This document shows, piece after piece, positions 1-64,000 of a stretch of 64,000 bases of DNA. The notes beneath the pieces are model-generated. The model saw only the letters and a program-made list of their open reading frames with translations. It ran no database searches and had not been told where the DNA came from. The stretch's first letter is position 1. The number at the start of each line of letters is the position of its first letter. The stretch comes from Chromatiales bacterium (lineage in GTDB: Bacteria > Pseudomonadota > Gammaproteobacteria > Steroidobacterales > Woeseiaceae): assembly GCA_024679535.1 (NCBI GenBank), contig JAIBDF010000003.1, positions 27,690 to 91,689 on the forward strand, given 5' to 3'. Made by a program: the position numbers and the translations under genes.

Positions 1-2172
1 TACGAAATCGACCATCGGCGGTATACGTTTGAGCGTGCGATTAATCAGGCGATTCAAAAGATCTTCGATCGCCCAGGCATACTCGCCAATGCGCTCGGCG
101 CCAACCATGCGGCCGCTGCCCTTGAGCGTGTGGAACGAGCGCCGCACCGTGATAAGCATCTCCATGCTGTCAGGCGAGGCGGCCCAAAGCGGAAGATGCC
201 GTTTGATCGAGGCGATTTCCTGCTTTGCCTCCTCGATGAATATCTCGAGGAGCTCAGGGTCCAGATGCTCGGCATCCGAGGCCACGACCGGCAACGGCAT
301 GACCTCCGTTGCCTGCATCTGCGATTCGCGAGTCGAAGCTTCCGCCAGAGCGCGTTGTCCGGCAGCCTCGACATCCAGTGCCTCCAATTTTTGCGTCGGC
401 GCCGGATCCGGCGTCGTAAACGCCGTTTTCCGCAACCGCTCTTCGACGTCTTGCAGCACAGCAAGGCACGCTTCGGCATTATCGAGCATGTACCAGGGCT
501 CACTGCGCCCGGCCTTGACCGTTTCCATGTAGTACTCAATGGAAACAATGGCATCGGCCAGCCGGTCGGTTTCCTTTTGCGTCAGCCCGAGAGGCCCGCC
601 GGCTTTTAGCATTGCTGTAACCAGGTTGCCGACCCGGTCCACCACTTCCATGGCCCGCGTCTTTTCGAGCATGAGCAGACCGGCCTTGATGCCGTTGATC
701 AGTATTGGAACATTGTCGAGTCCGGCAGACGGCGCCTGCTCCGCAATGCTCTGGCTGATCGTCTCCTTGATCCGCGCGAGGTTGATGATGCACTCGCGCA
801 TGACCGACTCCGCCACCTTGCGGAATTCTTTATCGTCTTCCGGCGCTTCCTCAGCATCCTCCGGAGCCGGCATCGTAAGACGAATGAGCTGCTGCTCGAG
901 TCGATCCTCTACGCGCAGCAGAGTCGAGGCAATATCGAGAATAATGCGATCATTGGCAACGCCGCCCAATTCGACAACAGATTTGAGGCGATCGATCTCG
1001 CCGTCAATATCACCGCGCAGTTCGCCGAGTCCCAGCACACCGAGCGTGTCGCTGATCTTTTTCAACAATTCGAGCTGCGACACAAGTTCCGAGGGCTTGT
1101 TCATCCCCGTGCGCACGAAGATATCGAGAACGTCCTTGACCTTTCCGAGGTCCTCGCGAATCGCGGAACCGACCGTCTCCATGAGCCTGGCACTCGGCGC
1201 CGACAGTGCCTCTCGCGCGCTCTCAACCTGTTCGTCGCCCGGCAGCAGTTCCGCCAGGTTGAATGCCGCTCGAATGTCACCAATGCGCTCACCCGCGTTG
1301 GAAGAACGGGCAACGTAGTAAAGAAGGTTGTTCAGCAAGTCATCAATCGGATGCTTCTCGTACGCGAGCAGGCCTTCGTCGATGACATACTTGAGTTGCC
1401 GGTCGGCCTGGCCGAGCAAGCGCTTCAACGCGACGGATGTTTCAAGCCCGCCATTCTGCAGGGACTCGAGCACACCACCGATCACCCACCACAACTGGTA
1501 CATGTCGTCGCGCGTTGACGAATTCTCCAGGGCCGCCGCAACCTTGCCCAGGGTATCGAGATGCCGTTTGCTGTCACCACCCTTGATCCAGCCGAGCAAC
1601 GCCAGCTGGAACTTCGGCCGCAGCCGTTTGGCCACGACCAGAGGATCTTCGCCGGTACCATTGCGCGCACTCGCCCCGTGCTCGGAACGCTGTGGCGACA
1701 GGTTGAGCAGCAGCAGCGTGCCTTCGGAAAGTAACGGCTCACCACGCGCAGCGCGCAGGTCATTGAGCATCGGCAGCAATACAAGCGCAATATCACGGCC
1801 ACCGCCAAGCAGTCGTTCGATATAGATTGGCAGCTGGACCATCGAACGCGTCAGCGCGTCCAGTCCATCCTCCCGTCCCTTGCTGGAACGCAGCGCCGAA
1901 AGGTATCTGCAGGTCAGATCCATTTCCTCGACGAGTAGCGCTGCACCGTAGGTCTCGGTCATGCGCAGGGCCCCGGCAGCCTGGTGCAGCAACTCGCCCG
2001 CACGTGTTAACGCGGTTGTGCCACCGCGACCATCCACGCAGTCTTCCAGCGCGAGGTGCGCGTTGCGAATCGTCTCCATGAGCTCGGCACTGACGATCGC
2101 CAGCGCACTAACGGCGCCCTGGCCGCTAGCGTCGCCGATCATGTGTTCATGAATACCCGTGTCGCCCGTCAT
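1..2172 (-). CDS. chpA: ChpA-like hybrid CheA histidine kinase, N-terminal part with Hpt domains (runs off the left edge)
   Basis: Reverse-strand frame from ATG at 2172 (MTGDTGIHEHMIGDASGQ...) stays open; contains Hpt motif HTLKGSGRMVGA near position 110; lies directly downstream of pilGHIJ-like genes. Confidence 0.8.
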   Translation of the reverse strand, partial: MTGDTGIHEHMIGDASGQGAVSALAIVSAELMETIRNAHLALEDCVDGRGGTTALTRAGELLHQAAGALRMTETYGAALLVEEMDLTCRYLSALRSSKGREDGLDALTRSMVQLPIYIERLLGGGRDIALVLLPMLNDLRAARGEPLLSEGTLLLLNLSPQRSEHGASARNGTGEDPLVVAKRLRPKFQLALLGWIKGGDSKRHLDTLGKVAAALENSSTRDDMYQLWWVIGGVLESLQNGGLETSVALKRLLGQADRQLKYVIDEGLLAYEKHPIDDLLNNLLYYVARSSNAGERIGDIRAAFNLAELLPGDEQVESAREALSAPSARLMETVGSAIREDLGKVKDVLDIFVRTGMNKPSELVSQLELLKKISDTLGVLGLGELRGDIDGEIDRLKSVVELGGVANDRIILDIASTLLRVEDRLEQQLIRLTMPAPEDAEEAPEDDKEFRKVAESVMRECIINLARIKETISQSIAEQAPSAGLDNVPILINGIKAGLLMLEKTRAMEVVDRVGNLVTAMLKAGGPLGLTQKETDRLADAIVSIEYYMETVKAGRSEPWYMLDNAEACLAVLQDVEERLRKTAFTTPDPAPTQKLEALDVEAAGQRALAEASTRESQMQATEVMPLPVVASDAEHLDPELLEIFIEEAKQEIASIKRHLPLWAASPDSMEMLITVRRSFHTLKGSGRMVGAERIGEYAWAIEDLLNRLINRTLKRIPPMVDFV

Positions 2173-2212
2173 GTGGTCATCCGTGTCGCTCGCGAATCCA
2201 GCTCCAAAAGCC

Positions 2213-4198
2213 TTATCCCGCCTTCACCTGCGGTGCTTGGGGCGGCACCGCATTGGATGTTGTGCGCGTCAACGCACCCGCCTGCATCATGTCCGCCGGT
2301 AGCGCAAAGCCCTCGACCGTCTTCCTGAGCTGCGTCGCAAGCTCCGACAGTTTCGAAATCGACGCGGCTGTTGCGCTCGTTGCCCTGCCGGTCTGGTCAC
2401 CAATTTCCCGCAAGCGTGTCGTACGCCGCGTGACGTCGGCAGCCGATCCCGCCTGCTGGCGGGCCGAGCTCGAGATGTTCTGTACGAGGCTTGCGATCTG
2501 GTTCGACACCTGCTCGATTTCGTCAAGAGCCGCGCCGGCATTTTCCGCAAGCAATGCACCACCGACAACGTCGGTCGTACTGCGCTCCATCGAGACGACC
2601 GCTTCATTAGTATCGGTCTGAATCGTGCGCACCAGCACCTCAATCTGCTTGGTCGCATTGGTTGAGCGCTCGGCGAGTCGTTGAACCTCGTCGGCAACCA
2701 CCGCGAATCCGCGTCCCGCCTCGCCTGCCATTGATGCCTGGATCGACGCGTTGAGCGCGAGAATGTTGGTTTGCTCGGCGATATCGTTAATCAACTCAAC
2801 GATGTTGCCAATCTCCTGCGAACTCTCACCGAGGCGCTTGATGCGCTTCGATGTCTCCTGAATGGTCTCCCGAATCGCATTCATACCATCGATCGTACGC
2901 CGCACAGCTTCGCCGCCTTTATGCGCCACTTCAACCGAATGGCGAGCAACATCGGACGAACGCTCGGCATTGCCGGACACTTCTTCGATCGACGCGGCCA
3001 TCGATACGATCGACTCCGTTGCTGCGTTGATTTCTCTTGCCTGGTTATCGGCCGCTTTCGCCAGATGCGCGGCGGTGTGTTCCGTTTGCTTGGTTGCCGT
3101 ATCGACCATGAGGGCCGTCTCGTTGACCGTCGCGACCAGCTTACGCAATTCCTCAATAGCAAAGTTAAAGGAGTCTGCAATCGTGCCGGTAATATCCTCG
3201 GTCACTGTCGCCTCGACAGTCAGGTCACCGTCAGCGAGACTGCCCATCTCGTCGAGCAGCCGCAGAATGGCCTGCTGATTGCGTTCGTTCTGCTCAGCTT
3301 GTTCGCGTGCCTTACGTTCGAAGATTGCGCTTTTGCTGTGCAGCACCTGCAAACCGATAATCAGCAGCAGAGCCAGTCCGACGAGGCCGATCGGGAGCCA
3401 TGGGATATTGAGCACGCCCGGCAGCATGCCGCCACGCGAAGAATCGAAAGCGGTTTCAAGCAGCTGGTTCGCGCTCGCCACGAGCTGTGACTGGGTAGCA
3501 ACCAGTTCGTTGACCTGACTCAGGTTGGCGCTAATCGTAGCGGACTGATCCTCAAGACTCTCAATACTGCCCAACAGGGGCTCGAGCAGGCTTTCTTGGC
3601 CCGCGGCGTTCAGCGGCCTGAGGTCAAGATTACTGGCACCACCCGCCAGACCGTTCGCAACGTTACGCAGGAAAGCCACGTCCTCGGAAATTGCGGACGC
3701 CGCCGTCTCGCCGCCGGCGGGCAAGGCGGTCGTTGTCTGGCGAATGCGGTCGGCGCGCTGCTGGAACTCCTGCATGATGGCCGTCGCACCGGAGCGGTCC
3801 AACAGTCCATTGGACCCTTCGAGGATCGCCGTCGCGTCCGTCACCGCCTGTCCGGCTGCCGTGCTCACGGCTTCGACTTCTTGCCGTTTCGCCAGCATGG
3901 CTGACGCCTGTGATTCGAGCTGCTGCCAGTCGGCCGAGCGCCCCAACGATACGCCCCTTCTCAGCGAGGCAACTTTCCTGATGCTTGCATCGAGCTGATC
4001 GAATGCACCGGCCTCGCCGTCTAAAGCACGTGCTGCCTGCGATGGAATCGCCTGTGAAAGTGCCGCGAGTTCGGACGCGGACGCGTCGCCGCCATCGAGT
4101 GCCTGCAGGTAGACCAGCGCGCCTGCGACGAGCAGCATGAGCGCGGCCAGTCCGGCAACCAGTTTGAATGTAGACGCATTGTCAGTTTTATTGGCCAT
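2213..4198 (-). CDS. pilJ: Methyl-accepting chemotaxis protein, PilJ-like
   Basis: ORF 661 aa; two TM segments and MCP signalling hairpin ([47 protein letters not shown]). Confidence 0.9.
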
Positions 4199-4213
4199 AA
4201 TTCCTCAGACCTT

Positions 4214-4777
4214 CTATTCCGCAGCTGCCTGCAGAAACATATTGCTTTCGACCATGTCGAATAAATTGAAAACGGGCCAGGACTCATCGCCCCGCTGGTA
4301 AGTCCCGCCAAGGAAACGATCACAGCGAACAATGGTTTCCGCAGCCTCGTTTGTGAGCTCATGATCCATGAAGCGACGAAACCCGAGTACTTCATCAACA
4401 ACGAGGCCGGCCGGCACTTCACGATGGTTAACCGAAATAACGCGCGTTGTGCGGCGCAACGTCGTTCTGCCGCTGCCCAACAGCAGCTTGACGTCGATCA
4501 GCGGTAACAGCTGACCGCGCAGGTTGGCAATGCCCAGCAACCAGCGGCTTGCACCAGGCACACGTGTCATGGCATCGGGCAGCATCAGAACTTCGCGAAC
4601 CTGCTCACGACTCGCAACAAACCTTTCTTCACCAATACGGAAGCCGACGCCAACCCACTCATCGACCGAGGCGCCCACCCCCTGTCCAGCGTGCACGGCA
4701 CGACTGCGCCGCTCGATTTCCTGGAGCAATTCAAACGGTTGCTCGACGAGCGCTGCAAGAGCCCCGGATCCGCTCAT
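4214..4777 (-). CDS. pilI: CheW-like chemotaxis protein PilI
   Basis: 187 aa CheW-like (LLGIANLRGQLLPLIDVKLLLG), between pilH and pilJ. Confidence 0.85.
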   Translation of the reverse strand: MSGSGALAALVEQPFELLQEIERRSRAVHAGQGVGASVDEWVGVGFRIGEERFVASREQVREVLMLPDAMTRVPGASRWLLGIANLRGQLLPLIDVKLLLGSGRTTLRRTTRVISVNHREVPAGLVVDEVLGFRRFMDHELTNEAAETIVRCDRFLGGTYQRGDESWPVFNLFDMVESNMFLQAAAE

Positions 4778-5143
4778 CTACGCCGCCATCACCGAGTTGA
4801 TCTTGGCCACCAGTTCCTTGTCGGCCACCGGTTTGACAAGGTATTCGACCGCGCCCTGCCGCATGCCCCAGATCTTGTCGGTCTCCTGATCCTTGGTGGT
4901 GATCATGATGACCGGTATGGACTCCGTAGCCGGGTCCTTGGTCAGCTTGCGCGTTGCCTGAAAGCCGTTCATGCCGGGCATGACGACATCCATGAGTATG
5001 CAATCCGGGCGCGCTGTGATGGCTTGCCGAATTCCTTCCTCTCCGCTATCAGCAACCAGCGTGTCGAAACCGGCTCGCTCAAGCATGCTCTGGAACAAGT
5101 GAAGTTCCGTTGGTGAATCGTCAATAATGAGAACGACTGACAT
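4778..5143 (-). CDS. pilH: Response regulator PilH
   Basis: Receiver domain MSVVLIIDDSPTELHLFQ...DCILMDVVMPGMNG...KPVADKEL; start trimmed from ORF 4778..5254. Confidence 0.88.
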   Translation of the reverse strand: MSVVLIIDDSPTELHLFQSMLERAGFDTLVADSGEEGIRQAITARPDCILMDVVMPGMNGFQATRKLTKDPATESIPVIMITTKDQETDKIWGMRQGAVEYLVKPVADKELVAKINSVMAA

Positions 5144-5153
5144 GCTGTAGTCC

Positions 5154-5546
5154 TTAGTTAATCTGGTTGGATATTGCACCAAGCAGTTCATCTTTCGTGA
5201 ACGGCTTGGTGAGATACTGTTCGGAGCCCACAATGCGGCCGCGTGCTCGGTCAAACAGACCGTCTTTGGAGGACAGCATGATAACCGGCGTCTCGCGAAA
5301 AGTTTTGTTGTGTTTGATCAGCGAGCACGTTTCGTAGCCGTCGAGCCGCGGCATCATGATGTCCACGAAGATCAGGTCAGGCTGATGATCTGCAATCTTC
5401 GAAAGCGCATCGAATCCGTCAATGGCCGTGAATACCTGGCAACCCTCCTTGGATAGCAAGGTTTCGGCGGTTCGGCGAATGGTTTTACTGTCGTCTATTA
5501 CAAGAATCTTGAGCCCATTTAAGGACCTTGACGCGTTACTGGACAC
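5154..5546 (-). CDS. pilG: Response regulator PilG
   Basis: Receiver domain LKILVIDDSKTIRRTAETLLSKEGCQV...DLIFVDIMMPRLDGYE. Confidence 0.88.
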   Translation of the reverse strand: MSSNASRSLNGLKILVIDDSKTIRRTAETLLSKEGCQVFTAIDGFDALSKIADHQPDLIFVDIMMPRLDGYETCSLIKHNKTFRETPVIMLSSKDGLFDRARGRIVGSEQYLTKPFTKDELLGAISNQIN

Positions 5547-5705
5547 CGAATTTCCCCACGTTGAAAACCGACTTTTACCATATTGACATAACTCCCGCTA
5601 CGACGCCCGCCGCGTTGCGCAAAATCTCGTGAATTCGGGCGCTTACGCGCGATTTCGCTGTATAGTGGTTCGCCCCGAAGCAGAACCGCGGAATATCGGC
5701 GAAAG

Positions 5706-6662
5706 ATGGCAGAAAAACCCCTGAAAATCGGTATCGTAATGGACCCGATTGGTTCGATAACCCCTTACAAAGACTCGTCGCTTGCCATGCTGCTGGAAGC
5801 TGAGCGCCGCAACGCCGAAATTCATTATTTCGAACAAAAGGATGTCAGGTTACTGTCGGGCAAGGCGCTGGGGCGGTCCACACTTCTGCATGTTCGCGAC
5901 AATCACGACGACTGGTATGAGTTTGGCGACCGTCAGGAAATCGAACTGGGCGAACTCGACGCGATTTTGATGCGCAAGGATCCGCCGTTTGACATGGAGT
6001 ATGTCTACACGACCTACATTCTCGATCGTGCCCAGCGAGATGACACACTGATCGTCAACGCGCCCCAGGCGCTCCGCGACATGAATGAGAAGGCCTATAC
6101 GGCCTGGTTTCCGCAATGCACGCCAACGACATTGATCACGCGCTCGATGGACGACATGAAAGCGTTTCTCGCCGAGCATGGCCGCGTAGTGGCAAAACCA
6201 CTCGACGGCATGGGTGGCCGCTCAATCTTTGTCGTCAAGAAGGGTGACAAGAACGCCAATGTCATTTTCGAGACGCTCACTGACTACGGCAGGAATTTCG
6301 CCATGGCGCAGGTGTATATCCCGGAAATTACCGCGGGAGACAAACGCATCCTGCTCATCGAAGGCAAGCCCGTCCCCTACGCGCTGGCCCGCATTCCGAC
6401 TGGCGACGACAATCGCGGCAATATGGTCGCCGGGGCGGTCGCGAAAGGGCAGGAAATGTCGAAACGCGACTTCGAAATCTGCGAGCAGGTCGGCCCTGCT
6501 CTGCGTGACGCGGGCGTCCTGTTCGCCGGTATCGACGTCATCGGCGACTACCTGACCGAGGTCAACGTCACCAGCCCCACGGGCATCAGGGAACTCGACC
6601 AGCAGTTCGACCTGAATATTGCAGGCCTGATGTTCGACGCGATCCAGGCCAGACTTCCGTAA
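5706..6662 (+). CDS. gshB: Glutathione synthetase
   Basis: 318 aa; KIGIVMDPIGSI, VAKPLDGMGGRSIF, EVNVTSPTGIRELD. Confidence 0.95.
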   Translation: MAEKPLKIGIVMDPIGSITPYKDSSLAMLLEAERRNAEIHYFEQKDVRLLSGKALGRSTLLHVRDNHDDWYEFGDRQEIELGELDAILMRKDPPFDMEYVYTTYILDRAQRDDTLIVNAPQALRDMNEKAYTAWFPQCTPTTLITRSMDDMKAFLAEHGRVVAKPLDGMGGRSIFVVKKGDKNANVIFETLTDYGRNFAMAQVYIPEITAGDKRILLIEGKPVPYALARIPTGDDNRGNMVAGAVAKGQEMSKRDFEICEQVGPALRDAGVLFAGIDVIGDYLTEVNVTSPTGIRELDQQFDLNIAGLMFDAIQARLP

Positions 6663-6667
6663 CAACC

Positions 6668-6730
6668 AAAAGGGGACAGTCACCTTTTCCAAAAGGGGAC
6701 AGTCACCTTTGCTCAAAGGTGACTGTCCCC
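6668..6730. repeat. Three copies of GGGGACAGTCACCTTT (two direct, one inverted); the last two form a perfect 16-bp stem with a 4-nt loop
   Basis: aaaaggggacagtcacctttt (6668-6688), aaaaggggacagtcaccttt (6691-6710), gctc, aaaggtgactgtcccc (6715-6730). Confidence 0.9.
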
Positions 6731-6791
6731 TGGTTGGATGTGATCCAATCCCTTGTTTATGTAAGAGAAATGGCGGAATATTCGCGCGAAT

Positions 6792-7697
6792 ATGGCGAAT
6801 CCAGCAGTTATTGTAGACCCTCTCGATGAACTACGGCTTGTGGCCCCGGTTATTCCGGACCGACTGCCCGCCATGCTGTTCCTGGCTGCGCTCGTCCACG
6901 GCATCCTGATCATCGGCGTGACGTTTAATGCGGCATTAACGGATCAGTTTGCCGATGCGATCTCGCTTGAGGTCACGATCGTCGCGGCACCGGATCAGCA
7001 AATCGATCGGCCCGATGAGGCAGCCTACCTCGCGCAGTCCAGTCAGAAGGGCGGCGGCAATATCACCGACCAGATCCGGCCGTCCGCACCCCTGGAAAGC
7101 GCTTTACCAGCCGACAACGAGGGCATCGAGGACGGCACCGCGCTGAGCGACGCCAAAGTTCACGAGCGGTCTGCCGACGATGTACTGGCATCCAAGAACG
7201 CGAGTGACCGGCAGGTACCCATCGACCCACGAACGGATCCACAGGCACAGGACAGCGTCGCCATAGCGATGGAAGCCGGAAGCGAAATCACGCTGCCCTT
7301 GCCGCAGGAAGACAAAGCGAGCTTTCTCCTGACCGACGACGACCCGCAGCAACTCATCATCTCCGCCGACACACGCGAATCCGTCGCGGCGGCCTATCTC
7401 GATTCCTGGAAGCGCCGCATCGAGGCAGTTGGCGCCGCGTACCTGCCTGAACTGGGCCTGCTGGAAAACCTGACCGGCAGCCCAACCCTGCTGGTACGTA
7501 TCAACGAAAGCGGCGACCTGATTGAGGCCACGGTCAGCAAATCCAGCGGCTCCGCGATTCTGGACCTCGCCTCGGTCGACATCATCCAGCGTGCATCGCC
7601 ATTCGATGAATTCCCGGCACCAATGGCGAGCGAATACGAGACGGTCGCGTTCGAATACAAGTTCCTGTTCACCGAGCAACTTGTGCAGGGCGACTGA
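6792..7697 (+). CDS. tonB: Energy transducer TonB family protein
   Basis: N-terminal TM, acidic/proline middle, C-terminal TonB-like domain; sits between gshB and yqgE. Confidence 0.75.
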   Translation: MANPAVIVDPLDELRLVAPVIPDRLPAMLFLAALVHGILIIGVTFNAALTDQFADAISLEVTIVAAPDQQIDRPDEAAYLAQSSQKGGGNITDQIRPSAPLESALPADNEGIEDGTALSDAKVHERSADDVLASKNASDRQVPIDPRTDPQAQDSVAIAMEAGSEITLPLPQEDKASFLLTDDDPQQLIISADTRESVAAAYLDSWKRRIEAVGAAYLPELGLLENLTGSPTLLVRINESGDLIEATVSKSSGSAILDLASVDIIQRASPFDEFPAPMASEYETVAFEYKFLFTEQLVQGD

Positions 7698-7715
7698 TCA
7701 GCAGATACTGTCTCT

Positions 7716-8279
7716 ATGCAAACGGACGGTTCTCTTACAAATCAGCTACTTATCGCCATGCCGGGCATGCTGGACCCCAATTTCAGCACCACGGTCACTC
7801 TTATTTGTGAACATAATGATGATGGTGCGCTTGGCATCGTCATTAATCGTCCTACGACCCTGAAGCTCGGCGGCCTGTTCGAGCAGCTCGCAGTCGATGA
7901 CCCCGATACCGGAGCAGCCGGCAGCCCGGTGCTGTCAGGTGGTCCTATCGGCATAGAGCGCGGTTTTGTGCTGCACGGCCCTGAGCGAAGCTACGAAAAT
8001 ACGCTCGCCGTATCGGAGAGTATCTGCCTGACGCTGTCACGCGACATTATCGATGCGATGGCCACTGGCGAAGGCCCGAAACAATCGCTGGTGGCGCTCG
8101 GCTACGCGGGCTGGCAGGCCGGGCAACTTGAAGACGAATTGCTCGCGAATTCCTGGCTGAATGTCCCGGCGACGGCCGAAATCGTCTTCGACACCCCGTT
8201 TCAGGACCGCTGGAACTCAGCAGCTCGCACCCTGGGCATCGACATCGCCCGCATGTCACCGGACGTCGGACACGCCTGA
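7716..8279 (+). CDS. yqgE: YqgE/AlgH family protein
   Basis: NQLLIAMPGMLDPNFSTTVTLICEHNDDGALGIVINRPT. Confidence 0.93.
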   Translation: MQTDGSLTNQLLIAMPGMLDPNFSTTVTLICEHNDDGALGIVINRPTTLKLGGLFEQLAVDDPDTGAAGSPVLSGGPIGIERGFVLHGPERSYENTLAVSESICLTLSRDIIDAMATGEGPKQSLVALGYAGWQAGQLEDELLANSWLNVPATAEIVFDTPFQDRWNSAARTLGIDIARMSPDVGHA

Positions 8280-8280
8280 G

Positions 8281-8706
8281 TTGTCCCAAGCTCGCACGAT
8301 TCTCGCGTTTGATTTCGGATTGCGACGCATTGGCGTCGCGGTCGGACAGGACGTTACGGGCTCGGCCAGCCCTCTGGGTGTTGTCGACAATCGGGAAACC
8401 GGTGTCGATTTCGATGGCGTCGCGGCACTCATCGATGAGTGGCGTCCGACGTTGCTGGTGGTGGGCATGCCGGCACATGCCGACGGTTCGCCGAGCGATA
8501 TTCAGGAGTACGTCGATGCCTTCATCAGCGATCTCGAGCACTTTGGCGTGCCGATCGATACCGTTGACGAACGGCATACATCGGTGGAGGCAGAGCGGGT
8601 ACTCAAGAACGCCCGCTCGGCTGGAACACGAGGCCGCATCTCGAAGGAGATGATTGATAGCGCCGCAGCCGTATTTATCGCTGAAAGATATCTGGCAAGC
8701 GAGTAA
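8281..8706 (+). CDS. ruvX: Holliday junction resolvase-like RuvX/YqgF
   Basis: ILAFDFGLRRIGVAVGQ; likely TTG start at 8281 just after the yqgE stop. Confidence 0.9.
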   Translation: MSQARTILAFDFGLRRIGVAVGQDVTGSASPLGVVDNRETGVDFDGVAALIDEWRPTLLVVGMPAHADGSPSDIQEYVDAFISDLEHFGVPIDTVDERHTSVEAERVLKNARSAGTRGRISKEMIDSAAAVFIAERYLASE

Positions 8707-8718
8707 AATGCCGCCGCG

Positions 8719-9717
8719 ATGAACGCGGATCCTACAGAATCACTCGAAAACGAGGCGTCACTGCAGCTCGACGCAAACGGTCGCCTGCGGCACTTGCTGA
8801 CCCTCGACGGTCTGGACAAGACCCTGTTGACTGACATACTCGACGATGCCCAAGGCTACCTGACCGAGCCCGGCGTGCTGCCCGCAAGCAGCCAGTCACT
8901 CGCAGGACGCTCGGTCGCAAACCTGTTCTTTGAGGCCAGCACCCGCACACGGGCATCGTTTGATCTTGCTGGCAAGCGCCTCGGCGCTGACGTGCTCAAT
9001 CTCGACGTCAACACCTCATCGCGCAAGAAAGGCGAGAGCATTCTCGACACGATCTACACGCTCGAAGCCATGCATGTCGACATCATGGTTGTGCGCGATG
9101 CCAGCGCAGGCGTGCCCGCCTACATCGCACGGCACGTGTTACCGCACGTCAGCATTCTAAATGCCGGCGAATCGGACGTATCACACCCGACGCAGGGTCT
9201 GCTCGACGTATTGACAATGCGCCAGCACAAAGGAGCGTTTGAGAACCTGGTCGTCGCGATCGTGGGAGACATCAGCCACTCGCGCGTCGCGATGTCAGCG
9301 GCACATGCGCTTACAACACTCGGGATTGGCGAGCTGCGCCTGATCTCACCGCCCGTGCTCGCCCCGGATCAGAGCAGGGTTCCCGGCGCTCGTCTTCTTC
9401 ACGACCTCGCCGAAGGGCTTGCTGATGCGGACGTTGTTATGGCACTGCGCATCCAGCGCGAGCGCATCGGCAATCTCGACGGCATCCCGGGCATCGACGA
9501 ATATTTTGCGAACTTTGGCATTAGTCGCGAAAGCATGAAACTGGCAAAGCCGGATGCCATCGTGATGCACCCGGGCCCAATGAACCGCGGTATTGAAATT
9601 GAAAGTGCGCTCGCCGATGGGCCGCAGTCAGTTATCACCCAACAGGTTACCAACGGCGTCGCCGTGCGCATGGCCGTACTCGACCGCGTTGGCAAGACCA
9701 TGGCAGCGCGTTTGTGA
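8719..9717 (+). CDS. pyrB: Aspartate carbamoyltransferase catalytic subunit
   Basis: FFEASTRTRASFDLAGKRLGADVLN; HPTQGLLDVLT; MHPGPMNRGIEI. Confidence 0.95.
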   Translation: MNADPTESLENEASLQLDANGRLRHLLTLDGLDKTLLTDILDDAQGYLTEPGVLPASSQSLAGRSVANLFFEASTRTRASFDLAGKRLGADVLNLDVNTSSRKKGESILDTIYTLEAMHVDIMVVRDASAGVPAYIARHVLPHVSILNAGESDVSHPTQGLLDVLTMRQHKGAFENLVVAIVGDISHSRVAMSAAHALTTLGIGELRLISPPVLAPDQSRVPGARLLHDLAEGLADADVVMALRIQRERIGNLDGIPGIDEYFANFGISRESMKLAKPDAIVMHPGPMNRGIEIESALADGPQSVITQQVTNGVAVRMAVLDRVGKTMAARL

Positions 9718-9718
9718 C

Positions 9719-10612
9719 ATGGCACTAAACGCCGTTCAGAAGAAAGCGCAGCAAAACCGGAATACGATCTTCGTCGAAGATGGAGAAATCCTCTCGGTCA
9801 GCGAATTTGCGGGCGACCAGTTCATCATGCGAATTCGCGCGCCAAAGTGCGCCGCTGCTGCGGAACCGGGCAGTTTCGTGCACATCACCTGCGACACATC
9901 GCTGCCGATGCGCAGGCCGCTGTCGATTATGCGCGTTGGTGACGACTGGATAGAAATTCTCTACAAGATTGTCGGCCAGGGACTGCGCCTCCTATCGCAA
10001 AAAACAGTGGGCACTGCAGTCAGTGTGCTTGGCCCCATCGGCCAGCCGTTTCGCATATCGCAGGAACGTCCCAACACGCTGTTGATCGGCGGCGGCGTCG
10101 GTATCCCACCCATGATTTTCATTGCAGACTGGCTGCGCCGGGACGCTCGCAAGTGGCAACCGTTCGCCATTCTGGGTTCTGAAATTCCCTTCCCCTTCGA
10201 CCTGCAACAGTCGTCTATCGCTATCAACGGCATTGATGATGATGTATCAAGCACGATGCCATTGCTCGAGAGCTGGGGTACGCCCACGCGACTGACCAGT
10301 TTGCAGGGTTACGAAGGGTGCCATAAAGGCTACGTAACCGATCTCGCCGACCGCTGGCTATCGACACTCGGCGCCGATGAACTCGCGAAAGTCGAAGTGT
10401 TCGCCTGCGGCCCGACGCCCATGCTCAAGGCGGTTGCCGAGCTCGCGACGCGCTACGGTCTTCCCTGCCAGGTTTCCCTTGAGGAGTTCATGGCCTGCGC
10501 CGTCGGCGGCTGCGCCGGGTGTGCGGTTGAAATCAACACGCCCGAGGGCGCCGCGATGAAGCGCGTTTGTGTGGACGGACCCGTATTTGATGCGGCGACT
10601 GTCGCCTGGTAG
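9719..10612 (+). CDS. Dihydroorotate dehydrogenase electron-transfer subunit-like (PyrK family) iron-sulfur flavoprotein
   Basis: FAD-binding MRRPLSIMRVG, NAD-binding LLIGGGVGIPPM, C-terminal cysteine cluster CAVGGCAGC...C; start overlaps end of pyrB region. Confidence 0.75.
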   Translation: MALNAVQKKAQQNRNTIFVEDGEILSVSEFAGDQFIMRIRAPKCAAAAEPGSFVHITCDTSLPMRRPLSIMRVGDDWIEILYKIVGQGLRLLSQKTVGTAVSVLGPIGQPFRISQERPNTLLIGGGVGIPPMIFIADWLRRDARKWQPFAILGSEIPFPFDLQQSSIAINGIDDDVSSTMPLLESWGTPTRLTSLQGYEGCHKGYVTDLADRWLSTLGADELAKVEVFACGPTPMLKAVAELATRYGLPCQVSLEEFMACAVGGCAGCAVEINTPEGAAMKRVCVDGPVFDAATVAW

Positions 10613-10629
10613 TCGCGCTGCGGTCAGCG

Positions 10630-11688
10630 CTATCCGCCGAAGTTGATCTTCGCTTCGAGGTTCGAACGCGAGTCGGCGTGTGACATGGCCTCTTCCAGCG
10701 TGATCGTGCCGTCTTTGTAAAGCTGCAGCAACGCGTCATCGAAATTCTGCATACCCGCCTCGCCCGATTCCTTATGGGCTTCCTTCACGGCCGAAATATC
10801 GCCCTTCAGAATAAGGTCCTTGATGTGTGGCGTATTGAGCATGAGCTCCACGGCCGCGACGCGCTTGCCGTTGCGGGCCCGCACGAGGCGTTGCGAGAGA
10901 ATGGCTCGCAGGTAATGCGCCATATCCATGAAGACCTGGGAATGCTGTTCCTGCGGAAACAGGTTGATGATCCGATCAAGCGTTTCCGCTGAATTATTCG
11001 AGTGAACGGTGGCGAGCACAAGGTGACCTGTACCGGCCATATCAAGTGCGGCCCGCATTGATTCGGTGTCACGAATCTCGCCGATCTGTACAACATCAGG
11101 CGCCGCACGCACGGCACTCTTTAGCGCCCTTGCATACGACATGGTGTCCAGTCCGACTTCGCGCTGATTGATGATGGACTGCTTATTTGGGTGCAGAAAT
11201 TCAATCGGATCCTCGATCGTGAGGATGTGCGACGAGGTCTTCTCATTGCGATGGTTGATCATCGCCGCCAACGTCGTTGACTTTCCGGCGCCGGTGGCGC
11301 CCACCATGAGAATCAGGCCACGACGCAGCATGACCAGTTCCTTCAGCTGCTGCGGCATGCCAAGCTCATCGAGACTCGGCAATTCGTTGGTGATGTATCG
11401 CAATACCATCGCGACATTGCCGCGCTGGTGGAAAACGTTGACACGAAACCGGCCAAGGCCTTCTTCCGACAGGGCGAAATCAATTTCCAGCTCGCGCGTG
11501 AAGTACTCCATCTGCTCCGCGTCCATAAGCTCCAGCGCCGCCTGTTTGACCATCTTCGGCGTCATTTCGAGCTTGTTAACTGGCATGATCTTGCCTTCGA
11601 TCTTGATCTTGGCAGGCGCAAACGGCGTAAAGAAAAGGTCCGAGGCCTTCTTCTCTACCATCAACTTGAACAGCGGTTTTACATTCAT
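10630..11688 (-). CDS. PilT/PilU family retraction ATPase (third paralog)
   Basis: Walker A GATGAGKSTT, Asp box, His box GTGHLVLATVHSNN; paralogous to the two adjacent ORFs. Confidence 0.88.
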   Translation of the reverse strand: MNVKPLFKLMVEKKASDLFFTPFAPAKIKIEGKIMPVNKLEMTPKMVKQAALELMDAEQMEYFTRELEIDFALSEEGLGRFRVNVFHQRGNVAMVLRYITNELPSLDELGMPQQLKELVMLRRGLILMVGATGAGKSTTLAAMINHRNEKTSSHILTIEDPIEFLHPNKQSIINQREVGLDTMSYARALKSAVRAAPDVVQIGEIRDTESMRAALDMAGTGHLVLATVHSNNSAETLDRIINLFPQEQHSQVFMDMAHYLRAILSQRLVRARNGKRVAAVELMLNTPHIKDLILKGDISAVKEAHKESGEAGMQNFDDALLQLYKDGTITLEEAMSHADSRSNLEAKINFGG

Positions 11689-11708
11689 TAGCGAGTGCTT
11701 CCTTGCGC

Positions 11709-12866
11709 TCAGAAAGTCTGAGCAGTGTCCTCTTCCATGATGCGCAGGCTCTCGGACTGCTGATCGGCAATCGATGAGTCACGCTTACTCTCAAGCTTGA
11801 TGCGCAAACGAAGCTCGTTTTTCGAATCCGCATTGCGCATTGCTTCCTCGTAAGAGATGGCAGCGGACTCATACAGTGCGAATAAGGCCTGATCGAAGGT
11901 CTGCATGCCAAGGCGGGTCGACTTGGCCATGATCTCTTTGATCTGTCCAACTTCGCCTTTAAATATCAGGTCTGCAATCAACGGCGTGTTGAGCAGGATC
12001 TCCATTGCGGCGATACGGCCGATGCCGCCCTCGCGTGGAATAAGGCGCTGCGAGACGAACGCTTTGGTATTCAAGGACAGATCCATCAGCAGTTGCTGGC
12101 GGCGTTCCTCAGGGAAAAAGTTGACGATTCGATCCAGAGCCTGGTTCGCACTGTTAGCGTGCAGCGTGGCAAGACAAAGGTGGCCTGTCTCGGCAAACTG
12201 GATACCGTACTCCATGGTCTCCTTGTCACGAATCTCACCGATCAGGATGACGTCCGGCGCCTGTCGCAAGGTGTTCCGGAGTGCTGCATGCCACGAGTCG
12301 GTATCGACGCCAACCTCGCGTTGCGTAATCACGCAGCCCTTATGCGGGTGCACGTACTCGACCGGATCCTCGATCGATACGATGTGACCGCGCGAGTTCT
12401 CGTTGCGGTGCCCGATCATGGCGGCCAGTGTCGTTGACTTACCGGAACCTGTACCGCCAACAATGATGCAAAGGCCACGCTTGTTCATGACCACATCTTT
12501 GAGGATCGGTGGCAGGTCGAGCTCTTCGAGCGTTGGGATTTCGGTAGTAATCGTACGCAGTACGGCGCCGACCATACCCTGCTGAATGAACGCGCTTACC
12601 CGAAAACGGCCGATGCCCTGTGGGGCGATAGCGAAATTACATTCCTTGGTCGCATCGAATTCCTTGATTTGCTTGTCGTTCATGATCGAACGCACCATCA
12701 TCGCGGCCTGGTCAGATGAGAGCGGCGTATCGGTTGCTTTGTGAATAGTGCCATCGACCTTGATGGCCGGCGGAAAACCACAGGTCAGGAAAAGGTCCGA
12801 GCCTTCGCGTTCGACCATCTTGCGCAACAGATTCTGTGTCAGTCGTACCGCTTGTTCGCGTTCCAT
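11709..12866 (-). CDS. pilU: Type IV pilus retraction ATPase, PilU-like
   Basis: MVEREGSDLFLT...ECNFAIAPQGIGRFRVSAF...GHLCLATLHANSANQALDRI; strongly PilU-like. Confidence 0.88.
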   Translation of the reverse strand: MEREQAVRLTQNLLRKMVEREGSDLFLTCGFPPAIKVDGTIHKATDTPLSSDQAAMMVRSIMNDKQIKEFDATKECNFAIAPQGIGRFRVSAFIQQGMVGAVLRTITTEIPTLEELDLPPILKDVVMNKRGLCIIVGGTGSGKSTTLAAMIGHRNENSRGHIVSIEDPVEYVHPHKGCVITQREVGVDTDSWHAALRNTLRQAPDVILIGEIRDKETMEYGIQFAETGHLCLATLHANSANQALDRIVNFFPEERRQQLLMDLSLNTKAFVSQRLIPREGGIGRIAAMEILLNTPLIADLIFKGEVGQIKEIMAKSTRLGMQTFDQALFALYESAAISYEEAMRNADSKNELRLRIKLESKRDSSIADQQSESLRIMEEDTAQTF

Positions 12867-12902
12867 ATTTTCAGTCTCCCGTCGGGCCGCTAACGCCACC
12901 CG

Positions 12903-13943
12903 TTAGAAATTATCCTTGTTGGCGGCCTTGAAGCGCGCCTCTTCTTTGTTGATCAGCCCCTTGCTCATAAGCTCAGCAAGGTTCTGGTCGAGAGTCTGCA
13001 TGCCCGAGCCCTGACCGGTCTGAATCGCCGAGTACATCTGGGCGATCTTGCCTTCACGAATCAGGTTTCGAATAGCAGGAGTGCCGACCATAATCTCGTG
13101 CGCCGCAACACGTCCACCACCGATCTTCTTGAGCAGAGTTTGCGAAATTACGGCGCGCAGGGACTCTGACAACATCGCACGGACCATTTCCTTCTCGGCG
13201 GCCGGGAAGACGTCAACAATACGGTCAATCGTCTTGGAAGCGGAACTCGTGTGCAGTGTGCCGAACACAAGATGACCGGTTTCAGCGGCTGTCAGCGCCA
13301 GCCGAATCGTCTCGAGATCGCGCAACTCACCCACGAGGACGATATCGGGATCCTCACGCAGCGCCGAACGTAACGCCTCGTTGAAGCCAAGCGTGTCACG
13401 GTGAACTTCGCGCTGGTTAATCAGCGACTTCTTCGACTCGTGCACGAATTCAATAGGATCTTCAATCGTCAGGATATGATCCGGTTTATTCTCGTTGATG
13501 TAGTCGACCATCGCGGCGAGCGTTGTTGACTTACCCGAGCCAGTCGGTCCGGTGACGAGCACGATACCCCTGGGGTGCATCGCCAGGTCCTTGAAAATAG
13601 CCGGGGCGCCCAGATCATCAAGCGTCAGGATTTCGGAAGGAATGGTACGAAAGACCGCTGCAGACCCGCGATTCTGGTTGAACGCGTTAACACGAAAACG
13701 CGCCAGCTTCGGGATCTCGAACGAGAAATCCGTCTCGAGGAACTCTTCGTAGTCCTTGCGCTGCTTGTCATTCATGATGTCGTACACCATGCTATTGACG
13801 TCCTTATGGGTCAGCGCCGGCATATTGATACGCTTGATGTCACCATCGACGCGAATCATTGGCGGCACCCCACCGGACAGGTGCAGGTCAGAAGCGTTGT
13901 TCTTCACCGCGAACGACAATAGCTGGGCAACGTCGACGGCCAT
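12903..13943 (-). CDS. pilT: Type IV pilus retraction ATPase PilT
   Basis: AQLLSFAVKNNASDLHLSGGVPPMIRVDGDIKR...GPTGSGKSTTLAAMVDYIN...ETGHLVFGTLHTSSASKTIDRI. Confidence 0.93.
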   Translation of the reverse strand: MAVDVAQLLSFAVKNNASDLHLSGGVPPMIRVDGDIKRINMPALTHKDVNSMVYDIMNDKQRKDYEEFLETDFSFEIPKLARFRVNAFNQNRGSAAVFRTIPSEILTLDDLGAPAIFKDLAMHPRGIVLVTGPTGSGKSTTLAAMVDYINENKPDHILTIEDPIEFVHESKKSLINQREVHRDTLGFNEALRSALREDPDIVLVGELRDLETIRLALTAAETGHLVFGTLHTSSASKTIDRIVDVFPAAEKEMVRAMLSESLRAVISQTLLKKIGGGRVAAHEIMVGTPAIRNLIREGKIAQMYSAIQTGQGSGMQTLDQNLAELMSKGLINKEEARFKAANKDNF

Positions 13944-14026
13944 ATTTCTCCCTCATCTTGAACGCCCGGACTTACCATAACCCGGGCCGAATTGAGCCTA
14001 GTATAGCGAAGCAACCGGACTAAAAC

Positions 14027-14710
14027 GTGATTAGAGTCACGGAAAACTTAAAGCTGATCAGCGATTTGCTGCACTCTGCTGCGATTGAGGCCGGCCGCGA
14101 CCCGGCTGGCGTCCAATTGCTCGCAGTGAGCAAAAAACAGCCCTTGGAAAAGATCCGCGAAGCACACGCCTGCGGGCAGCGTGATTTTGGCGAGAACTTC
14201 GTCCAGGAAGGGGTCGACAAGATTGAATCCCTGGCCGACCTGGACTTGACCTGGCATTTCATCGGGCACTTGCAGAGCAATAAAACACGCGTGGTTGCCG
14301 AATACTTTGACTGGGTCCACACAATCGACAAACTCAAGACGGCACGACGCCTCTCCGAGCAGCGACCCGAGGGCCTGAAGCCCCTGAATGTCTGCCTGCA
14401 GGTGAATGTCGACGACGAAGACTCCAAGTCGGGTGTCTTGCCGGACGCGGTTCCGGACCTGGCCGCAGCCTGCGCCGAACTGCCCAACCTGAGTTTCCGT
14501 GGTCTGATGTGCCTGCCCGCCATCCGTGACACGTTCGAGGATCAGCGCAAACCCTTCGCGACCCTGCGACACCTTGCGCAACAAATCAGGGATGCGGGCA
14601 CAGATACAGATACACTGTCGATGGGCATGACGGCAGACTATCGGGCGGCCGTTTTTGAAGGCGCGACCATTGTGCGCATTGGCACCGCATTGTTCGGCGC
14701 GCGAGACTAG
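14027..14710 (+). CDS. yggS: YggS family PLP-binding protein
   Basis: LLAVSKKQPLEKIREAHACGQRDFGENFVQEGVDKI; WHFIGHLQSNK. Confidence 0.93.
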   Translation: MIRVTENLKLISDLLHSAAIEAGRDPAGVQLLAVSKKQPLEKIREAHACGQRDFGENFVQEGVDKIESLADLDLTWHFIGHLQSNKTRVVAEYFDWVHTIDKLKTARRLSEQRPEGLKPLNVCLQVNVDDEDSKSGVLPDAVPDLAAACAELPNLSFRGLMCLPAIRDTFEDQRKPFATLRHLAQQIRDAGTDTDTLSMGMTADYRAAVFEGATIVRIGTALFGARD

Positions 14711-14726
14711 GCAAGGCCAGGAACAG

Positions 14727-15569
14727 ATGGACTACGGAAAAGTGGCATACGTGGGTGGCGGCAACATGACGCGGGCGCTTGCGGGCGGAATGCTCGCGGC
14801 GGGCTACGAGCCAAGCCACATTTTCATATCGGAGCCGCTGGCCGAACATCGCGCCAGGCTGACAGAGGATCTGCCTGGTGCCGTGATCTGCGAGGCCAAC
14901 GACGATGTGGTGCGTGATGCAGAATGCATTGTCCTGGCGGTCAAACCACAGATTCTTTGCGATGTCTGCAAGCCGCTGGCGCCAGTCGTGCAGAAGACCC
15001 GGCCGCTGATCATTTCGATCGCGGCAGGCGTGCGCGGTGCGGACATTGAATCCTGGCTCGGCGGTGATCTTCCGGTTGTCCGGGTAATGCCTAATCAGCC
15101 CGCGCTGCTACGACTCGGCATATCCGGGTTATGTGCCAACGAGCACACCAGCGAACACCAGCTGCGAGCGGCGACGAACATTATCTCGACGACGGGGCCT
15201 GTCATCAAAGTCGCCAGCGAGGAGGACATCGACACGGTGACGGCTGTTTCGGGGACGGGCCCCGCTTACTTCTACCTGCTGGTCGATATGCTGGTAAAAG
15301 CTGCGGTTGATCTAGGCCTTGACTACGACGACGCCCTTGCGCTGGTGCTGGAGACAGCGCGCGGCGCCGGCGAAATGGCGGAGCAATCCGGTGAATCCAT
15401 GGATGCGCTGATCGCGCGCGTTCGTTCACCCGGAGGAACCACAGCGGCGGCATTCGACCACCTCGACAACACCGACTTCCGTGATATCTTCAGTGCCGCC
15501 GTCGGCGCCGCGCGCGATCGTGCGGTAAATCTTGCCAACCAGGCACACGAAGCAGGAAAGGACGACTAG
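14727..15569 (+). CDS. proC: Pyrroline-5-carboxylate reductase
   Basis: VAYVGGGNMTRALAGGMLAAGY; VRVMPNQPALLRLGISGLCAN; SGTGPAYFYLL; start trimmed within ORF 14655..15569. Confidence 0.93.
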   Translation: MDYGKVAYVGGGNMTRALAGGMLAAGYEPSHIFISEPLAEHRARLTEDLPGAVICEANDDVVRDAECIVLAVKPQILCDVCKPLAPVVQKTRPLIISIAAGVRGADIESWLGGDLPVVRVMPNQPALLRLGISGLCANEHTSEHQLRAATNIISTTGPVIKVASEEDIDTVTAVSGTGPAYFYLLVDMLVKAAVDLGLDYDDALALVLETARGAGEMAEQSGESMDALIARVRSPGGTTAAAFDHLDNTDFRDIFSAAVGAARDRAVNLANQAHEAGKDD

Positions 15570-15573
15570 ATCC

Positions 15574-16125
15574 GTGAGAGCACTTCATTACATCATCGAC
15601 GCACTGACCAGCATGTACTTGCTACTATTGCTGCTGCGGCTCGTTTTTCCGTTTATCCGGGTGAATTTTCGCAACATGCTCGCCCAGGGAATCATGCGCC
15701 TGACATCACCACCCGTGGTTCCATTGAGGCGCGTTCTTCCGCCCATTGGCCGGGTCGACACGGCAACGTTGCTGGTCGCGCTGCTCATTCAGTGCATCGC
15801 TGTGGTATTCATTTTGTTCATTTACGATGTCGAGCTTATTCCACTGGCAGTTGTGGTGACGACGCTGGTCAAACTTGTCGTACTGTTCATCCACTTGTTT
15901 GCGTTCGCGATCATTATTCGTGTCGTTCTCAGCTGGGTAGCGCCTCACCAGTACAATCCTGCTACCGAAGTCGTCGAGTCGCTGTCCAACCCCGTGCTCA
16001 GACCCTTCCGCCGCCTGATTCCAACGATTGGCGGGCTGGATATTTCTCCCGTTTTTGCGATCGTGGGATTGATGGCGCTGGGAATCCTCATCGGCGACCT
16101 GAGCCCTTACAGTCCTCTGATTTGA
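15574..16125 (+). CDS. yggT: YggT family membrane protein
   Basis: Hydrophobic; two YGGT-like repeats (VLSWVAPHQYNPATEVVESLSNPVLRPFRRLIP). Confidence 0.88.
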   Translation: MRALHYIIDALTSMYLLLLLLRLVFPFIRVNFRNMLAQGIMRLTSPPVVPLRRVLPPIGRVDTATLLVALLIQCIAVVFILFIYDVELIPLAVVVTTLVKLVVLFIHLFAFAIIIRVVLSWVAPHQYNPATEVVESLSNPVLRPFRRLIPTIGGLDISPVFAIVGLMALGILIGDLSPYSPLI

Positions 16126-16379
16126 CGGCGATTCGTTACCCATACCGAATTGCCGTTCGCGTGCACCCGCGCGCGAAACACAGCGAAGTTTACGAAGACG
16201 AGTCCGGACTGGTGCACGTCCGCACAACCGCCCCGCCCGCTGACGGCAAGGCCAACAAGGCCGTCGTGAAACTGCTCGCCAACTATCTGCAAGTCGCCCC
16301 CTCCAGAATCAGCCTGTTACGCGGCCAGACGCACCGTGACAAGCAGTTCCTCGTCAAAGATGCCGGGAATGGTTTATAG
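16122..16379 (+). CDS. yggU: DUF167 (YggU) family protein
   Basis: YRIAVRVHPRAKHSEVYEDE...PPADGKANKAVVKLLANYLQVAPSRISLLRGQTHRDKQFLV; contained in ORF 15792..16379 frame. Confidence 0.85.
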   Translation: MTAIRYPYRIAVRVHPRAKHSEVYEDESGLVHVRTTAPPADGKANKAVVKLLANYLQVAPSRISLLRGQTHRDKQFLVKDAGNGL

Positions 16380-16403
16380 TGAAAAAAAAGAGGGGGTGGT
16401 TTG

Positions 16404-16889
16404 ATGACATTGGCAAGAACTCTGATCTCTTTTTCGTTGCTGGCGCTTCTGGGCGCATGCGGCGGACCTGACGACTCTGCAGCTGTTCCTGAGGCCCAGC
16501 CAGCCGGTGCATCATCTGCTGATATTGGCGATTTTATTGTGCATTTCAGTGCGCAGTCGACAGATCAGTTACCGCCTGAAGTTGCGCGCGCATACAACAT
16601 TGTGCGCAGCAAGAACCGTGCAATGCTCAATGTATCGATCATCCGCAAATCTGATAACGCCCCGGTTGCCGGCGAGGTCTCTGTCAAGACGGTCAACCTG
16701 ACAGGACAACTCAAGAGCATCACGATGCGCAAGATTGAAGAGCCGGGTGATGTCGTTGCGATCTATTACATTGGCGAGACGCCGGTCGCCAATCGAGAGA
16801 CGCTGGTCTTTGATATCACGGTGACTCCCGATGGAGCAGGCAGTCCGTCCGACGTCAGGTTCAAGCGTCAGTTCTATACCGATTCTTAA
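16404..16889 (+). CDS. DUF4426-type lipoprotein
   Basis: Lipobox LLALLGAC; conserved position downstream of yggT/yggU. Confidence 0.65.
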   Translation: MTLARTLISFSLLALLGACGGPDDSAAVPEAQPAGASSADIGDFIVHFSAQSTDQLPPEVARAYNIVRSKNRAMLNVSIIRKSDNAPVAGEVSVKTVNLTGQLKSITMRKIEEPGDVVAIYYIGETPVANRETLVFDITVTPDGAGSPSDVRFKRQFYTDS

Positions 16890-16916
16890 CGACAGTATTA
16901 ATTCCAGATTATATTC

Positions 16917-16945
16917 AAACGGGCCTTTAAGGCCCGTTTTCTTTT
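16917..16945 (+). terminator. Intrinsic terminator after the DUF4426 gene
   Basis: AAACGGGCC TTTAA GGCCCGTTT TCTTTT. Confidence 0.85.
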
Positions 16946-17080
16946 ACTGACCGGTACAGCAAAAATAGCTTAAAAAAAAGGCCTTTTTGTGCTTACGCAG
17001 CACTTGAAAAAGTGTTATCGTCGCTCCGCTTTCATAGCGGGCATGTGCCCGTTTCGTCTTTTCTTAGGAGTTAGTTTTTC

Positions 17081-17401
17081 ATGGCAGCGAACACCAAAAA
17101 GCCACCTACCAAGTCTGAAATTTACGCAAAGATTGTTGACGACACCGGTCTGACGCGCAAAGATATTGCAGCCGTTTTCGAATCGCTTAACGGTCAGATC
17201 AAGAAAAACCTTGGCGGTCGTGGCGCGCCGGGTATGTTTTCCATTCCTGGTCTTCTGAAAATGCGTGTCGTGAAGAAGCCGGCACGTAAAGCTCGCAAGG
17301 GTGTTAACCCGTTTACGGGCGAAGAGATGATGTTCAAGGCAAAACCTGCAACTAAAGTTGTCAAGGTTTCGGCCCTTAAAGGTCTCAAAGACATGGTTTA
17401 A
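17081..17401 (+). CDS. HU family DNA-binding protein
   Basis: 106 aa; KSEIYAKIVDDTGLTRKDIAAVFESLNGQIKKNLG...NPFTGEEMMFKAKPATKVVKV. Confidence 0.85.
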   Translation: MAANTKKPPTKSEIYAKIVDDTGLTRKDIAAVFESLNGQIKKNLGGRGAPGMFSIPGLLKMRVVKKPARKARKGVNPFTGEEMMFKAKPATKVVKVSALKGLKDMV

Positions 17402-17423
17402 TCGGGACAACCGATGAACAATG

Positions 17424-17450
17424 AAAGGCCGGGCATTGTCCGGCCTTTTT
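17424..17450. terminator. Intrinsic terminator between the HU-like gene and the convergent hydrolase gene
   Basis: AAAGGCCGG GCATTGT CCGGCCTTTTTT. Confidence 0.85.
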
Positions 17451-18082
17451 TATGGTGCGATGAACCCCATCGCTGCGTCTCTAAGTTCGGTCAGACGCCC
17501 GTGAAAAAAGTGTTCGCCCTGTGGCACGATAAGAAGCTCAGGCCCGGGCTCCAGACCATCGAACCACTCCACAGTTTCGTCGACATCGACGAGTTCATCC
17601 TCATCGCCCTGCACAATGAGCCACGGACAGTCAGGCTGTGATTCCATTCCAGTCGCAAAACGACTGATGGCAGGTGCCACGCTTATGAGTCCGTCCACAT
17701 GAGTCGCAGCTGCCGCTCTAACGGCTATTGCTGCACCGAACGAGAAGCCAGCCAGCCATAGTGGGTAGGACGCATGCCGCGCACGCATCCATTCGATCGT
17801 CGCGAGCGCATCATCAAGCTCGCCATTCCCTGCATCATATTCACCGTCACTTTGTTCCGTGCCGCGAAAATTGAACCGTAGCGCTTCGTAACCTGAGCGC
17901 ACAAATGCTCTCACCAGCGTATGTACGACCTTGTTGTGCATGGTGCCGCCGTGTTGCGGATGCGGGTGGCAGACGACCGCGCATCCTTCCAGCGCACCCT
18001 CGCCCGGACGCTCGATAACGGCCTCAAGACGACCGGCCGGGCCGTCGATAAACAGTCTCTCGATCACAGGGTGTTGATTCAT
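17450..18082 (-). CDS. Alpha/beta hydrolase (YpfH/CocE-like)
   Basis: CHPHPQHGGTMHNKVV; FNFRGTEQSDGEYD; WLAGFSFGAA. Confidence 0.85.
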   Translation of the reverse strand: MNQHPVIERLFIDGPAGRLEAVIERPGEGALEGCAVVCHPHPQHGGTMHNKVVHTLVRAFVRSGYEALRFNFRGTEQSDGEYDAGNGELDDALATIEWMRARHASYPLWLAGFSFGAAIAVRAAAATHVDGLISVAPAISRFATGMESQPDCPWLIVQGDEDELVDVDETVEWFDGLEPGPELLIVPQGEHFFHGRLTELRDAAMGFIAP

Positions 18083-18249
18083 TACTAATTCCGGGGTGGA
18101 TAGATTCGTGAATTGTGCTGTAAAATTATGATCTTATGTAATGTAGGGTGGTCTGCTGCGCGACATCAGGCTGCTTGAAGCACCGTATTGTGCACACAAT
18201 TACCCCCCGTTGCCTGTCGTTATGAGGGTGCCGGCACAGGAACCAGCCA

Positions 18250-19269
18250 ATGCCTGAACTAACCGTCATTCTCGTCGCCATCATGGCCATTGCGACAGTC
18301 ATTGGTACGATTATCGGCTGGGTGTTTCGCGGGAAACGGGCGGAACAGGAAAAAGCAGCCGTCACTGCAGAGTGGCAGGACCAGATCGATGCACAACGCC
18401 GCGAGAGCGACCGGCTTCTCGAACAGAACAAAGGACTGATGGAACAGGTCAGTCAGTTCCAGGCATCGCACACAGACGCCAAGAATCGCGCAAAGGAACT
18501 CTCCAGAGCGGTGCAGGAGGCTTTCGCACGCCGTGACGAACTGCAGCGCGAGATCAAGGATATTCGCAGCAATCTCGAGGTGGTCGTTAGCGAGCGAGAC
18601 CAACTGCAGTCGGATATGGCGGCGCGCGATTCGGAGGACGATATCGTCCAGCAGAGGGACGCACGCATCGAGAAGTTGACGCAGGAACTCGATAACTGGC
18701 AAGACCGCCTGCCACCGCTCATCGAGCGGTTTCGCACGCGTAATGCACAAGCCGAGCAGCTCGAGTCGGAGCTCACTCTGGCCCGCGAGCGTATCCATGA
18801 GCTGGAAAGCGCACGGACAGACTCCGTCGAAGGCCAGACACGCATAGAACCGGTAACGCATCCTGAAGAACTGACGGATGGCCTCGATGCATCAAATGAT
18901 CCGGTGGACGGCTACGCAGGCGCACCGGCTGCGGACAACGTTGATCTCGAACCGGAGACCGCGACCGCATCGGAGGACGATGCAGAGCACGAAGCACAAC
19001 CCGAAAGCGATTTCGATTTCGACGACAATAAGCCGGTGATCGGAACGCACGACCTTCGTGACGACCTTCAACAGATCAAGGGCGTCGGTCCGGCGATCGA
19101 GAAGACACTTAACGAGTTGGGCATCTTCAGCTTTCAGCAGATTGCCGAGATGAGCGAATACGATATCGATCGCGTCGCCAGGCGGCTAAAAGGATTCAGC
19201 TCGCGCATTTATCGCGAAGACTGGATCGGGCAAGCCAGGGATTTGCGCGACCAGGCGATACGCGCCTGA
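18250..19269 (+). CDS. Membrane-anchored coiled-coil protein with C-terminal helix-hairpin-helix domain
   Basis: N-terminal TM, coiled coil, then DDLQQIKGVGPAIEKTLNELGIFSFQQIAEMSEYDIDRV. Confidence 0.75.
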   Translation: MPELTVILVAIMAIATVIGTIIGWVFRGKRAEQEKAAVTAEWQDQIDAQRRESDRLLEQNKGLMEQVSQFQASHTDAKNRAKELSRAVQEAFARRDELQREIKDIRSNLEVVVSERDQLQSDMAARDSEDDIVQQRDARIEKLTQELDNWQDRLPPLIERFRTRNAQAEQLESELTLARERIHELESARTDSVEGQTRIEPVTHPEELTDGLDASNDPVDGYAGAPAADNVDLEPETATASEDDAEHEAQPESDFDFDDNKPVIGTHDLRDDLQQIKGVGPAIEKTLNELGIFSFQQIAEMSEYDIDRVARRLKGFSSRIYREDWIGQARDLRDQAIRA

Positions 19270-19274
19270 CTCTT

Positions 19275-20139
19275 GACGCAACGCCGACGCAACATCGCCG
19301 CGGTCCTGGTCCTGCTCGCCGGGATTGCATGGACATTGCCCACCGGGCCTGGCCGGACGGATACCGACCCTCAACTGGCAACCTACTCCGCAGCTGACCC
19401 CGCCGAGTTTCAGGTCACGGTATATCGAGGCTCGCTGGTCATTACCGGGAACACCCGATCGAAACAGCATGAACAGCGCATCGTCAACGCAGTGTCTGAA
19501 CACTTTCCGGCACATTCGACAGAACTCGGGTTTCGTCCGCTGGGCGTGGCTCCGGCATGGTGGGAGGACGCCACGGTTGAGCTCATCGCAACGCTTGCAG
19601 GCATGGAATCACCGCGTGCCGACCTGACTGAAAACAGGCTGCGTATCAGGGCCCTGGTACCCGACGAGTCCCGTGCAAAGCAGCGACTGCAGGCGTTGCG
19701 TCAAGCGATGCCGTTGGCAACGGATGTCGAGGTCCAACTTGCGGCCATCGACATGAGCGCAGCAGCAGCAAGCTTCTGCGAGCGGCAATTCGCTACTTTC
19801 AGGGCCGGACAGGTTGCTTTCGAAGAATCAGGCACTGATATGCGTACGTCCGCTTATCCTGTTCTTGACAGCGTGGTGGTGCTGGCGGACGCCTGCCGTG
19901 AAGCGACCGTTACCATTACCGGGCACACCGACTCAAGCGGCAGCGAAAACTGGAACCGACAGCTGAGCCTGGCACGCGCCGAGGCCGTCGCCGCCTATCT
20001 GGACGCACGGGGAATCGCGAAAGAACGGCTGGTCATCACTGGCGCCGGTTCGTCACTGCCGGTCGCAGACAACGCAACACGGTATGGCCGCAGTATCAAC
20101 CGCCGCATTGAGATTCAGTTTACGGGGGCGTCAGATTGA
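19275..20139 (+). CDS. OmpA family protein
   Basis: C-terminal OmpA-like peptidoglycan-binding domain: [36 protein letters not shown]. Confidence 0.88.
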
Positions 20140-20635
20140 CGAGTTCGATCTCGAACAACAGTGTGGCATTCGGCGGTACCGGCGGTTTGCCTTGTGTTCC
20201 ATAACCGAGCTCCGGAGCAATCTTCAGCTCACGCTTTTCACCGAGCAGCATGCAGTTCACGCCAAGGTCCCAGCCTTTGATCACCTGGCCCGCGTCCAGT
20301 TGGAACTGGAACGGCCGCACCCCACCGGATGCCCAGATCTCCTGACCACGACCACCTTCGGCCGCCTCGTCATACAGCCACAGCGTGGTGTGCACATCCG
20401 CATAGTCCTGACTCTGCGCGGCACGGCCGTGTCCCTTTTTGGTGATCGTCGCCGTCAGCCCGTCCTGGACCTCGATAATGCCGCGGTCATCGGCCTTGGG
20501 GCAGTTGGTGGCGACCACGGCGGAGGCTTCTTCCTGCGCGGCAGGACCCTCATTAACTTCGCCCTGCTCAGTCCGGCTGCAAGCGGCGAGCAGGATTACC
20601 ACTGGCAAACCCAGCAGCAATTTGAATTTATTCAT
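20120..20635 (-). CDS. FKBP-type peptidyl-prolyl isomerase, lipoprotein
   Basis: Lipobox [36 protein letters not shown]...[10 protein letters not shown]. Confidence 0.88.
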
Positions 20636-21024
20636 TCAGGTTGGTCCTCAAAATCCAGGGAAGCAGAATTGATGCAGTATCGCAAACCGCTGGGCTGGGG
20701 GCCATCCTCAAACACGTGCCCGAGGTGTGCGTCACAGGCAGCACAGACAACCTCCACACGCACCATGCCCAGGGTCTCATCCGTGCGCGTCCGCACGGCA
20801 TCGCCCGCCTGGGGCAGCCAAAAACTCGGCCATCCGGAGCCGGAGTCGTACTTGTGGTCGGAGCTGAACAGCGGCGCGTCGCAGCAAACGCAGTGATACG
20901 TGCCATCGTCCTTGTGATTGACGTACTTGCCCGTAAACGGCCTCTCAGTCGCCGAGCACTGCGTAACCCTGTACTGCTCCTCGCTGAGTTTGTCCCGCAG
21001 GTCTTTGTCATCCTGTTCAGTCAT
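20632..21024 (-). CDS. msrB: Peptide-methionine (R)-S-oxide reductase
   Basis: [50 protein letters not shown]; CxxC zinc ligands. Confidence 0.93.
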
Positions 21025-22894
21025 TTTTTGTTCCTGACTCGATATCGAGCAGCAGTTTGTTCATTCGGTGCACATACGCAGCCGGGTTGTCGAGCTGCGA
21101 TCCCTCGGCCAGTAAGGCGTGGTCGAGCACAATATTCGACAGCCCCTCAAAGCGCTGCTCGTCCGCCTCGGCCGCAAGGCGGCTGACGAGCGGATGCTCA
21201 ACATTGATCTCGAGAATTGGCTTCGTTTCCGGAATCTCCTGACCACTGGCTTCGAGCATTCGCCGCAGCTGTGGGTTCAGATCGTCATCGGCAGCCACCA
21301 CACAGGCAGGCGAATCAACGAGGCGCCGGCTGACGTGGACAGTCTCCACGCGGTCGCTTAGTACACCCTTGATTCGCTCCAGCAGAGGCTGGTGCTCTTC
21401 GTTCATCGACTCCAGCGAGGTCTTCTCTTCGTCGTCGGGCAGGTCCAGCGCGGCACGACTGACGTCAACAAGCGCTTTACCCTCGTACTCTGCAATACCG
21501 TCGACGAGCCAAGGATCGATACGGTCCGTCAGCAACAGGACTTCCAGCCCTCGCTTCAGCAGTTGCTCCAGATGCGGGCTGGCAACAGCCGTCGCATGGT
21601 TATCGGCAAGGATGTAGTAGATCTTGTCCTGATCCTCCTGCGCACGAGCCACGTAATCATCAAGCGACTGATCCTGCGCATCTGTGCCCGACTGGGTCGT
21701 CGCAAAACGCAGCAGTTTGGCCAACTTGTCCTTATTCGCAAGGTCCTCGACCAAACCCTCTTTCAGCACCTGGCCGAATTCTAGCCAGAACTTCGCATAG
21801 TCGTCACCCTTGGTCAGTTTGCCCAGCATGTCGAGGACACGTTTGGTCAGCGCGCTACGCATGGCGGCAAGGTCCGGATTCTGCTGCAGCAGTTCCCGAG
21901 AGACATTTAGTGGCAGGTCAGCCGAATCGACCACACCTTTGACGAACCGCAGGTAAAGTGGCAGAAATTGCTCCGCGTCATCCATGATGAAGACACGCTG
22001 CACATAGAGCTTCAATCCGCGCGGCGCTTCACGATTCCACATGTCGAACGGTGCTGCAGCGGGTATGTAAAGCAGGCTCGTGTATTCGCGCTTGCCCTCG
22101 ACGCGGTTGTGGCTCCATGCCAGCGGATCCGCGAAGTCGTGCGACAGATATTTGTAAAACTCCTTGTACTCCTCGTCCTCGACGTCAGTTCGCGAGCGCG
22201 TCCAGAGTGCGGTCGCCGAATTGACAACCTTGGTCTCGTCCTCACCTTCCGTGTGCAGAGACACGGGGAAGCCAATGTGGTCGGAATACTTGCGAATCAG
22301 TGACTCGATGCGAAATGGCTCCACGAATTCGGCACCGTCGTCTTTCAGATGCAGGGTTACCCGTGTGCCGCGCTCCTCACGATCGATCTCTTCAATCGTG
22401 AACTCGCCCTCACCATTCGACTCCCAGCGCACGGCCTTATCATCGCCGGCGCGGCGAGTATCGACCGTCACTTTGTCGGCCACAATGAACGCCGAGTAGA
22501 AACCCACGCCGAACTGGCCGATAAGCGTTGCATCGTGCTGCTGGTCGCCCGTCATCTGCTCGAGGAACTCGGCCGTGCCGGAGCGTGCGATGGTACCGAG
22601 ATTGTCGACCAACTCGTCGCGCGACATACCAATACCGTTGTCGACAACCGACAGCTGGCGCTTTTCCTTGTCGATCTCGATCTGAATTGTGAGTTCGTCT
22701 TCGCCCAGAAGATCAGGCTGAGCAAGCGCCTCAAAACGCAGTTTGTCAGCCGCGTCCGAAGCGTTGGAGATTAGCTCACGAAGGAAGATCTCTTTGTTGC
22801 TGTAGAGGGAGTGAATCATCAGCTTCAGCAGCTGACGCACCTCGGTTTGGAAACCGAGAGTCTCTTTCCGGGTACTGTCTTGCTTGTCGGCCAC
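21017..22894 (-). CDS. htpG: Molecular chaperone HtpG
   Basis: [50 protein letters not shown]; full length 625 aa. Confidence 0.97.
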
Positions 22895-22976
22895 GCCGCT
22901 TATCTCCTAACCAAAGGCAGACACGATAGGGGCTTGGCTGTCGATTTCAAGTCCGGAGCCCGGACCAGGGGGACAT

Positions 22977-23231
22977 TTACTGGCGACTGGTAACCCATCT
23001 GGGCGACGGAACGGTCACCGAGCGGTACAGCAAGATCACAAACAGCATGGTTGATGTAGCAAGGGCAATGGGCGGATGTGCGAGCGCAAGTGAGATGCCA
23101 GCGACCGCCACAGCGACGACCATAACACTTGAAATCAGCTTGAGCAGCGCCCGACGGAACTTCTCCCAGACCAGTCCGACGACACTGTAGAGATCGTCCA
23201 GGTCATCAAGGTATTGCAGAAAATATTCCAT
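22977..23231 (-). CDS. Hypothetical small membrane protein
   Basis: MEYFLQYLDDLDDLYSVVGLVWEKFRR... followed by two hydrophobic segments. Confidence 0.6.
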   Translation of the reverse strand: MEYFLQYLDDLDDLYSVVGLVWEKFRRALLKLISSVMVVAVAVAGISLALAHPPIALATSTMLFVILLYRSVTVPSPRWVTSRQ

Positions 23232-23239
23232 GTCACTGC

Positions 23240-23437
23240 CTAGCGGACAATCGTCAGGAGCGGACCGGCACATTCAGCATCGCCTGTCTCGATATCTGCT
23301 TCACTAAGGGCGGCATTATTCGATTCTTTGGCGTGCGCGATCGCTCGATGGAACAACTCCCAACGCTGGCGCGACGCTTCATTCTTCAATGAGTCAACAG
23401 GAGATTCGGAATTCTGGTGCTTGTTAGCCATACTCAT
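23240..23437 (-). CDS. Hypothetical small protein
   Basis: 65 aa ORF directly upstream of 22977..23231 on the same strand. Confidence 0.45.
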   Translation of the reverse strand: MSMANKHQNSESPVDSLKNEASRQRWELFHRAIAHAKESNNAALSEADIETGDAECAGPLLTIVR

Positions 23438-23492
23438 ATCGTGTTGTTTGCCGTTCAGTAAGTGCGACTATAGGACCGCTGTTTGCGCCGGG

Positions 23493-23510
23493 CTGTGAGG
23501 CCGGTCACAG
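23493..23510. promoter_or_regulatory. Candidate CRP/Vfr-type site TGTGA-N6-TCACA
   Basis: CTGTGA GGCCGG TCACAG, perfect dyad, 50-60 nt upstream of the minus-strand ORF starting at 23437. Confidence 0.55.
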
Positions 23511-23590
23511 CTTACTCTACAGGGTCTGAAAAAGCTCAGAAACCAGACGCAGTTCCGGCATTTATGTGGACTCGGTTCACATTCATCTGC

Positions 23591-23627
23591 ATACGAAAAC
23601 GCCGGCATGAAGCCGGCGTTTTCGTAT
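23591..23627. terminator. Bidirectional-looking intrinsic terminator
   Basis: ATACGAAAACGCCGGC ATGAA GCCGGCGTTTTCGTAT: 16-bp perfect stem with A/T flanks. Confidence 0.85.
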
Positions 23628-23643
23628 CCATAAAGTCTCGGTG

Positions 23644-23919
23644 TCAGTCCTTATCATTCATGGACTCTTTCGCCCAATTACGCCGCACCTGGTCGCTCCA
23701 GTCGCGGTAACCTTTCCACGAATACAGAGCAGGGTCTATGCTGGAGCGTCGCCCCTTCGGGGCCGGCGCTTTCGAAATCCAGCGACGGTATTGCTGCCAA
23801 CCGTCGGCGTCATTCGCCGCAGGCTCGTTCGCATCGAGCGTCGCATCTTTTGCTTTGGACTCCGCATCGGCATCCGTACCGAAACGATCGTCCCACTTCA
23901 TGTATTTGCTATCTGGCAT
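23644..23919 (-). CDS. Hypothetical protein
   Basis: MPDSKYMKWDDRFGTDADAESKAKDA...; followed by terminator at 23591-23627. Confidence 0.6.
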   Translation of the reverse strand: MPDSKYMKWDDRFGTDADAESKAKDATLDANEPAANDADGWQQYRRWISKAPAPKGRRSSIDPALYSWKGYRDWSDQVRRNWAKESMNDKD

Positions 23920-24040
23920 CGTCTTGCTCAAGTAAATCCTTTGAACAAATATTAAGTGCCAGCAAGCCAGAATCACAGGAACTGCATCACAGTGCTGCGT
24001 CCCTATTTTTTCTTATAAAACAGACAGTTAACCGTTGGTT

Positions 24041-25408
24041 TTACTTAATCACATAGCAAGGATCGTAGTCGCCGCTCGATATCTTCATACGATGCTGGGC
24101 CACGAAACTGGCCAGCAGGTCGTCCAGCAGATTCATGATCTGACGTGATCCGTCGATTTCAAAGGGCCCTTCTGACTCAATCCTTGCCGCTGTATCTTCC
24201 CGAACATTGCCGGAAACAATACCCGAGAAGACGCGTCGCAAATTTGCCGCGAGCACATGTAATGGAAGCCCTTCGTCAATCTGCAATTCGCTCATGGTCG
24301 CGTGTGTAGCGACGAACGGGCGCTGAAAGTCCGCGTCGATCTTCAGACGCCAGTTGAAATAGTAGGCATCGCCGTGCTCCTTACGAAAACTCAGCACATC
24401 TTCGAGGCCTGCTGCTGTTTGCCTGGCAACCTCCTGTGGATCATCAATAATGATCTTGTAGCGATTCTGCGCTGCCGCGCCGAGCGTGGCCCCCACGAAG
24501 TCATCGATCTTGCGAAAATACGGCTCCGCTGACGCGGGGCCTGTCATGATCATGGGCAGCGGCTGTCCGGCATTTTCGGGGTGCATGAGCACGCCCAACA
24601 GGTACAGGATCTCCTCGGCGGTGCCGACGCCGCCCGGAAACACGATGATGCCGTGCCCAAGCCGCACGAACGCCTCAAGGCGTTTTTCCATATCCGGCAT
24701 GATGACAAGCGAATTCACGATGGGGTTTGGCGACTCGGACGCGATGATACCCGGCTCGGTGATACCCACGTATCGGCCGCCACGAATTCGCTGTTTTGCG
24801 TGCCCTATCGTTGCGCCCTTCATGGGCCCCTTCATGGCACCCGAGCCACAGCCCGTGCAGACATTCAATCCGCGCAGGCCGAGCTCATATCCAAGCCGCT
24901 TCGAGTAGTCGTATTCCTCGCGGCTGATGGCATGACCGCCCCAGCAAACGACCAGATTCACATGTGCCGGCAAGGTCAGTAATTGCGCATTGCGAATAAT
25001 GTGAAAAACGGCGTTCGTGATGCCAGCGGATGTCGAAAGATCGAAACGACCGCTATCGATAATCTCGTTGCGCGTGAAGACGATGTCGCGCAGAACCGCC
25101 GACAGCAGCTCACGTGTACCACGAATCATCTTGCCGTCGACAAAGGCTTTTGCCGGCGCGTTCTTTAAACTTACCTTGAGTCCGCGATCCTGACGGATAA
25201 AGCCCACTTCAAAATCACGATACGTTTCGAGCAGGACGCGCGCATCATCCATGTGACTATCCGCGTTCAGCACGGCCAGCATGCAGCGCCGCAGCAACGG
25301 ATAGAGGCCACCTGAGCCACTGCTCTGCAGCTGGTCTACTTCGAACCGGGAAAGCACCTCGAGGCTGCCTTCCGGCCACACCTCGGCGTCAATGAACTGT
25401 CCGGACAT
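24041..25408 (-). CDS. ppnN: Nucleotide 5'-monophosphate nucleosidase PpnN/YgdH (LOG family)
   Basis: 455 aa; VVCWGGHAISREEYDYSKRLGYELGLRGLNVCTGCGSGAMKGPMKGATIGHAKQR; FPGGVGTAEEILYLLG. Confidence 0.92.
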   Translation of the reverse strand: MSGQFIDAEVWPEGSLEVLSRFEVDQLQSSGSGGLYPLLRRCMLAVLNADSHMDDARVLLETYRDFEVGFIRQDRGLKVSLKNAPAKAFVDGKMIRGTRELLSAVLRDIVFTRNEIIDSGRFDLSTSAGITNAVFHIIRNAQLLTLPAHVNLVVCWGGHAISREEYDYSKRLGYELGLRGLNVCTGCGSGAMKGPMKGATIGHAKQRIRGGRYVGITEPGIIASESPNPIVNSLVIMPDMEKRLEAFVRLGHGIIVFPGGVGTAEEILYLLGVLMHPENAGQPLPMIMTGPASAEPYFRKIDDFVGATLGAAAQNRYKIIIDDPQEVARQTAAGLEDVLSFRKEHGDAYYFNWRLKIDADFQRPFVATHATMSELQIDEGLPLHVLAANLRRVFSGIVSGNVREDTAARIESEGPFEIDGSRQIMNLLDDLLASFVAQHRMKISSGDYDPCYVIK

Positions 25409-25900
25409 TCAGGGTCGGATTTCGATGGGCGTATTCTCGCTGGTCATGAGCCAGATATCGATCATGTCGGAGTTGGACACGGCGATGCAGCCGTTGGTCC
25501 AGTCCTGGGTCCGATAGTAGGCCTCGGATCGCGACGGCGCATTCGGCTGGCCGTGGATCATGATCGCCCCGCCCGGACTGACGCCCAGCTCGGCGGCCTC
25601 GCGGCGATCAGCAGAATTCGGGTAGGACACATGAATTGACAGGAAGAAATCACTATTAGGGTTACGGCGATCCAGCGTGTACTTACCCTCAGGGGTCTTG
25701 AAGTCACCTTCCGACTTCTTGTCACCGACAGGTCGAATACCGAGCGCAATCTTGAACGTGCGGAAGGCCTGGCCATCGCTCACCAGGTGCAGCAGGCGTG
25801 CGCCCTTTTCTATCACGACACGATCGGCCACGGGAAACTCGCTGGCCGGTGTGAGACCGGGTGCAAGCAGGACAATCAGGGCCAGTACAAAGATTCTCAT
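25409..25900 (-). CDS. L,D-transpeptidase family protein
   Basis: Signal peptide; GGAIMIHGQPN...DWTNGCIAVSNSDMIDIW catalytic motif. Confidence 0.9.
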   Translation of the reverse strand: MRIFVLALIVLLAPGLTPASEFPVADRVVIEKGARLLHLVSDGQAFRTFKIALGIRPVGDKKSEGDFKTPEGKYTLDRRNPNSDFFLSIHVSYPNSADRREAAELGVSPGGAIMIHGQPNAPSRSEAYYRTQDWTNGCIAVSNSDMIDIWLMTSENTPIEIRP

Positions 25901-25965
25901 GTTGGCAAGACTAACAAATCTGGAGTTCGCAAAAAAAGAGCCGCATCACAGACTTAAGAATATCG

Positions 25966-26367
25966 TCATACGTTGCGACCCACGATCCAGCCGATCGCAA
26001 AGCCGATGCCGCCGGCAACAAGCGTGTAAGCGGGAAGAAAGCGAAACACACGATCCGGAAATGCTGCATCACTGAACATGCCATTCAGGTTGATTGCATA
26101 GGCATAGTGGAGATAGGCGGCTAATCCGAGCGCGGGAATTGCGAAGCCGAGTGTTCCCAGCGGCATACGCATGCCGGCACCCGTCCAGTGACCCGCACCT
26201 TTGTGCAGTGTCAGGAGTGACAAGCCAACAAGTACGCCCAGCGGCACGAGGTTACGCGCAGCCCATGGTCCTCCCTGCTGCACCTCGACGAACCAGAATC
26301 CTGCCGCAAGGCAGAGCAGCAGGACGGGCAACAGGCGCAGAACAATAAATTTGTGCCGCGCACTCAC
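25966..26367 (-). CDS. Hypothetical membrane protein
   Basis: Hydrophobic; GTG start overlapping the mltD-like stop codon (26367). Confidence 0.6.
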   Translation of the reverse strand: MSARHKFIVLRLLPVLLLCLAAGFWFVEVQQGGPWAARNLVPLGVLVGLSLLTLHKGAGHWTGAGMRMPLGTLGFAIPALGLAAYLHYAYAINLNGMFSDAAFPDRVFRFLPAYTLVAGGIGFAIGWIVGRNV

Positions 26368-28277
26368 TAGTCGCTGTCCACGTCCCTGAGCACAGGGATC
26401 TGTACGGTAGTGCCGGGCTGCACCTTGTGCATGTCGATCGTTGGATTGTATTGACGGAACAACCACACCGGCACCTTGTATTGCCGCAGGGCGATAACCC
26501 ATATCGACTCACCGCGCTTGATGGTGTGCTCGGCAACATCACTGATAACGTGCTGCCTGAAAAAACTGTCCTGCTGTGACCGGTGATACGCAATACGCTT
26601 TTCTTCAAAGACCCTGGCGTCGACGGTACCAAGATCGAGGCGAATGCGTTGCCCTACACTTACCGGCGTGCGGAATGCAAATCCGTTCAGATCGCGCAGC
26701 CGCTGCGTCTTGATCTCAAGCCAGTCGCCGAAATGCCCGAGGGTCTCCAGCGGCTGCACCTCGATGGTGTTGTCATCGGCGACGCTGTAATCGCTCGGGT
26801 CTGACAGTAGTGCGGTCTCGATAGTACCCAACGTCGATGAAGCTACGTCACCGGCGAGGGCAACGGGCGCCATTTCAACTACCACTGGCTGAGGTTCCGG
26901 CGTCGCGATGCTGGCAACGACCTCAGGTTCCGGAGTAGGAGGCGTCGCAGCCGTAGCTCGTGGCGCGGGACCAGCAGCCGGCAGGCGCAGGCGTTGTCCG
27001 GCACGGATACGATGACTGCTGCCAAGCTGGTTCAACGCAACCAGCGTCGACACGCGCGTATCGTAGGTTTCGGCGATCTGCGACAAGGTGTCGCCGCGCG
27101 CAACATTATGGAACATGTCGGGTAACTGTTTCTGAAATACCGCGGTATCAGGCAGACCGTTGATGAGTTGCGCAAGCGGCGTACTCGTCGTTGAGCGCGG
27201 TAGCCTCAGTTCATACCCTATGGGCAGGTACTTGCTGCCCTGCCAGACCGTCGCCTGCAGTCCCAGGTTATGTTTGGCAATCTCCGCCGGGCTGACATTG
27301 ATGACCTCGCTAAGACCAGACGCTGATACATAGGTCGACAAACTAACCGTCGCGTAGTCCGTTGGTAATTCCGGGACTACGCCGGAAAAATAGGTCTCGA
27401 CATTCTGGTCGACTTCCCGCGCCGCAAGAAAGGCGACATAGAAATTCCGCGACGCGAAACCAAATGTCCTGCCGTTGTAGTTGCGCAAGATATCGACATA
27501 GGCCGTATCCCCGTGTCTGCTCTGGGCACGACGCACACCGGACAGTCCATGGTTGTAAGCGGTGATCGCCATGGGCCAGTTGCCCGTTAGCGAATAGTTA
27601 TAGGCGAGTAATCGACCCGCTGCCTGCGTTGCAACAAAAGGATCGTTGCGCTCATCGACAACATGGTCGACACGCATGAAGCGACGCCCCGTGCTGCGTG
27701 TAAATTGCCAGATTCCCGACGCGCCAACATGCGATCGGGCTGCCGGGTTATACGATGACTCCACATGCGGAAGCGCCGCGATGTCGAGCGGGATTCCCAG
27801 CGCCGTGAATTCCTCGTTGACGTAGTCACGCCAGCGCCCGGAACGTTCGAGCCCACTCCTGAATCGATCGCGCAGCCCCTGCTGGAACCGAATACGGCCG
27901 ACAGCAGCGCTTAAAGTGTCGTTTGACACGTCGTCTGGCCATAGCGCCAGTACTCGTGCCTCCTCGGTGCTCAGGTTGTCACGCTTGCCAGCAGCCAGTG
28001 ACCGCAATACCACCTGCAGCTCCTTGCGACGCTTTTCCACGCGTCGATTGCGTTCTCGGCGTGACAGATGGGCTGGCATGTCAAGACGCTCATACACGAC
28101 AGCGAGATTGCGATTGTCATGCAGCACGCCTTCGTCACTGGTGTAGGTAGCAAATATGGACACCCAGAAATCCACGTCCGGCTGCAATTCCGGAGGCTGC
28201 GGGAAGATTTCGTCGGACAGCGCTGCGCCCGATACGAGGAACCAGGAAAGTATTAGAAGGCGGCAGGAACTTTTCAT
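26367..28277 (-). CDS. mltD: Lytic transglycosylase with LysM domains (MltD-like)
   Basis: SLT motif ALPHVESSYNPAARSHVGASGIWQFTRSTGRRF; LysM repeats ARGDTLSQIAETYDTRVSTLVALNQL and IKRGESIWVIALRQYKVPVWLFRQYNP. Confidence 0.9.
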   Translation of the reverse strand: MKSSCRLLILSWFLVSGAALSDEIFPQPPELQPDVDFWVSIFATYTSDEGVLHDNRNLAVVYERLDMPAHLSRRERNRRVEKRRKELQVVLRSLAAGKRDNLSTEEARVLALWPDDVSNDTLSAAVGRIRFQQGLRDRFRSGLERSGRWRDYVNEEFTALGIPLDIAALPHVESSYNPAARSHVGASGIWQFTRSTGRRFMRVDHVVDERNDPFVATQAAGRLLAYNYSLTGNWPMAITAYNHGLSGVRRAQSRHGDTAYVDILRNYNGRTFGFASRNFYVAFLAAREVDQNVETYFSGVVPELPTDYATVSLSTYVSASGLSEVINVSPAEIAKHNLGLQATVWQGSKYLPIGYELRLPRSTTSTPLAQLINGLPDTAVFQKQLPDMFHNVARGDTLSQIAETYDTRVSTLVALNQLGSSHRIRAGQRLRLPAAGPAPRATAATPPTPEPEVVASIATPEPQPVVVEMAPVALAGDVASSTLGTIETALLSDPSDYSVADDNTIEVQPLETLGHFGDWLEIKTQRLRDLNGFAFRTPVSVGQRIRLDLGTVDARVFEEKRIAYHRSQQDSFFRQHVISDVAEHTIKRGESIWVIALRQYKVPVWLFRQYNPTIDMHKVQPGTTVQIPVLRDVDSD

Positions 28278-28321
28278 TTGTTGTCTTTTTCAGGTTTCAA
28301 TCGCAAATTGTTGATTAGTGC

Positions 28322-29662
28322 ATGGAATTTTCCGGCATTCTGCCGTATTTTAAGCTTCATATGAGCGTTAATTGCCGCCAAGCTGTATCTCTTCATGGTT
28401 TTCGGACTTTGCCGGCGGCCCTGTGCCTGCTTTTCGCTGGCAGTTTCGCCCTCGCGGGTGAGACGGCAGTTGAGCCATCCGGCAATGGTGTCGACCTGCT
28501 CCAGGATTCGACCTTCGATGCAGATTCGCGTTCCAGCGAAACGTCCGCCGCCGCCGAGGATCTCGTTGAGGCCATTCCCGCGCACCCACATGATGTGCCG
28601 CTAGCCGATGCCGTAACTACAGCGGAAGGGATTGCCGAATCACTTAGCCTGCTGGGACAGGATATCGCTCCCGGCACGGCCCAGCGACTGGCCTGGTCGG
28701 CTACGGAGCTGTTTGAGGGCGTGCCGGTATCGACGCCCGTGCTGGTCGTCAATGGCGAACTGCCCGGGCCCACGCTTTGCCTAACGGCGGCAGTACACGG
28801 GGACGAACTCAATGGCATCGAGATGGTACGACGCGTACTCCACGACATTGACCCGCGGAAGCTCTCAGGCGCCGTGATCGGTGTGCCGATCGTTAACGTG
28901 CAGGGGTTTCGACGTGGCTCACGTTACCTTCCCGATCGTCGCGATCTGAATCGCTACTTCCCTGGTAATCCCAATGGCAGCGCTGCGGCACGAATCGCAC
29001 ACGCACTATTCAAGGACGTCGTCGCGCATTGTGATGCGCTTATTGATCTCCACACCGGCTCGTTCGAACGCGCAAATTTGCCGCAGATTCGTGCCGACTT
29101 GCGCAATCCTGATGTTGTGACCCTCACCCTGGGCTTCGGCTCAATGGTCGTGCTGCACAGCCAACCGACGGTGGGCACGCTACGCCACGCCGCAACGATG
29201 GCCGGCATTCCCGCGGTCACGGTCGAGGCAGGCGGACCCGCGCAGCTGGAACTGGCCGAGGTGAAACACGGCGTCAAGGGAATCCAAACGTTGCTGTCAA
29301 CGCTGGGCATGGTGAAGAAGAGACGACTCTGGGGTGACCCGGAGCCCGTGTACTACCGGTCATCATGGGTGCGCGCCGACAATGGCGGTATCCTGCTTGC
29401 TGACGTCAGCCTTGGGAGCTCGGTACGCAAAGGCGATTTACTCGGTACGATTACTGACCCGATGAGCAATGCAAGCACCGAACTGCGCTCACCGTACGCT
29501 GGCCGTATTATCGGCATGGCGCGCAACCAGGTCGTTATGCCGGGCTTCGCAGCCTTTCACGTCGGCATCCAGGCCGAAGACGTGATACCGGAGGAAGAAG
29601 CGGTTTCGGAAGCTGATCGAAATAGCGAGACGGGTGGTTACGTGGACGGCATGTCTGAGTAA
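28322..29662 (+). CDS. Succinylglutamate desuccinylase/aspartoacylase family protein (M14-like zinc peptidase fold), exported
   Basis: LCLTAAVHGDELNGIEMVRRVLHDI; DLHTGSFERANLPQIRADL; C-terminal biotinyl/lipoyl-like segment. Confidence 0.83.
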   Translation: MEFSGILPYFKLHMSVNCRQAVSLHGFRTLPAALCLLFAGSFALAGETAVEPSGNGVDLLQDSTFDADSRSSETSAAAEDLVEAIPAHPHDVPLADAVTTAEGIAESLSLLGQDIAPGTAQRLAWSATELFEGVPVSTPVLVVNGELPGPTLCLTAAVHGDELNGIEMVRRVLHDIDPRKLSGAVIGVPIVNVQGFRRGSRYLPDRRDLNRYFPGNPNGSAAARIAHALFKDVVAHCDALIDLHTGSFERANLPQIRADLRNPDVVTLTLGFGSMVVLHSQPTVGTLRHAATMAGIPAVTVEAGGPAQLELAEVKHGVKGIQTLLSTLGMVKKRRLWGDPEPVYYRSSWVRADNGGILLADVSLGSSVRKGDLLGTITDPMSNASTELRSPYAGRIIGMARNQVVMPGFAAFHVGIQAEDVIPEEEAVSEADRNSETGGYVDGMSE

Positions 29663-29693
29663 AATCCGGTTTCGACTCCCAAAGCAGCAGCAC

Positions 29694-30629
29694 ATGAGCG
29701 GCGAACGTAAACCCCTGACCAGTTACCGGGCTCCCCGCTACTGGCCCGTGTGGGCCGGTATGGGTCTCTTGCGCCTTATCTGCCTGCTGCCACATCGCGT
29801 AGCGCTCGCCATCGGTCGTTCGATCGGTCGTCTCGCGCATGCCACCGGTGGATCGCGGCGCGCTGTCGTACGGCGCAATATAGAACTCTGTTTTCCTGAA
29901 CTGACACCCGGCGAACGGGATGCCCTCGCGCTAAAACACTTTACGGCACTCGGGATGATGCTGGTGGAAATGGGCCTCGGGCGCTGGGCACGTACGCAGC
30001 ACCTGCATTCCATTTCGCGGCTTATCGGAGCCGAACATGCTCTGGATGCGCTGGCATCGGGCAAAGGCGTTATTCTCCTTAGCGCCCACTTCACGACGCT
30101 GGAGATTTCCGGCCGAGTAATGGCCGAGGCATTTCCTTTCGACGCAGTGTTTCGGAAGAATCGCAGCGAATTCATGACCGAGCTGCAGCGCAGTGGCCGC
30201 GAGGTGTCAGCCGACACAACCATCGAGAAGCGCGATATCAAGAAGATGGTGCGCAGCCTCCGTAAGAATCGCGCCGTCTGGTATGCCCCCGACCAGAGCT
30301 ACAACCGCAAGGGCTCGGAGATCATCGATTTCTTTGGTGTGCCGTCCATGCACACGACAGCAACATCGACACTCGCCAGACTGGGTAACGCCAGCGTTGT
30401 GCCCTTTTTCCCACGGCGCCTCGAGAACTCGACGTACGAACTAGTCCTGCTGCCCGCGCTTGATAATTTTCCGAGCGAAGATCCGATCGCCGATACGAAA
30501 CGCTACGTTAAGCTCGTCGAAGAACATGTGCGCACTTGCCCGGAGCAGTATTTCTGGATTCATCGCAAGTTCAAGGATCTGCCTGACACGTACCCGGACT
30601 ATTATTCTGACCTCGATGCGTTGAAATAG
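29694..30629 (+). CDS. LpxL/LpxM-type lysophospholipid (lipid A) acyltransferase
   Basis: VILLSAHFTTLEISGR; AVWYAPDQSYNRKGSEIIDFFGVPSMHTTATSTLARLG. Confidence 0.88.
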   Translation: MSGERKPLTSYRAPRYWPVWAGMGLLRLICLLPHRVALAIGRSIGRLAHATGGSRRAVVRRNIELCFPELTPGERDALALKHFTALGMMLVEMGLGRWARTQHLHSISRLIGAEHALDALASGKGVILLSAHFTTLEISGRVMAEAFPFDAVFRKNRSEFMTELQRSGREVSADTTIEKRDIKKMVRSLRKNRAVWYAPDQSYNRKGSEIIDFFGVPSMHTTATSTLARLGNASVVPFFPRRLENSTYELVLLPALDNFPSEDPIADTKRYVKLVEEHVRTCPEQYFWIHRKFKDLPDTYPDYYSDLDALK

Positions 30630-31333
30630 CCTTCGAGCAATTGCTCCCAGTTGGCGGCGCGAAAGTGCAGCCTGGGGTCCAGCCCAATTATTTTGTATAA
30701 GGAGCGATGCAGGCGACTCAGCGTCTTCTGCTGCCAAGGGCCCGGGGGTCTCAGCTCACCCTTGTCAAAGTCGAGCATCCAGACCAGGCCGTCCGTATCG
30801 ATCTGCACGTTATAGGCATTCATGTCCGCGTGGTAGACACCCTTCACATGGAACGCATGGATCGCCGCACCAACAGACTGCCAGAAGGCTTCATCCGGAT
30901 CGTTCTGCGCAATGTACTGCGACAAGGGCACAATGCCCGGCACCCGCACAGTCATGATGTCAGCCGTGTAAAACGTGCCACGCTGCACGTAGCGAGCAGC
31001 CACAGGTCGCGGGACGCGCATGTTATTGGACGCGAGTTTGTCCAACAGGCGCCACTCGAGAAAGGGCCGCGTCTTATCTTCGCCCGAAAAAATGTACGTG
31101 TCCCTGACAAGCTTTCCGAGCAGGCCGCCGCGCATGTAATGGCGCAGCACGAACTGTCTCGGGACATTGCCCACAAACATCGTACTGCCACGCCCGCCCG
31201 ATCCCAGCGAACCAGCCAGCGCCTCGGCGTGCAACCAGCCCTTCGGGGTGAACCGCTCGTCCGAAATCTGGTTGATAATGGCCTTATCGTATAGGATGGC
31301 GCCGTTTCTGGTCTTCTCGACGGTTTCGGTCAA
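30602..31333 (-). CDS. kdkA: 3-deoxy-D-manno-octulosonic acid kinase (KdkA)-like
   Basis: FVLRHYMRGGLLGKLVRDTYIF...GVYHADMNAYNVQIDTDGLVWMLDFDKGELR. Confidence 0.85.
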   Translation of the reverse strand: MTETVEKTRNGAILYDKAIINQISDERFTPKGWLHAEALAGSLGSGGRGSTMFVGNVPRQFVLRHYMRGGLLGKLVRDTYIFSGEDKTRPFLEWRLLDKLASNNMRVPRPVAARYVQRGTFYTADIMTVRVPGIVPLSQYIAQNDPDEAFWQSVGAAIHAFHVKGVYHADMNAYNVQIDTDGLVWMLDFDKGELRPPGPWQQKTLSRLHRSLYKIIGLDPRLHFRAANWEQLLEGYFNASRSE

Positions 31334-31362
31334 CGGACCTTTTCCCCAATGCTCATGGTGAC

Positions 31363-32433
31363 GTGATATTGCCTGATTTACTCCTGCAATCGAAGCCTCA
31401 ACACATTTGCGTCATGCGGCTTTCCGCCATCGGTGATACCTGTCATGCGCTCGCCGTTATCCGGCGCCTGCAGGATAACTGGCCAGAAGTGGGCATTACC
31501 TGGATTATCGGGAAGACCGAATCCGCCCTGATGTCAGGCATTCCGGACATCGATTTTGTTGTCTTCGACAAGGCACGCGGCAGAACTGCATACCGGGACG
31601 TGCACACAGCGCTCGCCGGCAAGCACTTCGATATTGCACTTTGCATGCACGCCTCATTACGCGCCAATCTTCTGATCCGTTCGTTGCCCGCGCGCCTGCG
31701 ACTGGGTTTCGACAAGGCGCGCGCAAAGGACTTTCAGTGGCTGTTCACAAATCGACGCATCGATGCGGCTTCGGGAGTACATGCCCTGGAAGCCATGATG
31801 GCGTTCGCTACAGCGATCGGTGCCGCGCCACGTGACCTGCGTTGGGATATTCCGCTGGCGCAGGCCGATCGGGACTTTGCCGCGGGCATCGCGGCGCACG
31901 ACAAGCCGCTGGTCGTAATCAGTCCATGCAGCAGCCAGCGGGCACGGAATTTTCGCAACTGGAGTGTCGACAACTACGCCGCAGTGATCAGGCATCTCGA
32001 AGCACAACAGGGTGCCCGGGTCGTTCTGACGGGCGGCCCGTCGCCTCTGGAAAAGGAATATGGGGCCGAACTCGCGGCAAGAAGTAAGGCACTGGACCTA
32101 GTCGGACAATCGACGCTTAAGCAGCTCGCCGCCCTGATCGCCCGCGCCGACCTCGTTATTTGCCCCGACTCGGGGCCCGCTCACATGGCGACAGCGTTCG
32201 GAACCGCGGTCGTTGGGCTCTATGCAACCTCAAATCCCGCACGTACCGGGCCGTATATGTCGCAAAAGTTCACGATAAACCGCTATCCTGACGCGATTCG
32301 TCGTTATCTAGGTAAAAATGAAGCAGAAGTTCGCTGGGGTCAGCGGGTGCGCAGCCCCGATGCAATGAGCCTGATTGAGGTCGCCGATGTCGTGGAAAAA
32401 ATTGACCTTTTCTTCGATGATCGAGACTTTTAG
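31363..32433 (+). CDS. Glycosyltransferase family 9 (heptosyltransferase-like)
   Basis: HICVMRLSAIGDTCHALAVIRRLQDNWPEVGITWIIGK; CPDSGPAHMATAFGTAVVGLY. Confidence 0.88.
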   Translation: MILPDLLLQSKPQHICVMRLSAIGDTCHALAVIRRLQDNWPEVGITWIIGKTESALMSGIPDIDFVVFDKARGRTAYRDVHTALAGKHFDIALCMHASLRANLLIRSLPARLRLGFDKARAKDFQWLFTNRRIDAASGVHALEAMMAFATAIGAAPRDLRWDIPLAQADRDFAAGIAAHDKPLVVISPCSSQRARNFRNWSVDNYAAVIRHLEAQQGARVVLTGGPSPLEKEYGAELAARSKALDLVGQSTLKQLAALIARADLVICPDSGPAHMATAFGTAVVGLYATSNPARTGPYMSQKFTINRYPDAIRRYLGKNEAEVRWGQRVRSPDAMSLIEVADVVEKIDLFFDDRDF

Positions 32434-33440
32434 CCGCTTGCAGTCAGTATTTTATCGAAAATATGGTCGGGCAACAGGTCCCTGAGACATTTCAGATGAC
32501 CCAGCGGACACTCCCGCTCGAAGCACGGGCTGCACTCCAGACCTTTTGCGTGAATATCGCGGCTTTTTGTAAGTGGTGGCGTAAATTTCGGCGAAGATGA
32601 TCCATATATGCCGTGTACGTGGATACCAACCGCGGCGGCAATGTGCATGAGCCCGGAGTCGTTTGATACCGCCTGCTCGCAGACCGCCAGCAAATCAATG
32701 ACGTCTGCCAGCGAGGTTTTGCCGCAGAGATTCAGGGCGCGGCTTGCAGCTGCGATTGCCTCGCCGGCTGCCGCGTCTTTTGCCGAACCCAGGACCCAGA
32801 CCGCGTAGCCCGAGTCGTCAAGCATCTTTGCCAGTTCCGCAAAATACGCATGCGGCCAACATTTCGCGGGCCCGTACTCGGCACCCGGCATCATGGCCAC
32901 GATCGGCCGCTCGGCGGTTATGCCGAGTGCCTGCATAACTCGAACCTGGTTATCCGACGACACGCGTAACGAAGGATTGGGCAACTCGTCCGGGAGCGAC
33001 TCGCCAATGTCCAGCCCCAGCGCGACAAAGCGCTTCACGGTCTGGTCGAGTACCTTGCGATCGAACCGCCGTACGTCATTGACCAGCAGGTAGCGCGACT
33101 CGCCGCGATAGCCGGTGCGCTCGGGAATTCGGGCAAACCATGGGATCAAGGCTGACTTGAATGAGCGAGGCAGGACAATGGCACGTTCGTAGCCTGTGTC
33201 GCGCAAGGTCGATGCGATGCGCCGTCGCTTGCGCAGCCCGATCTCGCCGTGTGCGGTTTCCGCGGCAATTCCGTTTCGAATCTCGGGCATACGCGCGACG
33301 ATCGGCAACGACCAGCCGGGCGCGAGCACGTCGAACGCGCGTTCCGGTTCACGTTGAGTAAGGACCCTGAACAGCGACTGGGCCATGACCATGTCGCCAA
33401 CCCAGGACGGTCCGACGATCAGTGTTGCTGCGGTCCGCAA
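32430..33440 (-). CDS. waaF: ADP-heptose:LPS heptosyltransferase II
   Basis: [74 protein letters not shown]; start codon uncertain (TTG at 33440 or upstream). Confidence 0.88.
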
Positions 33441-34375
33441 AGCTGGTCCAGGTAGTTCTTCACACCCTCTTCCACGGGCCTGAATGCAACATCGCAACCT
33501 GCCTTACGCAGCACTGACAGGTCAGCCTGCGTAAAACTCTGGTAAGCGCCCTTGAGGTGATCGGGGAACGGGATATAGCGAATTTTGCCCTTGCCGTGCC
33601 ACTTGATCACGGCATTGGCTACATCGTTGAAACTCTGCGCGGCGCCGGACCCGGTGTTGTAGACACCGGAGACGCCCGGATTGTCGAGGAACCACAGGTT
33701 GACGTTGCATACGTCGTCTACAAAGACGAAATCGCGCAACTGTTCGCCGTTACCGTAGCCTTCCGTGCCTTCGAAAAGGCGCGCTTCGCCATCGGTGAGA
33801 ACCTGATTATTGAAGTGAAAAGCAACGCTTGCCATCGAGCCCTTGTGCTGCTCACGCGGCCCGTAGACATTGAAATAGCGCAGACCCACAACCTGGCTCT
33901 CGGGGTTCGCAGCCATGCGTCGCACATAACGATCGAACTGCAGTTTCGAGTATCCGTAGACATTCAGCGGATTTTCAAACAGAGGGTCTTCAACAAACTC
34001 CTTCGAGCCGCCATAGACAGCTGCCGATGATGCATAAATGTACGGCGTCTTGTGTTCCAGGCAATGATGCAAGAGGGTCTGCGAGTACCCGTAATTATTC
34101 TTCATCATGTAACGGCCATCCCATTCGGTCGTCGCAGAGCAGGCACCCTGATGAAAGATCACCTTGATGTTGCTCGCAAACGCCGTATCGGCCGCCAGTC
34201 GCTCGATGAAGTCATCCTTATCGAGATAGTCGGCAATTCCCAGGTTGGCGATGTTGACGACCTTGTGACCATCTTCCAGATCATCGACCACGACGACATC
34301 ATCGTGCCCGCGATCGATCAGCGCACGTACAAGGTTACTCCCAATAAACCCGGCGCCACCGGTAACGATCATCAT
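33419..34375 (-). CDS. hldD: ADP-L-glycero-D-manno-heptose 6-epimerase
   Basis: [19 protein letters not shown]-like start; [25 protein letters not shown]. Confidence 0.93.
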
Positions 34376-34379
34376 GACA

Positions 34380-34598
34380 TTAGTCTGTGACTTCCAGCAT
34401 GTAGTATTGCGCGCCGCAGTAAGGGCACTTCGCCTCGCCCGTTTCCTCGACCGGGATATAGACCTTGGGGTGCGAATTCCAAAGGTACATGCCGGGCATG
34501 GGACAGCTCAGCGGCAGATCCCGGGGGCGGACGCCGTACTTGTTTTGGGCGTTAGCTGGTACTAGGTTCTGGTCAACGGTTCCTGCTCTGGGTGCCAC
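34380..34598 (-). CDS. Zinc-finger domain protein (zf-CHCC type)
   Basis: 72 aa; [36 protein letters not shown]. Confidence 0.8.
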
Positions 34599-34642
34599 GC
34601 GCTTCCTCGTCCGGTACGGATTGCTGGCCTCGAATTATAAGC

Positions 34643-37477
34643 TCAACCCAGCCAGTCGTCCCATGTTTTGGCGACAAACGTCCGCATTTCGCGGAACTCG
34701 GCGGCCGGAACCAGCGGTGCTTGATCGTCCAGAGCAAGGTGATGCTGGCGCAAACGATAGGCCCGATAGGCATCCTGCAACGCATCGCCGATAGCCTGGT
34801 CGAGGCAACCTTCGGCCGTCAGGGCGTCAAGTTGACGAATGTTATCCGAGTAGAAAATCACGTCAGGCTTCTTTTGCGCCTGATCGAGCACAAGATACTG
34901 CACCAGGAACTCAATATCCCCGATGCCGCCGCGACCCTGTTTTAGATCGAACAGCTCACCGTTGCTACGATCGAGCTCCTTGCGCATGCGCTGCCGCATC
35001 GAGATCACATCAGCTGCGAGGGTATCGCGGCGTACACGCCCGATCAGCGTTTCGCGACGAATGCGTTCGAACTCATCGGCCACTGCCGCGCTGCCGGCGA
35101 CGGCGCGCGCCCGCAGCAGCGCCTGGTGTTCCCAGGTCCATGCGTTGTCCTCCTGGTAGCGCTCGAAGGCATCGGTGCTGGTGACGAGCAAGCCCCGGCG
35201 CCCGTCCGGTCGCAGACGCGTATCAACCTCATAAAGCTGACCCGAACCGGTTTGCGTGGTCAGGAAATGTACCAGTCGGCGTACCAGGCGACTGAAGAAG
35301 AGGCCATTGTCGAGTGGCTTGTCACCATCGGTCGTCTGTTTCGCGCCGCAGGAATTGTGCAGGAACACAATATCGAGATCGGAGCCATAGGAGAGCTCGA
35401 GTCCGCCCAGTTTGCCGTACGCGATGATGCCAAAGCCGGCCTCCTGGTCTACGTCGTTAATGCGGTACTTCGGTGCGCCATGTCGATCTACCAGATCGCG
35501 CCACGCAACCCGCAGCGCCTCCTCCAGTACAGCCTCGGCCAGCCAGGTCAAGCCGTCGCTGACCTTCATGATCGGCAGCTGCCCGTTGAAATCGGCAACG
35601 GCGATGCGGAACATCGTCGCCCGCTGGAACTGGCCAATTACCTGCATACAGGCTTCGCTGTCATTCTCTACCGCAAGCCGCTTGCCTAGCTCTGCGGAAA
35701 AATCCGCGCGCGTCACGGCACCGGTGTACAGGCGTGGATCGAGGAGTTCGTCCAACAGCGCCGGGAAGCGCGCAATCTGGTCTGCAATATAATGACTGCG
35801 CGCGCACAGGTCGACGAGACGCGCCAGCGCGCCGTGATTTTCATTCAGTAGCGCCAGGTAAGCACTGCGCCGCAGGATCTTCTCGACCACTGACAGGCTG
35901 CGACGCACCGCCCGCAGCGGCCACTCGCTTTTAGCTACCTCGGCCACAAGCAGTGGAATGAATCGTTGCAGGCGCTCCCGTGACGTGGCGTCGATCTGGC
36001 GCGTAGTGGTGTCGTTCGCAAAACCGACCAGAGCGTCTGCGACCCGGGCGGCGTTACTCACACCACTTTGCTCAAGGAGTGTGATCCAGGTGGCCTCGTC
36101 GGCTGCTGATTCCCAGGCCCGTGCCACATGTTCCCGCAGCGGCGTAGCAACCGCTTTTTCACGAAACGCCACCTGTTCGAATTGCGACGAGATATGGCTG
36201 CGATGCATCTCGATCGCTGCGGTCAGTGCGGCCCAGTCCGGATAGCCCATCGCCAGGCACAAACGTGCGCGATCAACATCGTCTGCAGGCAGCTCATGCG
36301 TCTGTCGATCGCGGATGGCCTGAATGAAATTTTCGAGGCGCCGCATGAAGCGATAAGCATCCCGCAGTCTGGCAGCCCCTTCCTCACTCAGGCCGCGGCT
36401 ACTGATCAGCCTCGGCAGAACTGTCTGCAGCTCCCGGGACTGTAAGTCCGGTTCACTGCCGCCCCGTACCAGCTGCAACGACTGCACGACAAATTCGGCC
36501 TCGCGAATCCCACCTGGCCCGAGTTTGACGTTGTCCTGGAGGTCACGCCGTTTCACTTCGGCCGAGATCATTGCATGCATTTCGCGCAGTGATTCAAACA
36601 CGCCGAAATCAATGTAGCGCCGGTACGCGAACGGCTGGATAAGGTTGCGGTACAGGTCTTCGACCACATCGTGCCCGGGGTCGGGTCCGACGACGCGCGC
36701 TTTTACGTAAGCGTAGCGCTCCCAGTCGCGACCATGTTGGAGGAGATAGGATTCGAGCGCGCCAAAACTCACGACGGGAGGGCCGCTCTCGCCAAAGGGT
36801 CGCAGGCGTGTGTCGATACGGAATACGAAACCGTCAACGGTGGTCTCATCCAGTAACGCGATGATCTTGCGCGACAGGCGGCCAAAGTACTCCTGCGCGC
36901 TAACCTGCTTCAGCCCATCAGTTTCGCCAGCCTCGGGAAATAGAAAGATAAGGTCGATGTCCGATGACAAATTGAGTTCGCGACCACCCAACTTGCCCAT
37001 GCCAAGTATGACCAGCGGTACCTTACCCCCGGCGGCGTCGCGAACAACCCCGTAGCGTGGCGCCAGGACCTTTTCGGCATATTGGCACGCAGCATCCAGT
37101 AGCCGGTCAGCGAGGCGCGAAAGCGACAGCAGTGTCTCGTCAAGGCTGGCCAGCCCGAACACTTCCCGCCAGATTACGTGCAGCATATAGCGGTTGCGGT
37201 ACTGACGAAGTTGCGCCTGGACTTCCGCAAGGTCGGCATCGCTCGCCGCAATGTCACTGACGAAGGCGTCGAGTTGCTGCGCGTCAGGGGCGTGATGGAG
37301 AACCGGGAGATTGCCAAGAAGCCACCCCTTCTCACGAATAGCGACTGCGCCTGCGAATTCGCTGCACGCTGCGAGCCTGACAAGGTCGTCGACCGGCCCG
37401 CCCTCGCCAAAGCGTTCGAACCAGCGCTCGGTCGGTTCGCGAAGTACGGCTGGCAATGTGTCGAGACTCACGCCCAT
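34643..37477 (-). CDS. glnE: Glutamine synthetase adenylyltransferase GlnE
   Basis: Duplicated nucleotidyltransferase domains: GMGKLGGRELNLSSDIDLIFLFPE and AYGKLGGLELSYGSDLDIVFLH. Confidence 0.95.
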   Translation of the reverse strand: MGVSLDTLPAVLREPTERWFERFGEGGPVDDLVRLAACSEFAGAVAIREKGWLLGNLPVLHHAPDAQQLDAFVSDIAASDADLAEVQAQLRQYRNRYMLHVIWREVFGLASLDETLLSLSRLADRLLDAACQYAEKVLAPRYGVVRDAAGGKVPLVILGMGKLGGRELNLSSDIDLIFLFPEAGETDGLKQVSAQEYFGRLSRKIIALLDETTVDGFVFRIDTRLRPFGESGPPVVSFGALESYLLQHGRDWERYAYVKARVVGPDPGHDVVEDLYRNLIQPFAYRRYIDFGVFESLREMHAMISAEVKRRDLQDNVKLGPGGIREAEFVVQSLQLVRGGSEPDLQSRELQTVLPRLISSRGLSEEGAARLRDAYRFMRRLENFIQAIRDRQTHELPADDVDRARLCLAMGYPDWAALTAAIEMHRSHISSQFEQVAFREKAVATPLREHVARAWESAADEATWITLLEQSGVSNAARVADALVGFANDTTTRQIDATSRERLQRFIPLLVAEVAKSEWPLRAVRRSLSVVEKILRRSAYLALLNENHGALARLVDLCARSHYIADQIARFPALLDELLDPRLYTGAVTRADFSAELGKRLAVENDSEACMQVIGQFQRATMFRIAVADFNGQLPIMKVSDGLTWLAEAVLEEALRVAWRDLVDRHGAPKYRINDVDQEAGFGIIAYGKLGGLELSYGSDLDIVFLHNSCGAKQTTDGDKPLDNGLFFSRLVRRLVHFLTTQTGSGQLYEVDTRLRPDGRRGLLVTSTDAFERYQEDNAWTWEHQALLRARAVAGSAAVADEFERIRRETLIGRVRRDTLAADVISMRQRMRKELDRSNGELFDLKQGRGGIGDIEFLVQYLVLDQAQKKPDVIFYSDNIRQLDALTAEGCLDQAIGDALQDAYRAYRLRQHHLALDDQAPLVPAAEFREMRTFVAKTWDDWLG

Positions 37478-37515
37478 GGCGTGCAGTCTAACGAAGTTTT
37501 GGGGTGTTCCGGGTA

Positions 37516-39732
37516 CTACTGCGCCAGAGCCCTGCAATGGTCGGTGAGTTCCGCGAGCACAGAATCAATCGGGACCGGCTTGCCAAAAAAGTGGCCCTGC
37601 GCGTAATCGACGCCCAAAGAGACGAGCAAGTCACACGCCTGCTGGGTCTCGACGTATTCCGCGACAGTCTTCAGCTCCATCACCTTCGCGACCTTGGCGA
37701 TTGCAGCAACCATGGATTCCGAAATTCGGTTCCCTGTGATATCGCGAATAAATCCCCCGTCGATCTTGAGAGTGTCGACATTAAAGCTCTTCAGGTAGGC
37801 GAAGGAGCTCAGTCCGGCGCCGAAATCGTCGAGCGAAATCCTGCATCCCTGAATGCGCAGACGATCAATAAACGCCTGAGCCTTCTCCAGGTTGGAGACG
37901 GCTGCGGACTCTGTAATCTCAAAGCACAGCGCCGACGCAGGTACATTGCGGTGTTCGAGTTCACTCTCGATAAACTCGAGAATCTCGTCGTCACCCAGCG
38001 ACTGGCCGGACAGGTTGATCGAGAAGGTAATGTTCTTATCGGAAACAAACTCCCTTGCTTCGGAAAGCCTGCCGATGGCCGTTGATACCACCCATCGATC
38101 GATATGCGGCATCATGCGATAACGTTCCGCCGCAGAAAACAATGCATTTGTCGAGATCGGATTGCCCTCGGAGTCCGCCATCCGCAGCAGCACTTCAAAC
38201 TGAATGCCGTCGCTGCCGTCGGTGAGACTGACGATCGGCTGGGCGAGCAGCTCAAACGCATCGCCATCAAGCGCCTGCTGGATCTCGGCCACCAGCTGCA
38301 TATCATCGTAACGCCGAACGACACTCTGATTACATTCATCGTAGATTTCGATACGGTCGCGGCCGTGCTCTTTCGCTGACTCACAAGCCATTCGCGCAGT
38401 GGTCAGAGAGCTGCCATCATCTCCGCTGGCACGACTGAACTCCGCAATGCCAATACTCATCGTAATCTGCAACGACTTGTCACCCTCGAGATAACGCAGC
38501 GCATGGCCTTTCTCACGAATGACTTGCGCTAACTCGAGTGCGGTGTCTGTATTGGCATGGGTTAGCAGCATGCAAAAATCGTCACCGGTCAAGCGCGACA
38601 GTACGCCGCTTTTTGGCAGCTCCTCTTCGAGGAGTCTCGAAAAACGCATGATGACATCGTCACCTGCCTGACGACTGAAGGTATCGTTCACAAGCGACAG
38701 ATTGTCGAGGTCAAAATAGATCAACTGATGGACGTCGTCGTCTGACTCCAGTGCCTTCCAGGACTCACGCAGCTGGTCTTCGAACCCGGCGCGATTCATG
38801 AAGCCCGTCATGGCGTCGAAAGATCGCTCGATAACGTACTCGACCTTGCGCACGATATGCGTCATGAAACGACGGTCTGTTTTTGAGAAGTTCTTGTTCT
38901 CGACCCGGCCGAGCTGCGCGAGAACACCTTCGACATTTCCCTGGTTATCGAGCAGCGGGGTTAGCAGTGCCTGGTAGCCGTGTGCCGCCACATCTTCCGA
39001 ACCTTCGATCGCTGGAATCTGGAATACGACAGGATTGCGCTGACCATCGAGCATGGGCAACAACTGTTCAACCAGGTAGCGATCGAGAACCTTGCGGTTG
39101 ACGCCTTTCCAACTGGAGTGCGTGGCGCTTATACGTATCCGTTTCGACGGTATCAGCAACACGCTGTAGTGGATGCCGAGGTAGCGGCCGCTTTGTCCGA
39201 CGAGCTGCGCAAGACTCGAGTGCCGCGTCTTGGCACCGTGAATTTTTTCATCAACCGCGTAGACCAGCTCAAGCTCCTTCGCGATCTCAGCAACGCGGTC
39301 GTTCGCATCCCTGAGCTTGCGCTCGATATAGAAGCCCTCACCGATGACAGCAAGCGCCGGCTCGAGGATGTTCTTCAGGAGGCTGGGATTGAACCACGAT
39401 GCCTTACCTGCATTCCTGGAAAACAGTGCAACGAGTATTCCAAGCCGTTGGTTCTCTGCGCCAAACACAGGCAAAGCGATTGCCGTCCGGCCCGAACTCA
39501 GTGTCCTGCGCAGGATACCGTCACCCTCGGCCAGGTCTGTAATGACTTCCGCAGGAAGATCCCTGACAAAATTGTCGATCTCGTAATCGTCGGCTCCGTC
39601 GCTGCTCCAGACACATTCACGCCTGGTGTCGTAAAAGCAAAAACACTGCGCGCGCGGGGCGAGCGAATACAACAGGCCTTCGGCCTTGCCGATATTCTTC
39701 TTCGCTGTCAGGTCATGCAGGTCTGCCGTCAT
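37516..39732 (-). CDS. Diguanylate cyclase/phosphodiesterase with GAF-like N-terminus
   Basis: Degenerate GGDEF (RLTGDDFCMLL); EAL-family sequence FEVLLRMAD in place of EALLR; DDFGAGLSSFAYLKSFNVDTLKIDGGFIRDI. Confidence 0.88.
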   Translation of the reverse strand: MTADLHDLTAKKNIGKAEGLLYSLAPRAQCFCFYDTRRECVWSSDGADDYEIDNFVRDLPAEVITDLAEGDGILRRTLSSGRTAIALPVFGAENQRLGILVALFSRNAGKASWFNPSLLKNILEPALAVIGEGFYIERKLRDANDRVAEIAKELELVYAVDEKIHGAKTRHSSLAQLVGQSGRYLGIHYSVLLIPSKRIRISATHSSWKGVNRKVLDRYLVEQLLPMLDGQRNPVVFQIPAIEGSEDVAAHGYQALLTPLLDNQGNVEGVLAQLGRVENKNFSKTDRRFMTHIVRKVEYVIERSFDAMTGFMNRAGFEDQLRESWKALESDDDVHQLIYFDLDNLSLVNDTFSRQAGDDVIMRFSRLLEEELPKSGVLSRLTGDDFCMLLTHANTDTALELAQVIREKGHALRYLEGDKSLQITMSIGIAEFSRASGDDGSSLTTARMACESAKEHGRDRIEIYDECNQSVVRRYDDMQLVAEIQQALDGDAFELLAQPIVSLTDGSDGIQFEVLLRMADSEGNPISTNALFSAAERYRMMPHIDRWVVSTAIGRLSEAREFVSDKNITFSINLSGQSLGDDEILEFIESELEHRNVPASALCFEITESAAVSNLEKAQAFIDRLRIQGCRISLDDFGAGLSSFAYLKSFNVDTLKIDGGFIRDITGNRISESMVAAIAKVAKVMELKTVAEYVETQQACDLLVSLGVDYAQGHFFGKPVPIDSVLAELTDHCRALAQ

Positions 39733-39878
39733 CCCGGCTCCGTGCGAAGCGCGCAAAAGTAGAAGCCCACGATGCCAGCCAGAAGCCTGTCCGGCTGTGA
39801 CGCAAGTCTCAGCAGAGCCGATTTCCCGTTTTTTTTCAGCTAATTACGGGTTTTTGACCAATTGGACACTTCGCGCCG

Positions 39879-40832
39879 CTACAGTGCGAGGAGCCAGTCA
39901 TCGTCTGAGCCTTCGTTCACACCCTCGAATAAGGGCGTACTCAGGTAGCGCTCGCCGGTATCGGGCAGCATCGCGAGGATCACCGTACCTTCCGCTGCCT
40001 CGTCTGCGATATCCAGCGCCGTCGCGAGCGTCGCTCCCGCAGAGATACCGGTGAAGATTCCTTCCTTCGCGGCCAGTTCACGTGACACCGCGATCGCACG
40101 GTCATCGGATATCGAACGCAGCTCATCAAAGATCTCCCGGTTGAGGACTTTTGGTATGAAATCGGGCGTCCAGCCCTGGATTTTGTGGGGAGCCCAATCT
40201 GAGCCGGCAAGCAGGGCTGCAGCAGCCGGCTCGGTCGCGACGACCTTGAGATCGGGTCGCGCCGCTTTGAGTATTTCGCCTGCGCCGGTCATGGTGCCGC
40301 CCGTGCCGTAACCGGTGACCCAGTAGTCGAGACGCTTACCTGCAAAATCGGTCAGGATCTCAGGGCCCGTTGTGTTGCGGTGAAATGCCGGGTTCGCCGG
40401 ATTCTCGAATTGGCGTGCGAGGAACCAGTCGTACTGATCGGCAAGTTCCTGCGCCTTCTTGACCATGCCGGTGCCGCGCTCGGCGGCCGGCGTTAGGACG
40501 ACCTTCGCGCCGAGGCCACGCATCACCTGGCGCCGCTCGACCGAAAACGAATCGGCCATGACCGCGACAAAAGGATAACCCTTTGCCGCACAAACCATGG
40601 CCAGTGCGATGCCTGTATTTCCCGAGGTCGCCTCGATAACCGTTTGCCCTGGTTGCAGGATGCCCTTGTGCTCGGCATCGGTGATGATCGCGAATGCGAG
40701 TCGGTCCTTGACCGAGGACATTGGGTTAAAGGACTCGACTTTGACGTACAAATCAACATGATCGGGACCCATGCGATTTAGTCGAACCACAGGCGTGTTT
40801 CCTATCGTTTCCAGAATATTGTTATAGATCAT
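39879..40832 (-). CDS. cysM: Cysteine synthase B-like
   Basis: ILETIGNTPVVRLNRMGP; NPMSSVKDRLAFAII; EATSGNTGIALAMVCAAKGY. Confidence 0.92.
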   Translation of the reverse strand: MIYNNILETIGNTPVVRLNRMGPDHVDLYVKVESFNPMSSVKDRLAFAIITDAEHKGILQPGQTVIEATSGNTGIALAMVCAAKGYPFVAVMADSFSVERRQVMRGLGAKVVLTPAAERGTGMVKKAQELADQYDWFLARQFENPANPAFHRNTTGPEILTDFAGKRLDYWVTGYGTGGTMTGAGEILKAARPDLKVVATEPAAAALLAGSDWAPHKIQGWTPDFIPKVLNREIFDELRSISDDRAIAVSRELAAKEGIFTGISAGATLATALDIADEAAEGTVILAMLPDTGERYLSTPLFEGVNEGSDDDWLLAL

Positions 40833-41037
40833 TGCTTTGTCCTTGTTATTTCCGGCTACCTGCTGTGTTTACCACAAAACCGGCACGCATGCCTTGGTGC
40901 CGGTTAAACGTTAATAGCCTATTGTTATAAGAATCTGCTATACGTTGCGACCATGCCACGATCGTGAATGAAACTGAACAGTCGCGGTACGGTCCTACTA
41001 CTATTCACAGTGCATTCAGTGCCACAACCACAGACCG

Positions 41038-42048
41038 ATGAAACTGCAACAACTCAAGTACCTTCTCGCGATTTTCGAAAACGGCCTCAATATCACGGCC
41101 GCTGCCGAACGCCTGTACACGTCACAGCCGGGCGTAAGTAAACAGTTAAAGCTGCTGGAAGAAGAGCTTGGCGTGCAGATTTTCACGCGCAAGGGCAAGA
41201 GTCTCGGCGGTGTAACCCCTGCCGGCGAGCGGATAATCGAGCGTGCAAGGGTCATCATGCAGGAGGTCGATAACATTCGCAGCCTCGCTGCCGACTACTA
41301 CGAACAAGAAGATGGCTCCCTGTCGATCGGCACGACGCACACGCAGGCGCGCTATGTGCTGCCCGAGATCATCGCCGAATTTCGCAAGCGCTTCCCAAAT
41401 GTCGGACTGAACCTGCACCAGGGAACCTCGGAACAGATTGCCGATATGGTTCAGGGCAACAAGATTGACTTCGCTATTGCCACGGGCTCCCAGCACCTGT
41501 TTTCGGACCTGCTGCTCGTACCCAGCTATCACTGGGACCGCTCGATCATCGTCCCACACGGACACCCGCTCACCGGGATCGATCGAAAGATTACCTTGCA
41601 TGACCTGGCCGACTATCCGCTCGTAACCTATGTGTTCAGTTTCAGCGGCGAATCATCACTCAAGCGGGCGTTCGCGGATGAGGGACTTGAGCCCAACGTT
41701 GGGTTTACGGCCCGTGATGCTGATGTCATCAAGACCTACGTTCGCATGGGGCTCGGCGTCGGCATCGTCGCCAGCATGGCCGCGGATTGTGCCGACAAGA
41801 AAGACCTGCAGGTCATCGATGCGGAAGGACTGTTTCCGCGCAGCACGACGTGGATTGGCTATCGCCGCGATGCGGTCATGCGGCGCTACATGCTCGAGTT
41901 CTTGCAACTGTTCGCGCCGCATATGGAGGACAAACAGCTTGACGACCTGCGCCGCGCCAGCACACAGGAAGCGGTGGACGAGCTGTTTCATGACCGGCAA
42001 CTGCCGCTGCGCGGCGGCTGTGGCGATACCGTAACGGCAGCTGCCTAG
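41038..42048 (+). CDS. cysB: LysR-family regulator CysB
   Basis: MKLQQLKYLLAIFENGLNITAAAERLYTSQPGVSKQLKLLEEELGVQIFTRKGKSL; divergent from cysM. Confidence 0.93.
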   Translation: MKLQQLKYLLAIFENGLNITAAAERLYTSQPGVSKQLKLLEEELGVQIFTRKGKSLGGVTPAGERIIERARVIMQEVDNIRSLAADYYEQEDGSLSIGTTHTQARYVLPEIIAEFRKRFPNVGLNLHQGTSEQIADMVQGNKIDFAIATGSQHLFSDLLLVPSYHWDRSIIVPHGHPLTGIDRKITLHDLADYPLVTYVFSFSGESSLKRAFADEGLEPNVGFTARDADVIKTYVRMGLGVGIVASMAADCADKKDLQVIDAEGLFPRSTTWIGYRRDAVMRRYMLEFLQLFAPHMEDKQLDDLRRASTQEAVDELFHDRQLPLRGGCGDTVTAAA

Positions 42049-42051
42049 CGG

Positions 42052-42639
42052 CTAGTAAATGCGAATTCCGCCGTGACGCCTGCGGTTGCGGTAATCAGAC
42101 CACCAAAGACCACCCAGCAGGCCAACAATCAGGCATACCAGCGCAGCGCCACCGACCCAGCGCAGCGGCATGCTGCCCTTGTACTGCTCCTTCATACCCT
42201 GGATTGAGGCGTTTTCGTCCCGCAACGCGGTGATCTCCCCCTGGGCTTTCTCGAGTTGAGCAATGAGAGATGACGTTTCGTTGCGCAGGGCATCAATGGT
42301 TGCGGCCGGCTCTGCGAACGCCTGCTTCGCCTGTTCGAGTTCAGCAGCCAGCGCGTCGCGTTCAAGAATGGTCTCCTCGACGATCAGCTTTGCCGGTTTG
42401 CTATCCACAAGGTAGGCGCTCTTCACCCAACCCTCCGCGCCATCCGGCAGGCGGACGTTCGCATAGTTGACTGCGCGAATCAGGACCTCCATCGACTGAC
42501 CGCTGTCGAGCGTTCGAAACGCGCGACCGCTCGTATCCTCGGCTTCATACAGGCCGAGTTTTAGATTGTCAGTAACATAGGCTGTCTCCGCCGCCACCAC
42601 GATAGGCAACAACGCGAGAACCCCAATAATCAAACGCAT
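42052..42639 (-). CDS. SH3-domain signal-transduction protein (YgiM-like)
   Basis: Signal peptide, YVTDNLKLGLYEAEDTSGRAFRTLDSGQSMEVLIRAVNYANVRLPDGAEGWVKSAYLV, coiled coil, C-terminal TM. Confidence 0.83.
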   Translation of the reverse strand: MRLIIGVLALLPIVVAAETAYVTDNLKLGLYEAEDTSGRAFRTLDSGQSMEVLIRAVNYANVRLPDGAEGWVKSAYLVDSKPAKLIVEETILERDALAAELEQAKQAFAEPAATIDALRNETSSLIAQLEKAQGEITALRDENASIQGMKEQYKGSMPLRWVGGAALVCLIVGLLGGLWWSDYRNRRRHGGIRIY

Positions 42640-42697
42640 AGTCGATCTCCAGTGCTGTGCGCGAGTGTACTACAAGCGAAATGCTTGGCCGTATGAA

Positions 42698-44125
42698 CTA
42701 CTGCTCGTACAGCCAGCGGAGTAATGCTTCCTGGACTTCCTCGCCCGGACCGCGATGGATATCTTCGAAATTGTGCAGCACAACCACACTGAAACGCCGA
42801 CCGGACCTGGCCTGCAGATAGCCCGCGATTGCGGTAACGTGGTCAAGCGAACCGGTCTTCAGATGGGCTTTGCCAACAAGCTCGCCACCCCTGAAGCGAC
42901 GGGACAGTGTGCCGTCAAGACCTGTTAAAGACATCGATGCAAGATATTCGGGCATGTAGGGCTGCTGCCAGGCGAAGCGTAATAATGACGACATATCGAC
43001 TGCAGTTATGCGGGATTCCCGCGACAGCCCGGCGCCATTTGCCACAGCAAGCTCGGCAGGTTCGAGTCCATTATCGCTGAGCCATTTGCCAATCACTTTT
43101 CGCCCGCCCATCTCGGTACCCGGCGGGCCGAGAACCTCGGCTGCCAGCGTGTAAAGCACCTGGCGCGCCATGACGTTATTGCTGTGCTTGTTGACGCTCG
43201 CGATCATCTCGGTGAGCGACGGCGACTCAAACGTAAAAACGGGTTCCATGTCTTCTGGCGCAACAGCCTTGCGCCACCCGCCGTCGAACGCTCCTCCCGA
43301 GTCCCGCCATAATGACGAGAACAGCCCGTAGGCAAATTCATTATGGGACAACACGGTCCGATCCATCGCGTAGCGCTTGCAGCCTTTCGGAAACCGTCCT
43401 GAAAAGGTCACATGGTCGTTGTCGCCATTGTTTGTAACCGTTATCCCGCGCTGGTATCCACCGCAGTAACCCGGTACGAGCTGCAGGCGATTGTCCACGC
43501 CCAGATTGCCGAGTTGCGGGTCGAGTCGGACCGCCACCGACTGACCGTCCGGCTCAAACCAGTAGCGCACTACTTTAAAGTTCATGAGTAATGCATTCGG
43601 CGCAACGTTGTACGCACGCAGCGGTTGTTTGTCGAATGCGGCGGGATCGTACTCGCCAATATCGAAATAGCTGTCATCAAGCAGCAGATCGCCCGCGATG
43701 TTGTCGATGCCTGAGTGACGAATTCCGCGCAGCATTTGCCAGACGCGCTCGGTTACAAGAAACGGATCGCCGTACCCCTTCAACAGCAGGTCGCCGTCCA
43801 GTATCCCATCCTCGATCACCCCGAGCGCATAAATGTCGGTCTTCCATCGGTAGGCAGGACCCAGAACATCGAGCGCGACCAGGGTGGTTAGCAGTTTCAT
43901 GGTCGACGCTGGATTACGCGGTTCCTCGGGCAGCCATGTCAGGACAACTTCACCGGTGTCGACATCTTCGATGTGAACGCTCAACGATTCCTGCGGCACC
44001 TGACGTACCTGGAGCGCGCTGCGAACACCAGCCGGCAGCGCTTCCTCCGCCGCCTGCGTTGCGCCGTGGCACACGAGCAAGGCCATCAGCAGGCTGGCAA
44101 ACAGGTAACGCAAACAGTCAGGCAT
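42698..44125 (-). CDS. dacB: D-alanyl-D-alanine carboxypeptidase/endopeptidase (PBP4 type)
   Basis: PASTMKLLTTLVALDVLG (SxxK); VANGAGLSRESRIT (SxN-like region); HLKTGSLDHVTAIAGYLQ (KTG). Confidence 0.9.
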   Translation of the reverse strand: MPDCLRYLFASLLMALLVCHGATQAAEEALPAGVRSALQVRQVPQESLSVHIEDVDTGEVVLTWLPEEPRNPASTMKLLTTLVALDVLGPAYRWKTDIYALGVIEDGILDGDLLLKGYGDPFLVTERVWQMLRGIRHSGIDNIAGDLLLDDSYFDIGEYDPAAFDKQPLRAYNVAPNALLMNFKVVRYWFEPDGQSVAVRLDPQLGNLGVDNRLQLVPGYCGGYQRGITVTNNGDNDHVTFSGRFPKGCKRYAMDRTVLSHNEFAYGLFSSLWRDSGGAFDGGWRKAVAPEDMEPVFTFESPSLTEMIASVNKHSNNVMARQVLYTLAAEVLGPPGTEMGGRKVIGKWLSDNGLEPAELAVANGAGLSRESRITAVDMSSLLRFAWQQPYMPEYLASMSLTGLDGTLSRRFRGGELVGKAHLKTGSLDHVTAIAGYLQARSGRRFSVVVLHNFEDIHRGPGEEVQEALLRWLYEQ

Positions 44126-44828
44126 GGTCAGAGTCCATTTTGGGCAGATGACGTTCAAGCGCGCGGCTCGCGGCGCGATGCATGACCCATGTCAGCACAA
44201 CGATGGCTATGAGGCCAGCGCCACCAAGCCAGTAACCGAGTGTTGTCGGGGTTGCCTCACCGGCTAATATTTGTCCGATATCCCGTGCCAGCGTTCCGAG
44301 ATAGACGTACAAGGCAACCGGCATGAGCATACCGACAGCCGTGGCCAGCATGTGCACCCGAGCACGCACCGGGGTAATGCCATACATGTAGTTGAGCAGA
44401 TTAAACGGGATAACGAGCGACAGGCGCGTCAACACAACAATAAGAAAGGCTTCCTCCCGCAGTCCTGCCTCGATGGCCAGGAGGCGTGGGTTGCCCGCCA
44501 CTTTTGCGGCAACCCAGTCGCGCGCTACAAGGCGACCTGCGAGGAAGGCACATTGCGCGCCCAACGTTATTGCAAGCGCGGACACCAGCGTGCCGGTGCC
44601 CAGCCCGAACAGGTAACCCGCGATCATCATGGAGCCTGAACCAGGGACGAAAAGCACCGTCGCCAGCACGACGCACACTATGTAAACGATCGCCCCGGCC
44701 ACCGGGTTGGCCTGCGCCCAGTTGACCATTGCCAGCACCGGTTCGGCGATTGGCGTCACATACACGGCGTATACGAGGGCAAAAAATATGGCCACCATCA
44801 CAAGGCGATTAAATATTCGTCGAGTCAT
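44118..44828 (-). CDS. TVP38/TMEM64 (VTT domain) membrane protein
   Basis: FVPGSGSMMIAGYLFGLGTGTLVSALAITLGAQCAFLAGRLVARDWV. Confidence 0.85.
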   Translation of the reverse strand: MTRRIFNRLVMVAIFFALVYAVYVTPIAEPVLAMVNWAQANPVAGAIVYIVCVVLATVLFVPGSGSMMIAGYLFGLGTGTLVSALAITLGAQCAFLAGRLVARDWVAAKVAGNPRLLAIEAGLREEAFLIVVLTRLSLVIPFNLLNYMYGITPVRARVHMLATAVGMLMPVALYVYLGTLARDIGQILAGEATPTTLGYWLGGAGLIAIVVLTWVMHRAASRALERHLPKMDSDHA

Positions 44829-46624
44829 CGCGCGGGCCTCTTGATCCTGAACGTGCGAATGCGATCCGCAAGTGTGGTTGGGCGCACCCCGAGCAATTCT
44901 GCTGCGCCACCCTTGCCTGACACCTTCCAGTCGGCCTGTTCCAGCGCCATTATCAGGTTGGTCTTTTGAAATTCTCGCATTTCCTTCTCGGTCATTGGCT
45001 CTTCGCCACGTGGCGCGACTGCGGTTGCGGGTTCCTCGGCGGATTCGAGCTCCGGCATGGACAGGTCGAGGCGCAACGAAGTCCCAGGGGAAAGAATAAC
45101 GGCACGTTCGATCACGTTCTTGAGCTCGCGTACATTGCCGGGCCAGCTGTATGACTTCATATTGGCAACCTGGGAGCGCGTGAGAGTCAACGCTTCCCGG
45201 CCAAAGTCCTTGCAGGTCTGCTCCAGAAAATGTTGCGCGAGCTGAACGATGTCGTCGCCACGCTCGCGCAGCGGCGGTACGTCAACCGGGAATACGCTAA
45301 GTCGATAAAAAAGATCTTCGCGGAACGCGCCGGCTACGATCAGACGTTCAAGGTCGCGATTGGTCGCCGCGATTACACGAACATCGACGGACTTCGTGAT
45401 GTCGTCGCCCACCCTCTCGAACTCACTCTCCTGCAGGACTCGCAGCAACTTGCTCTGCAACTCCATAGGAATTTCGCCAATCTCGTCGAGAAAGATCGTG
45501 CCACCATCGGCGAGCTGAAACCGTCCAATTCGATCCCGGTGAGCGCCAGTGAAGGCGCCTTTTACGTGACCGAAAAACTCACTTTCGAATAGCTCTTTGG
45601 GAATGGACGCGCAGTTCACTTTGACAAGCGGCCCGTCAGAACGCGGGCTGCGCGCGTGAATTTCCCTGGCGATGAGCTCTTTGCCGACGCCCGATTCGCC
45701 CTGAACGAGTACGCTGGCCGGCGTCTCTGCAACGGCTTCGATACGCTTCAACATCCGTCGCAACGCCTGACTGGTTCCAACAATACGGCCGAAATTCAGG
45801 GCGACGCTGACTTCCTCGCGCAGGTAGTCGCGTTCATTCTCCAGTTCCTCGCGCAGACGGGCGTTCTCCGCCAGAGTGCGTCGCAGCTCTCGTTCGGCGC
45901 GATTTCTCTCAGTAACATCTTTTGAGGCCACGAGCATTCTGTCGACGTTGCCGTTTTCGTCGCGATGCGAGATGGCCGACATAATGAGATCGATTGGTTG
46001 ACCATCCCTGGCAACCATCTGGCGCTCAAGATTATTGAAATCACCCTCGGCGATCAGTTCGCGCAATCCACCATCGGCGTATTTCTTCTGGTCAGCTACA
46101 CTCATGAAATCGGTAATCGGGCGGCCCAGCACTTCGTCGCGCGTGAACCCCAGCTTATTGAGCCAATGGTCCGTGACCGTGATGATCAGTCCGTCCCCGT
46201 CAACGGTGTGCAGCATAGCTGGCGTCGATCGATACAGCGTGCGGTACTTGAAGTTGGCGCGGGCCTGGTCGGACAGTTCCGAGTACATGGCGACCGTACG
46301 CAAATACTTACCCTCAGCGTCGTACTCGACAAATGCGTTCGTTACGCACTCGACAATCTCGCCTGAAAACGTGAGGAACGACACAGGTTTGTTCTCAAGT
46401 TTGCCGCGCCTGCGCAACGCCGGGCGCAATTCGTGCAGGATACAGTGGGCCGTATCTTCGGTCGCAAACTCCTCCGGGCGGTGTCCGACCATGTCCTCCA
46501 GTTCATAGCCAAGGCGCTCCAGCATCGCGTCGTTAACGTCAAGATAGGCACCATCTTCGGCTATCGACGTCGTCATGACCGGCGCTTTGCGAAACAACCA
46601 CTCGTAATCATCCATGGAAACCAT
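44825..46624 (-). CDS. Sigma-54-dependent transcriptional activator with N-terminal PAS domains
   Basis: AAA+ domain with GESGVGKELIAREIH, ESEFFGHVKGAFTGAHRDRIGRF (GAFTGA loop), VRVIAATNRDLE; C-terminal Fis-type HTH (AAELLGVRPTTLADRIRTF). Confidence 0.95.
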   Translation of the reverse strand: MVSMDDYEWLFRKAPVMTTSIAEDGAYLDVNDAMLERLGYELEDMVGHRPEEFATEDTAHCILHELRPALRRRGKLENKPVSFLTFSGEIVECVTNAFVEYDAEGKYLRTVAMYSELSDQARANFKYRTLYRSTPAMLHTVDGDGLIITVTDHWLNKLGFTRDEVLGRPITDFMSVADQKKYADGGLRELIAEGDFNNLERQMVARDGQPIDLIMSAISHRDENGNVDRMLVASKDVTERNRAERELRRTLAENARLREELENERDYLREEVSVALNFGRIVGTSQALRRMLKRIEAVAETPASVLVQGESGVGKELIAREIHARSPRSDGPLVKVNCASIPKELFESEFFGHVKGAFTGAHRDRIGRFQLADGGTIFLDEIGEIPMELQSKLLRVLQESEFERVGDDITKSVDVRVIAATNRDLERLIVAGAFREDLFYRLSVFPVDVPPLRERGDDIVQLAQHFLEQTCKDFGREALTLTRSQVANMKSYSWPGNVRELKNVIERAVILSPGTSLRLDLSMPELESAEEPATAVAPRGEEPMTEKEMREFQKTNLIMALEQADWKVSGKGGAAELLGVRPTTLADRIRTFRIKRPAR

Positions 46625-46635
46625 CGGCGCATCAT

Positions 46636-46690
46636 ATACGAAATTCCGTAAATCTGCTTACGATTTTTCGTTATTTACGAAATTCCGTAA
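46636..46690. promoter_or_regulatory. Cluster of palindromic sites (consensus TTACGAAATTCCGTAA), candidate upstream activator sequences
   Basis: ATACGAAATTCCGTAA (46636-46651), degenerate TTACGATTTTTCGTTA (46658-46673), TTACGAAATTCCGTAA (46675-46690). Confidence 0.75.
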
Positions 46691-46735
46691 AATCTATTTT
46701 CCAGTCAAGTGTTTGTTTTTTATAGTGTTAACGAG

Positions 46736-46753
46736 TTGGCACGAGATATGCAT
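46736..46753 (+). promoter_or_regulatory. Sigma-54 (-24/-12) promoter
   Basis: TTGGCACGAGATATGCAT: GG (46738-46739) and GC (46750-46751) separated by exactly 10 nt. Confidence 0.85.
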
Positions 46754-46818
46754 TGAGGACGTATAGAACATTTTACCTCTGAATTTCATATATCACCGAA
46801 TTTTTAAAGGACATACTG

Positions 46819-47103
46819 ATGAAAGCCAGGAACATTGAAAACAATCTCGCGCTGGTCGGCGCGCTGATCGTTTTGGTTGGCGTTTCGTTTGCAGCCGAGG
46901 ACGCCCTTGGCGTTGAATTCGCCGATGTAACCAGCACGGCCATCGCCATTCACGACGTAGCAAACAGCACGACAAGCGGGGCGGCGCAAGCCAATGCGGA
47001 CTCCGCAGCGCTGGCCGCAAAATCATTGGCACGCGCAAACTGGATCGACCTTGATATCAAACTCAACGACCACAGGTCTACGCTGATTGCGGACGAGAAG
47101 TAA
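46819..47103 (+). CDS. Small (94 aa) hypothetical exported/membrane-anchored protein
   Basis: RBS-like AAAGGA at 46806-46811; N-terminal hydrophobic segment NNLALVGALIVLVGVSFAAEDALG; downstream of sigma-54 promoter. Confidence 0.75.
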   Translation: MKARNIENNLALVGALIVLVGVSFAAEDALGVEFADVTSTAIAIHDVANSTTSGAAQANADSAALAAKSLARANWIDLDIKLNDHRSTLIADEK

Positions 47104-47121
47104 GGTCTGACAAGAACCCCC

Positions 47122-47225
47122 CTTCGGTAGCGACCCGACCAGGTATCTCTCTCCCCCGAAGACCTGGTTGCGCTGCCGGAAATCGAGCCGGAAGGATTTC
47201 GGCTTTTGCGGACCTGGAAGGTCCG
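47122..47225 (+). ncRNA. Candidate structured RNA element / structured 3' UTR (several stems, possible H-type pseudoknot)
   Basis: CTTCGG(47122-47127)/CCGAAG(47156-47161); ACCAGGT(47138-47144)/ACCTGGT(47162-47168); GCCGGAAATC(47175-47184)/GATTTCGGC(47195-47203); CGGACCT(47209-47215)/AGGTCCG(47219-47225). Confidence 0.45.
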
Positions 47226-47252
47226 GCGGCATTCCCCCAAGCCGCTAACTAT

Positions 47253-47280
47253 GGGCGCCGGTTCGCCGGCGCCCTTTTTT
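47253..47280 (+). terminator. Strong intrinsic terminator with UUCG tetraloop
   Basis: GGGCGCCGG TTCG CCGGCGCCC TTTTTT. Confidence 0.93.
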
Positions 47281-47578
47281 ACCTGCCTTTATCTCGCCGG
47301 GTCGCCGGGTCATCGGCAACCCTGTCCCGATGCGCTTCGACGCGAGAATTCAAGTTGTTTGAATTGCGGTTACTAATCGACTCGCGCAATCGCTTGAGCC
47401 ATGCCCGTGCCCAGGTGAACTCGATACTCAGGATCGCAAGCCCGACGGGAATAACAATCAACGCGGGACCCGGCGTTACGAGCATCACCACTCCGACTGC
47501 AAGAACCGTAGCCCCTACAAGGCCAACAACAATGCGTCGTGCCGTCTTGTAGGTCAGGTGCGCCGCTCGCTTGATCAA
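47279..47578 (-). CDS. PGPGW-type small transmembrane protein
   Basis: VVGLVGATVLAVGVVMLVTPGPALIVIPVGLAILSIEFTWARAWLKRL. Confidence 0.75.
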   Translation of the reverse strand: MIKRAAHLTYKTARRIVVGLVGATVLAVGVVMLVTPGPALIVIPVGLAILSIEFTWARAWLKRLRESISNRNSNNLNSRVEAHRDRVADDPATRRDKGR

Positions 47579-47623
47579 TCAATTATCCTTCGCTTTTTAC
47601 GCGCTGTGTCGTAGCCTTGGCGC

Positions 47624-48142
47624 ATGAATACCAATCGAGCATCTATTCTAGCGCTGTTTATTGCAACTGCTTTCATTCCGACCGCCGTTGCCGGCGAAAG
47701 TGTCGTTATTGCAGCAAAAGAAGCGGCAATTGTTGTCACGCCTCGCGCTGCCAACCTGCCGTTGATCAAATTGCCGGCACTCGAGTTCGATCTGCGCGCA
47801 GCGATCAGGTGCGCCGGCACAGCAGCCTCGCTGACGCTAAGCGTCGCCGATACTTTCACAACCCTCGGGCAGGACGCTATCACGGACAAGCGAGCGGCTA
47901 ACGTCATACTGACCGTGCCCGCACCCCAACTCTCGTTGGCGGCAAGTCGCAGTTTCTGCCTCGAGGATGATCTGGCAAGCGCGGATGAACTGCTGGTGCC
48001 CGGGCTTGCTACGGCGCATGCATCATTGCGCTGCAACAATGAAAATGGCGTAACCGTCCATTTCGCCAGTACATCGCTGCAGGTCAGGCTGCGTTGCGAT
48101 CGCCCCTCGGCCGAGGATCAGGAACCATCGTCCGACAGGTGA
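47624..48142 (+). CDS. Hypothetical secreted protein
   Basis: Signal peptide MNTNRASILALFIATAFIPTAVAG; no recognised domain. Confidence 0.6.
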   Translation: MNTNRASILALFIATAFIPTAVAGESVVIAAKEAAIVVTPRAANLPLIKLPALEFDLRAAIRCAGTAASLTLSVADTFTTLGQDAITDKRAANVILTVPAPQLSLAASRSFCLEDDLASADELLVPGLATAHASLRCNNENGVTVHFASTSLQVRLRCDRPSAEDQEPSSDR

Positions 48143-49026
48143 CGGCCCAGGAATGCGGCGGTCTTGTTCCAGGCATCTGTTGCCGCTTCTGCGTTGTAGT
48201 TTGCTCCGGTAGGATTGGCGAACGCGTGTCCGACCCCCGGATAAATATAAATCTCGTGTTCCTTGTTCAGGCGCTCCAACGCGGCCCGAAACGCTTCGAC
48301 AGACGCCACCTTGATGCCGGTATCATCAGCTCCGAAGAGGCCGAGTATTGGTGCATTTATCGTGCGGAGCTTGTCTTCGTCGGCCGTGACCTGTCCATAG
48401 TAAATCACGCTTGCATCGAGATCGTCCGGAAGTAATTGAGCTGCGGTCAGAGACCAGCCGCCGCCGACGCACCAACCCAATGATCCGACCCGAGGTGCTC
48501 CTGCTGTCGCCAGAAATTCATATGCGCCACGAATGTTTTCCCGCGCTACCTCAGGATCCTCGACAACCTCGAGCATCAACGCTCGCGCTTCCGTCGGTGT
48601 ACTGGCCGTCCGGCCACCATACAAATCGACGGCCAGCACCATGAAGCCTTCCCCTGCCAGGCGATCGGCCATGGCGCGAATATTGTCATTCAGGCCCCAC
48701 CATTCGTGAATCACGATCAATGCGGGCAGCGGTTCCAACATGTCGGACGGTGCCGAAAAATAGCCGTATATATTTTCATCCCTGACTTCGACGTAGGCCA
48801 TCCTGGGATCCGAAATAACGGCCTGCCCAGGCGCGACTTCCGCAACAGGACTCGGCTCAGATGTGTCTTCCGCATGTTCCCTCGACATGGCTGCGGCGTT
48901 CTCGCGGCCCGCGACCTTGTCGGCTTCGTCGTTGACAGCATCCTCTTTTGCACAAGCGCTCAACAAAAGGCCACTGACCAGAAGTGCGGCAAGCATGCCC
49001 GTTTTCGAAAGTGTGGCTGTCAACAT
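48118..49026 (-). CDS. Dienelactone hydrolase family lipoprotein
   Basis: Lipobox LLLSAC; VIHEWWGLNDNIRAMADRLAGEGFMVLAVDLYGG; GSLGWCVGGGWSL. Confidence 0.88.
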   Translation of the reverse strand: MLTATLSKTGMLAALLVSGLLLSACAKEDAVNDEADKVAGRENAAAMSREHAEDTSEPSPVAEVAPGQAVISDPRMAYVEVRDENIYGYFSAPSDMLEPLPALIVIHEWWGLNDNIRAMADRLAGEGFMVLAVDLYGGRTASTPTEARALMLEVVEDPEVARENIRGAYEFLATAGAPRVGSLGWCVGGGWSLTAAQLLPDDLDASVIYYGQVTADEDKLRTINAPILGLFGADDTGIKVASVEAFRAALERLNKEHEIYIYPGVGHAFANPTGANYNAEAATDAWNKTAAFLGRHLSDDGS

Positions 49027-49078
49027 TCTGAGTTCCTGAAGTTTTACGGAGTGCGTTATTCTAAAACAATGTGCAGCA

Positions 49079-49270
49079 CTAGTCCCACTCGTCATCGTCC
49101 CACTCCTTGAGTTTGCTCTTGTCGACCTGCTTCCATTGCTGTTCACTTAGACGGTTATAGCGGACAACCTTGGCGATCGTATAGACGACGATGACGGCGA
49201 TCATGACAAGAAGAAAAATCAGGCCTTTTGGCATCGCGTTCTGCCCCATGATGTGCTTGCCCCGGAGCAT
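49079..49270 (-). CDS. Small hypothetical membrane protein
   Basis: 63 aa; GLIFLLVMIAVIVVYTIAKVVRYNRLSEQQWKQVDKSKLKEWDDDEWD. Confidence 0.6.
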   Translation of the reverse strand: MLRGKHIMGQNAMPKGLIFLLVMIAVIVVYTIAKVVRYNRLSEQQWKQVDKSKLKEWDDDEWD

Positions 49271-49324
49271 AGCACCGGCGCGGCCGCACCGTCAGTGAGA
49301 GATAACGGATTAACCGGAAAGAAC

Positions 49325-50137
49325 ATGAAGAATGAAGTACCACTGGTAGAAATTCGCAACGCCACGATCTGGCGTGGTAACACCTGCGTGTTCGAGGATC
49401 TGGACCTGATCATCGAGCAACACGAACGCATTGCTATTGTCGGACCGAACGGAGCAGGCAAGACCACGCTGCTTAAGGCAATTAATCGCGAGCTGTATCC
49501 GGTTGCGCAGCCTGATTCGGTTTTCAGAATCCTGGGACGGGACCAGTGGAATGTCTGGGAGCTGCGCAGGCACATCGGGCTCGTTTCACAGGACCTGCAA
49601 CAACGCTACACACCGACGACCACGGCACTCGAGGTCGTCGTGTCCGGCTTTCACTCGAGCATTGGCGTACACGGCACGCTGGCTAACCGTGTTGACCAGC
49701 AGCAGCTTGATGCCGCGCGCACTACGCTCAGGGAGCTGGGTATCGAAGCGCTCGCAACCGTACCTTTACGCGCCATGTCGACCGGTCAACAGCGTCGCTG
49801 CATCCTGGCACGCGCCCTGGTGCACAAGCCGCACACGCTGATTCTCGATGAACCTACGGCGGGGCTCGATTTCGCGGCAAGCTTCGACTATCTGCAGCGC
49901 GTTCAGGCGCTGGCAGCCGCCGGGCGCAACATTATCGTCGTTACACATCATCTCAACGAGATTCCGCCAGAAATTGACCGGGTGGTTCTGCTTCGCGATG
50001 GCCGCATCGCCGCTGATGGCAGCAAGCGGGATATCCTGACTGAAGAACAGCTAAGTGAAGTCTACGAAACGTCGATCCGGGTGACCGAAGTCGATGGCTA
50101 TTTTCTGGCGTACCCGGGCCAGAACGCCAAAACGTGA
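49325..50137 (+). CDS. ABC transporter ATP-binding protein (orphan)
   Basis: Walker A GPNGAGKTT, signature-like MSTGQQRRCILARALVHKPHTLILDEPTAGLD; no adjacent permease. Confidence 0.9.
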   Translation: MKNEVPLVEIRNATIWRGNTCVFEDLDLIIEQHERIAIVGPNGAGKTTLLKAINRELYPVAQPDSVFRILGRDQWNVWELRRHIGLVSQDLQQRYTPTTTALEVVVSGFHSSIGVHGTLANRVDQQQLDAARTTLRELGIEALATVPLRAMSTGQQRRCILARALVHKPHTLILDEPTAGLDFAASFDYLQRVQALAAAGRNIIVVTHHLNEIPPEIDRVVLLRDGRIAADGSKRDILTEEQLSEVYETSIRVTEVDGYFLAYPGQNAKT

Positions 50138-50182
50138 CCTGCTACGCAATTTTTTCCCGGCCGGGATATTATCCTGTGTCTT

Positions 50183-50890
50183 ATGTTCAAACCGGTCCAC
50201 AAGATCATTACCAGCACGCCGCTTTTCGCAATGCCCGCATTGGCGGCTGAGGGCGGCACACAGACCGGCATCACGAGCGTAGGACCCGCAATGTTCCTGT
50301 TCATTATTGCGGGTATGCTGCTACTGACGCTGGTTTTCCGCTCTGTGGCAAATCACCTCGCAAAGTTCATCACCGGCAAGGTCGGTCAGTTCCGAATTCG
50401 GTCTGCACTGGCCAAACGCAGCCCGGATGTTTTACATGATTTCATTTTGCCTGGCGCCTACGGCGGCCTTGCCAAGATCGACCATGCCATTCTGACTTCA
50501 GGCGGCATTCTTTGTATCCAGACCAAACACGTCAATGGCATTGTTTTTGGTGGTGAGGACGAAGCCCAGTGGACCAATGTTGACGGTGTGCATCGCCGTC
50601 GCTTCCTGAACCCCCTGATTCAGAACGAAGGTCGCTCCCGTGCATTGCGCAAGGTCGTTCCCGACGTGCCCGTCGAAAATCTCGTCATCTTCACTGGCTC
50701 GGTTGAGTTCACAATGGCACCCCCGAAGAATGTCATTCATGTGCGCGAGCTCGAGAGTTTTGTCGCAAAACACGTCTTTGGTCCCAGCAAGATCCAGGAC
50801 TGGCAGGCCGTCTGGCTAACTGTCAATGCCGCCGTCCTGCGTGACGATGCCGCACGCAAGGATTTCTCTGCGCAAATCAGCTTCGGCTGA
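50183..50890 (+). CDS. NERD-domain membrane protein
   Basis: N-terminal TM, then VLHDFILPGAYGGLAKIDHAILTSGGILCIQTKHVNGIVFGGEDEAQW. Confidence 0.83.
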   Translation: MFKPVHKIITSTPLFAMPALAAEGGTQTGITSVGPAMFLFIIAGMLLLTLVFRSVANHLAKFITGKVGQFRIRSALAKRSPDVLHDFILPGAYGGLAKIDHAILTSGGILCIQTKHVNGIVFGGEDEAQWTNVDGVHRRRFLNPLIQNEGRSRALRKVVPDVPVENLVIFTGSVEFTMAPPKNVIHVRELESFVAKHVFGPSKIQDWQAVWLTVNAAVLRDDAARKDFSAQISFG

Positions 50891-50937
50891 GCCGATGCTT
50901 TATACTCGGTCGCCAAGTCTGGCCCGAGAGATGCTGC

Positions 50938-52149
50938 ATGGAACCTGTCCTGATTGACTCGCCGATCGGCGTTCTTGCCGTGTTGTGCGGTGTTGCCGCG
51001 TTCTTCTTCCTGTTCGCACAGGTAACGAAGGCCAAACTCTTCAACTACATTCCGCCATTATTGTTCATCTACGCCACGCCGATTTTTCTCAGCAATCTGG
51101 CTGTTGGTGGCAAGACCCTGATTCCAAATTCGTCGATTATTTACGGCGGTCTCAGTAAGTTCGCCCTGCCGGTTTTCATCGTGTTGATGTTGATCAAGGT
51201 CAACGTCCCTGCAATCGTCAAGGTAATGGGGAAAGGCGTGCTTGTGATGCTCATGGGCACGGCCGGCGTCATGGTCGGAGGCGTCGTTTCTTACATCGTG
51301 GTTCACGGCTGGCTACCGGAGGACTCGTGGAAGGGCGTCGGCACCCTGGCGGGAAGCTGGATTGGCGGCACGGCGAACATGCTGGCGAGCAAGGAAATCC
51401 TCGGTGCATCGGAATCGCAGTTCACGCTTGCAATCGTTGCTGACAATGTTGTCTACATCATCTGGCTGCCTATACTTCTGATGTCCCGCGACTACGCGGA
51501 TAAGTTCAACAAATGGGCACGTGTCCCGGCAGACCGGCTCGCCGCGATGGATGCCGCTGCCGAAATGCACATTGAAGATGACCATGCACCCACGATGCAG
51601 CAGTACCTGTATCTTGCGGCAGTGGTTATCGGCGTCACCGCGATCGGACATGGCGCTGCACCGGGCATTGCCGCCTGGATCGCCGAGTCGGCGCCGGGGG
51701 CGGCAGGCATATTCTCGGAAACGACCACACGGATACTGCTTGTCACAACCATCGCGCTGGCACTATCGACAACCCGGGTATCGGAGCTACCGAATTCGAC
51801 TGCTTTGGGTACCGCCCTGGTCTATGTGTTTGTCGCCGGCATGGGGGCTCGAGCGGAAATTTCGGGTCTCGGTGATGCGCCAGCGTTCGTGCTGGGTGCG
51901 TTCATCTGGATCTTTATCCACGGTGCGTTCATGCTGGCTGGTGCGTGGATATTCCGCGTCGATGTGCACAGTGTCGCCATCGCTTCAGCCGCGAATATTG
52001 GTGCCGCGGCGTCCGCGCCCATCGTTGCGGCGCATCACCGACCGAACCTGGTACCCGCATCGATCCTGCTGGCGTTGCTCGGCTACGCGCTGGGCAACTA
52101 TCTCGCGCCACTGACCGGACACCTCGCGAGACTTGCCGTCGGGCAGTAA
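50938..52149 (+). CDS. DUF819 family membrane protein
   Basis: 403 aa polytopic; GSWIGGTANMLASKEILGASESQFTLAIVADNVVYIIWLPIL. Confidence 0.85.
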   Translation: MEPVLIDSPIGVLAVLCGVAAFFFLFAQVTKAKLFNYIPPLLFIYATPIFLSNLAVGGKTLIPNSSIIYGGLSKFALPVFIVLMLIKVNVPAIVKVMGKGVLVMLMGTAGVMVGGVVSYIVVHGWLPEDSWKGVGTLAGSWIGGTANMLASKEILGASESQFTLAIVADNVVYIIWLPILLMSRDYADKFNKWARVPADRLAAMDAAAEMHIEDDHAPTMQQYLYLAAVVIGVTAIGHGAAPGIAAWIAESAPGAAGIFSETTTRILLVTTIALALSTTRVSELPNSTALGTALVYVFVAGMGARAEISGLGDAPAFVLGAFIWIFIHGAFMLAGAWIFRVDVHSVAIASAANIGAAASAPIVAAHHRPNLVPASILLALLGYALGNYLAPLTGHLARLAVGQ

Positions 52150-52153
52150 ACGA

Positions 52154-53191
52154 ATGGCCTGGGCGATCTGGAAGCAACGGGCGAAACAAACTGCGATCGT
52201 CTTGGTCGCAATACTCGCTGTCACGGCAACAGGTAGCGCCCTGCTGTGGCGCGACAGGCCAACGCTGGACAGCACAGGGTGGCAAGCACCACCCGACCCG
52301 GCAGAAAATAATGCATCCGTAACGGCAACCTGGCTTGGCGTTACCACGTTGCTGTTCGATGACGGTGAATCGCAGGTCCTGATCGACGGTTTTTTTTCGC
52401 GACCGACACTCTGGAACTCAATCCTCGGGCTGGAGGTTGTCAACGACGCCGCTACCATTAACCAGGCGCTTCATGAGTTCGGTATCCGCCGTCTCACGGC
52501 GGTTATTCCGGTGCATTCGCATTTCGACCATGCCATGGACATTGGCGCCATTGCACGACGCACGAGCGCGTCGGTACTGGGGTCGGAATCCACCGCAAAC
52601 ATCGCGCGTGGGGCCGGCGTTCCTGAAGACCAGATTATCGTAGCGGCGGATGGGCAGACGTATGAATTCGGCGAGTTCAGGGTTCGCCTGTTGCGCTCTC
52701 GCCATGCGCCGATCGGCTGGGGAGGCAATGCGCCCCTGCCCGGCACAATCGAGGAACCTCTCAGTATGCCCCAGCCAATTGACGCTTTTCGGGAAGGCGC
52801 GAGTTATTCGATCGTCGTCGAACACACCCAGGGCACGACACTGGTCCAGGGCAGTGCCGGGTTTGTAGAGGGCGCTCTGGAACCATTATCCGCCGATGTC
52901 GTCATGCTCAGCATTGGCGGGCTGACAACACTGGACCGGGGGTACGCGGAGAGTTACTGGCAGGAAACCGTCACTAGCACCGGCGCACTTGCCGTCTACC
53001 CAATTCACTTCGACGACTTTACCAAACCGTTCGGTACGGTCATACCATCACCCAAGTTCCTCGGCAACCTGGAAAAGACCGCGAAGTGGTTTGAAGAGTT
53101 TCGCAACAAATGGGACAAGGAGACAAAAATCTTGCTGCCCGAATTTGGCAAACCCATACCACTCTATGCACCGCCCTCACCAAGCACCTGA
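52154..53191 (+). CDS. MBL-fold metallohydrolase
   Basis: TAVIPVHSHFDHAMDIGAIARRT (HxHxDH). Confidence 0.88.
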   Translation: MAWAIWKQRAKQTAIVLVAILAVTATGSALLWRDRPTLDSTGWQAPPDPAENNASVTATWLGVTTLLFDDGESQVLIDGFFSRPTLWNSILGLEVVNDAATINQALHEFGIRRLTAVIPVHSHFDHAMDIGAIARRTSASVLGSESTANIARGAGVPEDQIIVAADGQTYEFGEFRVRLLRSRHAPIGWGGNAPLPGTIEEPLSMPQPIDAFREGASYSIVVEHTQGTTLVQGSAGFVEGALEPLSADVVMLSIGGLTTLDRGYAESYWQETVTSTGALAVYPIHFDDFTKPFGTVIPSPKFLGNLEKTAKWFEEFRNKWDKETKILLPEFGKPIPLYAPPSPST

Positions 53192-53487
53192 ACCGACGCG
53201 AGTTCGGACAAGGCCGAGCGCCCTTCTATCAAAGCCAGTTTCTGCGTTCGACTCAGTCGTTTGACCCGGTATTCAAGCTGCGATGCACTGGCCCTGTCGC
53301 CGACCACCTCTGAGAATACGACCTGTAATGGCCCCTTGCCACGCAAGTACTTCGCACCGCGGGGGCTGGTTGCGTGTTCAGCCAGGCGCTTGCTGACGTC
53401 AGTTGCAATGCCGGTGTACAGCGTGCCGTCCACGCACCGCACGATATAGAGACTGAACTTGGAATTGGCCACTTCGGCCTCAGGCAT
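53164..53487 (-). CDS. GIY-YIG nuclease family protein
   Basis: SLYIVRCVDGTLYTGIATDVSKRLAEH. Confidence 0.9.
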   Translation of the reverse strand: MPEAEVANSKFSLYIVRCVDGTLYTGIATDVSKRLAEHATSPRGAKYLRGKGPLQVVFSEVVGDRASASQLEYRVKRLSRTQKLALIEGRSALSELASVQVLGEGGA

Positions 53488-53851
53488 TGCCGCCAACAAG
53501 CGTATCACCGAGTACGCGAAACGCGCCCGACTCTATGCTGTCCTGGTTTTCGGTGGTGTCCGACCAGGTCAACACAATGTCGGCAATACCGCCCAGTTCA
53601 GCGGCCGGTTCGTGCAGTCGCAGCGTCAGCACGTTGCCCGTCAGGCCGGCTTCACGGATGAGGTTATGACCGCCAAACTGCTGTTCGTTTATTTCAATGT
53701 AGATCGATTCATCGAACTCTTCGTCGATAGTGCGCATGAGCAACAGGTAGTCGTTGATGTCACCATCGTCTGTCGTTTTCGCAAAGAACAGCATCGTCGC
53801 GTTATCACGGACATCGAATGCGACCGTGTCGTATTGGCGGCTTTCAGTCAT
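53480..53851 (-). CDS. Hypothetical protein
   Basis: 123 aa ORF tightly packed between GIY-YIG and acyltransferase genes. Confidence 0.6.
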   Translation of the reverse strand: MTESRQYDTVAFDVRDNATMLFFAKTTDDGDINDYLLLMRTIDEEFDESIYIEINEQQFGGHNLIREAGLTGNVLTLRLHEPAAELGGIADIVLTWSDTTENQDSIESGAFRVLGDTLVGGNA

Positions 53852-54780
53852 TGGGGCTCTCGGCTATCGAGCGTATGTTGTATCAGTTCATCCTTCTCCT
53901 GCCAAATCTCGCCGAGCCAGGCCTGCACGCCACGCCGCCATGCACGGTCGTTTTCATAGTCGCCGCACGTCAGCCAGGATTCGATCGGCCGCTCCCGCAC
54001 ATGGACCAGGACCTCGACGTGCTCGCCGCAGCACATGTCCCAGAATTTTGCCGGGCCGTCCGGGTAAACGAGCGTGACGTCGAGTATGGCGCCGAACATC
54101 TCACCCATCGATGACATTGCAACGGCAAATCCACCGGCGCGCGGTCGCAGCAGGTGACGATAGGGATCATTGTGGCGGTCGCGCTTCTCTACGCTGAAAC
54201 GGGTGCCCTCGACAAAGTTGATCACCGAAGTTGGCGTATGGCGAAACTTCTCACAGGCCTTGCGCGTCGTTTCGAAGTCCTGGCCCTTCATGTGCGGATT
54301 GCGCGCAAGATAGCGGGCGGAGTATCGCTTCATGAACGGCATATCCAGGGCCCACCAGGCGATGCCAAGAAATGGAAACCAGATAAGCTGTTGTTTTATG
54401 AAAAACTTCAGAAATGGAATACGCCGATTGAAGATCTTTTGCAGGACGAGAATGTCGACCCAGGTCTGGTGATTTGAAATCACCAGATACCAGTCATCGC
54501 GGCGCAAAGCGTCGACGCCCGTAGCACGCCAGTCGATGGATCCGGCCTTGGCCAGGATCGCCGAATTCAACGCAATCCAGGTCTCTCCCATGGCCATGAG
54601 AAGACGTGTGATCGCCCGCCGCACGGCAGGAACCGGCAGCAGCAGCTTGACGATGGCCAGCACCAGGATGGGGCCGAACCAGAAAACAGTGTTCAGGGTG
54701 AATCCCCCAAACACGAAAATGCCGCGAAGATTCCGGTGGAATGCGCTCAATCTAGTATGCTCTTCGACTCGATCACGCAT
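53848..54780 (-). CDS. 1-acylglycerol-3-phosphate O-acyltransferase family (YihG-like)
   Basis: NHQTWVDILVLQK (HX4D-like NHQTWVD), NFVEGTRFS. Confidence 0.88.
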   Translation of the reverse strand: MRDRVEEHTRLSAFHRNLRGIFVFGGFTLNTVFWFGPILVLAIVKLLLPVPAVRRAITRLLMAMGETWIALNSAILAKAGSIDWRATGVDALRRDDWYLVISNHQTWVDILVLQKIFNRRIPFLKFFIKQQLIWFPFLGIAWWALDMPFMKRYSARYLARNPHMKGQDFETTRKACEKFRHTPTSVINFVEGTRFSVEKRDRHNDPYRHLLRPRAGGFAVAMSSMGEMFGAILDVTLVYPDGPAKFWDMCCGEHVEVLVHVRERPIESWLTCGDYENDRAWRRGVQAWLGEIWQEKDELIQHTLDSREPQ

Positions 54781-54794
54781 TCTATCCCGAAGCC

Positions 54795-55127
54795 ATGAGC
54801 CAACGCATGACACCTGATAAGGCCCTGGCCGCTGTGGCTGCATCGGATGATGGCCAGTACGGCAGCCTGCTTGAGCATGGCTCGATGGAGCTCGGCTATT
54901 ATCGTCCCGCCGGCGCTGATGATCAGGAGCCGCACACGCAGGACGAGCTCTACATCGTTCATACCGGCAGTGGTGTGTTCCTCCTGGACGGTGAATATAT
55001 TGACTTTGCGCCCGGCGATGCGCTCTTCGTGCGCGCCGGCGTCGAACACCGCTTTGTCGACTTCACCGACGACTTCGCCGCCTGGGTCGTCTTCTGGGGA
55101 CCGCCCGGCGGGGAACGCCCGGCATGA
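54795..55127 (+). CDS. Cupin domain protein
   Basis: HTQDELYIVHTGSGVFLLDGEYIDFAPGDALFVRAGVEHRF. Confidence 0.88.
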   Translation: MSQRMTPDKALAAVAASDDGQYGSLLEHGSMELGYYRPAGADDQEPHTQDELYIVHTGSGVFLLDGEYIDFAPGDALFVRAGVEHRFVDFTDDFAAWVVFWGPPGGERPA

Positions 55128-55864
55128 GCTTACTGCAAATACTGTTGAGCCCACTGGCCCAGGACCCGGCATACCATGCGTTTGCGGACGACCGCACACT
55201 GTTGGGTATCCCAAATTTCTGGAACGTCATTTCCGGCGTATCGTTCTTCATCGTCGGTTGCTGGGGCCTCGTATTCCTGGCACGCCACCCGGGCACTGTC
55301 ACTCATTTGCGCGGCGTCTGGACGGTGTTCTTCATCGGCATTTTGATAACCATGTTCGGCTCAGGTTATTACCATCTTGCACCCGACAACGCTTCTCTCG
55401 GCTGGGACCGCCTGACCATGGTCATTGCCTTCATGAGCGTGTTGGCATTAGTTATTGGCGAATACGTGTCAGCCGAATGGGCAAACCGCCTGCTGGTGCC
55501 GCTGCTCCTTATCGGCGCTGGCAGTGTTTACTACTGGTTGATCACCGAGGCGCAGGGCGCGGGCGATTTGCGGCCTTATGCACTGGTCCAGTTTCTGCCG
55601 ATGCTCCTGGTACCGTTTATTGTGCTGATACGTCGCGGGCGGAGTGACCTGGGCCCATGGTTTGGGTTGATGATTGCCTTCTACGCTGCGGCCAAGATCT
55701 TCGAGTTTTACGACGCTTCGATATTCGCGGCCGGAGAGTTAATGAGCGGCCACGCGATCAAACACGTACTGGCCGCACTCGGAGCCGCCTGCCTGCTGTC
55801 GGGCCTGCACCAGCGGGCGCGTTCAGGATCGCGCAATGCCCCTGTTACGGGTATCCCCAAGTAG
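55124..55864 (+). CDS. Alkaline ceramidase superfamily-like membrane protein
   Basis: YHAFADDRTLLGIPNFWNVISGVSFFIVGCWGLVF; several TMs; FGSGYYHLAPDNASLGWDRLTM. Confidence 0.7.
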   Translation: MSLLQILLSPLAQDPAYHAFADDRTLLGIPNFWNVISGVSFFIVGCWGLVFLARHPGTVTHLRGVWTVFFIGILITMFGSGYYHLAPDNASLGWDRLTMVIAFMSVLALVIGEYVSAEWANRLLVPLLLIGAGSVYYWLITEAQGAGDLRPYALVQFLPMLLVPFIVLIRRGRSDLGPWFGLMIAFYAAAKIFEFYDASIFAAGELMSGHAIKHVLAALGAACLLSGLHQRARSGSRNAPVTGIPK

Positions 55865-55924
55865 CCAGCGGCCGTCTTTGCCGTTACCATGCGGCCCGCA
55901 TCCCAATCGTGTGGAAGACTCAAG

Positions 55925-56821
55925 ATGACGACCGCAAAACGAATCGACGGCAAGGCCAAGGCTGAGCAACTCGCTGAATCCATTACCGAACAGACGGCCG
56001 CGTTGCTTGCCGAACACGGCATCAAGCCCGGCCTGGCCGTGGTCATTATCGGGGAAGACCCGGCCAGTCAGGTCTACGTTCGCAACAAAAAGCGTCGTGC
56101 GGAGGCTTGTGGCTTTCATTCCGTGCAGCACACGCTGGCCGCTGACACATCGCAGGACGATGTACTCGCGCTGATCGACGATCTCAACGGCGATGACGCC
56201 ATCCACGGAATTCTTGTGCAGCTGCCGTTGCCCGAGCAACTGCACGAGCAGACCATCACCCAGGCGATCTCGCCGTCCAAAGATGTCGACGGATTCCATT
56301 TCGTCAATATCGGCAAACTCACGGCCGGCCACACTGCAGACGCGTTCGTACCGTGCACGCCGGCAGGCTGCATCCTGATGATCGAAGATGAACTGGGCAA
56401 TGATTTTTCGGGCCTGAACGCGGTCGTCATCGGACGCTCCAACATCGTCGGCAAGCCGATGGGCGCGCTATTACTGCAGCGCAATGCAACCGTCACCATG
56501 ACGCACAGTCGTACCCGGGACCTGCCGGGCGTCGTCCGCAACGCGGACATCGTCATCGCGGCCGTCGGTCGCGCCGATATGGTCAAGGCGGACTGGGTCA
56601 AGCCTGGGGCTGTTGTCATCGACGTCGGCATCAACCGGGTCGAAAAAGAAATCGACGGTGAACTTAAATCCAGGCTGACGGGCGACGTCGACTACGACGA
56701 CGTCTGCACCGTGGCTGGCGCGGTAACACCGGTACCCGGCGGCGTTGGCCCCATGACGATCACGATGCTGATGTTCAACACTCTGCGCTCAGCGCGTCTC
56801 ACCGCGGGCCTTGAAGGCTAG
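55925..56821 (+). CDS. folD: Bifunctional methylenetetrahydrofolate dehydrogenase/cyclohydrolase
   Basis: [64 protein letters not shown]. Confidence 0.96.
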
Positions 56822-57966
56822 ATAACCTCCTGCTCACGCAACTTCGCGAGCTGCGCCTCCGAGTAACCTGCACCTGAGAGCACGCTATCGGTGTCCTGCC
56901 CTGGATCCGGTGGCGCTGAAGCGATCTCTGACCTGGTCGCGCTGAAGTGCGGCGCGGGTGCTGGTTGTTTCACACCGGCCACTTCCGTGAATGCTCCGCG
57001 AGCGACGTTGTGTGGATGCTCCGGTGCTTCATCAAAGTCGAGTACCGGCGCAAAACAGACATCCGTACCTTCCATGAGCTCGCACCACTTGGCACGCGTT
57101 TTGGCCAAGAAGAGGTCAGCGAACTTCTGCTTGAGCTTTGGCCAGCGCTGCTTGTCGTACTGATGCGCGAAATCGGGGTCGTCAGCAAGGCCCAGCTTCT
57201 CCAGAAGCAACGCATAAAATTGTGGTTCGATTGAGCCGATCGAAACATATTTGCCATCGGCAGTCTCATACGTGTCGTACCAGTGAGACGCGCCGTCCAG
57301 CGCATTGTCCTGCCGCTGCGGCGACCACTGTCCGTTTTGGAACAAGGCGTACAACAATGAGGTGGCGGCCGCGGATCCATCCGAAATTGCGGCGTCGACG
57401 ACCTGTCCGATCCCGGTCGTCTGTGCATTCAGCATGGCCGCCAGCACGCCGACCGCAAGCAGCATGGACCCCCCGGCGATATCGCCCACCAGGGTGGGCG
57501 GCACGGTCGGCGGCGAATCTGCGCGACCGCCGTACCAGAGCCCACCCGACAGGGCCACATAATTAATATCGTGTCCTGCTGCCCGGGACAGCGGGCCGTG
57601 CTGGCCCCAACCAGTCATGCGCCCGTAAACGAGTCGCGGATTGGCGTCCAGGCAGGCTTCAGGCCCCAGGCCGAGCCGCTCCATGACCCCGGGTCTGAAT
57701 GCCTCGATTAGTCCGTCGGCATCGCGCAGCAGCTGCAGGACGATATCTGCAGCTCCGTCACTCTTGAGATCGATCGCGATCGACTTTTTGCCACGATTCA
57801 TGATCTTCGCGTTGGCATTTTCCAGCATGCCCGTCCTGTTGGCGGGCTGCGCCTTGCGCTCAATCAGGATAACCTCAGCTCCCATGTCGGCGAGCATCAT
57901 TCCGCAGACGGGTGCCGGTCCGATACCACCCATCTCAATAATTCGCTTGCCTGCCAGCGGCCCCAT
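56818..57966 (-). CDS. CaiB/BaiF-type CoA transferase (alpha-methylacyl-CoA racemase-like)
   Basis: [62 protein letters not shown]. Confidence 0.92.
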
Positions 57967-57992
57967 GCTTCACTCTCCTGTGTAGAATCAAA

Positions 57993-59129
57993 TTGGTACG
58001 CGACTCTGCTACGCAAATCAATCCCACAGGAAGAGACAGTTTGACAGCCGAAAATTTCAGAACGATTTGGCTCAAGCCCGACGATCCCGACGTCGTGCAG
58101 ATTATCGACCAGCGGCTGCTGCCGCATGCATACACGGTGCATGACCTGCGCACTTGGCAGGACGCCGATACCGCGATCGCGGACATGTATGTCCGAGGTG
58201 CACCGCTTATCGGCGCGACGGCTGCCTGGGGTCTGTATCTCGCCGCACTCGCCGACCCGACGCCGGCAGGCGTCCGGGCAGCGGCTGAAGCTCTGCTGCT
58301 GTCCCGACCGACAGCGGTAAATCTGCGTTGGGCGGTCGAGCGAATCCTGCGGCTCGTCGCGGCATCCGGTGACGATCTGGCGCAACGCATCCGGACCGAT
58401 GCGCAGGCTATTTGTGATGAAGATGTCGAGATCAGTCGTGGCATCGGCGAACACGGCGTTGTGCTGCTTGAGGAAATAGCCAGGCGCAAGCCTGGTGAAA
58501 CGATCAACGTGCTGACCCACTGCAACGCTGGCTCACTCGCGACCATCAATTACGGAACCGCCACTGCCCCGATATATTTCGCACAGCAACGGGGCATTGA
58601 TGTTCACGTCTGGGTAGACGAGACCCGCCCCCGCAACCAGGGCTCGCAACTGACCGCGTGGGAACTGTCTGAGAGTGGCGTCCCGCATACTCTCGTCGTT
58701 GATAATGCCGGCGGCCACCTGATGCAACACGGAATGGTCGACATCGTTTTCACAGGCACCGATCGCACCACGCGATGTGGTGACGTCGCGAACAAAATCG
58801 GCACGTATCTCAAGGCGCTGGCCGCGCACGACAACGGCATCCCGTTTTATGTCGCTCTGCCATCGACGACCATCGACTGGCACAGTCGTGACGGTGTTGC
58901 CGAAATCCCGATTGAAGAGCGCGATCCTGAAGAAGTCAGTCACATCTACGGCATCAGCAATGGCAAACCCACGCGAGTACGCACGACCGCCAATGACACG
59001 CCCGTCAGCAACTATGCGTTCGACGTTACGCCGGCCCGACTCGTCACCGGATTAATCACCGAGCGAGGCATTTGCAAAGCGTCCGAAGAAGGACTGCTCA
59101 GCGTGTTTCCCGAGATGAGAGACGAATGA
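57993..59129 (+). CDS. mtnA: S-methyl-5-thioribose-1-phosphate isomerase
   Basis: IADMYVRGAPLIGATAAWGLYLA; LTHCNAGSLATINYGTATAPIY; VDIVFTGTDRTTRCGDVANKIGTYLKAL; N-terminal start uncertain. Confidence 0.92.
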   Translation: MVRDSATQINPTGRDSLTAENFRTIWLKPDDPDVVQIIDQRLLPHAYTVHDLRTWQDADTAIADMYVRGAPLIGATAAWGLYLAALADPTPAGVRAAAEALLLSRPTAVNLRWAVERILRLVAASGDDLAQRIRTDAQAICDEDVEISRGIGEHGVVLLEEIARRKPGETINVLTHCNAGSLATINYGTATAPIYFAQQRGIDVHVWVDETRPRNQGSQLTAWELSESGVPHTLVVDNAGGHLMQHGMVDIVFTGTDRTTRCGDVANKIGTYLKALAAHDNGIPFYVALPSTTIDWHSRDGVAEIPIEERDPEEVSHIYGISNGKPTRVRTTANDTPVSNYAFDVTPARLVTGLITERGICKASEEGLLSVFPEMRDE

Positions 59130-59734
59130 TGCTCGACGAAGGCTATATCAAGTACGAAAGCCACTGGACACCCGGTCCCGCATCACATGTGACAGCCGCG
59201 CAGCAACTCGAATTCTGGCGCAAGCCATTGTATGAAGCGCAATTGATCGGCGAGTACGCGGAGCACGGCATTGGTTACGGCAACATCAGTGTACGTCGCG
59301 GCTCCAGCGGGCTGTTCCTGATCAGCGGCACTCAAACCGGCCATTTGCCGGTGACCGATGAGCGTCATTATTCGCTCGTCACGGACTGCGACATCCGCGC
59401 CAACACTGTCCGATGCAGCGGCCCCATTCAGGCTTCATCCGAAGCCATGACGCACGCAGCGATCTACACATTGGGTGACGGTATTGGTGCGATCGTGCAC
59501 GCGCACAGTGCAGAACTCTGGCGGCGACATCTCGGTAAGTTGCCAACGACTGATGCAGAAATTGCCTACGGAACACCTGCGATGGCCCAGGAACTCGATC
59601 GACTCTATCGGATGGGTGGCCTGCGTGAATCAGGCATCGCCGTTCTGGCCGGGCACGATGATGGCCTTATCAGTTTCGGCACAACGCTTGAGGAAGCGGC
59701 CACGCGAATGCTCAATCTGGCTCGTCCCGGGTAA
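59126..59734 (+). CDS. Class II aldolase/adducin family protein
   Basis: GYGNISVRR, HAHSAELWRRHLG, GHDDGLISFG; ATGA overlap with mtnA stop. Confidence 0.85.
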   Translation: MMLDEGYIKYESHWTPGPASHVTAAQQLEFWRKPLYEAQLIGEYAEHGIGYGNISVRRGSSGLFLISGTQTGHLPVTDERHYSLVTDCDIRANTVRCSGPIQASSEAMTHAAIYTLGDGIGAIVHAHSAELWRRHLGKLPTTDAEIAYGTPAMAQELDRLYRMGGLRESGIAVLAGHDDGLISFGTTLEEAATRMLNLARPG

Positions 59735-60098
59735 CGGGCACCAGCGAAAAGCGAAACGTGCGGCAGGCCTTGATGCCAGACTCCTGTTCATTGTCCGCCA
59801 GCGGCTGCCATGTGGACTGGCGTACGGCTTTCTTCGCTATTTTTTCAAACAGTCGACTCGTACTATGGCGCACGGCTATGCGCCTCGGGAAGCCACTGCG
59901 CGAGATATTGAAGCAGACCTGCACGCTGCCTTCTACTCGATCGCGGCGCGCAACCTCAGGATATTCCGGGATCACGGTATGCAGCGGTATGCGTTTCGTA
60001 TTGGAATCGATGCGATCAACGCCGCCCTGCCCAAATGCGGGTAAGACCAGCACGACAGCCAGCAAGGCCCCGAGACTAGTTGTTCGGAGGATCGTCAC
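59712..60098 (-). CDS. TonB C-terminal domain protein, exported
   Basis: HTVIPEYPEVARRDRVEGSVQVCFNISRSGFPRRIAVRHSTSRLFEKIAKKAVRQSTWQP; start uncertain. Confidence 0.7.
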   Translation of the reverse strand: MTILRTTSLGALLAVVLVLPAFGQGGVDRIDSNTKRIPLHTVIPEYPEVARRDRVEGSVQVCFNISRSGFPRRIAVRHSTSRLFEKIAKKAVRQSTWQPLADNEQESGIKACRTFRFSLVPVTRDEPD

Positions 60099-60621
60099 TC
60101 GCGTCTTCCATCGCACTGCGGCGTTCGTCGATCTCGACATTGGCCCTCACGGGATCAGTCTCGTCGAGTAACATACCTTTGGCTATCTTGAGATTTCTGG
60201 ATGACGGACTTAGTTCCTGGCCGCGAGCGATATCGGCCTCTGACTCTTCAAAGCGCTCGAGCTTGAGATAGACCAGCGCCCTGTTGTTGTAGGTTCGCCA
60301 ATGATTCGGATAGCGTTCCAGAACCCAGTTGCAATGCGGTAATGCCGTCCGTGGCTTGTCGATCAGGATATAGCCGGCGCACAGGTTAGAGTGACCCATT
60401 TTTCGCTCGACTTCGCCCTGGGCCATTTCCAGTCCACGCAAGGTCAACCTGACACCTTCGACGCCGTCGCCTGCGAGCAGGGCATTCGCGCCATCGGCCA
60501 GGAGGGCGTTGCGCGGCCCGATCACTACCTTGGACTCTTCGTTGGCCGCAAGCTCCGGACAGGCCAGCAACAGGAACGCTGCGACGAGTAGTATCCAGTA
60601 GCCTATTTGCCTTATCTTCAC
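60076..60621 (-). CDS. TPR-repeat exported protein
   Basis: Signal peptide; WVLERYPNHWRTYNNRALVYLKLERFEESEADIARGQEL. Confidence 0.75.
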   Translation of the reverse strand: MKIRQIGYWILLVAAFLLLACPELAANEESKVVIGPRNALLADGANALLAGDGVEGVRLTLRGLEMAQGEVERKMGHSNLCAGYILIDKPRTALPHCNWVLERYPNHWRTYNNRALVYLKLERFEESEADIARGQELSPSSRNLKIAKGMLLDETDPVRANVEIDERRSAMEDASDDPPNN

Positions 60622-60630
60622 TTCACCGCC

Positions 60631-61059
60631 TTAGCCGCTGATGTAACTCTCCAGCTGCTCGATTTCTTCCTGTTGGTCCGAAATGATCGCCTGTACGAGG
60701 TCGCCTATCGATATTAATCCGGCCACCTTACCGTCGACCAGAACGGGCAAATGGCGAATGCGTCGTTCGGACATCAGGGTCATACAATCATTCACTGATT
60801 GAGTGAGCGAAGCCGTAACGAGATCTGTCGTCATGATGTCGGCTACCGGTGTCGACTCGGATGAGCGACCCTTGACGATGACCTTACGCGCGTAGTCACG
60901 TTCCGTGACGATGCCCTTGAGTTCATCACCATCCATGACGAGCAGGGAGCCAACCGCGCGGTCGGCCATGAGCTTGATCGCGTCGAAAACCGACGCGTCC
61001 CCGGCAATTGAAATTATTTCATCGCCTTTTCTATCGAGCAGTTGCTGTACCAGTTTCAT
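60631..61059 (-). CDS. CBS-domain pair protein
   Basis: VFDAIKLMADRAVGSLLVMDGDELKGIVTERDYARKV; ERRIRHLPVLVDGKVAGLISIGDLV. Confidence 0.9.
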   Translation of the reverse strand: MKLVQQLLDRKGDEIISIAGDASVFDAIKLMADRAVGSLLVMDGDELKGIVTERDYARKVIVKGRSSESTPVADIMTTDLVTASLTQSVNDCMTLMSERRIRHLPVLVDGKVAGLISIGDLVQAIISDQQEEIEQLESYISG

Positions 61060-61200
61060 TCCGCCTCCCCTTTTGCCCGCGAGCAGTGGTTTTAAGGGAA
61101 GTTTAGCAGATGCCGCCTAAGCTTCCCCAGCGGGCGGCGCAACTGCCACGATCCCGGGCTGTCGAGGCCCGTGTGCGTCAACAGGATTCGGCGGAGAATA

Positions 61201-62541
61201 CTAGTTTTCGTGATCCGCATACCGAGCCAGCCGCTCCGCTAGCGTCTCCACCGAATACCAAAGCCCGCGCAACATGACACCATGAATGCGATGTGCATGC
61301 CGGACATTTTCCAGCGGATTGGCATTGACAAGAACCAGGTCGGCGTCGCGATCCACGGCAACTGTGCCCGCGTTGCTATTGAGAAACTCGGCGACGGCAA
61401 CCGTCCCGGTTCGCAATGCCTCGTAGGGGGTCAGACCCGCTGCCACCAACGCATCGAGCTCCTGATGCAGCGAGAAGCCGGGCACGCTGAATACTTGCGG
61501 CGAGTCCGAACCAAGGAGCAAACCGGCGCCAGCTTTGTGCAATTCCAATAGCAAACGGTGGCGCAACTCTATTGCCAAGGCCGCCACTTCCGGATTGAAA
61601 TCACGTTCTGCGAACAGCGCTTCTTTTGAAGCAACCCAGCGCTCCACGGTGGTTTTCGGCATATAGCGCATGCCCGGCTGGCTGCGAAGCTCGGCTGTAG
61701 GCGTCGTATTTATTCGAACCTCGACGAGCACTTCGGTCGGGACGTTCCAGGTACCGGCCGCAGCGGTGGCACGAGCGATCTCCGGGATACGCTCAGGATC
61801 AAGCTCGGCTGCGAGCATGACATCGAAGAAACCTCCGTAGCCCCCGAAACCATCGCTGCCAACGGGCAACAATGCAGCAAAATAGCCATCCAGATGATCG
61901 ATGGTGGCCATACCGACCTGCAGCGCACGAGCGACGCCCACCGCCACAGGAACATGACCCGCAAACGGCATACCAAGCTCATTCGCCGTCTCGGCAAGAG
62001 CCTCGAATTCCTCCGCTGTCAGTCCTGGATGGATCTTGACGAAGTCATAGCCTGCCCGGTGCTGGTCCCTGACCATTTGCCGCGCCTGGATAGCGCCAGC
62101 GACAGACCGCCCATTGAAAGACGGTCCGGATGTAACAAGGCGCGGTCCAAATACGCTGCCATTATTTAGGTCTTCGCGCAGACCGATGTGCGACGGCTGT
62201 CCCAGCATGCCCCGTATGGTGGTCACGCCATTTGCCACGTAAAGACTAAAGTTGCGATCAAGCTCATCCGAAGTGGCGGCCGGCACGTGCGCGTGCATTT
62301 CCGCAAGACCCGGCATCAGGAATCGATCGGTACCGTCGATGACTTTCGCCCCTTTGGGAATCGGGACTTCATCGACAGGCCCGAGTGCGGTGATAACGCC
62401 CCCGCTCACGACAACGGTCTGCTGTTTAATGACCGTTTCCGAGCTCATCGGCACGACGTTCACATTGACGAACGCGGTGGTCTGCGCCCAGACGGACGAT
62501 GCAGCCAGCAACGCCACAAACAAGACAATAAAACGCGTCAT
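61201..62541 (-). CDS. Exported amidohydrolase family protein
   Basis: Signal peptide; VIDGTDRFLMPGLAEMHAHVP; LLLGSDSPQ; DADLVLVNANPLENV. Confidence 0.88.
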   Translation of the reverse strand: MTRFIVLFVALLAASSVWAQTTAFVNVNVVPMSSETVIKQQTVVVSGGVITALGPVDEVPIPKGAKVIDGTDRFLMPGLAEMHAHVPAATSDELDRNFSLYVANGVTTIRGMLGQPSHIGLREDLNNGSVFGPRLVTSGPSFNGRSVAGAIQARQMVRDQHRAGYDFVKIHPGLTAEEFEALAETANELGMPFAGHVPVAVGVARALQVGMATIDHLDGYFAALLPVGSDGFGGYGGFFDVMLAAELDPERIPEIARATAAAGTWNVPTEVLVEVRINTTPTAELRSQPGMRYMPKTTVERWVASKEALFAERDFNPEVAALAIELRHRLLLELHKAGAGLLLGSDSPQVFSVPGFSLHQELDALVAAGLTPYEALRTGTVAVAEFLNSNAGTVAVDRDADLVLVNANPLENVRHAHRIHGVMLRGLWYSVETLAERLARYADHEN

Positions 62542-63521
62542 AACTCAGTTTCCTCAGCGGAGTGAATGCCGGCGAGCTTATCCTCTGCGATATTGCCCCC
62601 ACAGATTACTACAACGACCCGCTTGCCCGTGAGTTCAGTCCTGCGGGCCAACATCCCCGCGACAGCCACGCCTGCGGCACCTTCTATGGTATCGAGTTCG
62701 CTGGCCATGAAGGCCCGCATCCCTGCGGCAATCTGTTCTTCATTCACGACGATCCAATCGTCGACGACCGCCTGGCTCAGCTCGAATGTAACCGCACCTT
62801 GCTCGATGCCGCCGGCGGTGCCGTCAGACAGGGTTGCCTCGCTCGGCATGTCGATAATCTCACCCGCTTCGATAGAGCGTGTCATCACAGGTGAAGCCAG
62901 CGGCTGACAGCCATAGACATGAACGCCGGGATTGTGAGCTTTTATGACTGCGCCGGTACCGCCAATAAGGCCGCCACCGCCGACGGCAATAAAAACCGCA
63001 TCGACATCAGGCAGGTCTTCGATGATCTCCACGCCGCAGGTACCCTGGCCGGCGATGACCTGCTCATCGTTGTAAGGTGAGAGATAGAACATACCGGCCT
63101 TGCTCGCGTATTCACGCGCATGCTGTTCGGTATCGAGACCATCCGTACCAAATAAACGCACATCGCCACCATAGCTTCTGATCTTTTCAATTTTTGCCGA
63201 CGACGTCTGCTCGGGAACGAAGATAACCCCGGTCACCCCGAGCGAGCGCATCGAGCAGGCCACAGCGGCACCGTGATTGCCGCTCGATGCGGCCACGCAA
63301 CCGCGCGCACGGACCTCGTCATCGAGCGTCAGCAAGCGATTGGTCGCGCCGCGCAGCTTGAAGGAACCGGTGGTCTGCCGATTTTCCAGCTTGAAGTAAA
63401 TCTCGGCGTCCAGGGCGTCGCTGAATGTCGACGAGCGCTGCAATGGCGTGTGCTCGAGAAAACCGGCGCAGCGCTTTGCCGCCGCGCTCGCCGCGGCCGC
63501 TGTCTTAGATACGATCGGCAC
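62538..63521 (-). CDS. Threonine/serine dehydratase-like PLP enzyme
   Basis: [58 protein letters not shown]; probable GTG start at 63521. Confidence 0.88.
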
Positions 63522-64000
63522 TGAAAGTATCGCAGCTATTCGGATCGCCGCTGCCCAGCCCTTCGCGGAACCAGCGTTGTCGTTGTGCCGATGTGCCGTG
63601 GGTAAACGATTCGGGAACGATGGTGCCCTGACTTTGACGCTGCAGCGTGTCGTCACCAATCGCACTCGCCGCGTTAAGCGCCTCATCGATGTCACCGGCT
63701 TCGAGGATATTGCGCGCCTTATCCGCACGCAGTGCCCAGACGCCAGCGAGGCAATCCGCCTGCAACTCGAGGCGGACAGACAGGGCGTTTGCGTCGGCCG
63801 TGCCGAGTCCCTGCTTCATAGTGTGGACCTGCCCCGAGATGCCGAGCAGATTTTGCACATGGTGGCCGATTTCGTGCGCAATAACGTAGGCCTGCGCAAA
63901 ATCGCCGGGCGCCTTGAAGCGAGTTCGCATCTGATCATAGAAACTGAGATCGATGTAAGCCTTCCTGTCCGCCGGGCAATAGAATGGGCCCATGGCGGCC
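63505..64000 (-). CDS. Neutral zinc metallopeptidase (YpfJ-like), C-terminal part (runs off the right edge)
   Basis: [48 protein letters not shown]. Confidence 0.92.

Follow-up and report, generated by a model that had tools for sequence, protein, structure and literature searches.

The window, meaning the whole stretch of 64,000 nt that was analysed, carries a locus in which a divergent gene for a sigma-54 activator, three palindromes, a -24/-12 promoter, a small ORF and a structured RNA ending in an intrinsic terminator lie side by side (Table 1). The original prediction, made for the promoter and the small ORF, had read the sequence exactly. Ten nucleotides separate the GG and the GC of the -24/-12 element, the ribosome-binding site AAAGGA is at 46806-46811, the start codon ATG is at 46819 and the stop codon of the 94-codon ORF ends at 47103. 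The divergent PAS activator that it had announced together with palindromes is likewise recovered, as a PAS-AAA-HTH protein with a GAFTGA motif. Transcription would start near 46763. Downstream follows a convergent gene whose end reaches into the terminator. Thus, the RNA is the end of a transcript rather than a leader, and a riboswitch or leader function was rejected on this ground. Since one promoter and one terminator frame them, the ORF and the RNA are probably carried by a single transcript. On the other side of the locus, a gene for a VTT-domain membrane protein (44118-44828, minus strand) overlaps the stop codon of the activator gene (ATGA). It is missing from the syntenic place in one related locus (L122), which rules it out as a core part of the module and makes it an optional neighbour.

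Table 1. Features of the locus, in coordinates of the window
Feature	Coordinates	Strand	Remarks
Sigma-54 activator, divergent, 599 aa: two PAS domains, AAA+ domain with GAFTGA, Fis-type HTH	44825..46624	-	
Palindrome 1, ATACGAAATTCCGTAA, presumed activator site	46636..46651	.	
Palindrome 2, TTACGATTTTTCGTTA, presumed activator site	46658..46673	.	spacing 22 nt from site 1, 17 nt to site 3
Palindrome 3, TTACGAAATTCCGTAA, presumed activator site	46675..46690	.	start 61 nt before the -24 element
Sigma-54 -24/-12 promoter, TTGGCACGAGATATGCAT	46736..46753	+	GG 46738-46739, GC 46750-46751, 10 nt between
94-codon ORF, small exported or membrane-anchored protein (predicted)	46819..47103	+	purifying selection
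Structured RNA core	47108..47246	+	match to covariance model R1, 84 bits
Hairpin H1, loop containing CUCUCUCCCCC	47139..47167	+	CCCC in 47/47 loops
Hairpin H2, GGA loop	47187..47203	+	GGA in 34/46 loops
Hairpin H3, GGA loop	47210..47224	+	GGA in 28/45 loops
Hairpin H4, loop AUUCCCCCAA	47226..47245	+	CCCC in 44/47 loops
Intrinsic terminator, GGGCGCCGG-UUCG-CCGGCGCCC, then U run	47253..47280	+	

The promoter had been described as a textbook one. By its score alone, it stays within what chance would give in 64 kb: about 1.1 sites that differ from TGGCACGNNNNTTGCW in no more than one position are expected in such a window, and TTGGCACGAGATATGCAT has one mismatch. What places the element above chance is its conservation, since it is found at 80 of 80 related loci, a number that includes the window and counts one genome twice. 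The form TTGGCA[C/T]-N6-xGCA was retrieved at 79 of these loci by an automatic search for a promoter together with an ORF that has a hydrophobic N-terminus; the 80th locus (L077) has the variant CTGGCACGGTCTGTGCA. The loci had been collected by similarity of the small protein, of the RNA or of the activator, and the promoter was not used as a criterion. RpoN was searched in five genomes and is present in each, and the predicted transcription unit would depend on sigma-54.

The palindromes are also above chance in the window, with 5 matches against 0.19 expected and 0 of 100 shuffles. Of 79 loci, 77 have three of them, mostly spaced 22 and 17 nt, and at 74 of the 79 the distance from the start of the last one to the -24 element is 61 or 60 nt. 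They would be bound by the adjacent PAS-type activator. In the own genome, a draft of 3.49 Mb in 237 contigs, they are confined to this locus, apart from one weak site on a different contig. This weak copy (G000:C67:11903-11918, locus L033) has one mismatch and might mark a second target of the activator. Of 14 further genomes, 13 have an ortholog of the activator's PAS region: 10 of 11 Woeseiaceae of other genera, and three genomes from another family of the order; the single genome without it measures 1.8 Mb. Palindromes, promoter and ORF were read directly beside these orthologs. The idea of a self-contained module is thus supported: the module is conserved as a unit, with sites, promoter and ORF beside the activator in 13 of 14 genomes.

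The small ORF is coding and under purifying selection. Compared with its closest homologs, it has a dN/dS of 0.22, and the values in seven homolog pairs range from 0.07 to 0.41, so that the coding conservation in relatives on which the original prediction depended is indeed observed. The 94-residue protein has no convincing match in Pfam or NCBIfam, and no relative in the PDB. These searches and the homologs agree with the predicted exported or membrane-anchored small protein without known family. In most homologs, a signal peptide or one hydrophobic segment is combined with a middle rich in Ala and, at the C-terminus, a motif resembling LDLDIxLIGxTS, which is found again in most other Woeseiaceae genera. 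Across the loci, the ORF has between 30 and 108 codons, the tail being often lost and the RNA kept. In part of the genus, the protein is down to 30-52 residues and the C-terminal motif is mostly gone; several species in which the ORF is eroded to 30-35 codons still carry the 3′ RNA. A small envelope protein had been proposed as the main output of the locus. This view is not borne out, because the same predicted transcript contains a covarying RNA that is kept where the ORF has only 30-35 codons; the protein as sole output is weakened by the same truncated ORFs.

The RNA, absent from the original prediction, extends between the stop codon of the ORF and the terminator. It comprises five helices, and the window sequence has a folding z-score of -3.9. 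A covariance model, R1, was built from 13 sequences and has 138 positions and 27 pairs. In an alignment of 47 sequences (A3) that is fitted to the model and therefore leans towards structure, 96.1% of the cells are paired and 17 of the 27 pairs show double changes. Cells with double changes amount to 119, against 30.4 in shuffles, and slid controls are only 19-47% paired. An unfitted MAFFT alignment gives 8 pairs with compensatory changes. In contrast with the stems, which change by compensation, the C-runs in the loops of H1 and H4 are retained, which points to loop-mediated contacts. These C-rich loops look built for pairing with other mRNAs. Judging from the sequences compared, the RNA is the most persistent output of the module. 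As for the terminator, many relatives (L041:4728-4800, L342, L346, L348 and others) have a hairpin with an extra conserved arm resembling GACCGCUCCGUGUCGGAUCGGCCCGCUG, and the window and its nearest relatives have the short terminator only, without an extra GACCGCUCCGUGUCGGAUCGGCCCGCUG-like arm.

With fast filters, R1 finds the RNA in 67 of 73 genomes of the same genus and in three genomes of other Woeseiaceae genera. Without filters, all ten loci of other Woeseiaceae genera are matched at the right place with E < 0.05, as is a further locus, L341, whose genome is assigned to a different family. In that genome (G242, contig C115, L220/L341), the module is no less similar than one from a genus member, with 74% activator identity, and contamination or transfer may be envisaged. 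The unfiltered search gives no match at two loci (L352 and L353) from that other family of the order (f9). There, the activator, the palindromes, the promoter and the small ORF are all in place and C-rich stretches are seen downstream, the RNA having diverged beyond R1. The RNA occurs once per genome; the sole genome with two matches has both of them near contig ends. A search with a conserved piece of the RNA returned loci named Woeseiaceae or unassigned metagenome bins of Proteobacteria or Gammaproteobacteria, and single matches in Achromobacter and Streptomyces that were read as chance. Judging from these names and from the genomes sampled with R1, the window would itself come from a member of the Woeseiaceae. 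A class-wide search with R1 under strict filters, over 369 genomes of 270 genera, found the RNA in its own genus only. No Rfam family reaches its gathering score, and E-value searches gave weak matches or none; the best weak match, ar15, was discarded as the family of this RNA, with 21.1 bits for a gathering score of 40. Finally, full-text literature searched for Woeseiaceae with sigma-54 and for Woeseia with small RNA, in a collection that leaves out most subscription journals, holds no description of the module. The RNA and the module are thus likely, if not proven, to be new.

As partners for C-rich loops, ribosome-binding sites with G-runs may be envisaged. In five genomes, GGGGAGA-N-ATG sites are about 3 to 5 times more numerous than reversed-pattern controls, and genes of TonB-dependent receptors are conspicuous among those that follow such sites. 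With starts picked by the best Shine-Dalgarno energy in all gene sets, GGGGA precedes 41 of 88 receptor starts in Woeseiaceae, against 11 of 418 syntenic genes, a background that is pseudo-replicated because the loci are syntenic, and against 1 of 58 genes of the window, which form a cleaner background. In the same gene sets, GGAGG and AGGAG are not significantly enriched before receptor starts. Four genomes of other genera without a fast R1 match have GGGGA at 13 of 30 receptor starts; these genomes were later found to carry the module, and hence provide no negative control. Among receptors on 15 plasmids of unrelated bacteria, GGGGA occurs in 5 of 15 (p = 0.41). Since G-run ribosome-binding sites also exist in unrelated bacteria, the link with receptors is not evidence for this RNA in particular, and the targeting of TonB-dependent receptors was demoted as specific evidence. 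The ribosome-binding site of these receptors is very often GGGGA or GGGGGA, in Woeseiaceae (L221-L310) as on plasmids of unrelated Proteobacteria (L354-L368), and other genes of the window differ. Such G-runs look like a trait common to TonB-dependent receptors. Their Shine-Dalgarno sites are plausible targets of the RNA, and would be potential targets for any C-rich RNA. Generic hairpins with C-rich loops number 1.9 per locus against 0.85 in shuffles, a weak signal that was not relied on.

Considering the conserved C-rich loops and the precedents of sX13 and GlnZ (see below), we propose, with a probability of roughly 0.6, that the transcript is bifunctional. In this model, the PAS-type activator would bind the three tandem palindromes and drive a dedicated transcript of about 520 nt from the -24/-12 promoter. 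This transcript would give two products, the small exported or membrane-anchored protein and the structured 3′ RNA ending in the intrinsic terminator. The RNA would display two rigid hairpins with C-rich loops, with CUCUCCCCC and CCCCC as cores, and these loops would pair in trans, as antisense seeds, with G-runs located at ribosome-binding sites. The RNA may be active as part of the full mRNA or once cleavage has released it. The anatomy of the module, its conservation, the coding nature of the ORF, the covarying RNA structure and the retained C-rich loops are read from the sequences; the dependence on sigma-54, the contact between activator and palindromes, the signal, the action in trans and its targets are inferred, with sX13 as a precedent for C-rich loops that act on G-rich start regions. 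A wider version may tentatively be imagined, although we would not favour it at this stage. The module would then represent a new family of bifunctional sigma-54 transcripts, in which a dedicated PAS sensor-activator is joined with a small exported protein and an RNA with C-rich loops. On one signal, the RNA would switch off the translation of a class of G-run mRNAs, for instance those of TonB-dependent receptors, and the protein would serve the same process at the envelope.

Other explanations have to be considered. The small exported protein might be the only functional output, the 3′ structure being then a stabilising UTR with a terminator, directed against 3′ exonucleases. The purifying selection on the ORF and the presence of the LDLDIxLIGxTS-like motif in most other Woeseiaceae genera would fit with this. 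However, a protective structure would need no conserved loop, yet CCCC is present in 47 of 47 H1 loops and 44 of 47 H4 loops, and the RNA stays in the several species where the ORF erodes to 30-35 codons. We therefore regard this explanation as rather unlikely. The GGA loops of H2 and H3 raise the idea of a decoy that would sequester CsrA/RsmA, all the more as GGA is found in 34 of 46 and 28 of 45 of these loops, respectively, and csrA in four of five genomes searched, the own genome among them. Known CsrA/RsmA decoy RNAs, however, have more than two GGA loops, and here there are two at most. Moreover, several sequences have no GGA in either loop, whereas the C-runs are nearly universal, and Rfam gives no match to CsrB, RsmY or RsmZ. 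A decoy function thus appears improbable. Finally, the C-rich loops might work in cis or bind a protein, for instance in a feedback on their own transcript or on the activator mRNA. The module has its own activator and, judging from the palindromes, a single target unit, as in an autoregulatory circuit. Nevertheless, the short 5′ leader of the ORF and its ribosome-binding site (AAAGGA) offer no G-run for the loops to pair with, and we hold such a mechanism to be very unlikely.

The preferred reading remains that of a bifunctional transcript with an RNA acting in trans. What is new here is an RNA family absent from Rfam, found in the Woeseiaceae, a lineage represented in this study mostly by metagenome bins. 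With one activator and one promoter, this RNA comes with a ready genetic handle. If it acts on G-run ribosome-binding sites, a single sensor would be tied to large repertoires of outer-membrane receptors. The small ORF is also seen to erode at loci that keep the RNA of the same predicted transcript, which illustrates how a dual-function RNA could lose its coding function.

The module may be compared with several known systems. Among these, Qrr and CrcZ are sigma-54-dependent sRNAs, and glnA, the parent gene of GlnZ, belongs to the context of nitrogen limitation, linked to sigma-54. GlmY and GlmZ are sigma-54-dependent sRNAs listed with GlrR (PMC4987338). As with GlmY/GlmZ, Qrr and CrcZ, the RNA of the module lies behind a -24/-12 promoter with upstream activator sites, here predicted; those RNAs are, however, non-coding and served by activators of the two-component type, whereas a PAS-type activator here stands beside a coding transcript. 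In its AAA+ and HTH layout, this activator resembles FhlA and NorR, and the FhlA site CATTTCGTACGAAATG (PMC4987338) shares the word ATTTCGTA with the palindromes. The sensor, in contrast, consists of two PAS domains, the centre of the palindrome differs (TTACGAAATTTCGTAA type) and the protein scores below the NCBIfam cut-offs for NorR, FhlA and NifA. GlnZ is an Hfq-dependent sRNA released by RNase E from the 3′UTR of the mRNA of an enzyme, glnA (PMC9731577). The proposed regulatory RNA is similarly located at the 3′ end of an mRNA, but the upstream ORF encodes a small exported protein and not an enzyme. VcdRP (PMC8672173) and SR1/SR1P (PMC8501984) are dual-function RNAs that combine a small ORF and a regulatory RNA on one transcript, as predicted here. 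They differ from the present case in that the protein here is predicted to be exported, the length of the ORF varies widely between species and the pairing is proposed from sequence. The RNA itself is closest in its features to sX13 of the gammaproteobacterium Xanthomonas, a highly structured, Hfq-independent RNA of 115 nt whose hairpin loops are C-rich and show complementarity to G-rich motifs close to start codons (PMC3771888). Both have rigid hairpins with C-runs in their loops, a likeness of features. sX13 is a stand-alone sRNA at a different locus, whereas the RNA of the module would form the 3′ end of a transcript that also encodes a protein, with a sigma-54 promoter and its own activator. 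The module would thus work like the known sigma-54 sRNAs and the C-rich-loop sRNAs combined.
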